From Vigna angularis (taxonomy: Eukaryota; Streptophyta; Magnoliopsida; Fabales; Fabaceae), in NCBI RefSeq assembly GCF_016808095.1, contig NC_068976.1, positions 12,619,001 through 12,683,000 on the forward strand: 64,000 nt of DNA. Direction: 5' to 3'. Below are positions 1 through 64,000 of this stretch, piece after piece; position 1 is the first letter of the stretch; every line of letters starts with the position of its first letter. Both the position numbers and the translations under genes were made by a program. Under the pieces are notes generated by a model. That model was not told the origin of the DNA. It saw only the letters and a program-made list of their open reading frames with translations, and did not search any database.

Positions 1-3000
1 TAGTGAGTGAAACTTGTTTATAGTCATATTCAAGTTTATAAAGCAAAGTATGCAACAAATTTACTCAGCTTGGTCTAAACAAAAGGATTTAAGCAACGAA
101 CTTACGAGCAGTGGATTGTTGCTCAAGTTTTGCCATATCCCAGACCTGCAGACACAAGTCACAATAATAAATCCAAGTTCACATTATCTTGTAAGATAAA
201 GCTGTTAAGGGAAAAAGGTTGGAAAGAGGAGGAGGATGAAGAGAAAGAACCTTTAGGGAAGAGTCAGAAAATCCTCCAACAATCAATGACCCATCGTGGG
301 ATATTGATGAACAGCTTAAACTGGGTAGTTGGGCAAAAACTTAAGTGTTACCCAACAGAAAACCAAACATAAATAAACTTGTTCTGCTAAAGTGTAAAAG
401 ATTACCCATTATGTGTATTTACAAATGTGTAGAAGTTCACTGAAGGGAGAGCAACACTACTCAATTGTACACGATTCCTTAAATCGTCTAGGATAGACAG
501 TTCTACATCAGTTGAACTGCAAGAATAACATTACAACATTTAACATAATAGAACTACAAATTTTTAATGAATGTTTTTCTGTGGTTTCAATGTTATTTAA
601 TAGAGCAAAACTTTGACTCAGCAGTTCTCACTGTAATAAAATATATAGATAGGATGATCTTCTAGTTTAAACAACAACCAACACAGAATATGTAAAGCCA
701 ATTATACAGAAAAAAGACTTGAGAGAATACACTGTGGGCAAGGGTATCTCTGGTTTAATGCGAGGTGCTGCAGATATAGTGTTAGCTTCTGGCTTAGCAT
801 TTTTCCCTGTTGCACTGCTGACCTTGTCCTTTTTTACCTTTTTTACTGAATTACCTTGCTTTCCTACATCAATTGACCTTTTCTAAAAGAGAAACAAGTG
901 AAAAACAATTAACACTTCTTGACAATAAAAGAATCTGCAGTATTAAGGTGATCAAAGTGAATTCAAATGGAACTCATGCTCAACTTTTTTACAAGTGCAT
1001 AACTTCTGAGAAATGTATATCAGATCATCCAGTAAAAGCATTCATGAAAATAAAGAGTCAGGGGTGCATTTTAATAACAGATGTACCTTACTCTCATCAT
1101 TGTCTCCCTCTTTGCCTTCGCCTTCACCCTTTTCTGTGCCTGAAAGCAAGGCCCCAGCCTTATCTATGTGGTCTTCCACAGAATCTTCAAACATCTATGA
1201 GGAAATAATAGAGATTGAAATCAGACCATAATTATTTAAATCAGAAAAATATTTCTATTAAAGAATCCAATGAAGAACATTTTTAAACTGGAGTTTGGGG
1301 TGGATGATTGGCACTAGATGCGAGTCACACAGGCTTTATCAACACAATACCTCTCTACTCATGCTTGTTCAATGATGGACTATCCTATCCTTATGCACAT
1401 TTCAGTTAGGTAATCCTTATTTTGTGACAATGATGTCAACTCTCTCGAAATTATCCATTGTATCAAGTATCAATTAGGAAAACATTTCGTAGTTCTTTTG
1501 TGACTCCTACTTTAGTCCATTTTATGTTCCGTGTCCTAGTCATACTACATGCACATTAGGGCCAAGATATTTTATCACATTCATTAATGAGTTATTCTCA
1601 ATGTAGTTTCTAATGATGATACATTGATCTAAGTATGTCAGCAGCTCAAAATACTCAGCCTGGCCCGCACTGTTTCTTGCAAGCTGGCCTACATGGCCCA
1701 TCCCGCATTGTCATTCCTAGATTATACAACTTCAAGTGTTAAAATTTGTGATATTCAACATCTGAAGTTGTATTTTGACAATCGAACAGTTTTTTCATGT
1801 TTCCTTCAATCCAATGTTCTATGAAAGAAGTAAGCATATATAGAGATTAACTATCATTTTATTCGTGTCTGGAATTTTCTACCAAATTTATCATCTCAAG
1901 CGATCAACTTGCACATGTTTTGACCAAGTCTTAGAAAGGGCCTCAAATTCAACTTATATGTCCAAGCTTGGGAGATATAACTTATGTACTCTAGTTTAAG
2001 GGAGAGTGTTAGATTTATGTTTGATGTAATATTATTTTCCTTAATGTCTATACAATTCCTATTTTTGAGCCTCTATTATGATTGTAGGCTGCAACCATAA
2101 ATGCCACAATGTGTTATTTTCTTCCTCCCAGTGTACTCAGTTTGACTTTTTCACAAGACACATATATATACATGCATATATACATACATAGTCTATGAAC
2201 TGAATGATAACTTTTAGAATATGTAAAATATGTTATTATGTCTTAGGTTATCCTCTAGGATTAGTTTCCTCATTACCAAGTAGTTAGATTATGATAAATA
2301 AAAAGGGTTAGTTCTCTAGGTTTCATGAGCATATGTAATGAATCTTGTTGGAAGTTCCCCATCGACTAGAGATAAGACTAATTTATAGTATATAAGTGGA
2401 TGCAAACTTCATCTTACAAGTCGGTTTTGTGGAATTAAGTTAGCCTTAAAGTCCACTTCTTAACATGGTATCAGAGTCAGGTTAGAGTCTATTCTAGCGA
2501 TATTTTTGTGGACATATTACTTCACCCACTATTGAGTCATTGTCAGACCACCCATTAATGTGTAGTGTCACGTTCGAGATGTATATACCTCGGCGTGAGG
2601 GGAGTGTATTGGAAGTCCCAAATCGGCTAGAGATAAGGTCAATTTATAGTATATAAGTGGGTGCAAACCACATCTTACAAGCCGGTTTTTGTGGAGTTGA
2701 ATTAGGTTTAAAATTCAGTTCTTAACAAATCTCAATTAAAATAAATTAGTGTTTTATTCCTTTGTAAGCATACCTACGCTGCATGGATAGTTCTACATGG
2801 TTGAATAGCATATTAGGTACATATCCAATAATCAACTATCACTCAAAAACAAGTCAGTTGACCTAAAGGACCTTGCTTTTACCAAGTAATTTTGTTTACT
2901 ATTAAATGAAACTAACAGCTACTTCAAACCCCTTCAACACATCACAATAAAGAAAAGGAAAGAAAAATTGTGTAGTTTTACAAATTTTGGAGTCATTGCT

Positions 3001-6000
3001 CCCACTCTGGAAAACAAGTCATGACTCTAAATATGACCCAATCAAAGTGTCTGTTCATTAAAACTTAGTATTCCAGAACCCAAGTACACTGATGAAATTA
3101 TGACAAAGGATGTAACAGATGTCAAAGTTCATTTGATTGTTTACAATTGTGAAATGCATAAAAGTGAGCAATTTTTAAGTCTTTGAAAGTTTAGGTATAA
3201 TAGATGCTATTATAATACACTTTTTATAACAAAAGCTTGCAAAACTAAGAAACTGGAACGCATTGAAACAAAAAAGAGGAAGATAATTTTATAAAATTGT
3301 CTAGCTTTGTGAATATACTGAAGGACTCACCCCCCAAAGGATTTCTTTCTGATTTATCTGGTTTACTGCATCATGGATGCTTCCACTGAGGGTAACAGCT
3401 TCTGGATCATCAGAAATTGAGCTCGGTTGCCCAGCTGTAACTGCAGTGTGACAAGAATGAAATTTATGCAAAACTGAAAAGTAAATGAACAGAATTAACA
3501 CAACTTAAAACGAGGAAAAGTACCTTGGAAGCTAATATGCTCATTGATAATACCAATTATTGTGGTGGATTGCATACTATGTAGATGTTGCAATAGAAGC
3601 TCATAGGAATACTGCCAGAAGTCCAACACATTAACTATCAGATTTTTCAATGTATAGAGAACGTAAACGTAATGACCTCAGTGATGAAAATTCTTAGCAA
3701 AACTATAAATAAAGCCAAAACTGGTTTTTACGTATATGGTTCTTTTCTTTATTCAGAAGCTGCAAATCAAAATGCTAATAGCCAAGCATTTTTCTGAAGA
3801 GAAAAGCATCATCAATATTAATAGAAAATAAAATCACAAGAGTGTTGGGTACAAACAAAGTCCCACATCGGATAAAATACGAAATAGACATGGGTTTATA
3901 TACACATAAGATACCTCATTTGGTAAGAGGCCTTTTGAAGTGGTATCAAAAGCAAATCCATGAGGTCTTAGCCCAAAGCGGACAATATCTTACCGGTGAG
4001 GTCTGGTGAACAAAAAACTTCCGCTATAGGGGAAGTAGAAGAACCATAACCCTTTGTTTGAGGGGAGGTTGTTGGGTACAAACAAAATCCCACATCGGTA
4101 AGAGACCTTTTGGAGTGGTACCAAAAGCAAATCCGTGAAGTCTTAGCCCAAAGCGCACAATATCTTACCAGTATGGAAATCTATGGATATGTGTGAAAAC
4201 AGTCAAATACAGAAAAACAATGCCCAAAAAGGGCACAAAAGTTCTGCCCAACTTCTCATGGATTATGAAACTAACTGAAAAATATACTTAATCTGATGAC
4301 TACTGAAACGAGTTACCGAGAAACAGTTCAACTAAAGAATATTAACAAACTAATCCAGGTAAATAAAGGCATTACCCGACATATCTTTATGTTGAACTTA
4401 CTCTGCCTAAGGGAATGAGCGAATTCCATTTCCTGAGAAAAAAGAATATTGAAGGATTATATATAGTGCTAGCAGTCTAATAACTTCAAGAAACATATAA
4501 AAGATATCAATTTCAGATAGCAACTAACCTCCAAATGAGTAGGAGAAAGAACTAGTTCCAATTTCTGAAGGTCTCGTGAGTGCAACATTTCATGGTCCTC
4601 ACGAAAGGTATTGAAAAAGTTCCAAGCTGAGTATATCAGACAGAATCATAAATCATGTGACAGAAGCATAAAACAAATGATGCATTGATTGCCACATAAG
4701 GAACTTCAAAATCCATAAAAAATAATATTAATAATTATTGTTAAATGTCTGTGTGAAGAAATATTTCATACCTTCCTGAAGATGCCCTTTTGCCACAAGA
4801 TCCATGAAGCAATGGACGAATACTGGATAAAGCACACGCAGTAATTCATGCTGCAAAGAAACGGCAAACCATGTGTAAGAAACTGAAACATAGCAATTTC
4901 GTGAATGAACTTTAAACAAGACAGTAACCAAATGCCATGCTACCTTGTATGATTCAAGTGACCTATATGCCCATGATCTCAGTCTGCCATACCCGTTGTG
5001 GTATCTAGCAGAACCTCTCTCCAATCTGCAAAATAAAGGGTTTCAATTCCAAAAATAATCCTGAAATATTTGAGTTGAAAGTATAATCTAATATAGAATT
5101 CGTGCAAACTAATGACTATATTCTAAGAAAACACATAAACCTCCACTTCAGCCTACATACTTGATACTGTTTATAAAGGATAGCAATAGAATTTGAAATC
5201 ATATTTGTGGAATAGTTTTCTTGTGAGATGCTAAAAAAGTCAAGAACAGATAAATTTGTAGCTTAAAAACACACTTTAAATAGGCCAAGTAAAGTAACTG
5301 TCGTTTGATCCTCTTAATTAGTTCAAAATACTATATTTCCTCCCTGAAAAAAATAAAATATTGTAAAATCCTAACGAATTTACTTTGTTCTGTCTCATTC
5401 ACAAAAGTAAAAATACACACCTATCCTTTTAATTGAAGCTCACCCTCTAAATTGACATTGAAGAGCACAGGAAAAACTGCTTACGGCCAAAGGAATTAGC
5501 AATGTGTAGCAATGTGGAACGATAACTCTATAGATTAAAAATGCACCATCGGTTCACAAATCTATAAGTTTTCCATAGCACACAATGCATCTTCAAAATA
5601 TGAAATATAACCCAAATCTTAGGCACTAAGGTGGGCAACTACCCCCGCTGCAATTTCATTGACATTTAAAATTTTAAAACTAAAATTTACAATTGAAAAT
5701 TTTGTGTTTTTTTTTCAGTGAATGCGGAGTATTCCTTCCCAATAGTTGAAGACTAATCACTCAAGATACTGCTATCTATAAAAACTCAAGTGCATTAGAA
5801 GTCCTACATTCAGTTTATCTCTCCTTGTTAAAATTTAAGTGCATTAGAAATCCTATATTCAGTTTATCTACCCTTGTTAAAAACTCAAGTGCATTAAAAG
5901 TCTTGCGTATAAAATTTCAAGTGTATTAGAAGTCCTACATTCAGTAAAAAATAAACAAACTGAGCAATATAACATAAGAATGACACAAACTTATTGTCTT

Positions 6001-6545
6001 TAGGATAAAAAGATAATCTCCCAATCATTAGTGTCAAATCTCCCCTGGAAAAACCCAAAAGTCCTAACAATTCTTTTTCTGTTCAGACAGGCCTAGAAAT
6101 CAAACTCCTAAGCACATGCTTGAAGGACAAAGACATCTCTCAGCCATCCCATAACATACCTCAGCAAGATTTAAGCAGTGAGTATACTCAACCTTAATCT
6201 GAAACGTGTCAATAATCAAACCATATACCTATATCTATCTATACATATTATCAAAGTAATTTGGTAAATGCTTTGATTATTGACACCTTTCAGGAGTGAG
6301 ACTACTTTAAACTCTGAATCAAGATACCTAGCGACTCAAAGGTGTTGAAGTACTACAATTTGATATAAATTGAAAACGAAAATTGAAGCGAAAAGAGATA
6401 GAGAGAGTGAATACTGAGAGCGATTGAGAGTGTCGGGTTGAAGAGAGGAATCGGCTTTGGAAAGTTGAAGTTGGTCATCGTTTTGCGCAAACCCTTTCTG
6501 CTTTAGATACCCACTCACACAACCTTCTATTTGATCTTCGTCCAT
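1..6545 (-). CDS. TAF5: TAF5, TFIID subunit 5 (5' half; 12 exons; continues past left edge)
   Basis: TAF5 is a scaffold subunit of the general transcription factor TFIID in the nucleus. Exons read on the minus strand: 6545-6415, 5025-4944, 4850-4772, 4626-4529, 4432-4376, 3611-3524, 3440-3331, 1194-1087, 882-731, 516-406, 320-251, 145-106. All introns are GT-AG and the phases join without a stop for 375 codons. Start: ATG at 6545, giving MDEDQIEGCVSGYLKQKGF, a LisH-like N terminus. Exons 2-6 encode the TAF5 N-terminal domain (for example YGRLRSWAYRSLESYK, VLYPVFVHCFMDLVAKGH, FREDHEMLHSRDLQKLE). Exon 7 has SISDDPEAVTLSGS, exon 9 a lysine-rich linker, exon 10 LDDLRNRVQLSSVALPSV, exon 11 SISHDGSLIVGGFSDSSLK and exon 12 VWDMAKLEQQ, the beginning of the WD40 propeller. 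The rest of the propeller lies outside the window. Introns hold two TRIM-type elements and a hairpin. The identification is by recognition of the family, and the splice model is by eye. Confidence 0.93.
2346..2727 (+). mobile_element. TRIM (terminal-repeat retrotransposon in miniature) with TSD, in TAF5 intron 7
   Basis: Two direct repeats, 2346-2465 (120 bp, TGTTGGAAGTT...TTAACA) and 2607-2727 (121 bp, TATTGGAAGTC...TTAACA), flank a 141-bp internal part. The internal part starts with TGGTATCAGAGTC (2466), a tRNA-iMet primer-binding site, and ends with a purine-rich tract, GGCGTGAGGGGAGTG. A 5-bp target duplication AATCT lies at 2341-2345 and 2728-2732. There is no coding capacity, so it must have been mobilised in trans. 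It sits in the sense opposite to TAF5 inside a 2.1-kb intron. It is the free form of the unit captured by the copia element at 15404-15665. Confidence 0.92.
3843..4172 (+). mobile_element. Degenerate TRIM-like element in TAF5 intron 5
   Basis: Two direct repeats begin TGTTGGGTACAAACAAA at 3843 and 4070. The second lacks about 50 bp present in the first. The sequence before the second repeat, TTTGAGGGGAGGT, looks like a polypurine tract. A GTGGTATCAAAAGC segment follows each repeat and resembles a decayed primer-binding site. No open frame and no clear target duplication were found. It is probably a TRIM or a deleted LTR element. Confidence 0.6.
5781..5945. repeat. Short tandem repeat, about 50-60 bp units, in TAF5 intron 1
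   Basis: Four degenerate units, each containing AAGTGCATTAGAAGTCCTA followed by ATTCAGT, occur between about 5785 and 5945. Units differ by small indels. It is intronic and no coding role is seen. Confidence 0.7.
6199..6293. ncRNA. Candidate pre-miRNA-like hairpin in TAF5 intron 1
   Basis: Positions 6199-6229 and 6263-6293 are inverted copies: 31-nt arms with three single mismatches and a 33-nt loop. The perfectly paired core includes GTGTCAATAATCAAA. Arm length and spaced mismatches fit a plant miRNA precursor, but a tiny MITE or a chance foldback fits equally well. It lies near the 5' end of TAF5 intron 1. No known miRNA family was recognised. Confidence 0.3.
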
Positions 6546-6660
6546 GTCCACACCGCAAATCGAACTGTGTTCTTCTGCGTCACTATTTCCCTCTCTCTCT
6601 CTCTCACACTCTGCTGCAAATCAGTCCAGCCGGATAGACTTCACTCAAAAATATTGGTTC
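6546..6660 (-). promoter_or_regulatory. TAF5 5' UTR / proximal promoter with GA-rich tract
   Basis: Immediately upstream of the TAF5 ATG (minus strand) lies a GA-rich tract, seen as (TC)n on the plus strand at about 6588-6608. GA/CT tracts are common in plant core promoters and 5' leaders. No clear TATA box was chosen, and the transcription start cannot be placed from sequence alone. Confidence 0.4.
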
Positions 6661-8097
6661 CCGATTTTCTTTATATGATATTATATAAGATTATAATTAT
6701 TTGGAAAATAATGGGTTCAAGATTTAGAATATTGATATTAGGATAGTGAAAAAATTAAATATTTATTTATTTCCATACAAATATTTTATTTTTCTAAATT
6801 AGATCTGTCTGTATCTATTTAGAAGAGATTTTTTGTTATGTCCAAACTTTTTTTTTAATTTTATACTTTAACTAACTTTTATTTTAAATTGAAATAATTA
6901 CATTTTTATTTTCATATTTTAAATCAAATTTAATTATTTTAAAAATTAAAATATTTTTTTTATTATTTTACTTTTTAATAATTATTTATTTTTAATTCAA
7001 ATAATTATTTATAACAAAAAACTATTTAATAATAAAAATATATATAAATTATTTATTTTTATAAAATTTATTTTATAATTTAATAAATTTTTACTTGAAT
7101 AAAAAAACGCACATATGTGTTTATACTAATTATAAGTTATTTTGTTGTTCAACTTTACATGAAATATATCTAGTGAAGTATTTATCATGTTAAAAAAGTT
7201 ATAATATAACTTCCCTATATAACTTTTAAGATTATGTAACTTTTATAAATTCAAAAAGATGGAATAGTTTATAATTTAATTTTAGAAGAAAAAAAATATA
7301 ATGTTTAAAAATAAAAAATATATTTAACTTTAAAAACCTATATTTTTTAACATACAAATTTGGTTAATTTTGTGTGAGTTCAAATAATAATTAATATAGT
7401 TTGGTAGGAGTTTATTGAAAATAAATAAAATTTATTTTTACTTGTCTTTACTCTTTTAAATTTGAATTTGTTGTTCTCCTAGTTGCATCCATTTGTTGCG
7501 TCGTTGATCTTATCCTCTTTTTCTCCTTAATCCTTGCATTGTTGCATCCATTATTTTGACTCTTCTCCTTTGTTTTGTTTTCTCTCATTTTCTCTTCTAC
7601 TCCTTCTATATTTTGTTTTTTCCATATTTTGGTGTGTTGCTAGTGCATTGCCTGATTTAGGAAGGTTTTGACATCCATCCTTCTATTTCCTTACTAAATG
7701 TACACCATTCTTTGTTCTCATTGCATCAATGGGAAAACATTAGATTTGAATTTCATTTTGCGATTGAGATGTGTGATATTGATTTGAATTAAACACTGTA
7801 AATGGCTAGAGAATAGGAGATATGTATGTTGGTGGTTTGTGGGTGATGGAAAACAAAAGGCTTAAATGAATTAGGAAATAGTTAAGTTTCTGTTGGATTT
7901 TGAAATTTGTTTAAGCTTTGACAATTTTTGAAATCTATTTTTTTTAAAATTTGAATTTTGAATGTCTTTTTTCGAATTTTTTTTTGCTTTTTAATTTTGA
8001 ATGTATGTGCTTGAAATTTTTTTTCTTAGGTTTATTAATTTTTATTTTATATTTTGTTGTTTTTTTTATTGTTTGTATATTTTGGTGATCACAGATA
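6661..8097. other. AT-rich intergenic region
   Basis: No gene is recognised between the TAF5 5' end and the plant-mobile-domain pseudogene. The sequence is strongly AT-rich to about 7440, then CT-rich (about 7490-7640). The CT-rich part could be the old leader of the downstream pseudogene, but nothing proves it. Confidence 0.6.
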
Positions 8098-9875
8098 TGG
8101 CTAGAACAAGAGGTGTATCTACCTATCGTGATAAGAGTTCAACACGAGGTGAAACGAGAAGAAGACCTACAACATCAGCTCGTAGAGGACGGACTGAAGA
8201 AGTTGATGTTGATGTTCATGAGGAACATGATGTTACTAAAGAGCAGTAAGAGCATGTTGTTGAGAATGAACATGTCGATCAACATGAAGAAGAAGTAGGT
8301 GAACTTTCAGGAGGTCCATAGGACACATCATTACTGACTCATTACACTCAGCATATTGCATATGATTTGTGGCAGGGTCGGACAAGTACAAAACTTGAAT
8401 TTTAATTGGTAATGTGTAGTTTGAATTAATTTTTTTATAAGTTATTATTATGTAGAATCAAGGAAGGATCTCCCATAGGAAAAAATAAATAAATTTGGCT
8501 TGTATCATAATTAAACCTTTTATGATGAATTTTGGTCTAATGTCTCTAGTAAATATTTTGTACGATTACATCGACAAAGGATTGATATTGACATTTGTTG
8601 AGAGATGACATTTTAAGACCAATAGTTTCCATCTCCCGGTGGATGAGATGACCATCATACTAGATGACGTGTTGTAGCTAATTCACCTACTTATTATAAG
8701 GCAATTTTGTGAGATTGAGCCGTTTGAATTTGAAGAAGTTTGATCTGTGATTGTCGACCTTTTGGACGTGAATCGTGCTAGGGCTAAAGCTAAGATGACA
8801 CTGGCACGTGGTCCCAAAGTTAGGCTGAGCTGGTTGAGGGATGTCTATCATGAGTGTTGTGAGCAACAACACTAGGAGTGCGCGCACGGGCATACTTGTT
8901 GCATCTTATTGGATGCATTATTGTCACGAATAAAAGTGTCACCCTTATACATGATCGTACCTGATGCTGTTTAGAGACTTACACACCTGTGACATATATG
9001 CTTAGGGCGTTGGTGCACTTGTCTATAGCAGCTCAGGATGCCAATTTTGTTGAGACAAAAAAAATGTTAAATATTATACTTTTTTTCAGGTAAACATTTC
9101 TCTTACATTTTGATTTCATATATTTTTGGAATGTATAACACACTTTAATTAATGTTTTTGCAAGATTGGATTTATGAGCAGTTCCATGGGATGGGTAGGA
9201 GGCATGTGATGCCCACCTACGATGAGAACAATCCTTGTATGGCACGGTGGGTGAAAGGGAATCGGGCTTGGAGTCTACTTGAGGACATGTCATATTTGGG
9301 TGGAATGGCATACGATAGGGTCATCTTGTGCCTATATGAGTCACATAGGGGTACTCGTCCATTTATGGTGATTTATATGTATTCTAGATGGATCAGACTT
9401 GGTGAGATGCTTCACCAACATTTTCCTAAACGTGTATTGAGACAGTTTGATTTTGAGCAACTGATCCCACGATCGCCACAAACAATTACAGAGGCAAACA
9501 CAATAACCATTGATGGTACTAGGTTGTGCTATGTAGACCATGTTATAACTCATGTCGTACCAACCTCATCTCCATCTGCTTGTGTTGCGAGATACCTATA
9601 GTGGTTTAGGAGGGTATCTCATTTGTATGTTATTCCTACTCCCAACGACGACCAATTGAGTCCCATACCACGACTCCGTCGACACATTCCAAATGATGTC
9701 TCAGTTCGTAGCAGATTGCCCTTAGATTCTAGTTTGTTGATATGTAATGAAACTTTGTGTTTTTGTTACATGATATTTATGATTGTTTATTTATGTTGTT
9801 TGTTACCGTCAATGCAAGGTTCTACGAGGCGTGTTGTGAAGATCTTACAGACCGTGATATGTGTCGTGATGTGAC
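8098..9875 (+). pseudogene. Plant mobile domain (MAIN-like / phosphatase-7-long-form-like) pseudogene
   Basis: Read in shifting frames, this stretch encodes a MAIN-like protein of the plant-mobile-domain family, which is often transposon-associated. It opens with MARTRGVSTYRDKSSTRGE at 8098 and an acidic linker, then TSLLTHYTQHIAYDLWQG near 8330 after an in-frame stop. Fragments matching the domain's RARAKAKMTLARGPKVRLSW region lie near 8770-8840. A longer block at 9160-9600 starts DWIYEQFHGMGRRH and contains NRAWSLLEDMSYLGG and YDRVILCLYESHRGTRPF. The frame is broken by several stops and shifts (for example after VARYL at 9600), so it is a decayed copy. No terminal inverted repeats were found, so its carrier element is unknown. 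Confidence 0.75.
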
Positions 9876-11516
9876 CAGGGTACTATAGTGTGGGATCAAA
9901 CTAACAAGGCCTTGCAGATAGCTCATACGTAGGATAACGAGCATTCATCGAGCAATAAATAACACAATATTCTGCTATGTATTTTGTTTATTGGACTATT
10001 TATGTAATATTTTTATTGACAGCACATTTATTATTTATACAATTAAACAATTTAATGATTTTTTACATACTTAATATATTCATGGAGACGATTTGAGTAT
10101 ACATATGCATGACAATTTAATATTTTGTGATGATTTTAAAATAATTTCATTCAATGGTCATATGTACATGTGGTCACATTACAGAAATGTCAACCAAGTC
10201 TATATAATTTGTAGTAACTCCCAATAACTCAACATATATTTGCATCCTACTTGTATAAAAAGAAAAGTATGCTCACGCCTGAGGTAATGATGGGTTGATG
10301 ATATGATGTCGACCATGAGTAATAGACAACCTTCTGCTAGGCAAACCTACAAAATTAGTTTTAGTAAATAAATCTTAATTTATAATGGAACTAAATAAAT
10401 ATAACTTTACCGGTACGAAATGACATCCATTAACGTGTCTGATGCATATCAATTGATGTTGTTTGATATCAAAAGGCGAGTTTGCATTAACCTATAAGGA
10501 ATTTGTTGAATCCATTGAATCATTAACCAACTTTCGAAAGCCAACAAACGAATTTCGAGAGTTGGTTGAGAGTTCAATGATTTTTTAAATCCATAATACC
10601 ATACTATAAGGTAGTTTTTAGTGAACTTACCAACACCACAAAGCTCACAAATGTACTCTATGAACACCATGAACAACAATTACGCAAAGGACTACCATAA
10701 ATTCAGTAATGACAAGTCATAACACGAACACAACACCAAGAACTACTAAAGTGAATAAATTAAGAGGATAAAAAAAAATGAAAGCCAACAAAAAAAGATA
10801 ATGAAGGATCAAAAAAAAAAAAAACAAAGGATAAGAAACAAAAAGTACATGAAAGAACAAATAGGGGTGCAAGTAAATATACAATTTACATTACATTAAA
10901 TTTAGTTAGTCAAAATTTAATATGTTCGGTAACATTTAATTACTTTTTACCTATGTTTTTTTTATTTTATTACAAGGATAGAAATGTCTTTTTGGAGTTG
11001 TAGGGAAAAACTCCAAAAATATAATCATATTAGAACGACTTTCAATATAAAAAAATCTTCTAATCTTTGAATTTGTTTTTTACCTACATACTCGTATGGT
11101 CATTAGGAAAATAATTATCCTTTTATGATTTTACGGACTCAAACTTCCATATCAAATTCAACAAACATTCAATCCAAAAATCTCAAAATAATAAAAGATT
11201 TATAAATATATTTTTTTTCATTTTTATGTAAAATAAAATGTAGTCTCCAAGTTTTTAGATTTTCAAGACAACCATTTTAATCCTTAGAATAAATTAAAAT
11301 ATCAGTCTTTCTTTTTTTCTCTTGTATCCCTTTCTCAACACACAATTTTAGTCCTTAAATTAAAACTAAATTAACATATCTCATCTTTTCTCTTGTATCC
11401 CTTATACATAAATTAAATCATTGTTATAAATATCTTAGTTTCCCTTTAATGTGAAATTAGAAATAAACACAAAATTAGAAACTGATGCAATGAAATTTAT
11501 GTGTTAAAGGATACAA
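9876..11516. other. Intergenic, AT-rich; no gene seen
   Basis: The only open frame of note (minus strand, about 10449-10679) resembles no family I recognise and sits in AT-rich sequence. Poly-A stretches occur near 10808. Nothing else could be supported. Confidence 0.55.
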
Positions 11517-11695
11517 TGTTACGAGAAAAGAAAGGATGAAAATTGTGTATATTATTCCATCATATAAGGAGAGAGTACAATTGATATATATAACTGTTTA
11601 AAACAATATAAAAATGGAATATAAATATAAAAACAGAATATAAATATATGAACATAAATCCACATATATGAACGGAAAATAAATTAAATCCAATA
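11517..11695 (-). repeat. Copia 3' LTR
   Basis: This 179-bp repeat runs TGTTACGAGAAAAG...TTAAATCCAATA on the plus strand and matches 15666-15888 apart from the AT run and point changes. It is next to the polypurine tract of the minus-strand element. Confidence 0.85.
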
Positions 11696-11700
11696 TCCCC

Positions 11701-13852
11701 TCAAGTTGCAGCATATATATCCTTAATGCTCAGCTTGGACAACAAAGATTGAAATTGTGTTGGATGCAAAGCTTTAGTATGAATGTCTGCAAGTTGGGCT
11801 GAAGTAGAAATGAGCAGGAGTTTAATTACACCAGCTTGAACTTTATCCCTTATGAGATGACAATCAATTTTAATATGTTTTGTCCTCTCATGCATGGCTG
11901 GATTTTGTGCAATTTGTATAGCAGATTGATTGTCACAAAACAGAGGAACTGGTTGTGGTAGAGGTTGTTTCAAATCATGTAGCAAATACAAAAGCCATTG
12001 AATTTCACATGTTGTGGAAGCTAAGGCTCTATATTCTACTTTGGTTGATGATCTAGATATATTACATTGCTTCTTGGATTTCCAGCTGATTAAGGATGCA
12101 CCATAGAACACATTAAAACTAGTCACAAACCTTCTAGTGTCAGGGCAAGTAGCCCAACCAGAATCACTAAAAGCCTTGAGAGCATGTTATGTGTTGGAGG
12201 GAAAGAATAATCCTTGTCCTGGATTGTTCTTGATATATCTCAGGATCCTTATTGTTGCTGCATAATGATCTTTCAAAAGATTGGAAAGAAATTGACTGAG
12301 AGTATTAACAGCAAAACATAAATATGGTCTTGTGTTGGTTAGATATAATAACCTACCAAGAAGTCTTCTATAGGCATGCACATCTAAATAGGGTTTCCCT
12401 TCTGTCTTGGAAAATTTTGTGTCTGGCTGTGTGGGAGTAGAAACAGGTTGACATCCCAACAATCCTGCATTTTTTAGTAACTCTAGAGCATACTTCCTTT
12501 GTGATAAATTAATGCCCTGTTGAGATCTTGCAATTTCTAAGCCCAAAAAAATACTTGAGTTGGCCTAGGTCTTTAACCTTGAACTTTGCATTCAATAGAG
12601 CCTTCACATTTTGGATTTCCTGGATGTCATCACCTGCCAAGACTATATCATCTACATAAAAAAGTAAGATGGTGATATGAGCAGAATCACTTTTGACAAA
12701 AAGTGAATAATCTGGTTTTGATTGTATGTAGCCCAAAGAAAGTAAAGTAGTTGTCAACTTGTAATTCCATTGTCTAGATACCTGCTTGAGTCCATATAAA
12801 GACTTTAACAACTGGCAAACTTGCCCTAGTTTTTCTGTTTTGTAGCCAAGAGGAAGAGACATGTATACTTCTTCATCTAAATCCCCATGTAGAAAAAGAT
12901 TATTTACATCTAGTTGATGTAAATACCAATGTTTGGAGGCTGCTAAAGCCAGAACCAATCTTACTATTGTGTGTTTGACAACAGGTGAAAAAGTCTCAAA
13001 GTAATCTAAGCCTTCTTGTTGTGTGTAGCCTTTGGCTACTAACCTTGCCTTGTATCGTTCAATACTCCCATCAACATGCCTCTTTATTTTGTATACCCAC
13101 TTACATCCGATAGGTTGCTTTCCATAAGGTAGATCAGTCAAAGCCCAAGGTTTGGAATTTTCTAAAGCTGTAATTTCTTGATCCATGGCATTTCTCCAAC
13201 AATCATGTTTGATGGCTTGGTTATAGGTTTTAGGTTCACTAACATGGGAAAGATTAAGGACATATGATTTATGAAGAGATGATAATGCATCATAAGAGAG
13301 ATATGAAGAGATAAGATATAAGGTACCTGTGGATGACTGAGTGGCGGAAGAAGTAGATAACATGTTGCAATGATAGTCCTGCAAATAAGATGGTTTATGA
13401 TTTGGCCTAGTTGATTTCCTTTGTGGAGTAGTAGTGGCAGGTTCAACAGAAACAGGTTGAGAAGAAAAAATAACAGGGTCTGGAACAATAGAAGGAGGAG
13501 ATGTAGGTGGTAAAGAGGGTTGATCAGTAACTTCTGAGAAAATAGGTGATGGAGAGGAAATGATTTTGGTGACAAAATCCAAGGAATTTTGTGTATCAAT
13601 AGGTGAGTGTTTGTCACTAGTAATAAAAGGAAATATGTTTTCATAAAATACTACATTTCTTGATAGAAAAATTTCCCTAGAGTTTAAATTTAACAAAAGG
13701 TAGCCTTTCACTCCTTTTTTAAAACCAAGTAAAACACATTTTCTTGCACGAGGTTGAAATTTTGTTATATGAGCTTGAAAAGTTGAAGCATAGCAAAGTG
13801 AGTCAAAAACTCGTAAGTAAGTAATGTCAGGTTTAACATTGTGTAACAATTA
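11701..13852 (-). pseudogene. Copia reverse transcriptase and RNase H, interrupted
   Basis: From 13849 down to about 12546 the frame encodes the copia reverse transcriptase: KPWALTDLPYGKQPIGCKWV, LDVNNLFLHGDLDEEVYM and the catalytic box FYVDDIVLAGD. A shift in a run of T near 12546 moves the reading to the next frame, where LEIARSQQGINLSQRKYALE continues. A TAA at 12187-12189 then interrupts the same frame before AFSDSGWATCPDTRR. The RNase H part follows (LISWKSKKQCNISRSSTKVE, PLFCDNQSAIQIAQNP) to a natural end near 11701. It is joined upstream to protease/integrase through one nonsense codon (13850-13852). The known role of such a product is cDNA synthesis in virus-like particles; this copy cannot make it. 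Confidence 0.9.
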
Positions 13853-15097
13853 AGATGGAGAAAAATATGCCAAAACTTTGGAAGGTAAAATATTAATGAG
13901 TTGCACAGCATAACGAACAACAAAAGACCAGAAAGTTATGGGCAAATGGGATTGAAACATTAAAGATCTAGCAACATTGAGAATGTGTTGATGTTTTCGC
14001 TCAACAATTCCATTTTTTTGAGGTGTTTCAACACAAGATAATTGATGTTGTATCCCTTTTTGTCTATAAAAATCTGTCATTGCAAACTCATTACCATTAT
14101 CTGATCTAACAACTTTTACATCAATGCCAAATTGTGTTTTGATATAAGAAACAAAGTCAATAAGTTGTGATATTGTATCTGACTTACTTGCCATCAATTT
14201 AATCCATCTGTGTCTAGACATATCATCCACTATAGTTAAGAAATATTTGAAACCATCAATAGAAGAAGTAGAATAGAGCCCCCAAATATCAACATGAATT
14301 AAATCAAAAGGAGCTTTTGAAACAATAGTACTTAATTGAAAAGGAAATTTCCTTTGCTTAGAATAGTGACAAGTATCACAATGAGTGTATTTTGTATCAG
14401 GTAAAGTGGCATACATGGTGCGTAATTTGATATAACAAGAAGAAGAAGGATGTCCTAGTCTAGAGTGCCAAATATCTATAGAGTTAGGTCTTATTGTAGA
14501 ACAAGCAATGAAATTCTCAGGAGTAATAGAAGCTGGTGAACCAAGGGGTGTGGATGTAGGAACTATCATGATATACAAGCCATCTCTTTCTTCAGCTTTC
14601 CCAATCATCTGCAGGGTTGACTTGTCCTGTATTTCACATGAAAATTCAGAAACGACAATTTTACAAGATAGAGACTTAGTTAACTTTGTGACCGAAATAA
14701 TATTGACTGAAAAATTAGGAACAAACAAGACATTATGTAAAGTAAGGTATGGGCTAAGAGAAACTGTGCCAGAATAATGAGCAAATGAAGAGTTCTTGTT
14801 GGGTAGTGATACTGTAATTGGTGAGATTCTATGATAAGAAATAAAATGAGACAAAGAACTGGATATATGATCAGTAGCACCTGTGTCTAGAATCCATTGG
14901 GAATAGATATTACCTTGATCCTGAGAAGAAGTGGAAACATTATGAGAACTCACTAGATCGGTATAATGTGTGACTGTGGGATTAAATTGAGGAAGAAGTG
15001 CCAATAGGCCATGAATTTGCTCTTGAGAAAGTCTCAGAGTTGAGGAATGTGGTTGCGCCTGAGAATTAGTAGAAGAAGGAACAACTGTAGAAGCCAT
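13850..15097 (-). pseudogene. Copia protease and integrase part of pol, ends at a premature stop
   Basis: The frame starts MASTVVPSSTNSQ at 15097. It has the aspartic protease motif LDTGATDH near residue 69 and the GAG-pre-integrase / HHCC zinc region (HSRLGHPS ... CDTCHYSKQRKFPF) at about 215-255. The integrase D,D-35-E triad is visible in VDIWG (about 269), RSDNGNEF (about 333) and NGIVERKHQ (about 364). It ends at TAA 13850-13852, directly followed in the same frame by the LLHNVKPDITYLRVFD segment of the next block, so the stop is a nonsense mutation rather than a gene boundary. The usual gag domain upstream is absent. Confidence 0.9.
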
Positions 15098-15403
15098 TGA
15101 ATTTCACAACCTCAAATTGGACAAAATATTTCACAATCCGAATCTCCAAAAACTTCTCCAGATTCCTCAAAAATCAATCCAGGGCTACGAGTGATTAAAG
15201 CACACAATTGTTTCTCATTGAAAACCCTAGAAAGCAAAGTCAAAACATAAAACATAACGATGCGAGAGTAATAGAGGGAGTAATCATAGAAGGAGAAGAA
15301 ATTGTAGGAAGGCCAAGAACAAAAGGTAGAAGATGAAGATCTTGGTAGTAATAGAATTGGTTGCGGAAGAACGTGAGCAAGAATTAATTTTCTTCTGATA
15401 CCA

Positions 15404-15665
15404 TGTTAGAAGTGGACTTTAAGCCTAACTCAACCCTAAAAACCAGCTTGTAAGGTGAGGTTTGCACCCTTATAAACTATGAATTGGCCTTATCTCTAGT
15501 CAATGTGGGACTTCCAACACACCCCCTTCACGCCGAGGTATAGACATCTCGTGCGTGATAGTAGAAATTAGGTGGTCCGATAGCAGCCCGATAGCGGGTG
15601 AAATATAAACAGAAATGTTCACTTAGAACTCGCTAGGATAGACTCTAACTATGACTCTGATACCA
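15404..15665 (-). mobile_element. TRIM-derived unit inside the copia leader (primer site, internal segment, purine tract, LTR)
   Basis: Read on the minus strand, directly after the copia 5' LTR comes TGGTATCAGAGTC (15665-15653). A 130-bp internal segment follows, ending ACCTCGGCGTGAAGGGGGTG, and then a 116-bp LTR (15519-15404, TGTTGGAAGTCCC...TTCTAACA). A second primer site, TGGTATCAGAAG (15403-15391), follows immediately. Internal part and LTR match the free TRIM at 2346-2727. The TRIM's own 5' LTR is missing: the copia LTR stands in its place. Both junctions fall at TAACATGGTATCAGA, shared by the two elements. Confidence 0.85.
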
Positions 15666-15778
15666 TGTTATGAGAAAAGAAAAAATGAAAATTGTGTATA
15701 TTATTCCATCATATATAAGGAGAGAGTACAATTGATATATATAATTATTTAAAACAATATAAAAATAGAATATAAATA

Positions 15779-15869
<91 letters not shown>

Positions 15870-15888
15870 AAATAAATTAAATCTAACA
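15666..15888 (-). repeat. Copia 5' LTR with expanded (AT)n
   Basis: This is the 5' LTR of the minus-strand copia element, 223 bp. It carries a poly-A run and then an (AT)n microsatellite, about 15779-15866, that accounts for its extra length over the 3' LTR. The first primer-binding site abuts it at 15665. Confidence 0.85.
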
Positions 15889-18800
15889 GGACCATAAACT
15901 TGCAAAACCAAATGAAACTCAAACTGGTCAAGCAAGTTAGAATCTAACTTCGAGGTTGTTTTTCTTAACCTATATATGTTCATATATTTTGCATTTTTTA
16001 TGATTGTGTAAATAAATGCTAAATTTTATTGTGATTATTTGTATGTGCAAATTAGAGGATATTATGTTAAGGTTTTTTTTTTTATGCCCAATTTTAAGAG
16101 AATAAATACTTGGTTTAATAAGTATTCATCTATTTAATTTTTAATATAATAAAAAAACAAATTGCAATCTTATAGTACAAATTTTTTTATTCTATCAATT
16201 TTATTTGAATTCTACTAATAATAAGGAATTTTTTCAAAGGTTTATTTTTTAATAAATATGGATGAAAATTACTACAGATTAGTTAGGTGTTTACTTACTT
16301 TAACTATTAAGGGAGTGCAAACATATAGAATTAATTTTTTTTTTCATTAAGATTAAAATCTTTTTCTTGTTGTATTATAAATAAATATACTAATATTTGT
16401 TATACTAAATCAATTATTTATCATCAATATGGAATTTAGGTAAGGAACCATGATACCACTATATATTATGAATATAGAATTTAGGTAAGGAACCATTATA
16501 TATGTTTGGAATATATTCTATTTTGAAAGAGTTGAAAAAAAAATACTCTCTTGTTAAAAGGTTTGATAATTTGACATTTCTTAATGCAATTTTGTAGACA
16601 AAAACTGTATTTTTTCCTATTTTTTCAGATGGTAATATTTTTTTTTAGAATTAAAATTAAGATACTGATACAAATTCATATTTTGAATAAGATATACTTA
16701 TATTTGAAAGAATTAGATAATAAAAATTTTCAAAATAAATTATATATCTGCGAGTAAATAGTTTCATAAAGGAATGAATCATATTGAATTGAAAAATAGA
16801 GAGATCTATAAAAATTATATATTTCGTCGTTACATTGCAAGAAATAATTAGGTACTAATGTATTTGAAATAGTATCTATTAATATATTAATTATAATACG
16901 GTATCAATATGTTGGGTATCTATTCTACAATTTTCATTTTATCTTTCATAAAGTGACTTTCAGATTCCAGAATAAACTTTCCAAAATTTCTAAAGTAGGA
17001 TTTTTGGAACAAGATCTCCGAAAAAAAAAGAATAAAATTTCCAAAACAAAATTTCTAAACATGAAATAAATTCTAAAACAAGTTTTCCAAATATATATAT
17101 ATATATATATAATTCCTCAAAAATGAGCTTTCCAAAATAATATTTTGGGAACAAGCTTTGATCTTTCTAGAAAAAAAAAAAAGAAAAAACTTCTGAAACA
17201 AGCTTTCCGGAGCGTAAATGATAACTTTCAGAACACATTTTCCAAAATGAGATTTTTTAGATTGAGTTTTTTTTTTCTTTCTAAAATGAGTTCTAATTTA
17301 CTTTAACAAAAAGATTTCAATGGAGAACGGAAATGCAGTAATGACGGTGCAACAACGGTGGTGGCAGGGTGGCATGGCGTAGTCAGAGAGGATATTTTAG
17401 TCCTTTTGTTTGTTCATATGGGGCTGTAGTTAGTATTAATGGGGTGCAGAGAAAACAAGACCTTGTATTAATTGGTGTGTGGAAATAGATGGGCTTAGTA
17501 CGATGATGGGCTTGATTTGGCTCAACCTAAAGGAAATGATTAGAGAGTGAACCTGGTTATTCTTTGTTCTTATTGTTTATTCTTTCTTTTTCTTTTTTTT
17601 TTCTCGGTTTCAGAAAAATCAGTTGGCTAATTTCATTTTAAGAAGCTTCCTCTTATTATAAAGCTAAAATCTTTGAAAGTTAAAGATAAAATCTTCTTGT
17701 TTATCTACCCTTATTTTAAGACATGTATGTCAACTTTCTATGGAATTAGGGTTTAATATGGTTAGGTTTTTGAGTGGATAATACCTCCTTTTAAATACTT
17801 AATATTCCTTATAATATAAGAATATTAAGGTAAATGAAGTTATTTTAATTTTTATTTTAAAATTATAAATAAAAAAGATTTAACTTGAAAAAAACATTTT
17901 TCTATACAAATATATGAATGTGATTTTTTTTTTAAAATGACTTAAAAAAATTGAGAATCTTAGTTTTAAGATAATAATATAAATTGTATTGTATTATTAT
18001 AAGTCGGAAATAGATAATGAGACTTAAACTCAATTTATATAAGATATTGAGATAATCTTTTATAAAAATAATAAATTTGTGAATTTTTAATTTTATATAA
18101 TGATCAACTTTCTGATTTCTAATAATATAATAATTAGACTCAATATGAACCTAATAGTTTTATTACCTATTAACTAAAATACTCCTCTTTTTGAATTAAA
18201 TATTTTCCTCTTATGCAACTTCCTCTATACATTAAAGAAACTCAAAAGCTTCGAACTTAGAAAATCACTTGGTGATAACTCATAACCAACCAAACATACA
18301 ACCTTTTTCACCAATATAGGTAACGTATGAATACATATTTAGGTGTTTTCTATGAATTCAATATTAAGATGGGAACGTAAGTGTTCATTCTTTCAAAGAA
18401 TGGTTACAAAACTATTTAAAGCTTTATCTTTCACGTTACACACCTAAGAATCATCCAAAAACTTATAGCAAAAAAAAAAGGTGGCATTATGAGTATCGTG
18501 GGGCTCGTGGTGCCGAAAATTATATAAAGTGCCTTGAAACGAATTTGACCTAAAACCATTTACATGGTCATTTTGTGGACCATCACCATTTAACAAGAGG
18601 CACTGATAAAGGTGACAAAGTAAGGACCCCACCAAACTAAAAGACATTGCCTTGTAAATTTAAAATCACAAAGCAAATATCACTATATATCAATAACAAT
18701 TTTCATAAACACCTTTTTATTATTTAAAGTTTTCATACTCTTTTCCTCCATTTCATAAATTTTTTATTAATTACTTTTTTTCTCAACAATAACAAATATA

Positions 18801-20942
18801 TTGAAAAGAAATAATAGGATCCCAATCCTTATAAACAAAATGAGAAAGAATGAGAAAAAAAAGAATTAAAAAGTAATCATCTTTTCCTTAAAGTTGTGTT
18901 CCTATTGAAAGATGAATTTGGAGAAATGAAATTGATGGATTTGAGAGGTGGATGGATTTGAGGAGATTTGAGAATAAGTTAATTGTTGTTTTTTTTATAG
19001 GGATTTAGAGTTGAGTGAAAAGTGAATTTTGAAATAAAGTTTATAAAAATTAGTGTAAGATTTGATTAACGTGATATATAAAAAATGGTTTAATTGGTAA
19101 AAGTGAAATATTATCAAAATATTTTTAGTGGTAAAAATAATATTAAATGATAATTTTTAATAATATATTTAATTGTAAAAATTACTATAAGGAGGAAAAA
19201 AATTAAAAACTATTTTTTAAAGGAAATAATTAAAACAATATTTTTTTAGGATTATTATTACTATTATTATTATTATAATAATAATAATAATTATAATAGT
19301 TATTATTATTATTAAGAAGCATGAATGAACTTTAGAATGAGAAACAATATAAATATATATATATATATCCAACAAGAAACAAAACAAAACAATGTAGTTT
19401 GGAATTGTTGGGACTAAACACGAAATGTTGAAATCGAATATGAATGCTGAAACCGAATGTGTGGCTTAGAATCGGATATAAGTGCTTGGAATTGGATACA
19501 ATGTCGTTGGAATCCACTCTAAGTGCGCAAGTGGAATCGGTTCCACCTTCCTCTTCAACCTCTCTTTTCATGTAACCTTCATGTTCAATGTCTTCATCCC
19601 TCTTAGTCTCCATGTTCAATGATAATTTATGAGGACAAATTTGAAATTTCATATGAAATATCTTCCAATCCAAGCAAAGATACAAAGATTAATAATTTTA
19701 GTCATTCCACAAATCATCGCCTTGCTTCCAAATATCTGAAAATGAACATCATTTATCTCGCAAATCAATTTCCACAAGTACTTATAAAGAGTACATATTT
19801 GCAAACAAACACGTTTACATAAAAAAACATTTGAAACTCCTGAATTCATTGAACTACGATAAGTATAGTTATAACATTAATCTTTTGTCAAAACCACAGA
19901 ACATATATAGATATCCTTAAAAACAAAAATTTTCAAGGCGCAAATATACTAAAAAAGTTAGTCATCTTTAATTTCTTGATCAATAATTTGGATATTTATG
20001 TCACTTTTCACCTATATTTCATTTCTTTTATAATTATAACATTGAATTCTAAATCTAGGAAATTGTATCAAACTATCCTAATTAATTCTATATTATACCG
20101 AATTAAAATAACATTTCTATTTACAAAAATTGAGAATTTAACCAAATTTATAACATTTAAAAATTAACACCAAATATAAATAAATAAATAGCTACAAAAT
20201 TAAAAGTGACCAAATTATAATTTAGTCAAAATTTCTAATACAAATATAAAATAATTATTTTGAAAAATTAAAATTAAAATCAGTTTTTAAATAAATGAAT
20301 ATGAACAAGTTGTTATATAAACTATTTTTAACTGTAGAAAGAAAATCTTTTTCGTTCTTTATTTATTTATTAAAAAATATATAAAGTAGGTTCTACATAT
20401 ATTTTGTACAAAACAAATAGGAAATTTCCTGGAAAATTTGCGGTAGAAGAGCTTGAATATTAACATCACACGTTTGAGCATGTTACGTCATGGGTAGTGA
20501 CCTCACATGTTTAGATCACGTTCATACTGTCAAACCTGTTTCTCGTGTTCAAAGTAATGTATTTTAAAAATTAACAAAATATTCAGACTATTTATGAATA
20601 ATAAAATATATTATATTTTAATGTTTTCTTTTACTTTCTTTTCATGTGAATTTCATGAGGAAATATTATATAAAAAATGAAACTAGCTGTGCTCAACTTA
20701 CTAAAAAAATTATGAAATTTCATCTCTCATGTTAGCTTCACCTGGTTTTCAATCAAATATTATATAATAATGAATTCATGGTGAAAAAATATAATAGATT
20801 ATTCTTTCAAAAAGAAGAACTGATTAGGATTGCTAATTTACATTATTTTAATCAGTAAATTAGATGACAATAAGATCTTAAGGTACTATACATAATATTT
20901 ACTTTTAAAGATTATTTAGTTTAATAAGAAAATAGAGTGTCA
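15889..20942. other. AT-rich intergenic DNA with degenerate short repeats
   Basis: No gene is recognised. A roughly 50-bp duplication containing AATTTAGGTAAGGAACCAT occurs at about 16430-16500. A degenerate array built on a TTTCCAAAA core spans about 16960-17260. A (TTA)n/(TAA)n stretch able to fold back lies at 19255-19315. The stretch at 19380-19540 has loosely repeated GAATCGGAT/GAATTGGAT words of unknown origin. Confidence 0.6.
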
Positions 20943-21220
20943 TTAATATTTGGGTTAAATATGTTTTTCGTCCCTTAAATATCACTGATTTTTTGTTTTA
21001 GTCCCTATTCAAAACTTTGATGGCTTTTAGTCCTCATAGTATTGAAACATGTAACATTAATCCCTAAAAATGGATGGCGTCAACTTTTTGTTGATCTGGC
21101 AAACGACGAGGCCACGTCTTCTGCCAGCTTCCGTCTTAAGTATCTGTCACGTTGCTTGTTTAATTTGTGGAATGAGATTAAGTGATTGGCACGTGTGTGG
21201 GTGATTGAAATCAGATTACG

Positions 21221-21287
21221 AAAGTTGGGTTCTTCTTCGTCATCTCAGTTGGGGGAAAAGTTGGGTTCTTCTTCGTCATCTCAGTTG
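21221..21287 (+). repeat. 36-bp tandem duplication just inside the left MULE inverted repeat
   Basis: AAAGTTGGGTTCTTCTTCG and the following CATCTCAGTTG occur twice, at 21221-21251 and 21257-21287. The duplication lies in the likely leader of the GRF gene. Confidence 0.8.
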
Positions 21288-21390
21288 AAGGTTGGAGTTC
21301 GTCTTGTTGAGGAGGTAAGATGATACGTATTGTTTTGCTCTTTTGCGTGTGCATATAAGTATTGGGGATTTAGGGTTTGGGTGGGCACGA

Positions 21391-21932
21391 TGAAGGGATT
21401 TCTTTGTTGTAGTGAAATGAAAGGTGACAGTGGAGGAAATGGTTGGACGCGAAGGACCATTGGTTCGGGAAAGTCGCAAAGCTGTGGATCATCTTCACGG
21501 TTACCATCTAAAATATGTGGTTGTGGTGAAACATTGTTTCTTTTGAAGGCAACTACTCTGGAGAACAAAGGAAGACTATTTTATAGATGTAGAAATTGGG
21601 CAGTAAGTGATTAAATCTTTCAGTTCATGTGTTGAATTTTCTATTAATGGTGTGTTATTTTGATTGTAGAGTAATTCAAGTTGTAATTACTTTGAATGAC
21701 ATGATGAAGGAGTTTCTGAAATTGAAGGAAGCTTTGAAAGAAAATTGAAGAACTTGAAATGTGTTTGGAAAATGAAAAACTTGTACTGGATCTAAAGAAG
21801 AAGAATGAGAAGCTGAAAAGGAAATTAGAACAAGAGAAGAAAGTTGGGAAAATGATGTTGTTGTTGTTTGTTTTGTCATGGGCGTTAACAATTTTCTTTT
21901 GTATTATGTTTTTGTTGAAGATGAATTGTAAT
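21391..21932 (+). pseudogene. GRF-type zinc finger protein with C-terminal coiled coil and membrane helix, probably broken
   Basis: Exon 1 opens at ATG 21391 (MKGFLCCSEMKGDSGG) and encodes KICGCGETLFLLKATTLENK then LFYRCRNWA to 21603, the GRF zinc-finger core. A GT-AG intron (about 21604-21669) leads to SNSSCNYFE, supplying the last Cys and aromatic residues of the finger. A TGA follows directly. The remaining conserved tail is in another frame: a charged coiled coil (LVLDLKKKNEKLKRKLEQEK) and a hydrophobic helix (LLLFVLSWALTIFFCIMFLL), ending at TAA 21932. Such small GRF proteins are abundant in legume genomes; function unknown. Shift and stop suggest a pseudogene, although an alternative splice could rescue it. 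Confidence 0.7.
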
Positions 21933-22819
21933 TAAGAATTATGGTTGAATAAAATGAGGTACTTGAGTTTGTCTCCAAATTCTGCTTGAGTAAATTCTCC
22001 AAATTAAGGTCTTTAATTTGCCTGCTAAAATTGACTAAGTAGAGTATCTGCTTGACTAAGCAGCCTGCTGATTTTCATAGTCATTGAAGCTGCCTGTGAC
22101 GTACCAAATACTGATTGACTGAGCCAATACTAATATCCAGAAGATGCATCTGTTGCAGGACTTGGCAAATAACTATTATAGTACTGCCCATTTGAGAGTG
22201 ACTTATCCCCATAAAATAGGGGCCAGTCACAACTGCTTGATTCCTCATTAAGATCTCTCATTGAGTAATATAGTAACTTTTTAACAAAAATTGAATTCCA
22301 CTTGGAATGGTTTAGTAAGCTTCTCAATACACAAAGATGAACATGGTGACAATTGGAAAAATCTGATTTTTGCACTTTAGTTCAGTTTATCTTAGAATTG
22401 GACTTTACAAGCATGATGATACTTGAGCTAATTTTTGTGAAATACACTACCAATCAGAGGTACTACATTTAACATTATGCATCAACTTTTATGGTAAAGA
22501 AAATGTGTATCAGAGATACAGTGTTAACAGTGCTACTCTTACTCAAATTTGAGAGACACAGAGCTAATAGTGATATCAGTATTGTTTTAAAATAATTCAA
22601 AGTCATTAAAAGCAATTGAAGTGGTCCCTTACCACTGACAAAAAATATTGTGCAAGCAGTACTAAAGTAATTAAAGTGGTCCCTAACAACTAAAGCAGCC
22701 ACTGTACCCACTACTATTGTTCCCTAAGTGGGTGAGTGTCAAAAACAAAATACATTAAAATAAACGTGTGGCTACAGTAAGTCTTCAACTGGTACTAGCT
22801 TGGGACCCTAGATCTTCTT

Positions 22820-23992
22820 CTTCTAGCTTGGTGACATGATGCAAGTTTTGCTCCACTGAATGATGTTCCAGGTTGTGATGTTGTTGGAGGTCCTCCTAGT
22901 TGAGAAGTCTCCCACCTTGTGACGTTCATGAAGGTGCTTCTGCTTGAGAACCTCCTGCAGTGGAAGTTGTCGTCCTACTACCAGATCCTGCTGCACTTGA
23001 AGTGCCTCTTGTCTTCTGTAAATAGAGTAAGTGACATTAGAATCCATGTTGTGAAAATAATTATTAATGTGTAATTAAGTGAAGTTGTAAAAGAGTGATT
23101 TTGTACCTTATTGTTGTTCTTTCTCCTTTTACATGTTCTTACATTATGACCAAATTCTTTGTAGCTGCTACACTTCATAATAAGATTCTTCTTTGACAAT
23201 TTTATATGACTCACATATTCATCTGACTCACATAATAATGTTTCTACGAACATGGTCCACCCTATCATTCTCAACACTAAACCCATCATCATCATTAGTC
23301 ATTCTTTCTTCTTCACTCTCATCTAGACAATCTTCAGTTGAAGCTTCTACTTCCCCCTCAACCACATTCCCCCCTTCCTCTTCTTTATGAAGATAATCAT
23401 GTTCATCACCACCATCACCCTCTTCGAAATTAACATCTTCCTGTTCCTCACCACCATCACAGTCAACCTCTTCCTCACCAATATCAACCTCTTCCTGTTC
23501 CTCACCACCATAACCTTCTTGTTCGTCTTCCTTACCCATTTCAACCTCTTCATGTTCCTCAGCACCATCACCCTCTTCCAGACCCATTCCACCATCTTCT
23601 ACAATCTCAGCCACTTCCTCCATGTCCTCTATGTTTCCTTCATCTGCCTCTTCACCACAACTAAGAAAGTGAACTTCCATTGCCTCACTGGGAACATGTT
23701 GAACATAGATTTCTACCTCTTCCTTATTCTCCTCTACATAGTTAGCCGAGTTCAGTGCTTCCCTGTCATCACTCAGTAATCTCAAATTATTCATCAGCCT
23801 TTCCTTGGACCCCTTCCACCATAGTTTAAAGTCTGCATCATACTTAAATTCTTTAACAATTCCAACTGCTTCAAAATAAGACCAACGATCTGGATCAAGT
23901 CCTTTCATCATGTGTACCTCTCCTCCAAGATATTGTAGCCCCTTATTACTAACAAACTTCCCCATGTGATGCAAACAAACTTCGAAAACCAT
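22820..23992 (-). pseudogene. MuDRA-type transposase remnant: N-terminal PB1-like domain fused to C-terminal zinc knuckle, catalytic core missing
   Basis: The frame starts MVFEVCLHHMGKF at 23992. It has the MULE N-terminal domain signature (GGEVHMMKGLDPDRWSYFEA, GIVKEFKYDADFKLWW), then a long Glu/Asp-rich stretch to about 23230. It passes almost directly, with a frame change, into KKNLIMKCSSYKEFGHNVRT near 23130-23190, the C-terminal zinc knuckle, and a low-complexity Ser/Thr/Gly tail near 22900-23000. The DDE catalytic core and SWIM finger, normally several hundred residues, are absent. The knuckle's second Cys is Tyr. The product could not transpose the element; an internal deletion is the simplest explanation. 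Confidence 0.8.
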
Positions 23993-24546
23993 TTCTAGAC
24001 CTACATTCAGACATTAACACTTTACTCACATATTTTGACCAACCAATGATAACCGAAAAACAAAAACTTACCTTGATACAATGCGCTTGTCTTTCACACC
24101 CACCATTTCTTTCACGAGTACCGCAAGGAGCACCGCAAGGACCAACGCAAGGACCACCATAACGACCACCGCAACTACCACCTTGATACAATGCTTCGAG
24201 TGGAAGGTTTCGAGTACAATGCTTCCAGAAACTAGTTTTCCCTAATTGGAAGGTTTCGAGCCCTAATTCGTAATCTGATTTCAATCACCCACACACGTGC
24301 CAATCACTTAATCTCATTCCACAAATTAAACAAGCAACGTGGCAGATACTTAAGACGGAAGCTGGCAGAAGACGTGGCCTCGCCGTTTGCCAGATCAACA
24401 AAAAGTTGACGCCGTCTATTTTTAAGGACTAATATTACATGTTTCAATACTATGAGGACTAAAAGTTATCAAAGTTTTGAGTAGGGACTAAAACCAAAAA
24501 TCAGTGATACTTAAGGGACGAAAAACATATTTAACCCTTAAGATTT

Positions 24547-25642
24547 CTGCAATTGGGATTTATGTAAGTACGAAGACACTGGGTTTTCATTTTTTTCATA
24601 CTTGATTTTTAAAAAAAAAAATTCATCTCCATTTTTATATTTAATGTATATAAAATTTTTGTTTCATCACTATATAAAAGTATGTACATGTGCTTCATAT
24701 GATTTTTTTTTTCAATACTAATTGATTAGTTTTTATAAAAAAATAAATTTTTTTATATTATTAAATATTCAATATTAATTTGAGTAATATTGCTAAGATC
24801 AATTATCATACATTTAAGGTAGTGGAAGGTGAAAGGTTCAAATTATCACAAAATGATCGATATAAAGAAGAATGAATATTTAAATTGTCTTAGAACTAAT
24901 TTCTAATTATTAAGTGTATATATTCTCGTTTTTTCATTATCAAATATTAGAAAGAAATTATAATAGTATATATTTCAAAATAAAGTAAAATGAAAATTCA
25001 TGATAATAAAAACATTATTAATTTTGAAAAAATGAAATAAATTTGATAAAATTAAAAAATAGTTTAAAAAATTATAAAAATAAAAAATATTGAAGTTTAA
25101 AAATATTTTATATGTTTTTTACTTTTTTTTTCTAAATTCTTAAAAATATCTTTTTTTATACAATGATAAAAATTATAATATACCACTTGAAAAAATAATT
25201 AAACTAATAATAATTAAAATTTAACATACATCTTTCATCTTTTGAACTCCAATTTAGATTGAATGGTAATAAACATGATTCATGATAATGATATTAAATT
25301 ATTATATTATAATGAATAAAATGTCTTTATACCACTCCAGTGATACAATTACACTTAAAATAATGAATTAGAAAATAAAATATATATAAAATCACAAAAA
25401 AATATTAAAAAATAAATGATCAAATGTGTGTTACATAAACAATTTGATAAAGAAAAATAAATGTATAATAAAGATAATGATAAGATGAAAAATACCTTGC
25501 GTTTCTAAGATAAATTTTAGATATCGAACTACTAAAAGATAATGAAAATTGTTTTAATAAAACAATTTTTTTAAATGAAACAAAAATTAAGAATTAAAGA
25601 AAATAAATTAGATAAGTTTTTTATATTACATAGTAAATGAAA

Positions 25643-25735
<93 letters not shown>

Positions 25736-28700
25736 GGTAATTTAAATGGAATGAAGATCAAAACGAAGATAGGTATGAGGATGTGGATAAGAAAAAAATG
25801 TACATCCTCATATTCGTCCATATCCAATTAAAAAAAAATTGAATATTATTCATACTTATATCTAATTAATATTAAATTTCATAATGAAAAGTGATTCAAA
25901 TAATTTTATTACAAGTTTATTTGTCATTCCAACTTGTGATAATTAAATTTTATTTTATACTTATTATATGCCATTAATTTATTGTTGTTGAGCTATACAA
26001 GTTCATGAATCTCTTAAAAGCAGTAGGATGAATTGTTTTATTTTAAATAATAAATATTAAATTTTAGTTATATTTTAAATATATAAATTATTTATGAACA
26101 TCTTTTTTATATAAACTCTTTTCTGGTTATATATAGCTTTTAAAGTGAATTTTATCCGTTTTAAAACCAAATTCTACCGTTTAGGAGGTGATTAAGTCTA
26201 ATTAATTTCTAACCAATTGACATATGATTTGGAATGATTTATTTTTCCTCTAAAGATTTTCACATTTTCTTTTTCTTTTTAGTTCTATATGGGTGTGTGT
26301 TTTGGGGTCTCATAGGTTCAATCAAGTGAAAAATTTGTTATATCAACTTGTCCAAAAAGTTTTATTAGGATTTTGGTTTGTTATTTGAGATTTTGTAGAT
26401 GTTTTTCAAGATTTTGATTTAATTTTATCTTCTTCTCTTGTCTTTGATGGTTATTACTTGGACAGCAACCAATTCAACAATTCATATGTAAGGAAAGATA
26501 AATAAATTTATGAAACTATAGTATCTTAGTCATAGGTTACTGAATTTGAACAGTTGGTCTATTAAGAATTTGATATATATATATATATATATATATAACA
26601 TATATTATAAAGAATATCATAACATATATTATAAAGAATATCACGATTATATTTTTATAAAAAAAAACTAATCCAGTAAATTGAATTAATTCAGTCACAT
26701 ATTAAATTCAAATTCAAAAGCAGTTTATGAAAATTTAAGATAGAAACAAAACATACCTACCCATAAGTACCGTATTCTTCCAACAGCTAATGAAGTGTGG
26801 TGGCAAGAGTGTACGTAAGTAAGAGTTTAATAATTGAAAAGTTTGGAAATTAAATTAATAAAAAGTTATTGACTGAAAAAGCAAGTGCAACACACTTTCC
26901 ATTTTCATCAAAGATATGGAATTTCAAGCACATCACTATTCTTTGATTTAGACACGCCATTAATGGAGGATAAAAATCAACGTCCAAGAAAAAAATATGT
27001 TTTGTGTAGAACAAGATACTCAAAAGAGAGAGAGAAATTTCCTTTGAGATAGGAAAATATGAAAAAGACTGAGATATTCGTTGGAAAGAAAAAGAAAGAA
27101 CAAAGAAAATTCAAAATTTTCAAAGTTTGGAAATTGAAACATGTGGAAAAAAACCCTAGGAATAGTTAAAGAACGTACCCTGACGTAATCGAATGACGTT
27201 TGGATGTCTACGGTGGAATGAGGTGTCATCCAGATTATCTTAAAATTATGATATTAAATTGTTAGTTCAGAACGCGTATTGATCTTCATTAATGGCATCC
27301 AAAACCATGTTTGTTGTCGCTTCAATAATATAATTTCCTTAACTAATGTCTCTCCTTTATAATTAAAATAAACTCGGATGATTTACTTGTGAATTTTAGG
27401 TTCAACGTGTTAATCTAAGTTCATTTTCTAAAAAAACCATTATTTCTTTAGTACAATGTATTCTTTCTTGATTCATTTACAAGAAAATAAAAACAATATT
27501 TTATAATAAAAAACAAAAAAAAAATTTATGCTATCTCAAAATCCCTTCAAATAATTGAGATTTTATTCTGAATTGCCTGTTTTTTTTTTATTATCTATGG
27601 AAAAGTACAAAAATCTCAATAAATTTCTTTCCCTTAGTGAAAAATCCCAATTAATGATATTAAGCGTTAGTGCAAAATACTTTAAATAAGGAATTTTAAT
27701 TAGTGATGCTAAATAATATTAAAATTTTATTAGTAATTTAGTTTGTATATTTAAATATTTGATTTGTTTTTATTTTTATATTATTTTTTTGACTTAATGT
27801 TAAATTTTTATTAAATAGAATAAACATGTTATCTTTCGTTAAATTAATATTAACATTATTTTGAGTTTTAATAAAAGATTTAATTAATAATTTAGTTTTC
27901 TATTTTTCTTGTCATTTAATTCAGTTTTTATATTTTTATATAAATATAATGTGACAATTTTTTCGTTCACATCATCCTCAATAAATCCTGAAAACAGATC
28001 AAAAAGTCAGTAACTGAGTTCCTGTGTCTATTTATAATTATAGAATGGACAAAAACAAAAATATTGAATTTGAAAAAAATAATTCTGATAGAATTGTGTT
28101 GTCAAATAAGAAGGTGTTGAAGAGAAAGAAGAAAGTTCAGAATCACATGTGATGCTGATTACACAATAAATATCACAATGTCTTTATTTTAAAAATTATA
28201 TAAGAATTCTAAAAAAAAACACATTGATTCACATGCCTAACTATAGAAATTAAATTATTAATTGAAAATTTTATTAAACTGACTGGTTATTTTCCAAACA
28301 AGGTTAAGTCAATTTAACGTATAAGATTATATTAACTCTATTTAGAAAAATTGAACTTAATTAAATAGGAAAAAAAACTAAAATGAATCACATATCTAAA
28401 TATAAAGACACAACTTACTAATTAAGCTATAATATTAACTAATTGTTTATTCGTATGAAGTTTGTTAATTTTTCTCATAAATGAAATATTGTTTATGAAA
28501 AAAAAAGAATCCTATTATGATCAAGTCCGGATATTTAAAACATTTGTACATATAATTTTTTTAATTTAAGATAATTCAGAAAGTTAAAACAATCATGCGT
28601 AATTTAATATATGTAGTGGTGCATTTAAATGGGGTGATTAAATCGGAAAATGTCATATTAAAAAAATTACATAGAAGAAAAATTCAAATTTTCCTAGGAA

Positions 28701-30950
28701 ATAATTAAAACTTCTTATTATTTTATGGTGCTTTTGACCAATTTGATTTGTTACAGAAAAAATGTGGGTCTAACCAATTTAATGTTAATCATGACCACGT
28801 GTGAACTTAACATATAAAATTAAACTCATTAAATTTATCAACCAAACTAAGACTCTTGCACAGACAAATGATTAGTTATTAATACTATCAGAAATGATAA
28901 AATTCAATCACCATATTTAATAGTTAACTGAAATCATCTTTAAAATGAGTTAAATAAGATTATAATTTATAACAATAGTTTATTAGATTGAAGAGGACTA
29001 CTTTAGAAAAAGTATATGAGAAACCTAATTAAAGGCAAGATTATATTCAAAACTTCATGCATTTATTTAATGTGAGTTCAGACATTATTTAGAAGATTAT
29101 TTTATTTTGCTTGCATGAGGTAATCAAAATTGCTTAAATATATTTGACTTTTTATCACTTCATACTTTTATTACAATAATTAATTATATTTCTATTTTAC
29201 GTTTATTTATTTTACCCTCATAATTAATTATTAATTATACAAATACTTAGTTAACTGAAAATGAAACTATAATAAATAGGAGGTATTTATATAAGAATGA
29301 TAACGGATTAGATTGAATATAAATAGTTTCTATTTATTATCTGACCCGAAAAAAAAATATTATTCGTCACTTGCCTTTTTTTTTAATTTACACACATAAT
29401 ATTATATAAGAGTTATATTTTTAGTAAATTAGTAGATGATAATACTTACATTTTCAAATATTTCAAGAAATTTATTGACCACTCATAAATTGTATAAAAA
29501 AAATATTTTACTAGGTTATTTGTTAATTCTTAATTATGTTAGACGACATTTGTGACTTGCAAAGAGTTCTTCAACCTAAGACTTCTCCCATTTCAATCAC
29601 TTATTGTTTGATTGATTTTTATTCAGACACACCAAACCTACTATAGTTTTCGTATGCTCTCTCTTACTAAGCTATCATAATTACTTATTTATGATACAAG
29701 AATTTTATAAAATTCATAAATAAAGTACTCATTAATATGCATTTTTTAATGGGAAATTCTTTTTTAGCCTTATAAAAGGTATACAAGTCCTCTCTTGATA
29801 TTGAAAAATAAAATAAATATTTGTTAACCTAGAAAGAGTGATCAAGTTAAAAAAAGTAGATGCATTAATGTTAAGGAAAAAAAAATACTCTTAGCAAGAT
29901 GACCATTTTTTTTTTTGGAAATTAAAATAGTGTTTTGTTTTAATTATTTCCGTGTTTGACTATTTTTTTATTGAATTTGTTTTATATGAATTATTTTTTT
30001 AATAAAAATATATTTTAGGTGTGAAACTTTTAAAAATGTTTCAACATCTAAAGTGAAGTTTGTTGAATCGTATGAATAAAATTAATTCTTTTCGACCTCA
30101 ATTCTTTTAAAGCAAATTTTGACATTAATTTGACCATAATGTAAATAAATATCAATACAAATGAGTTTAAAAATATTGTTTTAACAATATATATAGTCAA
30201 ATGAATTAATTTGATATGATTTTAAAAAATAAATTTTAAATTCAACTCAACTTTATTAAAATAACTTTAAGATGAAATTTATTGACGTAAAATAAATTTG
30301 ATATCATGTGAATTTAAATTTAACTTAATTAAGTGAATTTAAATTTAACTTAATTCAATAAAATTTAATTTTAAAATAATATTTGAAATCACTTATAAAT
30401 TTAACTTTATTTTTTTATACTAGATGGGATTATTTTAGATTCATTAAAAGCTAACATTAAGCTGAAAATATGAAATCAATATTCGAACTTAATGATGAAT
30501 TTCATTGATTTGTCTAAGATTTACCTATTCAAACATATATCAAGTAGTATTTAATTATAATTTCGTTAAATATTTTGAGTTCACAAGTTAGTTTCAAACA
30601 ATTTAATATTTCTATTCCAACCACAACTATGTCCACGTGGATTTGGCGACTCCTCGAGCTTCTGAAAAGTGACTGCAGACAGTTGCACGATAGTCATGTT
30701 TTAAAAAAGCTTTATTTTTTGGGCTAACTCAAAGTCATGTGTTGCATGAAATAGTCTAAGAGATTGATTTGATACTTAGGTACCAATTATTTTATTATTT
30801 ACTCAAATAATAGGTATTTTTTATTTATTTATTCATTGTTAGATATTATATATATATATATATATATAATTTAATTTTGTTATTATTTTTTATTTATATT
30901 TTGGGTTTAGTTTATATTTTAATATAGGAGCTAAGTGTATATTCAAAGTA
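24547..30950. other. 6.4 kb AT-rich intergenic region without recognisable genes
   Basis: No coding family was recognised on either strand. It includes an (AT)n microsatellite (25649-25732), a shorter one (26573-26596) and a direct duplication of AACATATATTATAAAGAATA (about 26597-26642). Another AT run lies at 30847-30868. The rest is low-complexity AT-rich sequence. Confidence 0.65.
25649..25732. repeat. (AT)n microsatellite, about 84 bp
   Basis: Uninterrupted AT dinucleotides. Open frames across it (poly Ile-Tyr) are artefacts. Confidence 0.95.
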
Positions 30951-30955
30951 GGAAA

Positions 30956-32642
30956 TGTAACATCTCAATATCTCACGCCGGATAATTCATAATTTATATA
31001 TTGTAACATTACATTTACGGTAATATCCCGTAATCTCACACTTATAAATTCATAATTAATATATGTCTACACATGTTTTAAACTCAGATTTCAACTATAA
31101 ACTCATAAATATAATTCGAATTCTTCTAACTTATTCTTCTGTCTCTCTCTTCATTGGCATTGGATCAGACGACAATCCTTCGTCTGCTCCCGTATAACGA
31201 ATTATACGATCATCGCACATACCCAAACACAAAACAAACACAAACAAGTAGGGTGAGTTAACATGCAACAAATCATTTAAAACATGTATAATTACCTTGA
31301 TATAAACATCATATAATAATTATGTTCGACACCCTCATACCACAATTCCTATTAGACACTCGTCTCACAATACCCAATAGACGCCACAATACCCAATAGA
31401 CACTCATCCGGATGATACGTTGATGAGCGGTCACGGGAGGTTATGCACTTGGAATGACTTCTACTTCTTCTTACAAATACACTTCTAAAATACTTCATAC
31501 CATTCACAAGGTTAGTCCCCTCACTATGTCCAAAACCGGCACATAGACCAGGACCTCCTGCTCCTCTCACCACATAATTCATCCCTCTCTACTTGAGACT
31601 AGATGATTATTAGAGTATCAGGATAACCTCCAACTACGGGACCCTCAACTTCAACATATACACAAATACCATAATATTACTGAATCTCTCCACGAGACTC
31701 ATGCCATACTCATATTCCTCAACTCACATTATACCCCTACAAAATCTCCCCATAATACTCATAACATGTTCAGATGCATAAATTCAAATGCAATATAATA
31801 AAATACAATCATCACATAATCACACAAACTCAATATATTGCATAATAATTTAACAGTACTCAATCTGTTCAATAGGATTTAAGTTAAAAACTTGTCGAGT
31901 AGACTTCCAGGAAAGAGAGGTGCGTCACAATGGACAACTTAAGTACCAAGTCTTTCCTTAGCCAAAGTGTTCCTCAACTAGTTTTTAACAAATTTCTTAT
32001 TTACAGATTCAAAACAACAGCATATAATATTTATACCGAATTTCAACATAGATAAACATACAGTAAACATTAACAATATTCACACAGAATTTCAAGACAT
32101 GAATAGTAATAAAACAGTACTAATTCATAATATAAAAGCTTAGAAAAGTTAGCTCCCCTACCTCTATTCCAGGCGTCTCTTGCTCTGAATTTATTTCTCC
32201 GAAACCTTTCAGAACCTCTACCCTTCTTGCAACTAAAAATTTATCTCTAACTTTCTCTCACTTGATTTCTCTTCTCTTGGTGCAGAATACCCTTCCCTCC
32301 CATGGCTATTTATAGTAAAAAAAATTTACTATTCATTAATATTTTAATATTATTTATTATTTTAATATTATTTAAAAATAATATTTCAATCATTTTCTCA
32401 CCAAATCTGATCATAATTTCTACCTACTACTTTCTTCCATGCTAAGAAATCTTAATGCTGAAAATTTATTTTTACTATTTACTTTTTACTATTTACTTTT
32501 TACTATTCAATTTAAAAAAATTTACTAAATAAGTTACCAAAAATTTGAACCTCTCCTTCTAAAATTACTATAATTTTATATCCAAAATTTACAATTTTCT
32601 ATCCATTAAAATTATTATTAATAATAAAATACTAAAATTTAC

Positions 32643-32676
<34 letters not shown>

Positions 32677-32697
32677 TTTTTTTTCATGAATCTTACA
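30956..32697 (-). repeat. Gypsy 3' LTR (1742 bp)
   Basis: It matches 37779-39477 almost throughout. It differs by an extra copy of a short CACAATACCCAATAGAC segment (about 31365-31400), one more TTTACTATTTAC repeat (about 32470-32510) and a longer TA run (32647-32674). A TATA-like box, CTATAAATAG (minus strand), lies at 32315-32306. Small open frames inside it, such as 31582-31352, are LTR sequence and not genes. Confidence 0.93.
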
Positions 32698-32741
32698 TTC
32701 TCCCCAACAACAAAAATTTTCGTCCCCGAAAATTCTATACT

Positions 32742-35700
32742 TCAAGAAAATAGTTGAGGATATAATTGCTTCATCTCTTCTTCTAGTTCCCATGTAGAGT
32801 CACCTGTCCTCTTATCCCAAACTACCCTGACTAAATTAATAGTTTTTCCTCTAAGTTCCTTTGTTTTAGTATCTTCTATACAAACAGGTTGTACTTCTAC
32901 TGAGAGGTCCTCTCGGATTTGAATCTCCTCTATTTCTATAATGTGAGAAGGGTCAGGTACATACTTTCTTAGTTGGGAGACATGAAAAACTGAATGAAGA
33001 TTGGCCAATTGAGGGGGTAGCGCAATCTCGTAAGCGACTAGCCCAATTCGTCTCAAAATTTGGTATGGACCAATGAACTTAGGAGAAAGTTTCCTGGAGC
33101 GAAGTGCTCTTCCAACACCCGTGGTTGAAGTTACTCGCAGAAAAACATGGTCCCCAGCCGCAAACTCTAATGGTCTCCTCCTTTGATCTGCATACGATTT
33201 TTGTCTACTCTGAGAAGCCTTCATTCTTTCCCGTATCAATTTTACTTTGTTGGTGGTTTGTTGTAGTAGCTCAGGTCCTATTAAAACTGATTCACCATCT
33301 TGATACCAGCATAACGGAGTTTGACATCGTCTGCCATACAGAGCCTCATAAGGTGCCATACCTATACTTGCTTGGAAACTGTTGTTATAGGTAAATTCCA
33401 CAAGAGGAAGTATTTCATCCCAACTACCAAGATGATCTAATACACAAGTTCTCAACAGATCTTCTAATGACTGGATAGTCCTTTCAGATTGTCCATCAGT
33501 TTGGGGATGATATGCGGAACTCATTCGTAATTTACTGCCCATAGCTTCCTGTAAGGTTTGCCAGAATCTAGAAGTAAATCTTGGGTCTCTGTCTGACACA
33601 ATGCTAGAAGGTATACCGTGCAATCTCACTATTTCCTTTATGTACAATTGTGCCAGCTTAGTCATTGACATTCTCAGATTTATTGCCAAGAAGTGAGCAC
33701 TTTTTGTCAATCGATCAATGATGACCCAGATGGCATCATTACCCTTCATTGTTCGTGGTAAATGGGTAACAAAATCCATAGCAATGCTATCCCATTTCCA
33801 CTCTGGTATGTCTAATTGTTGTAGCATTCCTCCAGGCCTTTGGTGTTCCACTTTTGCCTTTTGGCAAGTCAAACAAGCTGCTACAAACTGTGCTACTTCC
33901 TTCTTCATTCCTGGCCACCAAAAGGACTCCTTAAGATCTTGATACATTTTAGTCATGCCGGGATGCATGCTAAAACGACTCTTGTGTCCTTCTTCAAGGA
34001 TTAATCTTTTTATTTCTGCATTGTCTGGTACACATATTCTACTTCTAAATTTTAATACTCCATCAGGTCCTAACCTAAACTCTTTAGTTGATTCTGTTTT
34101 GATCATTTCTGCTATCTCTTTCAGGTTAGGATCCACCAATTGTTTCTCTTTGATTAAAGTTAGAAAGTCGCTAGATATAGTCAAATTACTACATCTAATG
34201 AAATCTACTTCATATTCCATATGTAGCTTCAGATCTCTGAATTTCTCCACCAATTCCAATTCTTTGATCATCATATGAGAAACATGTACCATCTTCCTAC
34301 TCAAAGCATCAGCTACTACATTCGCCTTTCCGGGATGGTACAAAAGTTCGAAGTCATAATCCTTTAAAAACTCCATCCACCGCCTTTGCCTCATATTTAG
34401 CTCTTTTTGGTCAAATAGGTACTTCAAACTTTTGTGATCGCTGAATACTTGAAATTGGACACCATAAAGATAGTGTCGCCAAATCTTCAGAGAAAATACT
34501 ACTGCTGCCAATTCTAGATCATGAGTAGGATAATTCTTCTCATGAACCTTTAATTGTCTTGAAGCATAAGCCACCACCTTCCTTTCTTGCATAAGCACAC
34601 ATCCTAACCCCTGGTGTGAAGCATCACAATAAATCTCAAAAGATTTACTTGGATTTGGGATAATCAATATTGGTGCACTTGTCAACCTATGCTTTAATTC
34701 CAGGAAGCTTTTCTCACACTTATCCGTCCAAACAAACGGTTGATCTTTGCGAGTTAGCTGGGTTAAAGGCGCTACTATTTTAGAAAAACCTTCTATAAAT
34801 TTTCTATAGTATCCAGCTAAACCCACAAAGCTTCGTATTTCCGTCGTAGTCTTTGGTTTCTCCCACCGTAGCACTGCTTCCACCTTGGTTGGATCCACTG
34901 CTATGCCTTGAGCTGATATAACATGTCCCAAGAATTGTACCTCGTGTATCCAGAATTCACACTTTGACAACTTTGCATATAGTTTCTTTTCTCTCAAGAT
35001 CTCAAGCACAATTCTTAGGTGCCTCTCATGTTCTTCTCGACTTTTGGAATAAATAAGTATGTCATCTATAAAGACTACGACAAACTTATCTAAAAAGGGT
35101 TGAAAGATTCTGTTCATGTAATCCATGAACAAAGCTGGAGCATTAGTTACCCCGAATGGCATAATTACATACTCGTAATGCCCGTATCTTGATCTAAAAG
35201 CAGTCTTCTGTACATCTTCAGCTTTAACCAAAATTTGATGATATCCAGACCTTAGATCTATCTTTGAAAATACTTGAGCTTCATGCAACTGATCCATCAA
35301 ATCGTCAATCCTAGGCAAAGGATACTTGTTCTTAATGGTTAGCTTGTTCAACTGCTTGTAGTCAACACACAATCTAAAGCTACCATCTTTCTTCTTCACT
35401 AGCAATACCGGTGCTCCCCATGGTGATACGCTTGGTCGGATGAATTGTTTTTCCAATAGCTCTTCAATTTGCTTCTTCAGCTCTGCCAACTCTGCGGGGG
35501 CCATTCGATATGGAGATATCGATACGGGTCCAGCTCCAGGTATTAAATCGATGGAAAATTCTACTTCTCGTTGAGGTGGTAATCCTGGTATTTCTTCTGG
35601 GAATACATCACTAAACTCATTAACTATGGGAATATCAAGATTTTGTTTATCTTTCTCAATTTCCACATGAGTCAAGATAATGAAACACAGAGATCCATCT

Positions 35701-37220
35701 TTTACTTCCTTCAACACTTGTTGTAATGACAACAACTCCGCTTCTTCAGGATCAGGGAAAATTAACTCCTTCTTGTTACAGTCTATAAGGATACGATTGG
35801 TAGATAACCAATCCATTCCTAGGATTACATCTAAACCTTGTAGAGGTAAAGATATAAGATGTACTTTGAACCTACGTCCTTCTACAATGATTGGACATTG
35901 AGGACACATCCTTGATGTTTTTATCAATTTAGAGGCCGGTGTAGATACTATAAGATCATACTGCAGCTCTTTTACAGGTAGGTTCAACTCTTGAATAAGA
36001 GTTTCAGACAAAAAGGAGTGTGTCGCTCCAGAATCAAACAATACATTCAAGTCTCTACCAGCTATATTACAACATCCAATGATGAGAGTACCTGATTTGG
36101 CAGCTTCTGCTCCCGTTAAGGCATAGACTCTCCCAGTCGCTTGTGGTTTATTGTCAGTCCTTCCCTGTTGAGGCGGTTGTTGAGGTTGAGTTGTTCCTCT
36201 TCTGTTAGAGAGACAATCTCTAGCAAAATGTCCTTCAGCTCCGCAAAGAAAACACTTGTTGCGCAGATTAACTTGTGGACAGACGCTTTTTAGATGAGGT
36301 CCTCCGCAGACGAAACATTGGATTATTCTCTGTTGGTGTTGTTGCTGATGAGGATTCCTCTGAGGTTGTGGTCTGTCATAAGGTCGATTCCTTACATGTC
36401 GTTCAACTCGTGATCTAGATGGTCCTCCTACCCTTGGTAACTTCTGAACTTCAATCTCACTTATTAACCTTTCCACAGCTTTGGCATGTTCTACTAAAGC
36501 AGCAAACTCCTTAATAGCTAAAGGATTCACAGCTAGTTGAATGTTTGCTCTCAATCCATTTTTGAATTTCCTGCACCTCCATTCTTCATTTGACGGTTGG
36601 GTGTAGAAACGAACCAAGTGTTTGAACCTGTCTGCATATTCAGCTACGGATTTGTTGCCTTGCACCAGCTGCAAGAACTCCACCTCTTTCAAATGTCTCA
36701 CACTGTCCGGAAAGTACTCAGCATAAAATTTACTCTTAAAAATTTCCCAAGTTATAATCTCACCACTTTCCTCTAATACCAGCTTTGTGTTGTTCCACCA
36801 GTGTGCTGTTTCCCCAGATAGCTGATACTCAGAGTATGCCAACCTAGTTTCGGGTGGACACCTCTTTGCTTCAAAAATATTTTCCAAGTTCCTTATCCAG
36901 AGATCAGCTTCATCCGGACTCGTTTTCCCATTAAAAATAGCTGGACGATGTTGCAGAAAATTTTCTAAGGTCCATTCCTGAACTCTCTGAGGTTGAGCTT
37001 CCACATGGGTGCCATTCTCGGCTAGTTGTCTTAAGGTTTCCGCATGTTGTCTTTGGCTTGCTTCAGAATTTAGTCTGGCCGCTTCTAACTGTTGTAGGGC
37101 CGTTGTGTGCTGTTGCATTAAAGCAGCTCCCTGTTGTTGAAGAGCGGATGCGATAGATTCTAAAGCCCTTGCAAGGCTAGGTACCTCAGGGGTTTCACGA
37201 TTGGGTTGTCTACGAGCCAT
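32742..37220 (-). CDS. Gypsy gag-pol polyprotein, intact, 1492 aa
   Basis: The polyprotein supplies particle, protease, reverse transcriptase, RNase H and integrase. It starts [13 protein letters not shown] at 37220. Gag runs to about residue 270 ([20 protein letters not shown]). Two zinc knuckles follow, [13 protein letters not shown] (about 300) and [14 protein letters not shown] (about 320). The protease motif is [10 protein letters not shown] (about 393). Reverse transcriptase has [20 protein letters not shown] and the catalytic [10 protein letters not shown] (about 717). RNase H has [10 protein letters not shown] (about 862). Integrase has an HHCC finger ([11 protein letters not shown] ... 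CLTCQKAK) and a D-D-E triad in [12 protein letters not shown] and GQSERT (about 1147, 1208, 1244). The C terminus, [18 protein letters not shown], is a chromodomain-like module as in Tekay/Del elements. No stop or frameshift was found. Confidence 0.96.
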
Positions 37221-37260
37221 TTCTCTCTGTTCATACAGAGAATACTCTTAGGTCGTCTTA

Positions 37261-37778
37261 AGGACGAACCGCTCTGATACCATCTGTAACGCCCCGGCAA
37301 CTCGCAGGGATCGTTGACTGCCCCCACAGATCACCACCAGGCTTTCCAGTGTGCTTTGTCCTCACTCGCACACTTTCCGGGAAAACTTCCCAGAAGGTCA
37401 CCCATCCCAGAATTACTCCAAGCTAAGCACGCTTAACTATGGAGTTCTTATGAGTTAGGCTACCGAAAAGAAAATGCATTTTGGTGATATGAGTAGTCAA
37501 ATAAATTCCTTTAAGCTATCCTTCAACTGTATAGTCCCATACCTATACAGTCTCCAGATCCCTCTCATTCCGGTGTATGTTCGATTCATCCATGTACCCC
37601 TTCCACCCGAAGCTGCCAGGAGCCGCTCCTTGTCTGTGCCCCCTGCACCATGCTTCTTGCACCGGCGTCACTCCCCGCCCTCGTCTTCGTGCCCGGGTGT
37701 CACATGCCCACCAGCTTCCGCTCTGGTTCGTCCTCGAACCACACCGTACTGGGAGAGGCTAGGCTCTGATACCATTAA
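37261..37778 (-). mobile_element. Captured Cassandra-like TRIM unit between gypsy 5' LTR and gag
   Basis: Minus-strand order: gypsy LTR end, TTAA, first primer site TGGTATCAGAGCC (37774), about 165 bp of GC-rich internal sequence, purine tract GGTGGAAGGGG (37607-37597), then about 312 bp ending GGGGCGTTACA (37285). After a 2-base spacer comes a second primer site, TGGTATCAGAGCGG (37282-37269), and then the gag leader. The 312-bp part contains a 5S-rRNA-like segment (37381-37462), a hallmark of Cassandra TRIM LTRs. The LTR start next to the purine tract reads TACATGG rather than TG..., so that boundary is inferred. The related LTR at 39688-42036 joins directly to TGGTATGAGAGCGG without this unit. 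Confidence 0.75.
37381..37462 (-). other. 5S-rRNA-like sequence with Pol III internal control elements
   Basis: On the minus strand the segment includes AAGAACTCC, AGTTAAGCGTGCTTAGCT (matching plant 5S box A), GGAGTAATTCTGGGATGGG (intermediate element) and GGGTGACCTTCTGGGAAG (box C). The 5' third and 3' end of a genuine 5S gene are missing or too divergent, so it is not annotated as a functional rRNA gene. The comparison is to the plant 5S sequence as I know it. The internal promoter boxes could still bind TFIIIA or recruit Pol III. Confidence 0.85.
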
Positions 37779-39477
37779 TGTAACATCCCAATATCTCACG
37801 CCGGATAATTCATAATTTATATATTGTAACATTACATTTACGGTAATATCCCGTAATCTCACACTTATAAATTCATAATTAATATATGTCTACACATGTT
37901 TTAAACTCAGATTTCAACTATAAACTCATAAATATAATTCGAATTCTTCTAACTTATTCTTCTGTCTCTCTCTTCATTGGCATTGGATCAGACGACAATC
38001 CTTCGTCTGCTCCCGTATAACGAATTATACGATCATCGCACATACCCAAACACAAAACAAACACAAACAAGTAGGGTGAGTTAACATGCAACAAATCATT
38101 TAAAACATGTATAATTACCTTGATATAAACATCATATAATAATTATGTTCGACACCCTCATACCACAATTCCTATTAGACACTCGTCTCACAATACCCAA
38201 TAGACACTCATCCGGATGATACGTTGATGAGCGGTCACGGGAGGTTATGCACTTGGAATGACTTCTACTTCTTCTTACAAATACACTTCTAAAATACTTC
38301 ATACCATTCACAAGGTTAGTCCCCTCACTATGTCCAAAACCGGCACATAGACCAGGACCTCCTGCTCCTCTCACCACATAATTCATCCCTCTCTACTTGA
38401 GACTAGATGATTATTAGAGTATCAGGATAACCTCCAACTACGGGACCCTCAACTTCAACATATACACAAATACCATAATATTACTGAATCTCTCCACGAG
38501 ACTCATGCCATACTCATATTCCTCAACTCACATTATACCCCTACAAAATCTCCCCATAATACTCATAACATGTTCAGATGCATAAATTCAAATGCAATAT
38601 AATAAAATACAATCATCACATAATCACACAAACTCAATATATTGCATAATAATTTAACAGTACTCAATCTGTTCAATAGGATTTAAGTTAAAAACTTGTC
38701 GAGTAGACTTCCAGGAAAGAGAGGTGCGTCACAATGGACAACTTAAGTACCAAGTCTTTCCTTAGCCAAAGTGTTCCTCAACTAGTTTTTAACAAATTTC
38801 TTATTTACAGATTCAAAACAACAGCATATAATATTTATACCGAATTTCAACATAGATAAACATACAGTAAACATTAACAATATTCACACAGAATTTCAAG
38901 ACATGAATAGTAATAAAACAGTACTAATTCATAATATAAAAGCTTAGAAAAGTTAGCTCCCCTACCTCTATTCCAGGCGTCTCTTGCTCTGAATTTATTT
39001 CTCCGAAACCTTTCAGAACCTCTACCCTTCTTGCAACTAAAAATTTCTCTCTAACTTTCTCTCACTTGATTTCTCTTCTCTTGGTGCAGAATACCCTTCC
39101 CTCCCATGGCTATTTATAGTAAAAAAAAATTTACTATTCATTAATATTTTAATATTATTTATTATTTTAATATTATTTAAAAATAATATTTCAATCATTT
39201 TCTCACCAAATCTGATCCTAATTTCTACCTACTACTTTCTTCCATGCTAAGAAATCTTAATGCTGAAAATTTATTTTTACTATTTACTTTTTACTATTCA
39301 ATTTAAAAAAATTTACTAAATAAGTTACCAAAAATTTGAACCTCTCCTTCTAAAATTACTATAATTTTATATCCAAAATTTACAATTTTCTATCCATTAA
39401 AATTATTATTAATAATAAAATACTAAAATTTACTACTATATATATATATATATCTTTTTTTTTTCATGAATCTTACA
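37779..39477 (-). repeat. Gypsy 5' LTR (1699 bp) with promoter
   Basis: Near-identical to 30956-32697. TATA-like CTATAAATAG on the minus strand lies at 39119-39110, followed downstream by a CT-to-GA-rich leader. This LTR would drive the gag-pol transcript. Confidence 0.93.
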
Positions 39478-39482
39478 GGAAA

Positions 39483-39687
39483 GATTAATTTTACATATAG
39501 TTTTTCACAATGTATCTAGAGTCTAAGGTTATTTTGAAGGGAAAAAAATTTATGTTGCCTCTCTCACTACACTCATTGCTGTTTGCGGCAACGCTATCTA
39601 CTATTGTCAATAATGTTATTGTATATCGTCATTGTCTATCGCTACCACTTTTGGAGTTCTAGTTTCGACCGATCACACGATTTTGAT
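39483..39687. other. Spacer between two gypsy elements
   Basis: About 200 bp of unremarkable sequence between the target duplication of the intact element and the next LTR. Confidence 0.5.
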
Positions 39688-41278
39688 TGTAAGACCTATG
39701 AAAAATATTTACCTTAATAGTGACAATTTTATTACTAGTAGTAATAAATTTCTTTGTGAATGGAAAATATAATAAGTTTATAAAATGTGGAAAGCTACAT
39801 AAGAAATTTTGGTAGCTTAAATGGTAGAAAATTGTGGAAATTTCAAGAATATGGGTTCAAACTCTTTTCTACCTTTTTCTTTTAAAAAAATTTTAAAAAA
39901 TAAATAAATAAAATAAAAAAAAATTAAAATATTGATAGTGGATAAAGCACTCCAGGTTTGAAGGCATTATTGAGGGATCCAATATGTCAACTGGTGATTA
40001 AAATATTAATATAATAAAATAATATTAAAATAATAAATAATACTAAAAAATTGGTGAATAGTAAAATTTTTGGACTATAAATAGCCATGAGAGGGGAGAC
40101 TATTCTGCACAAAGAGAGGAAGAATCAAGTGAGAAAGCTTGAGAAATAGAGAAGAAAGAGTTAGGAAGAAATTTTTAGTTACAAGAAGAGTAGAGGTTCT
40201 TGAGGGTTTTCGGGGAAACAAATTATGAGCAAGAGATTAAGTCTGGAATAGAGGTAGGGGAGCTAACCTTTCTAAGCTTTTATATTATGATTTAGTATTA
40301 TTTTATTACTATTCATGTCTTGAAATTCTGTGTGAATACTATTAATGAAAAACATAGGTGCTTACTGTATATCTATCTATAGTGAATTTCTGTGCTAATA
40401 TTATATGTTATTGTTTTGAATCTGTAAATAAGAAATTTGTTAAAACTAGTTGAGGAACACTTTGGCTAAGGAAAGACTTGGTACTTAAGTTGTCCATTGT
40501 GACGCACCTCTCTTTCCTAGAAGTCTACTCGACAAGTTTTTAACTTAAATCTTGGTGAACAGATTATGTACTGTTAAATTATTATGCAATATATCTTGTT
40601 GGAATGAAAATTTCTGATGAATTCATGTTATTGTGGTAGATATGGAATTATGAATTATAATTGTGATGGTAGGATAGAGGAATCTTAAAAACCGGAGTTG
40701 GTACATCCCTGATCATAGAGCAGTCCTGGTCAAATCCAATAAGTTGTGACTAGTCATATGTACTAGCGTTTATGGTGAGTTTGATTCGTCAAACATTTGA
40801 TTCTTCTCCGGTGACCATTTATGGTGATATTTTAGTATTGTTAATTTATTTTGTGATATATTCATTTTGTATCATTTCTGTGATGATTGTATTTTATTAT
40901 ATTGGATTTGAATTTATGCATCTGAACATGATATGAGTATTATGGGGAGATTTTGTAAGGGTATAATGTGAGTTGAGGAATATGAGCATGGTATGAGTCT
41001 CGTGGAGAGATTCAATAATGATATGGTATTTGTATATATGTTGATGTTGAGGGTCCTGTAGTTGGAGGTTATCTTGATACTCTAATAATCATCCAGTCTC
41101 AAGTAGAGAAGGATGAATTATGTGGTGAGAGGGGCAGGAGGTCCTGGTCTATGTGCCGGTTTTGGACATAGTGTTGAGGACTAACCTTGTGGATGGTGTG
41201 GAGTATTTTGGAAGTGTATTTGTAAGAGGAAGTAGAAGTCACCACAAGTGCATAACCTCCCGTGACCGCTCACCAACA

Positions 41279-41640
41279 TATCATCAGAATGAGTGTCTAT
41301 TGGGTATTGTGGAATGAGTGTCTATTGGGTATTGTGGAATGAGTGTTTATTGAGTGTTTATTGAGTATTGTGGAACGAGTGTCTATTAAGTATTGTGGGA
41401 TGAGTGTCTATTAGTAATTGTGGTATTGTGGGATGAGTATTTATGATGCGATTGTTGTATGATGGTATGAGTATCTATGATGCGATTGTTGTATGATGGT
41501 ATGAGGGTGTCTGACATAATTATTATATGAGGTTTGTTGAGTGTATCAAAGTAATGGATGAGTATCTATGATGCGATTGTTGTATGATGGTATGAGAGTG
41601 TCTGACATAATTATTATATAAGGTTTGTTGAGTCTATCAA
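41279..41640 (+). repeat. Minisatellites inside the gypsy LTR
   Basis: Units of about 25-30 bp built on GAGTGTCTATTGGGTATTGT repeat from about 41290 to 41430. Units containing TATGATGCGATTGTTGTATG repeat three times from about 41450 to 41600. The intact LTR has one or two copies of the first motif, so it has expanded here. Confidence 0.85.
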
Positions 41641-41848
41641 AGTAATTATGCATATTTTATAAATGATTGGTTGCATGTTAGCTCACCCTACTTGTTTGTG
41701 TTTGTGTATGTGCGATGATCGTATAATTCGTTATACGAGAGCAGATGGAGGAATGTCGTCTGATTCAGTGCCAATGAAGAAAGAGATAGAAGAATAAATT
41801 AGAAGAATTCGAGTTATATTTATAAGTTTATAGTTGAAATCTGAGTTT

Positions 41849-41850
<2 letters not shown>

Positions 41851-41935
<85 letters not shown>
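41851..41935. repeat. (AC)n-(AT)n compound microsatellite
   Basis: AC dinucleotides to about 41890, then AT dinucleotides to about 41933, within the LTR. Confidence 0.95.
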
Positions 41936-41940
<5 letters not shown>

Positions 41941-42036
41941 AAATTATCAAGTGTGAGATTAAGGGATGTTACCTTAAATGTAATGCTACAATATATCAAT
42001 TATGAATTATCAAGTGTGAGATTACGGGATGTTACA

Positions 42037-42300
42037 TTAATGGTATGAGAGCGGTTTGTCCTTATGACGACCTAAGAGTTGTGGATTTATCCTATGAACT
42101 CATATGTGCTTTTAGCGTTTTAGAAGTTGTGGATATGCTCATTTTTTTATCATGCATGATGACACGTCTCACAACGATTTAGAGCGTCAATGTCACTTTT
42201 TTTCCTCTTTCAGATTCATCGTGTGTAGTTGCACGTCCTATCCATTAAGACAATTATTCATGCTCTTTTTTCTTTTTCAGATGCCTTGATTGGAGAATCT
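42037..42300 (+). mobile_element. Leader fragment of the truncated gypsy element
   Basis: Primer site at 42041-42054, then GACGACCTAAGAGTTGTGG. Similarity to the intact element's leader fades before any gag start. The 3' break point cannot be placed exactly. Confidence 0.6.
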
Positions 42301-43882
42301 TGAATTTTTAAGTTTTTTCTCTCTGTTCACCCGTGGCTTTTTCCGATGCGATCTCATCTCACTTCCCTTTTGACACTATTACGTTTGACCTGTTCATATA
42401 TGTGTTTTCTTCGGTGACAAAGATGATTTTTGTTAGTTTTTTTATAGTTGTGGTGACTTTTCAACAATAACCTCTTTATCTACTATATGTCAATAATGCA
42501 TTTCTTAATGACGATTTACAAGAAAGATTTACATGGAACAATTTCCTATATTTATTGCTCAGGAGAGGAGAGTCTTTTGGGTTGATATTTCGTCTTATAT
42601 TTTGTAATCGCAAATCATTAATAATTTGATGTCACTCGAATGGAGAATCATATATGCACAAGCTTAGAAGAGAGTATTAAATATATTATGTTTATATTAT
42701 TTTATCTTTATCTTTAATTAATTTAGTTATTATTATTTTATTTGTATTTTAGATTTAACTCATACTTATTTTATTATAAATAAAAAATCTTATGTGTATA
42801 TTTAATCTAAAAAATATTAATTCTTATACATAATTTTTCATTATATGATAATAAACTGACTTTATATCTGATAATAGACTTTAATAAAATTAAAATTGAA
42901 AGCTTAACACATCTAATATTTTGCATAATTATTTTTATCAGAAAGGACGGACAAAGGTTGTTTCAATTTTGTGTTTATGAATTACACGTGACGTATATTT
43001 CTTAATTTTGATTAGAAATTATATAAATTTTTAAAGGAATAAAAATAAATGAGATAAGTACAATAGTGGTAGAAAAAAATATCACTGGCTAAACAAAGTT
43101 ACTGAAAAGTTATATAATTGAAGATGATATATAATATAAAATATTTGGTAAAAAATAAAAAAAAAATACAAAAAGGAACACCTTACTGAATATTTAGAAA
43201 GACTCCGTTGTCAATTAGAAATGAAAAGCTTAAAATGTTACAAAGTCAAAGAGTACCCTTTTTATTTATTACTGATAGAAAGTTAATATTTCTAAATTCA
43301 ACGTCAACAATTCATGTTTAAAGAGATAAGCTTAACCACTTGGTGAAATTAAATTTTCAAGCACTCTAAGAAGATCAAACATCAACGTCTTTCCACATTA
43401 ATGCATTACGTTATAATATAGTTTGATGTGTTTTTTTAATAAAATAACTACATATTTAGCCTTATGAAATTGTTTTCATCACTAATTAATTGAAATGATA
43501 TATCAAAATATAAATTTATAAACTTCAAATTATTTTAATATTGGACAAGTTGATGTTAACTAAATTTGAAAAATAATATCATATTTGGTTTTATTTATGA
43601 GAAACAGATGATAGTGTTATTAAAATATAAATAAGTAGTCTATGACTTAACACTGTTATCCAATCAATTTAAAGTTAAATATACTTTTATCGCATTTATT
43701 TTAAAGTTATCCTAACGATTATTTTTATTAGTTGGTAACGCAAAATGACAATAACAGTTAATAGAAATTGAATTCTTAAGATTAAAAATTTAAAAAAGGT
43801 TTAGAAAAGATATAATTAATGATGTTATAGAAAATAATAAAAGAAAATAAAAAGAGATATGAAGAAAGTAATTAAAATCGAG

Positions 43883-43886
<4 letters not shown>
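42301..43886. other. AT-rich intergenic, no gene seen
   Basis: No coding or structural feature was recognised apart from AT-rich low-complexity sequence leading into the next microsatellite. Confidence 0.55.

Positions 43887-43963
<77 letters not shown>
43887..43963. repeat. (AT)n microsatellite, target of a solo LTR
   Basis: A long AT run directly abuts the LTR start at 43964. The AT run resumes after the LTR end at 46543. Confidence 0.95.
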
Positions 43964-43967
<4 letters not shown>

Positions 43968-44479
43968 AGGACCTAAATAATTTGGAGGTGGTGTATGGAC
44001 AAGGATATGTTGGTAATTGATGTGGTGGGGGCTTCCTGTGATGAGTGGTGTGGTAGAGGATGGCTTCACGGGGAGGCAGCTGTTGAAGGGGTGTGGGAAG
44101 CAGTTAGGGAGTCACGGGGGTTGTCTTTTTGGAAGTGGGGAGCAAGAAAACGTCCGTGAATTCTCTCATGTTTGGCACCATTCAACAAGATGCAACGTGG
44201 AATATATAAGGGGTGCTGAGTTCTGAGAAGAATCCTGGCTGCCTTGCTGCAAATTTTGTGAAGAGAGGAGAAGTTCAAAGTTGCAGGAGAGGGAAGGAAA
44301 TCTTGGTGCTGCACATCTTGGGGAGGATGAATTCAAAGAATTCACAAAGGAAGTCTTCAAGAGGTAAGGGGAGTTAGATCTTTTGTTTGATTGATTGTAT
44401 ATGCTTTGTATGATGCAAATCTGGGTAAAATCTGGGAAGAAAAGGTTGAATTTGATGTTTCTGGAAATCTGCAATTCTG

Positions 44480-45135
44480 CAGAAATTCTGCAGAACCGTT
44501 CGTCCAATTTGATTTCAAATTGGACGTTCGTCCTAAATAGCTAACGTTCGTTCAAAATGGTTGAACGTTCGTCAAGGTGAATTTGGACGTTCGTCCAATA
44601 TGTTCGGTAGTCGTTGGAGAGCGTTCGTTTGTGGACGCTCGTTCAAAGTTGGTGAAGTGGAAAGTGGACGTTCGTCCCATTTGCTATGCGCGTCCGTCCT
44701 TAAATCAAAGTGTTCGACATTGAGTGATTCGTTCTGTACGTGTGAGCGTTCGTCCGCAAAGGCTCGTCGCGCGTTCGTCCGCAAAGGCTCGTCGCGCGTT
44801 CGTCCAAGTTGTAGATTATGAACGTCCGTGCTTCAGCTAGCAAGTGAGCGTTCGTCCCAGTGAGCGTTCGCCAGAGAGCGTTCGTCCACGTGAGCGTTCG
44901 TACAGACCACGAGCGTTCGTCCATGACTTCAAATAGTGAGCGTTCGTCCTTAGTTCAATTTTTAGCGTTCGTCCAAAATGATCAGCATCGAGCGTTCGTC
45001 CAAACAGTGAGTGAGCGTTCGTCCGAATAGTTAGCGTTCGTCCAAATTGTTGAGCGTTCGGTTACATGTGGAGCGTTCGTCCAAATAGTGAGCGTTCGTC
45101 CGTAATTGAGTGAGCGTTCGTCCAATAGTACCCAG
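44480..45135 (+). repeat. GAGCGTTCGTCC minisatellite inside the solo LTR
   Basis: About two dozen irregularly spaced copies of a CGTTCGTCC core, often GAGCGTTCGTCC or GGACGTTCGTCC, separated by 5-30 bp of variable sequence. Spacing is too irregular and spacers too repetitive for a CRISPR. The array is CpG-rich in an AT-rich genome. Confidence 0.9.
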
Positions 45136-45518
45136 TGAATAGTACTCGTCCAAATAGTATTTTACAAATATGTTTAATTTTAAGTTCCTTTGCTTTCGGA
45201 TTGAATTATGTGTACCAATGTTTGGAATATCATCTATGACATGAATTATGTGAATGTATGAGATATGTTGGAATTGTTGGGATAATATGGTGGTATCTGA
45301 TTTTTCCTAATTGAGGTTAAGATTCAATGTAACAGTAAGTATGTTATTTAAATATTTCGGTTGCAATTTACGAATGCATGTTCATGTAATCAAGATTGGT
45401 TGAAAGGGAATGGTTATAAGTGGTTTATGATGTACATTGTTGGTCCAAAAGAAATATCATGAGATTTAAAATGGTCGGATTGAATCGGAAATTTAGATCT
45501 CTCGGTGAGATCAGTTGG

Positions 45519-45963
45519 TGTAAAGAATGAATGTGGGAAGCTTAGCCGGTTGTTCATCCTGATGTTCCGTGAGTACTCGTCCTCACGTAGAGGGGGTACG
45601 TCATGTGTGGGAACGGCAGGAGGTCCTAGTCCTAGGGTATCTGGACAGATAGGACTAACCTCGGGTGGCAGCTGATGACAGTTCCAGTTACTACATCACC
45701 CGGGTGCACGAACACCGAAGCTACACAGAGACTCAGAATTTTATTATTGAGAATTGTAAAGAATGAATGTGGGAAGCTTAGCCGGTTGTTCATCCTGATG
45801 TTCCGTGAGTACTCGTCCTCACGTAGAGGGGGTACGTCATGTGTGGGAACGGCAGGAGGTCCTAGTCCTAGGGTATCGGGACAGATAGGACTAACCTCGG
45901 GTGGCAGCTGATGAGAGTTCCAGTTACTACATCACCCGGGTGCACGAACATCGAAGCTACACA
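45519..45963 (+). repeat. Tandem duplication of about 238 bp in the solo LTR
   Basis: Blocks 45519-45724 and 45757-45963 are almost identical, from AAGAATGAATGTGGGAAGC to CGAAGCTACAC. Only scattered changes were seen, for example TCTGG versus TCGGG. Confidence 0.92.
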
Positions 45964-46547
45964 TAATTCATTCTAGTCCGGACGAGTCTGTCTATGAAGT
46001 AACGAGTCGGTCTATAAAGTAACAAGTCGGGGTATAAAGTAACAAGTATTGTAATGTTGGTTTACCATGTTTGGATGACTTTTGCATGTTGTATGAGTGG
46101 GTGGAATTATGGTTTAATGAATATGCTCTAATTGTTCTTTTATACGAATCTAAGTATGATAACATTGAATTTAACTGTTCTATCTGTATAACATGTTTTT
46201 ATATCTAGCTCACCCTTGCATTGTTTTGTTATGTGCTGTTTGGGTATGTTTCGTTGGCGATGATCATCCACTTGGATGGGAGCAGATGTTGTCGTGGAGT
46301 TTCCCTTGGAGCCATAGCTGGAGGTTGTTGATATTGCGGGGTAATCTTCTTAGAATTTCTTGATTAAACACTTGTAGTGTTTAATCCTTTCAACTGTTTA
46401 AGTTTAAATTTTAAGTTCCTTTTATTTCTGGATGACTGTAATACCACATTTAATTACACGTCAAAATTCTGACTGTTCTCTATATTTGAATGTTAACGTC
46501 CTTATTATATAATATTGATTATTATATAATCGGGATGTTACAATATA

Positions 46548-48021
46548 TATATAAAATTTAATTGAGTTTTATTTTAATTGAAATGCTCTTAATTTTTAAT
46601 TGTGTTTGTATATTGTTTTAATTGAAATTAGAGAATGAATAGGTGGTGTAATTGAAAAAACTACAAATTTTAATTAGATTTATTTTTAATTAAATAGTAT
46701 TATAGTTGATAACAGGTAAATTTTTCTTATAGGTGATTGCGTTAAATATTTAGAATATATTTTTCTCCAATAGTAATCGTTGTTTTAAAATAAAAATCAA
46801 TTTAATCACTGAACTATTTTCTAAATATATTTTATGTAAAAATTACATAATTATGTTTTAAAATTTTAAAATATAAATAATCATTTAATATAATAAGTTT
46901 TAACGTATTTAATTTTTAATATAATAAAATTAAAATTTTAATATAGTTTTTTAATTATCTCAATATTAATAAAATTTAAATAAATTAATAAAATATTTAT
47001 TATACTAATATTTTAATATAATTTTTTTATTATCTCAATATAATTTTAATATACTAAAATTATAATTTTTTTATTATAATAAATATTTTATAATTATAAT
47101 AAATATATTATTTATCCAATCCTCAAAATGATGTTACATAGTGTTTCAATTGATAAACCAGTCTTTAAATGAATTCTTTAATGCTAATGAAATATATTAA
47201 TCTAGATGCTAAATTAATATATATTTTGATACTTGAAAAGGAGCTCAAACAATTTTATTAATTGGGAGAAAAAGTGGTAATGTGACAGATGACATATCAT
47301 ATCTATCAACAGACTCCGTATAATTAGGTGGAAGTTGAAATAGAATATCTAAGAATTTTTGTTCTAATTTTTCGTGGACCTATATATAAATAATATATAA
47401 ACTTATGGTTTATTAATATAAATTTTAATATATTTTTAGTATCTATTTTTGCTACAAATTAAAATTTATTTTTATTTGAAATTTTGATACTTTTTAATAT
47501 TTAAATTTTAAAAATATTTAATATAATCATTTTAATCTAATAATGTTAAATTTTTTCAAAATTTGAAATTTAATTAACAGTAACATTTAAAGTGTTGTTT
47601 ATATTTTTAACATGTTTTCATTTGAATATCAAAAGTTGATAAGTCAAAAAAATTTAACAAAATTAAATTAAAAGTATGTATTCATTATTTTTAAAATTTT
47701 AAAAACAAAAATATATTAAAATTTCAGACAAAAAAATAAATTTTAAATTAACAAAAAGATTTAAAACACTAAAAATATATTTAATCCATTAATATATAAT
47801 AATAATAATAATAAGAAGAAAAAAAACAGTATTTCCAAATCCAAACGTGTATGCTTAAATATACACCAAAGCATAGCAATGACGACATTTTCATGACGTG
47901 AGTTCATCTGTTGCTTTTCTGCTAATTTCCTGCAACTTTCCTCTCTTCTCCTTACGCTTATATATCTCATCCCTCACTCTCTCCCAAACATTAATTTCAT
48001 TTTCTCTTCCAACAATCTTCA
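46548..48021. other. AT-rich upstream region of the WRKY gene
   Basis: Mostly low-complexity AT sequence. A TATA-like stretch, CTTATATATCTC, lies at about 47957-47968, some 55 bp before the start codon. A W-box-like TTGACT (minus strand) occurs near 47643; many group IIa WRKY genes are cross-regulated through W-boxes. One copy is weak evidence. A TAA-type trinucleotide repeat lies near 47797-47812. Confidence 0.45.
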
Positions 48022-49256
48022 ATGGAACCAACATGCTTGGATACTTCACTCAATCTCAACGTTGATCCTTCTTCTGTTCACACGGTTAGTATATATTCCC
48101 ACACACAAACAACATCGATTTTCTCAAAGAATCAAACTTGTTGTTATGTGTGAAGGTTTGTATGCAGAAAAGGGTACAAAAAGAGCATATAAAATACGGT
48201 TAATTTCTGTTTTTCATTTTATTTGTTGAATTTCTGACACCGAAGGTTCTGTGAGCAGGATATGGTGTTGGAGGAAGAGTTGCAGAGGCTGAGACGTGAG
48301 AACAAGAGGTTGACTGAGATGTTGACCGACTTGTGTGACAGCTACATGGTTTTGCAGAAGCAACTGACCCAATTGAAGAACACAAATTTTGAGCAAGACC
48401 AACTCGAATCACGCAAGCGAAAAGCAGAGAGCGAGTGTTGTACCAACAAATTTGGTGTTGTTAACAACAACAATGTTGAGTGCAGCTCCATAACAGAGGA
48501 TTCCTTCAAAAGGTACAAGGATTTCAGCTCCTCCCCAAAGGTTTCCAAGGTTCTTGTAAAGACAGAAGCTTCTAATAACAGTTTAGTAAGTTCCTAAAAA
48601 TCTTCAATTTTGATCCATTTATAGTGAAATTTGATTAGTTAACTCTTAATAATAATAATAATACTAACTGGGAATCTTGATTTTGTTTCTGGGTGTAATT
48701 GAAGTATGTGATGGATGGATATCAATGGAGGAAATATGGTCAAAAGGTGACCAGGGATAACCCTTCTCCTAGAGCTTACTTCAGGTGCTCCTTTGCCCCA
48801 AGCTGCCCAGTTAAAAAGAAGGTAATTTTTCAGACTTTAAATATTATTATAGAATTCCAGTATTAATACGTAGAAACTTATCAGACTAATTTAGAATATA
48901 TAAATAATAGAAAAGTTTATGTTGGTGCGAATATTATGCAGGTGCAAAGGAGTTTAGAAGACCCTACAATACTTGTTACAACATATGAAGGAGAGCATAA
49001 TCATGGTCATCAAAGAGGTGAAATTGAAGGAGGAAAAGGGTCAAGTCCAGTTTCTTCACCAACACCCACAATTGGAAGTGCTTGCCCTACTGTAACGCTT
49101 GATTTGGTCAAATCAGGATTCTTTGAAACTGCCCAAAAGTCATCTGTCCAACAATTTTTGGTTCAACAAATGGCTACTTCTTTGACAAGGGATCCCAATT
49201 TCACCACAGCACTTGCCACTGCCATTTCAGGAAAAATTCTACAGGCCAAATGGTGA
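48022..49256 (+). CDS. Group IIa WRKY transcription factor (WRKY18/40/60-like), 4 exons, 273 aa
   Basis: A DNA-binding regulator that recognises W-boxes (TTGACY). Exons: 48022-48084, 48259-48585, 48705-48821, 48942-49256; all introns are GT-AG with phase-0 joins. The start [15 protein letters not shown] is followed by a leucine-zipper-like coiled coil ([18 protein letters not shown]), typical of group IIa. A basic region, SRKRKAES, looks like a nuclear signal. The WRKY domain is [20 protein letters not shown] with a C2H2 finger ([13 protein letters not shown], then TYEGEHNH). The intron before VQR is the known position for groups IIa/IIb. Members of this group regulate basal defence and hormone responses. 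All key residues are intact. The orthologue (40, 60 or 18) cannot be fixed by eye, so no symbol is given. Confidence 0.95.
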
Positions 49257-49787
49257 ATCATTAATTTTAAAAATAATCTTTTTTAATTGGAACAACATCG
49301 AAAAAGGTTATTTTCTTAGCACATGTTGCACTTAGCAGGGAGTATGTTAGATTGTTTGCTTCTTCCCAGAGACTGCAGAGTCAAATATATATACATAGAA
49401 GGATTGTATATAGAAAAGTAAAGTCAGAGAAAAAACAATGGGGAAAAACAGGTTGAAATTCCATTGGTATTTGCATTTCCTTTCCAATAAATTTATGAAC
49501 TTTTTCTTTTTCTGCCCAGCCAAATTAATTTCACTTAAATCTCAGTAAAGTAACATATCGTGTGTATTTGAGGACGGTACAAAATCCATAGGAATTTTGA
49601 CATCCTGGTTACACAAATGGATACTATATAATTTACTGATGTTATAAACATCATTATAAAAAAAATAATTAACTCCACCATACTATGATCATAATAAAAT
49701 GTCCCATAATATACATTCAAATATATATATATATATATAATTCAAACAACTTTTGAAAAATACTAAATAAGTCTATATGGTATTAAC
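49257..49787. other. WRKY 3' flank
   Basis: Contains the probable 3' UTR; an AATAAA-type signal (CCAATAAATTTATG) is near 49485. An AT microsatellite lies at 49722-49738. No gene seen. Confidence 0.5.
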
Positions 49788-50343
49788 TATTGGGAATCTA
49801 AGTGTGACTCTAATTCCCATATTAAATAGAAATGAGAAATTGGAATACTATACAAAGATAAAAGACCCATTAATCCATTACCTTAAGGTTTTGGGTAAAG
49901 AGTGGTGTCAATCCCTTATATGGTTGAACTCATATCTCATTGTGTTTGTGTCTCCCCAGTGAACCTCCTTCTTGATAAACCCAACTGTGGTATCAGACCA
50001 ATGATTTGTCTTGGTGACCGGCTCAAACAAGTATAATGGTCCCTATACCGAAGGTTTTCCTTTCCTCGATAGACCTAACAGTGGTATCAGAGCCGATGGT
50101 TTGTTTTTGTGATCGGCATGCTTTCGCTGGAGGGGAATGTACTTATGTGGAAGGGACTCACCCTTGAGGGGGAGATTGTTGGGAATCCAAGTGTGAGTCT
50201 AAGTCTCACATTAGATAGAAATGAGAAAGTAGAGCACTATATAATGATAAAAAACCCATTGTCTTAAGGTTTTTGGTAAAGAGTGGTGTCAATCCCTTAT
50301 ATGGTTGGAATCAGATGTCATTGGTGTTTGTATCTCCCTAACA
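49788..50343 (+). mobile_element. TRIM-like element with duplicated primer-binding site
   Basis: Direct repeats: 49788 to about 49985 (TATTGGGAATCTAAGTGTGA...) and 50177-50343 (TGTTGGGAATCCAAGTGTGA...CCTAACA). The intervening part has two primer-site-like sequences, TGGTATCAGACC (49988) and TGGTATCAGAGCC (50082), in a duplicated segment of about 94 bp. A purine tract, CTTGAGGGGGAGAT, abuts the second repeat. It has no coding frame. No convincing target duplication was found. Confidence 0.8.
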
Positions 50344-51559
50344 TACTCCTATTTCAAATTACTCAAATATACAAGTTGCTCACATGGTATTAGGATATAT
50401 CTTTGTGAGCATACTCATCAAAGTATTGTGAATCCTCTATAAACTTCTTGGCACTTGATATATTCATTTATAGGGTTTAAGTTATTAGTGAAACCTAGAT
50501 ATTTCATTTATGTAATATTTTTCACACTCAATACTCACAACAAACCATATCAACTTACCACCTGGTAACTAACCTTTCACACTACTAATATAATTAATCC
50601 TTGAATTTTTAATTATTTTTTAGAACAAATCCCTTAACTTTTCAAGAATGAAAACAAAATACCATATAATACAAATCATAATATATGAAAACACTTTTAA
50701 ATAACAAAACATGCCATACAAAAATAGGAAATATTACTTGAGCGAACACTTGAGTAATATAGTCCCAAAAAGGAATGTATTCAATTTTTTCCTTCCTTAA
50801 ACGATAAATTGTCACTTAAGTAGTGAATCGGCCACTTGAGTGACACTTCATTGCTCAAGAAACATCCTTCAATAAAACAAAAGTAACATTCAATTCTTTC
50901 ATAACTTGAATGATGAGTTATTGCTTGAATGACGTACCTCATGGCATGTAAAGGGCTCCATATTTGAAAATCCTGGAATGAGCTTTTATCTCGCTCGAAT
51001 CATGACTGATCACTTAACATGAGTGAGAGATGTAAAAAATTAAAACCATAAAATACTTGCACTTAAGTTAAGTAAAGGTTTTCACATATCAATATATGTG
51101 TTTTTTTCATTCAAAATCACAACATTAAATCATTAAAAAACCATTAATACAAAATCACTATCTCTTAATTTATATTCAATTTCTTTCAAACCACTGTCTC
51201 TTAAGTTATATTCAATTTCTTTCCTAAACATGTCCAATCTAAAAGAGATAAAAGTTTCAAAAAATAAAAGCTTGAAGTTAATGTAGGAAACATAAATTTA
51301 TGTCACATGAAAAATAATCGACACAATTTTACATTGGACTATATAAGATCTGATGCAAAACTATAATTTACACTAGACTATACTACATCCAACATAGAAA
51401 GGTCTATGATGAATGAAAAAATATCTAATGAAATGATCATTTTTTTAGCTTGTTTTAGTTCTACATGTTTATATCAAATGAAGGATTTTGATAAAGTTGA
51501 AGAAGAGTTGGTAAACAAAGAAGTCAAACTTAAGACACGAGTTCGGTCACACAAGAAGA
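50344..51559. other. Intergenic with ACTTGAGTGA-type degenerate repeats
   Basis: Between about 50735 and 51030 the words CTTGAGTGA, CTTGAGCGA and CTTGAATGA recur irregularly, resembling a decayed minisatellite in an old LTR. No gene seen. Confidence 0.45.
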
Positions 51560-52027
51560 AGATTGTGTTGTATAAAAGTTGACAAAATCACGAATCGTAT
51601 TTCTTGAGACATGTAGTTTCACTGTCCTTAAGGACTTATCCGCGGTGTATTGCGCAAGTCCCTAGGATATAACAGGAGCTTCTCGAAAATATTCGAGAAT
51701 CTCAGAACTAGCAAGAAACTCCAAAAGAGTTTTATACCTAGGATAAAAGTGTTAAAAATAACAAAAGAAGGGAAGAGAACTAAGAAGAATTTATGTTTAA
51801 GATGGAAGAGAAGGCTCAACTTTTTTGTCCATTTTTTAATGAAGTAAGAGCTCTATTTATAGAGCTAGGGAAGAATAAAAAAGATGCAAACAAAATTGTT
51901 CAGAACATTGGAAAAAAATTAACTTTTTAAAGTTAAAGTTGAAAAAGATGAATGTTGCATAACATTCTTTAGCAATAAATATTATATTGTCAACGTTCTT
52001 TTGCAATAAATCTTATAATGTACAACA
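51560..52027 (-). repeat. Copia 3' LTR remnant
   Basis: On the minus strand it begins TGTTGTACATTATAAG at 52027, directly after the purine tract ATATGTGGGGGAT. It contains a TATA box, CTATAAATAGAGCTC (about 51867-51853). The far end was not located precisely. Confidence 0.65.
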
Positions 52028-53345
52028 ATCCCCCACATATTGCAAAAGAAAGTTGAAAGAAAAAAACTTTGACGTAAATAGTTCTGATGATTAAACAAAC
52101 AAAAGATAAGAAACTTTTATCCAAGGTCTCAAAGGATGTAATGCATCAGAGTTGGTATAGCAAGTTATATGAACCAATCTTAGATTTATAAACTTAACAT
52201 ACAATGTAGTTGGTATAACAAGCTATATGAGCCAAAGACACTTGACATGTGTTAGAGGTTTATCAATCACAATATACCCCACAATCCTTGTTGTTATCGT
52301 TGTGTTGCGCTTACTAGGCCACGCGCGTGCCCGATATTCATGAGTGCTCTAGAGATCATGCCAAAATCTCATGCAACTGACCCTACTCGACACTCATATA
52401 AGTGATTTCATCAAGTGCCTGCTGCAAATCATACACCACCCATAAGGGATATGAAAAATCATTAAAACTTTTGTTTAAGCTAAAATTATTTCACTAGATA
52501 AAATTTTAATGACAAAGTTTAACCTCTCAATAATGCAGTCTCTATCACTTTCACACATACAATAGGAATGTACGTAATTGATTAAAATCAATTTAGTGTT
52601 ATCATAACTAACAAGTGACTTGTTTTTACCCATATGATTCTTATTAATGGGATCTCCAATCACAAAGGTTGAATTACCATCACTTGTTTGTTTGCAAGTG
52701 GCTTAAGTACCATTCTCCTCGATGTTTCTAATATCATTTGTCTTCCTAGGAGTTTTGTCAGAGGATCTACTAGATTTCGTTCTGACTTCACATAATCAAT
52801 AGAAATAGTTCCACTCTTTAGCAGCTGCTTCACCAAATTGTGTCTCAATTGTACATGTCTATTCTTTCATTGTAACTATTGTTTTTATCTATAGCTATTG
52901 TCGATTGATAATCACAATGTATTGATACTGATAGGGTTGGTTTCATTCCTAGTGGAATGTTTGCTAAGAAGCTTTTCAATCGCTCAGCCTCATTACCAGC
53001 CATCTCTAGAGCAACAAACTCAAATTTCATTGTTGATCTTACAATAATTGTTTGCCTGACTTATCTTCATGTAATAACACCACCCCAAGTGTGAATACAT
53101 AACCACTAGTGGATTTTGTTTCATCGGAATCAAAGATCCAGTTAACATCATTGTACCCTTCTAGTACAATGGGAAATCCACTAAATTCAGTGACATAATC
53201 CATTAAACCTCTTAAGTATATCATAAGCCTAACAAGTGCATCTCAATGTTCTTGATTTGGATATTAGGTGTACATACTCGATCTACCTACTACATAAGCA
53301 ATATCAGGTCTAGAAAAACTCATCAAGTGTAGTAAGCTCCCAATT
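52028..53345 (-). pseudogene. Copia reverse transcriptase C-terminus and RNase H fragment
   Basis: In several short frames the minus strand reads RPDIAYVVGRSSMYT (about 53300), IYLRGLMDYVTEFSGFPIVL and SDETKSTSGYVFTLGVVLLH (53224-53039). It continues FEFVALEMAGNEAERLKSFL ... IHCDYQSTIAID (53030-52860) and RHNLVKQLLKSGTISIDYVK ... RNLVDPLTK (52848-52720). This is the copia RNase H with the expected ED..D context, full of stops and shifts. Sequence from there to 52028 is 3' non-coding and leads into the LTR. Confidence 0.85.
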
Positions 53346-53394
53346 ATCTGAGCATACTAAGGCTGAGATATAGATTTCGTAGATGTCGTCAGAC

Positions 53395-55945
53395 AAAGAT
53401 TCGTCTTAGGAAAATACTATCGTTGGGAGATGATTGAAGACAAGGACATAAAAACTCAAATCAATGAATACCACAAGCTGCTCAAAGATATCAAAGTAGA
53501 GAATATTCTTCTACTAGATGAATTTGTTTCAGAACTTCTGATCGAGAAATTGTCGCCATCCTAGACAAATTACAAATAACAGTTGAAACACAAACACAAA
53601 CAAATGTCTCTACCAGAACTCACTACACACATAATTTTTGAAGATACCAACAGGAAGGAGTTTGCTATTACAAGAGCCAAAGCTTTTTCTGCAAAAGCAA
53701 ATATGGTAGAAGTAAAACCTACCCCCAAAAGGTATGAACACAAACCTGATCACAACAAGAAAAATAATTTCCTTAAATCTCGTCCCAATGAATCTAAACC
53801 CACCTTTCACTAGTAAAACAAAAGGATTTTAACTCCCGCATTTGACACCGCTTTAGTTGGAACCGAAGCAAAAAATGGCACGATGACAATTATGTAATTT
53901 TTCGCAAATGTACATGCCTCAGTTCAAAAAGAACCGATGTCTAAAACTGGCTTGGTGACATTTTTGTAATTTTCTGCAAAGGTATATGCCTCAGTTCAAA
54001 AAGAACCGATGCCTAAAACTGGCGTAGTGACATTTTTGTAATTATTACAAAAGTCTGTGACCTTGATTGTTTAGAGAACTGAGGCATAAAGTAACTAAAT
54101 TTTTTTTAGAAGGTTTAGGCATCGGTTCTTTATAGAACCGAGGTCATAGACCCTTATTGGCTTAGTTAAAAAAATAACCGAGGTAATAACATCTGTTTAG
54201 GGTTAAATTTTGCGAATAGGTGCATTTTCAAACAGAAGCTTTTCTGTTTGTGTTGTGCGCCGTTGCTCTCTTTCTTCCATTTTCTCAGCCATCCTCTTCA
54301 ACTTTTCTTGCTTTTTTTCTTTCATTTTATGTTGATTAAGTGCTTAGGTATGATTTTCTTTCGTTTTGACCGATTGATTTTGTGCACAGGTGTTCTTCAA
54401 CTCTTCGAATAGACGCTTTAGGATGTTCATTTCATTTCGTTTCGTTTCAGCCCCAAATTCACCTTCAAAGTTAGTTTCGCTTTAGGTTTTTCAAGTTTTC
54501 GTTTTATTGATTGTTCTTCCTACACCATACACATCAAAACATAGATATATGTAAAATTGAGAGTATGCTCAAATGAACTCTAAATGAAATGAAAATTTGC
54601 ATGAAGAACCAAAATATCATGAAATCCCTGCACAAAAATTTTAAGCTCAAAATTAAAAATGTAACTATTTTAAATATTTTTTTAAAGTTTGAAAAAAAAC
54701 AAAAAGAAAAAATTCCCAATAAATAGAAAACAATGTTTTCTGCGTTTGTTTGTATTTATGAGATTTTTTCATATGGTTTATGTGATACAAAAACAATAAA
54801 TTTTTTTAAAAAAATATATACTTTAGACCGCGGTTTTGGTAAAAACTGAGGCAAAAAAGGGTCTATTACCTCAGTCCTGGATCCAACGGAGGCAATAGAC
54901 CCTTTAATTAATTAATTTTAAGGGTCTACGACCTTGATTCAAATTAGAATCGAGGCAATAGACCTAATTTTTTATTTTTTTAATCGCGTTACTGCTTCGA
55001 GTTTTTTGAACCGAGGCAAAAAGTCAACTTTTTACCTCGACTGAATATACCTCGGTTGCAGAACCGCTGTTATAAACCCAAAACAACCGAGGCAATATCC
55101 CTTAGTTGATTAGTGCTTAAAAAGAAAGAAAATTGTTTCGTATGCGGAAAGTCAGGCCATCATGCACCATAGTACAGGCGCAGAGTAAGAAACGACAATC
55201 CTCCTAGGACAAATATAGTCGAAGGAGATGACATTATTGTTGCGGTCATTTCTCAAGTAAATCTGATGACCAATGTGAGCAAATGGGTGGTAGACTGCGG
55301 TGCTACCAGGCATATCTGTGCAAATAGAAGTGCCTTTACCTCTTACACTAGTGTAGGGGATGAAGAAGAACACGTCTACCTCGAAGATTCCAGGACCACT
55401 TCTAATATGGGAAAAAGGAAAGTTGTTCTTAAGCTCATATCTGGAAAGACTCTAACCTTGAGTGATGTGCTACATGTGCCATCAATAAGAGTTAATTTAA
55501 TCTCTGTAGCACTACTGGAAAAGGTGGAGGTTAAAGTGTCATTTGAGTCTAACAAGATCATTATGACAAAAAATAATGTTTTCGTGGGTAAGGGATATTG
55601 TGATCAAGGACTCTTCATATGAAATGTTTTTGAAAATATTAATGAACCAAGTTCTTCTGCTTATATCGTTGACTCGTATGATATATGACATGCTAGATTA
55701 GGACATGTGAATTCCTTGTATGTTTTGAAATTACAATGACTAGGATTAATTAATATGCATGATAAACATAGTAGTAAGCGTGATATATGTGTAGAATCTA
55801 AAATAACAAAGAAAACATGTTTTTTCGTAAAATGCCAAACTAAACTCTTAGGATTAATTCATACTTATCTAGTTGACTTGAAACAAACCATATCTAGAGG
55901 AGGTAAAAATTATTTTGTGACCTTTATGTTATGTAAATTAATTTA
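53395..55945 (+). pseudogene. Copia gag and protease fragment, split by a CACTA insertion
   Basis: Plus-strand gag reads EFVSELLIEKL near 53520, then KHKQMSLPELTTHIIFEDTN and AKAFSAKANMVEVKPTPKRY to 53807. After the insertion it resumes KKKENCFVCGKSGHHAPQY (about 55117); the last zinc-knuckle Cys has become Tyr. The protease follows: WVVDCGATRHICANR, LTLSDVLHVPSIRVNLISVA, and YCDQGLFI to 55622. Beyond a stop come ARLGHVNSLYVLKLQ and the start of integrase (KQTISRGGKNYFVTF) to about 55945. It is in opposite orientation to the RNase H piece on its left, so the locus is rearranged or consists of two copies. Confidence 0.85.
53808..55115. mobile_element. Small non-autonomous CACTA element inside copia gag
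   Basis: Starts CACTAGTAAAACAAAAGG (53808) and ends ATTAGTG (55115), whose reverse complement is CACTAAT. Subterminal copies of AACCGAGGC / CCTCGGTT words occur at both ends, typical of transposase-binding arrays in CACTA elements. The 1.3-kb interior has no transposase; about 54240-54480 is CT-rich and may be captured leader sequence. Flanks TTT and CTT approximate the 3-bp duplication. Reading across it restores the copia gag order, confirming the insertion. Confidence 0.82.
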
Positions 55946-56186
55946 AACTTAAATATACAATTCAATTCAATCATTGTTTACAAACTATTTCTAACATTTC
56001 AAAGAGTAATCTCAATAAATTTTATACCTAGTTTGCAACCATACATATTCAACTACCCCAACTAAAATCATATTCGAAATCAAGTACAATTATGTCCACC
56101 CATTTAAATCCAAACATAAATATAGTTTTAAAATTCCAAACCAATTATTATGTTCCTGACCAACAATAACAAAATCACATGTTTCA
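55946..56186. other. Short spacer before the large CACTA element
   Basis: AT-rich, no feature recognised. Confidence 0.5.
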
Positions 56187-57600
56187 CACTAGTGCAGAAT
56201 TGGCTTTTAACGTCCCCCAATAGACGTCCGTCCACAAAAGCCCCAACGTATATAATTGACCGGTGGCATATTCGTAAATAAGTGGAACTCTAGACGTCCG
56301 TCCATGGTCGAGACGGACGTTTATAATGTTATGAACGTCCGTCCTAGAGGGACGGACGTTTAATAGGCTGAACAAGTGAACCCATGTCAGCCCTTTGAAC
56401 GTCCGTCCTTGGTCGAGACGGACGTTTATAATGTTATGAACGTCCGTCCTAGAGGGACGGACGTTTAATAAGCTGAACAAGTGAACCCATGTCAGCCCTT
56501 TGAACGTCCGTCCTTGGTCGAGACGGACGTTTATAATGTTATGAACGTCCGTTCTAGAGGGACGGACGTTTAATAGACTGAACAAGTGAACCCATGTCAG
56601 CCCTTTGAACGTCTGTCCTTGGTCGAGACGGACGTTTATAATGTTATGAACGTCCGTCCTAGAGGGACAGACGTTTAATAGACTGAACAAGTGAACCCAT
56701 GTCAGCCCTTTGAACGTCCGTCCTTGGTCGAGACTGACGTTTATAATGTTATGAACGTCCGTCCTAGGGGGACGGACATTTAATAGGCTGAACAAGTGAA
56801 CCCATGTCAGCCCTTTGAACGTCCGTCCTTGGTCGAGACGGACGTTTATAATGTTATGAACGTCTGTCTTGGGGGATGGACGTTTAATAGGCTGAACAAG
56901 TGAACCCATGTCAGCCCTTTGAACGTCCGTCCTTGGTCGAGACGGACGTTTATAATGTTATGAACGTCCGTCTTGGGGGACGGACGTTTAATAGGCTGAA
57001 CAAGTGAACCCATGTCAGCCCTTTGAACGTCCGTCCTTGGTCGAGACAGACGTTTATAGGCTGAACAAGTGAACATTTTCAAGTACCCATGCCAGCCCTT
57101 AAACGTCCGTGTTAGGGGGACGGACGTCTACGAGGCTGAACAACTGAACGTTTCAATTCCCCAAGTAGGGACCTTAAACGTCCGTCCTGGGAGGGCCCGG
57201 ACGTCTATAATATGATAAACGTCCGGCCCCGCATATCGGACGTTTAATGTGCTGACAGGGTGGTTGGACATTTAATTGTCTTCAGGCCCTTAAACGTCCA
57301 GTCTGGGGGGCCGGACGTTTATAATATTATAGACGTCCGGGCCCTCCCAGGACGGACGTTTAAGGGCTGACATGGGGAGTTGAAACGTTTAGTTTGTTCA
57401 GTGTAATAGACGTCCGTCCCCCTCAAAATGACGTTTATAATATTATAGACGTCCGGCGCGACCCAGGACGGACGTTTAAACCCACCCACGAATATCATTT
57501 TTAAATCCTCAAAGACGTCATATTAGTGACGAACCGGACGTCTATAATATTATAGACGTCTGTGCCCCAGCGTACCGGACGTCTAAGACTATTAATAGTG
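56187..57600. repeat. CACTA subterminal repeat region with palindromic GACGTC motifs
   Basis: About eight units of 101-107 bp run from about 56290 to 57070. Each has AACGTCCGTCC ... GGACGTTTATAATGTTATGA ... GGACGGACGTTT and then a spacer GCTGAACAAGTGAACCCATG. From 57100 to 57600 the units become shorter and palindromic; 57537-57560 is a perfect 24-bp palindrome centred on TATAATATTATA. By analogy with En/Spm these are transposase-binding sites that bring the ends together. The 241-codon frame on the minus strand here is only translated repeat. Confidence 0.92.
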
Positions 57601-58450
57601 CTCCCGCGAACTCGTGACTAGTTAACTTTTGGAAACGCGAAAACACTGTTCATCGTCTTCCTCCCCAAACGCTGCTGCGCCATTGATTTTGCAAGTGCGT
57701 TTTCTCTTTTTTGGACCGTTTAAATTGATTTTCAATCCGATTACATTGCTCTGTGATGAAATACCTTTGATTTGAACCGATTAAAAATCGTTTTCGGTCC
57801 TTTTTTTTGCAGTCTCTTGCGTGTTCTTGGGCGGCTTCTTTGACTGTTTTTGGACTGCGTTTTAGGCCGTTCACTCCTCCATTTCCCTCCTTTTCATTTC
57901 GAATCTACTTTGCAGGTTAGCTTGTTGGTTGAAAATTTTTGGTATGCATGTAATTGGGTTTTGTGAATGCACGTTTTTTACTGTAAAATGTGACTGTGTT
58001 ATTGGCTTTTGAATATATGTGTATTAGTTGTGTTATTATAAGTATCAAATCATTGAGTGACACTTAGTTCCCGTTTGAAATTTAAGACAAACGATTAATC
58101 TTTTAATCGTTTGTGTTAAATTTTGAATTGTCCGATTGGACAGTTTGAGAAAATTAATTTTCATAATTTGCAATACCATGTAAATTGGAGTTTAAGGATA
58201 AGATTGATAAAATTTCGGTTCAGTACTTGTGTTGTTCTCCGGATGCATATTTGATGGTGGTCATCGTTGACTACTCTCATTTCGTGTATTTCGGAGACCA
58301 ATGCGAAATGCTGCCGAAATCTTATCAATTTTATGATGTAGACTTCAATGCACGTGGCTGAGCAAATTATGAAAATTAATTTTTTTGAATGGGTAGGGCC
58401 TAACCTTGTGAGAGTTAAAACACTTTAACTGATGATTTTACGAACATAGT
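57601..58450 (+). promoter_or_regulatory. CACTA promoter and 5' leader
   Basis: Between the subterminal repeats and the transposase start lies a less AT-rich leader. A splice-acceptor-like TTTGCAG is near 57915 and donor-like sites are near 57690. A transcription start near 57600-57650 is plausible. No coding domain was recognised. Confidence 0.45.
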
Positions 58451-61400
58451 ATGGATCGAAGCTGGATGAACGAACGTCGCATCAGTGAAGAATATGAGAA
58501 GGGTGTTTCGAAGTTCTTGCAATACGTTGAACAAAATGCTAAGTCTGTCAACGGGACATATTTTTGTCCTTGTGTGCGTTGTCTTAATCAAATACGGCAA
58601 GACTTAGGCAATGTGCGTGACCATCTATTCATGTACGGCATAATGAGGACTTATACCGTTTGGACTTGGCATGGAGAAGTACTGGAGCAGCCTACCACGT
58701 CATGAGGAACGGATTATGTGGAAGAATGAATGAGTGACCATTTAGAGGACATGATACGTGATGTCGGTGAAGATAATTTTGGAAGGGCTAATTTGTATGA
58801 TTCTCTTATTAATGATTCAGAGCAACCGTTGTTCCCAGGATGCTCGAACTTTACACGTCTGTCTTCAACTTTAAAGTTGTTTAGTTTAAAAGCAAGGAAT
58901 GGATGGACCGATAAAAGTTTCACCGAGTTGTTGGAGTTGTTGAAGGAGATGCTTCCAGAAAATAATACTCTACCTATTCGTAATTACGAGGCCAACATTT
59001 TTTTATGTCCAATGGGTCTTGAATATCAAAAGATACATGCTTGTCCTAATGATTGTGTTTTGTACACAAAGGAGTTTGCTTCGTTAAAGTATTGTCCAAC
59101 ATGTGGTTTATCCCGTTTTAAAAAGAAATCTGAGAGAGTCACTGGTAATGAAGGTAATGATGGTGCACCTGCTAAGGTGATGTGGTATTTGCCTATAATA
59201 CCTAGGTTCAAACGTATGTTCTCTGTTAAAGAAGATGCAAAGAACCTTAAATGGCACTCTGACGAAAGAAAGTGCGATAATCTTCTTCGACACCCTACTG
59301 ATTCTCCACAATGGAAAAAGATTGATGACAAATTCCCTGAATTTGGTGCAGATCCAAGAAACTTAAGGCTTGCACTTGCAACTGATGGTATGAATCCTTA
59401 TGGAAACTTAAGTAGCAAACACAGTTCGTGGCCAGTTATGTTGATGATTTACAATCTTTCTCCTTCGTTGTGCATGAAGAGAAAATATGTGATGTTGTCC
59501 ATGATGATATCGGGTCCTAGACAACCTGGAAATGACATTGATGTTTACTTAGCACCTTTAATTGATGATTTGAAATTGTTGTGGGAAGAAGGCATCGACG
59601 TGTTTGATTCACATGTTCAGGAACAGTTCCGTTTGCGTGCAATGTTGTTTTGCACTATAAATGATTTCCCAGCGTATGAAAACTTGAGCGGTTATAGTGT
59701 TAAAGGTCATTTTGCATGTCCCATATGTGAAGAAAACACTAGTTACCTTCAGTTGAAGCATGGTCAGAAGACAGTATATACAAGACATCGAAAATTTCTT
59801 CCTTGTAATCATCCTTATCGTAGATTGAAAAAAGCATTTAATGGAAGTGCTGAGGATGAGGTTGTGTGCAGACCCCGGAATGGTGAAGAGGTGTACAACG
59901 AAGTCAAAAACATTGACATTGTGTTTGGAAAACATCATAAAAGTACCTCTGCAAAGAACATTTGGAAGAAACGATCGATATTTTTTAAGCTTCCATATTG
60001 GTGTGAACTTAATGTTAGACATTGTATTGATGTGATGCACGTTGAAAAAAATGTTTGTGACAGTGTCATCGGAACTTTATTAAACGTCAAAGGGAAGAGC
60101 AAAGACGGAATAAAAGCAAGACAAGATTTGGCTGACATGGGAATCCGATCTGAGTTACATCCACAGATAATAGGGAGACGCACCTATCTGCCCCCAGCCT
60201 GTCACACACTTTCCAAAAAAGAAAAACAAAGTTTTTATAACTGTTTAAGAAGTGTGAAGGTTCCGCAAGGTTATTCTTCAAATATCAGTAACCTTGTGTC
60301 TATGCAAGACTTAAAGCTAGTTGGTTTAAAGTCTCACGATTGTCATGTATTGATGCAACAATTGTTACCTGTTGTTATTCGAGGCATATTACCTCATTCT
60401 GTTAGGGGTATTCTGACACGTATGAGTTTTTTCTTTAATGCCATTTGTAAGAAAGTTGTTGACCCTCGAGGTTTAGATGAATTGGAAAATGAGGGAATAA
60501 GACTACTATGTCAATTGGAGATGTATTTTCCACCTTCCTTTTTTGACATCATGGTACATTTGATTGTTCATCTAGTCAGAGAAATTCGAATATGTGGCCC
60601 GGTCTTCTTAAGGTGGATGTACCCAGTTGAAAGATACATGAAGATCTTAAAGGGATATGTCAAGAATCAGTATAGACCAGAAGCTTCAATCATAGAGCGA
60701 TACGTTGCAGAAGAAGCCATTGAATTTTGTTCAAGTTATATGCCATCTTGTGAACCCGTCGGTCTTCCCAAGAGCAGACATGAAGGAAAATGTGAAGGTA
60801 AGGGTGTTCGAGGTGTGAGAATTCAAAGTGTTAGCAGAAAAGAAATTGACCAAGCTCATTTGGACGTCTTAAACAACACTGTTGATGTCATTCCTTACAT
60901 TTCTGACCACGTTAATGAAATAAAGGCAACAAACCCAAAAATGAGTGAAAAATGGTATCTTAATGAACATGTGAAAACCTTCTTGCAATGGTTTAAGAAA
61001 AAGATTTATGCGACTCCACATGTTTCTGAAACTTTATTGAGGTTATCTCGTGGGCCAAACACAGATGTCATTACATATAGTGGGTACTATATAAACAATA
61101 TTTCTTTGCAGACAAAGGTAGAAGATGACAAAAGCAGAGTTCAAAATAGTGGCGTCACACTACAAGCTGAGGCTATGCACTTTGCTAGTTCTAAAGACAA
61201 AAATCCAATCACAGCATCCATGAGTTATTTTGGAATAATACAAGAAATATGGGAAGTTGATTACGTCACTTTTAGAGTACCAGTTTTCAAGTGTAAATGG
61301 GTTGATATAAATTCTGGTGTCATGATGGATGACTTTGGTTTCACATTGGTTGACTTGAACAAGATGAATTACACTGATGAACCATTTATCATGGCTAGTC

Positions 61401-61627
61401 AAGCAAGACAAATATTCTACGTAAATGATCCAGCGAATAACAAATGGTCAGTGGTTTTAGAAGGAAAAAACATGCATGGACATGATGATGACGATTCTCT
61501 TGATATACTTGAGACAACATCTGTTGCATGTAGACCCACTGAAGACCCAGTTGATGATGTTGCCGATGTCATGCAGGCAATTCGTAGTGATCACAACGAA
61601 GGCATTTGGGAAAAAACAATTAATTAA
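58451..61627 (+). pseudogene. TNP2-type CACTA transposase with two in-frame TGA codons
   Basis: ATG 58451 opens MDRSWMNERRISEEYEKGV and the transposase-associated domain (CPCVRCLNQ, VWTWHGEV). The same frame meets TGA at 58703-58705 and 58727-58729, then runs 965 codons to TAA 61625. Numbered from 58730: a Cys-rich finger (CPNDC ... YCPTCG, about 104-125) and the TNP2 DDE-type region (LALATDGMNPYGNLSSKHSS, about 215; ISGPRQPGNDIDVYLAPLID). Then a second Cys pair (CPICEENTSY) and DVMHVEKNVCDSVIGTLL. A DUF4218-like block (RGILTRMSFFFNAICKKV ... LRWMYPVERYMKILKGYVK) and a DUF4216-like block near the C terminus (VPVFKCKWVDINSGV) follow. The protein would cut and join the element ends. The stops look like C-to-T decay of CGA/TGG codons. 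Confidence 0.92.
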
Positions 61628-61711
61628 TAGGTTGATGTTTTCACTTTTATTGACTTTATATGTATGTTCATCATAATTGAATTATTACTAACATTGTTTA
61701 ATTTTTCAGGT

Positions 61712-63640
61712 ATGTCGGCCTCAGACTCAGGATCGGGAAAGAGCAGACGTGGATGAGGCGTCACCCGAGTGACAGATGTGACCTCCGGACGCGTGGATGG
61801 TCAGAGGAGGCATGTTGACATCGACCCCAGATCAGGTCATCCATCAGGGCCACATGCTGATAGGTTTAGGAGTTATCTGGGTAAGTTAGCAAAAAGTCAT
61901 GTCTCTATCCTTCATGCATGTTGGGATGACGTCCCAGAGGTCGACAAGAACCTCTTATGGCAAGATATTCAGGTATGTTTATACTTCATGCAATTTGTGA
62001 TACACTTATCTTTTATGTTTTCTTTTGGAATAACAAGTTTTTTGTTTTAAACAGCAACATTTTGATATTCCAAACACAATGCAAATTAGAAAGAAAGTGT
62101 TATCGCATATAGCGATAAGATGGAGGGATTTCAAGACTAGGCTGACACGACTATATGTCTTTAGAGACAGGCAACATGAAAATTTCTGTCAGCAATATAC
62201 ATTCACAGAGGAGGATTGGATGCAGTTTTGTGCATCTAGAGAGTCTGAGGAATGGAAGGTATGTTTCTTAACATCGTCTTTCATTGAGTTTTTATCAATT
62301 TACACTTATTTATATAAATGGTTTCACAGGATAAAAGGTTAGCCGCCCAAGAAAGACAAAGGCTAAACGACGCACCCCACGTGTTATCACGAGGTGGATA
62401 TGCAAAACTGGAGAAGAAACTGAGAAAGTCTAGAGCGGATGCCTTGGGACTTGAGTCGCCGGACCTAGCACCTGCACCTGCTAGGTACGAGCTGTGGAAG
62501 GCTGCTCGGACTAAATCTGATGGGAACATGACATCTTCCTTCGCTGCCTTGATCTCACAGAGAATTGTAAGTTCAAATTATAAGCAGTTCTTTGATTGTC
62601 AATCTATCACAGCATGTCTTCTAACTTGGTTATTTTGTGCAGGATGGGTTGGTTGAGCAGCAGACTCAGGGCAAATTTGCTGGCCAAGGTAGGGACGACA
62701 TTCTAACAACGACCATTGGAAGGCCCGAGCACCCAGGACGTGTACGTGGAGTTCCTGGGGCGATTGGTCTTCGTGACTACTTTGGCCCTACACAGAAAAC
62801 CCCCCAATCAATGAGTCAGGAGACACTTAGGCAGATGGATCTTCAGTGGGAGGAAAGACTCAACCAAAGCATGAGATCAATGGAGCAACGATTCATGGAG
62901 CAGCTACAAGAACAAAAACAAATACAAAGAGCGCTTGAAGAAAAGCTGCACTCCATGACGCAAGGCAACATGGGGGCCGATGACACTCCCACACCACCTC
63001 GTGTCAGCACTAAAGAATCATGCTCTGCTGTAGACCCCACTAAGTACAGCGGTCAATATGTGTTGTTGGTTGATGGAGATCCCCCACGCATTGTGGCTGT
63101 CGGACGAGTGCTTGAGGGAGGGCAGACCATTCATTGTGTTGCCATATTACCCCAACACGTGCGTGTGACCATTGACGAGGTTCGGGATCCCCAGGCTCAG
63201 GTGCCTGTACCCACTCCAGAAATTAACTTTGTGGGGGAGGCCATAGGATCATTTATTGCCTGACCTAGAGCATTGATCATGTCCCACATCGCTACTCCAC
63301 AGGTATAATTAACTTAGTATTTCTGTGTTTATTCTACAAATAATTGTTGATAACGCTTTGACGTAAATTCTTATCTTCAGTTCACACGTCCTCAGAAGCA
63401 GCCGATTCATGATACAGTCATAGATGAAGATGATGACATGGCTGAAGCGGAGGATGATCCTCTATCAAAGCTAATGACAAAATTACCCAGGTTGAAGAAA
63501 GCACCATTAGAACTATACTGGGATTTGAGAGTATTTGGTCTTCCCCCACATGTGCTAGTTTATATCACATTATCTGATGCATTGGAGATGATTGGGGGAG
63601 ACCGGATGTTGAATATTTCCATCATTCAGCTGTGGTGCAT
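61712..63640 (+). pseudogene. TNP1-like accessory gene (DUF8039 region and start of Ulp1-type protease part), two TGA stops
   Basis: Exons 61712-61972, 62055-62258, 62330-62566, 62643-63302 and 63381-63640, with GT-AG introns and consistent phases. The protein starts MSASDSGSGKSRRG, with TGA at 61754-61756. It has a plant En/Spm TNP1-like part (HACWDDVPEVDKNLLWQDIQ, IRWRDFKTRLTRLYVF), a glutamine-rich coiled coil (RFMEQLQEQKQIQRALEEKL) and a DUF8039-like block (YVLLVDGDPPRIVAVGRVLE). A second TGA lies at 63261-63263, after GEAIGSFIA. The last exon, ending LNISIIQLWCM, leads in related elements into a Ulp1 cysteine protease domain, which lies outside the window or has been lost. In En/Spm the second gene encodes the DNA-binding partner of the transposase. 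Confidence 0.82.
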
Positions 63641-64000
63641 GTAAGATAGTCAATTTGGTCTTTCATATTACTTTTATTTACATTGTTATAGTCAAATTTA
63701 TCCATTAGTAAAATTTGTCGACAAAAAGAGCGACAATTTTTTTGTCCACTATCTCTCTCTTCGTGAGTCACCCCATTATCTCTCTAACCCCATATCGTGA
63801 ACCACATGTGCGTCGCGAACTATCAACCAAGTGCATTGCAAAATCGCAAACCACCACCATTGACAGTCGTAAATTAAACTAGAAGATCGAAGCCTCCCCT
63901 TTCCCCTTCTCGCTCTCCTGTAAGCCACCATAGTAGTAGAAACCACTACCAGACCCACTGTGAATGAGAAGCAATGAAAGTCATCACGACTCTCAAAATC
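63641..64000. other. Putative intron / interior of the CACTA element
   Basis: After the donor GTAAGATAG at 63641 no further TNP1/Ulp1 exon was recognised before the window ends. Sequence from about 63760 is less AT-rich and could be a foreign insert or leader. Confidence 0.4.

Follow-up and report, generated by a model that had tools for sequence, protein, structure and literature searches.

A TRIM linked with a larger coding element is reportedly what VejuL/BARE2 stands for. These names appear in Sabot and Schulman (2007, PMC1950507), where heterologous template switching was proposed for plant LTR elements. For the TRIM Cassandra, the autonomous partner is stated as unknown in the accessible text of PMC7215508 and PMC10886601, and tandem arrays are known according to parts of PMC7215508 and, for pear, of PMC4668562. 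For a small number of other TRIMs, partners among larger elements were suggested earlier (PMC4717578, in its accessible part). Here we describe a Cassandra unit of 492 bp that sits in a gypsy element of Vigna angularis, after the 5′ LTR and before gag, bounded by two tRNA-Met primer sites (PBS). The locus lies in a stretch of 64,000 nucleotides (NC_068976.1, positions 12,619,001 to 12,683,000), called the window below, and its features are listed in Table 1.

Table 1. Coordinates, in the window, of the gypsy element, the captured Cassandra unit and the neighbouring related element.
Feature	Position	Strand	Remark
TSD GGAAA, 3′ side	30951..30955	.	sequence
3′ LTR of gypsy element	30956..32697	-	1742 bp
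Intact gag-pol ORF, 1492 aa	32742..37220	-	single ORF, Pfam matches in gypsy order
Gypsy leader 3′ of PBS2	37221..37270	-	alignment with family-A copies
PBS2 TGGTATCAGAGC	37271..37282	-	GA before, gypsy leader GGTTCGTCC after; right exchange point
LTR-PBS spacer GA, 2 nt	37283..37284	-	shared with free Cassandra copies
Complete Cassandra LTR, 420 bp, with 5S-like region	37285..37704	-	boundaries from free copies L006, L024, L026, L027 with TSDs
TTTT, possible pol III terminator (inferred)	37382..37385	-	sequence
5S box C GGGATGGGTGACC	37396..37408	-	published-query match
5S box A AGTTAAGCGTGC	37427..37438	-	18 nt from box C
Cassandra internal domain, 70 bp	37705..37774	-	PBS1 to purine-rich tract just upstream of LTR
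PBS1 TGGTATCAGAGC	37763..37774	-	gypsy spacer TTAA before, Cassandra CTAGCC after; left exchange point
5′ LTR of gypsy element	37779..39477	-	1699 bp
TSD GGAAA, 5′ side	39478..39482	.	sequence
Related element: LTR, TTAA, primer-like site TGGTATGAGAGC, first 40 nt of leader	39688..42080	+	left end from the preliminary description, by eye

The minus strand of the window carries a young gypsy LTR retrotransposon with intact gag-pol. Between its two LTRs there are 5 substitutions in 1698 aligned positions, and 46 gap columns besides; the K2P distance of 0.0030 would correspond to an insertion age of about 0.11 or 0.21 My under assumed rates of 1.3×10−8 or 7×10−9. The ORF matched Retrotrans_gag, zf-CCHC, RVP_2, RVT_1, RT_RNaseH, Integrase_H2C2 and SH3_Tf2-1, as well as rve slightly below the curated cut-off. 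The order gag-PR-RT-RH-INT, the two LTRs and the 5-bp TSD are those of a Ty3/gypsy element. Of the C-terminal chromodomain of Tekay/Del-like chromoviruses the Pfam scan gave no match at E≤0.001, while it did give SH3_Tf2-1; by its resemblance, the element may belong to this clade. The window leader lacks 46 bp (near 37245) that are present in all 16 other aligned copies of its family, called family A. A preliminary description of this locus had taken the GGAAA duplication as proof that the chimera moved as one unit; this does not follow, as an event posterior to insertion would leave the same TSD.

In the neighbouring plus-strand element, the LTR and TTAA are joined straight to the primer site and leader, with no Cassandra unit. 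Its leader is identical to that of the gypsy element at 37 of 40 nt (E 1.4×10−13, two-sequence comparison). It had been put forward as an empty site, and as far as this direct joining is concerned the proposal stands. No gag-pol match was found for it in the window, so that better empty sites are those found elsewhere in the genome. Other features of the window are a 105-bp tandem repeat at 56184-56972 (6 copies, the inner ones 97-98% alike), which overlaps a 241-aa minus-strand ORF with weak Pfam matches, an inverted repeat of 271 nt (20952-21222 and 24267-24537, 96% complementary, arms 3 kb apart), pieces of copia-type pol at 12509-15097 on the minus strand, and a separate tRNA-Met primer site at 50082 on the plus strand, of the GAGCC[ACG] type. 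A 965-aa ORF at 58730-61627 matched Transposase_21 (tnp2), DUF4218 and DUF4216, and is presumably a CACTA-type transposase.

The unit itself is made of a PBS, the 70-bp internal domain, one full LTR of 420 bp, beginning TGTGACACCC and ending GGGGCGTTACA (37704-37285, minus strand), and the GA spacer. The published Cassandra query, box A[15-25]box C[5-200]PBS (Kalendar 2020, PMC7215508, in its accessible text), matched exactly once in the 64 kb (A 37438-37427, C 37408-37396, PBS 37282-37271), with 18 nt between boxes A and C and 113 nt between box C and the PBS, and gave no match in 60 Markov-1 random sequences used as a control. Over 37471-37371 (minus strand), the Rfam 5S model scored 24.6 bits, which falls short of its gathering score of 38 (E 0.022 in a search of 1.4 kb). 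At the gathering threshold no Rfam match was found in the window, and ARAGORN found no gene in it. The two tRNA-Met primer sites and the Cassandra-like, 5S-bearing unit between 5′ LTR and gag, both part of the preliminary description, are thus borne out, the latter by the query match and by free counterparts in the genome.

These counterparts were searched for in the V. angularis assembly (448 Mb), where 40 of 769 first-look candidates were scored. Free copies have an LTR of about 420 bp, an internal domain of 70 bp and a spacer of 2 nt. All four LTR-internal-LTR copies that were read at their ends had 5-bp TSDs (L006 TTCTC, L024 AAAAT, L026 ACCAC, L027 CTGAC), and L006 spans 912 bp. A median length of 912 bp is given for Fabaceae Cassandra (Maiwald 2024, PMC10853983), and lentil Cassandra LTR sequences are 391-417 bp long (PMC5407846), in the accessible parts of these papers. 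The LTR-like stretch of roughly 312 bp proposed in the preliminary description was too short, because the free copies with TSDs show about 420 bp. The native junction of LTR end, PBS and internal domain was found 134 times as an exact match genome-wide, so that the proviso of the preliminary description, that the LTR part might have no counterpart elsewhere, does not apply. Exact Cassandra internal starts numbered 209, that is 134 of the native type, 32 of the left-junction type presented below and 43 left unsorted. Cassandra arrays are also present in this genome (L002, L005, L009). The free elements to which the captured unit is homologous have two LTRs, a PBS, a PPT and a 5-bp TSD; the unit itself has a single Cassandra LTR only. 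Judged by these comparisons, the enclosed stretch is a captured Cassandra unit and not a complete Cassandra.

Traces of such units are also found among predicted proteins of V. angularis. P0121 aligns first with 37474-37776, then with 37273-37452, a circularly permuted match to the unit, P0123 reads internal-PBS-LTR-internal, permuted relative to the window unit, and gene model P0129 ends in a translation spelling an L018-type junction of a foreign LTR, PBS and Cassandra (L018/L040). Chimeric junctions and Cassandra arrays (P0121, P0123) are thus present among annotated adzuki 'genes'. V. mungo P0140, in which Cassandra is joined to gag in opposite orientation, and P0138, seemingly of the same kind (gag recognised by eye), were not counted, as they are probably nested insertions or gene models with splicing; P0133 and P0134 were left out too, because by eye they fit exon junctions. 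Pattern and gag-pol scans of IMG/VR yielded no confirmed chimera (two pattern-matching stretches came from the gag-pol scan, neither of them confirmed), and a pattern scan of the genome contigs collection gave no result.

Presence or absence of the unit was scored in copies found genome-wide with the window leader as query, of which 40 of 85 first-look candidates were scored. Two of the 40 carry the Cassandra unit, namely the window and C3:6446431 (L003/L031). In the other 38, over 75 bases across the primer site, the gypsy LTR end comes directly before the PBS and there is no Cassandra LTR end; as a control, the strict classifier used recognised 8 chimeras out of 8. Sorted by eye, 15 of these empty copies fall in family A, and a sister family accounts for the other 23. 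When the flanks of the window unit are compared with the empty copy L098, 1033 of 1036 positions are identical (exact count); they differ from the chimera L031 at 9 of 1035. When the leaders of two other chimeric families served as queries (40 of 498 and 40 of 143 first-look candidates scored), the fetched copies were empty in 20 cases out of 20 for each, taken from 36 and 39 non-chimeric matches respectively. We conclude that, within the copies scored, the Cassandra unit in the gypsy leader is a derived gain and not an ancestral feature. The capture reading thereby survives the objection, already raised in the preliminary description, that the segment might be an ancestral leader.

The preliminary description implied a singular event, and this had to be revised, as capture is recurrent and concerns several LTR families. 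Both primer-site junctions were verified in 10 insertions (window, L031, L032, array L033/L034, L035, L036, L037, L038, L104 and L150), all of them with the host spacer at the left junction and the Cassandra LTR end with its short spacer at the right. The exchange points therefore fall within the primer site at both ends of all 10, as had been proposed for the window. Gypsy gag or pol was found in 7 of the 10, the window and 6 other stretches; L038, L104 and L150 are not among these 7. When 9 chimeric stretches were scanned, 6 matched gypsy gag or pol, L038, L039 and L040 matched neither gypsy nor copia, and no copia match occurred in any of the 9. The exact right-junction pattern gave 13 matches in the genome, 11 of them real, and its reversed control none; the two false ones, which were dropped, are a Cassandra array with a C-to-A change (L103) and a gypsy LTR end (L106). 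In L105 only the right junction was verified, and in L039 and L040 only the left one, the right junction of L039 appearing at TGGTAT of the leader, outside the PBS. Both ends were read in 7 insertions, and all 7 have matching 5-bp TSDs (window GGAAA, L031 CAAGA, L032 TATAT, array ATAAG, L035 GAATT, L036 GTGTA, L037 TAAGC), and the K2P between the LTRs of these 7, partly measured on partial LTRs, ranged from 0 to 0.0043.

The exact left-junction pattern was found at 32 places in the genome, with no match for the reversed pattern. At 31 of these the match extends at least 47 bp into Cassandra, and at L162 just 19 bp. In a set of 20 of these places (L147-L166), L150 alone forms a complete chimera; in most of the rest the Cassandra sequence is cut short, and many hold a partial Cassandra of 19 to about 480 bp with scattered breaks, that of L166 running into gag and that of L147 into a leader resembling that of L038. 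These partial places could represent chimeras in decay, or the outcome of other jumps. Five of the 20 right breakpoints lie at unit positions 344-375, near the 5S region. Some of the chimeric loci have a composite structure. In L038 (C8:671200-681100), a full unit and a partial one follow each other before a leader with no gag match, hence three primer sites, and the region contains four left-junction matches within 14 kb (C8:665316-679097). L033/L034 (C6:30862000-30880000) is a tandem LTR-unit-gag-LTR-unit-gag-LTR array with one TSD, ATAAG, around the whole. L031 contains at about 5359-6272, in element orientation, a second, complete free Cassandra inside pol, an ordinary nested insertion.

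The captured units are much more alike than most of the elements that carry them. Over the 11 stretches compared, units are 95.6-99.8% identical; those of L031 and L037 reach 98.9% though the families differ, and the L150 unit is 92% alike to that of the window. Between unlike host elements, the last 400 bp of the LTR are 39.5-82% identical, and the 700 bp after the unit 39-70%, L032/L035 being an exception at 92.7% in the latter; for most pairs, LTR ends and leader plus gag are both about 40-70% identical. Unrelated sequences give 40-50% identity in such alignments. In a tree of 32 units from which the junction bases had been trimmed, a single clade of captured units was rejected (AU p 0.012), captured and free units were interleaved and at least 6 state changes were counted, with only 3 of the 29 inner branches well supported. 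The window unit grouped with the free units L006, L008 and L027 (support 96/90). An earlier, untrimmed tree had placed 10 of 11 captured units on one side. For the flanks, a clade uniting window and L031 was rejected with AU p 0.0145 (17 rows), or 0.043 without L091 and L099. Because the window and L031 flanks carry different linked variants, each of which is found in empty copies too, family A has probably undergone two separate captures.

We consider it probable that the 492-bp unit was captured through strand transfer between gypsy and Cassandra, both exchanges falling in the tRNA-Met primer site that the two have in common. During reverse transcription, strands are normally transferred at the PBS. 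Both exchange points lie within the 12-13 bases common to elements using tRNA-Met, the spacer on the left being that of the host, and the LTR end and spacer on the right those of Cassandra. In the scheme that we favour, a gypsy particle would also hold Cassandra RNA or cDNA, and a strand end halted at the primer site would pair with the primer site of the other template. The gypsy minus strand, arrived at its PBS, would thus jump onto Cassandra RNA and copy U5-R. Cassandra's own R-to-R jump would come next, followed by copying of U3, PPT and internal domain up to the Cassandra PBS, and ordinary plus-strand transfer would finally add the gypsy LTR. A single abnormal jump would suffice, and the reverse-transcription route fits in that this one jump would yield exactly the observed product, one full Cassandra LTR and two primer sites. 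We infer an origin during reverse transcription because the PBS is a normal switching point, because the coding type is gypsy, and because the chimeras that were dated, 7 in number, are young. The observation made in the preliminary description is confirmed and its interpretation supported.

The same product could arise at the DNA level, if a one-LTR Cassandra circle or array unit recombined, through 12-13 bp of primer-site homology, with an integrated or extrachromosomal gypsy element: a single crossover would insert the whole PBS-to-PBS unit. The arrays L002, L005 and L009 could supply such units, the full and partial units in tandem in L038 would fit as well, and neither TSDs nor young LTRs are at odds with it. 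However, 12-13 bp is a very small stretch for homologous recombination, and the dated insertions, a set made of the 7 chimeras, are all young. Primer sites of the GAGCC[ACG] type had a Cassandra right junction in 0 of 941 cases, versus 11 of 3547 GAGC[AGT] sites; this contrast, which would also speak against DNA-level capture, is not significant (Fisher one-sided 0.075, two-sided 0.135). We regard capture at the DNA level as the less likely of the two routes, yet as a serious rival. If the unit had been captured once and then spread among gypsy families by gypsy-gypsy recombination, the one-sided placement of captured units in the untrimmed tree and close cross-family pairs such as L031-L037 would be explained. 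This reading conflicts with the rejection of a single clade after trimming, with the grouping of the window unit among free copies, and with the flank test on window and L031, even when L091 and L099 are left out, and we find it very improbable.

Ordinary nested Cassandras do occur, as in the pol of L031, so a Cassandra might have integrated beside the gypsy PBS and lost its 5′ LTR by a PBS-PBS deletion. This would need a landing about 2 nt upstream of the PBS followed by an exact deletion in each of the 10 insertions, whereas the native Cassandra LTR-PBS spacer, also of 2 nt, accounts for the captured units with no coincidence; the chances of such a history are slim in the extreme. A PBS-PBS deletion could also excise the unit cleanly, in which case the gypsy clade would always have had it and empty copies would have lost it. 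An ancestral leader is refuted as stated, within the copies scored, and we give it practically no credence: the unit was absent in 38 of 38, 20 of 20 and 20 of 20 fetched copies, the units are far more alike than most host pairs, and captured units interleave with free ones after trimming.

If strand transfer at the primer site is indeed the origin, this gypsy clade becomes a candidate for the mobilizer of Cassandra. That Cassandra is reverse-transcribed by this clade, the PBS being a recurrent switching point that records co-packaging in new insertions, is a proposal to which we give even chances. Were it true, PBS-to-PBS chimeras would allow a non-autonomous element to be matched with the helper that copies it, on the basis of genome sequence only. 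The primer-site junctions in several young gypsy families are physical evidence of a machinery that may have handled Cassandra templates, and make the question of Cassandra's partner testable, by junction counts in other plant genomes and by sequencing of particle RNA. The chimeras also show that, by way of the primer site, a large element can acquire a further primer site and one more internal LTR, together with 5S promoter boxes in the leader.

Among the titles and abstract openings listed in searches of the open full-text literature, none was found to describe a gypsy element with a Cassandra unit enclosed by two of its primer sites, nor was the junction sequence found in literature text. 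Template-switched LTR elements and Cassandra arrays were known already, and the presence of a Cassandra unit at a gypsy PBS is apparently new. With the Cassandra TRIMs described in the accessible text of PMC7215508 and PMC10853983, the unit shares 5S boxes at 18-nt spacing, a tRNA-Met PBS, the noncoding character and the occurrence of tandem arrays; unlike them, it has a single LTR and sits in the leader of a coding gypsy element. The complex elements of Sabot and Schulman (PMC1950507) resemble ours in that they have an additional LTR inside, outer LTRs that are almost identical, and TSDs enclosing the entire structure (7 of 7 insertions here). However, they consist of two complete cores fused by a switch at the R regions, whereas here the partner is a TRIM, a TRIM domain of 70 bp takes the place of the second core in the window, and the PBS is where both exchanges fall. 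Finally, the TRIM-related longer elements of Gao 2016 (PMC4717578), as far as its accessible part describes them, likewise tie a TRIM to a larger coding element. Those partners share LTRs and internal sequence with the TRIM and are of copia type in flowering plants, whereas in our case a gypsy element is the partner, its LTRs do not resemble those of the TRIM, and the two are linked by a physical junction.
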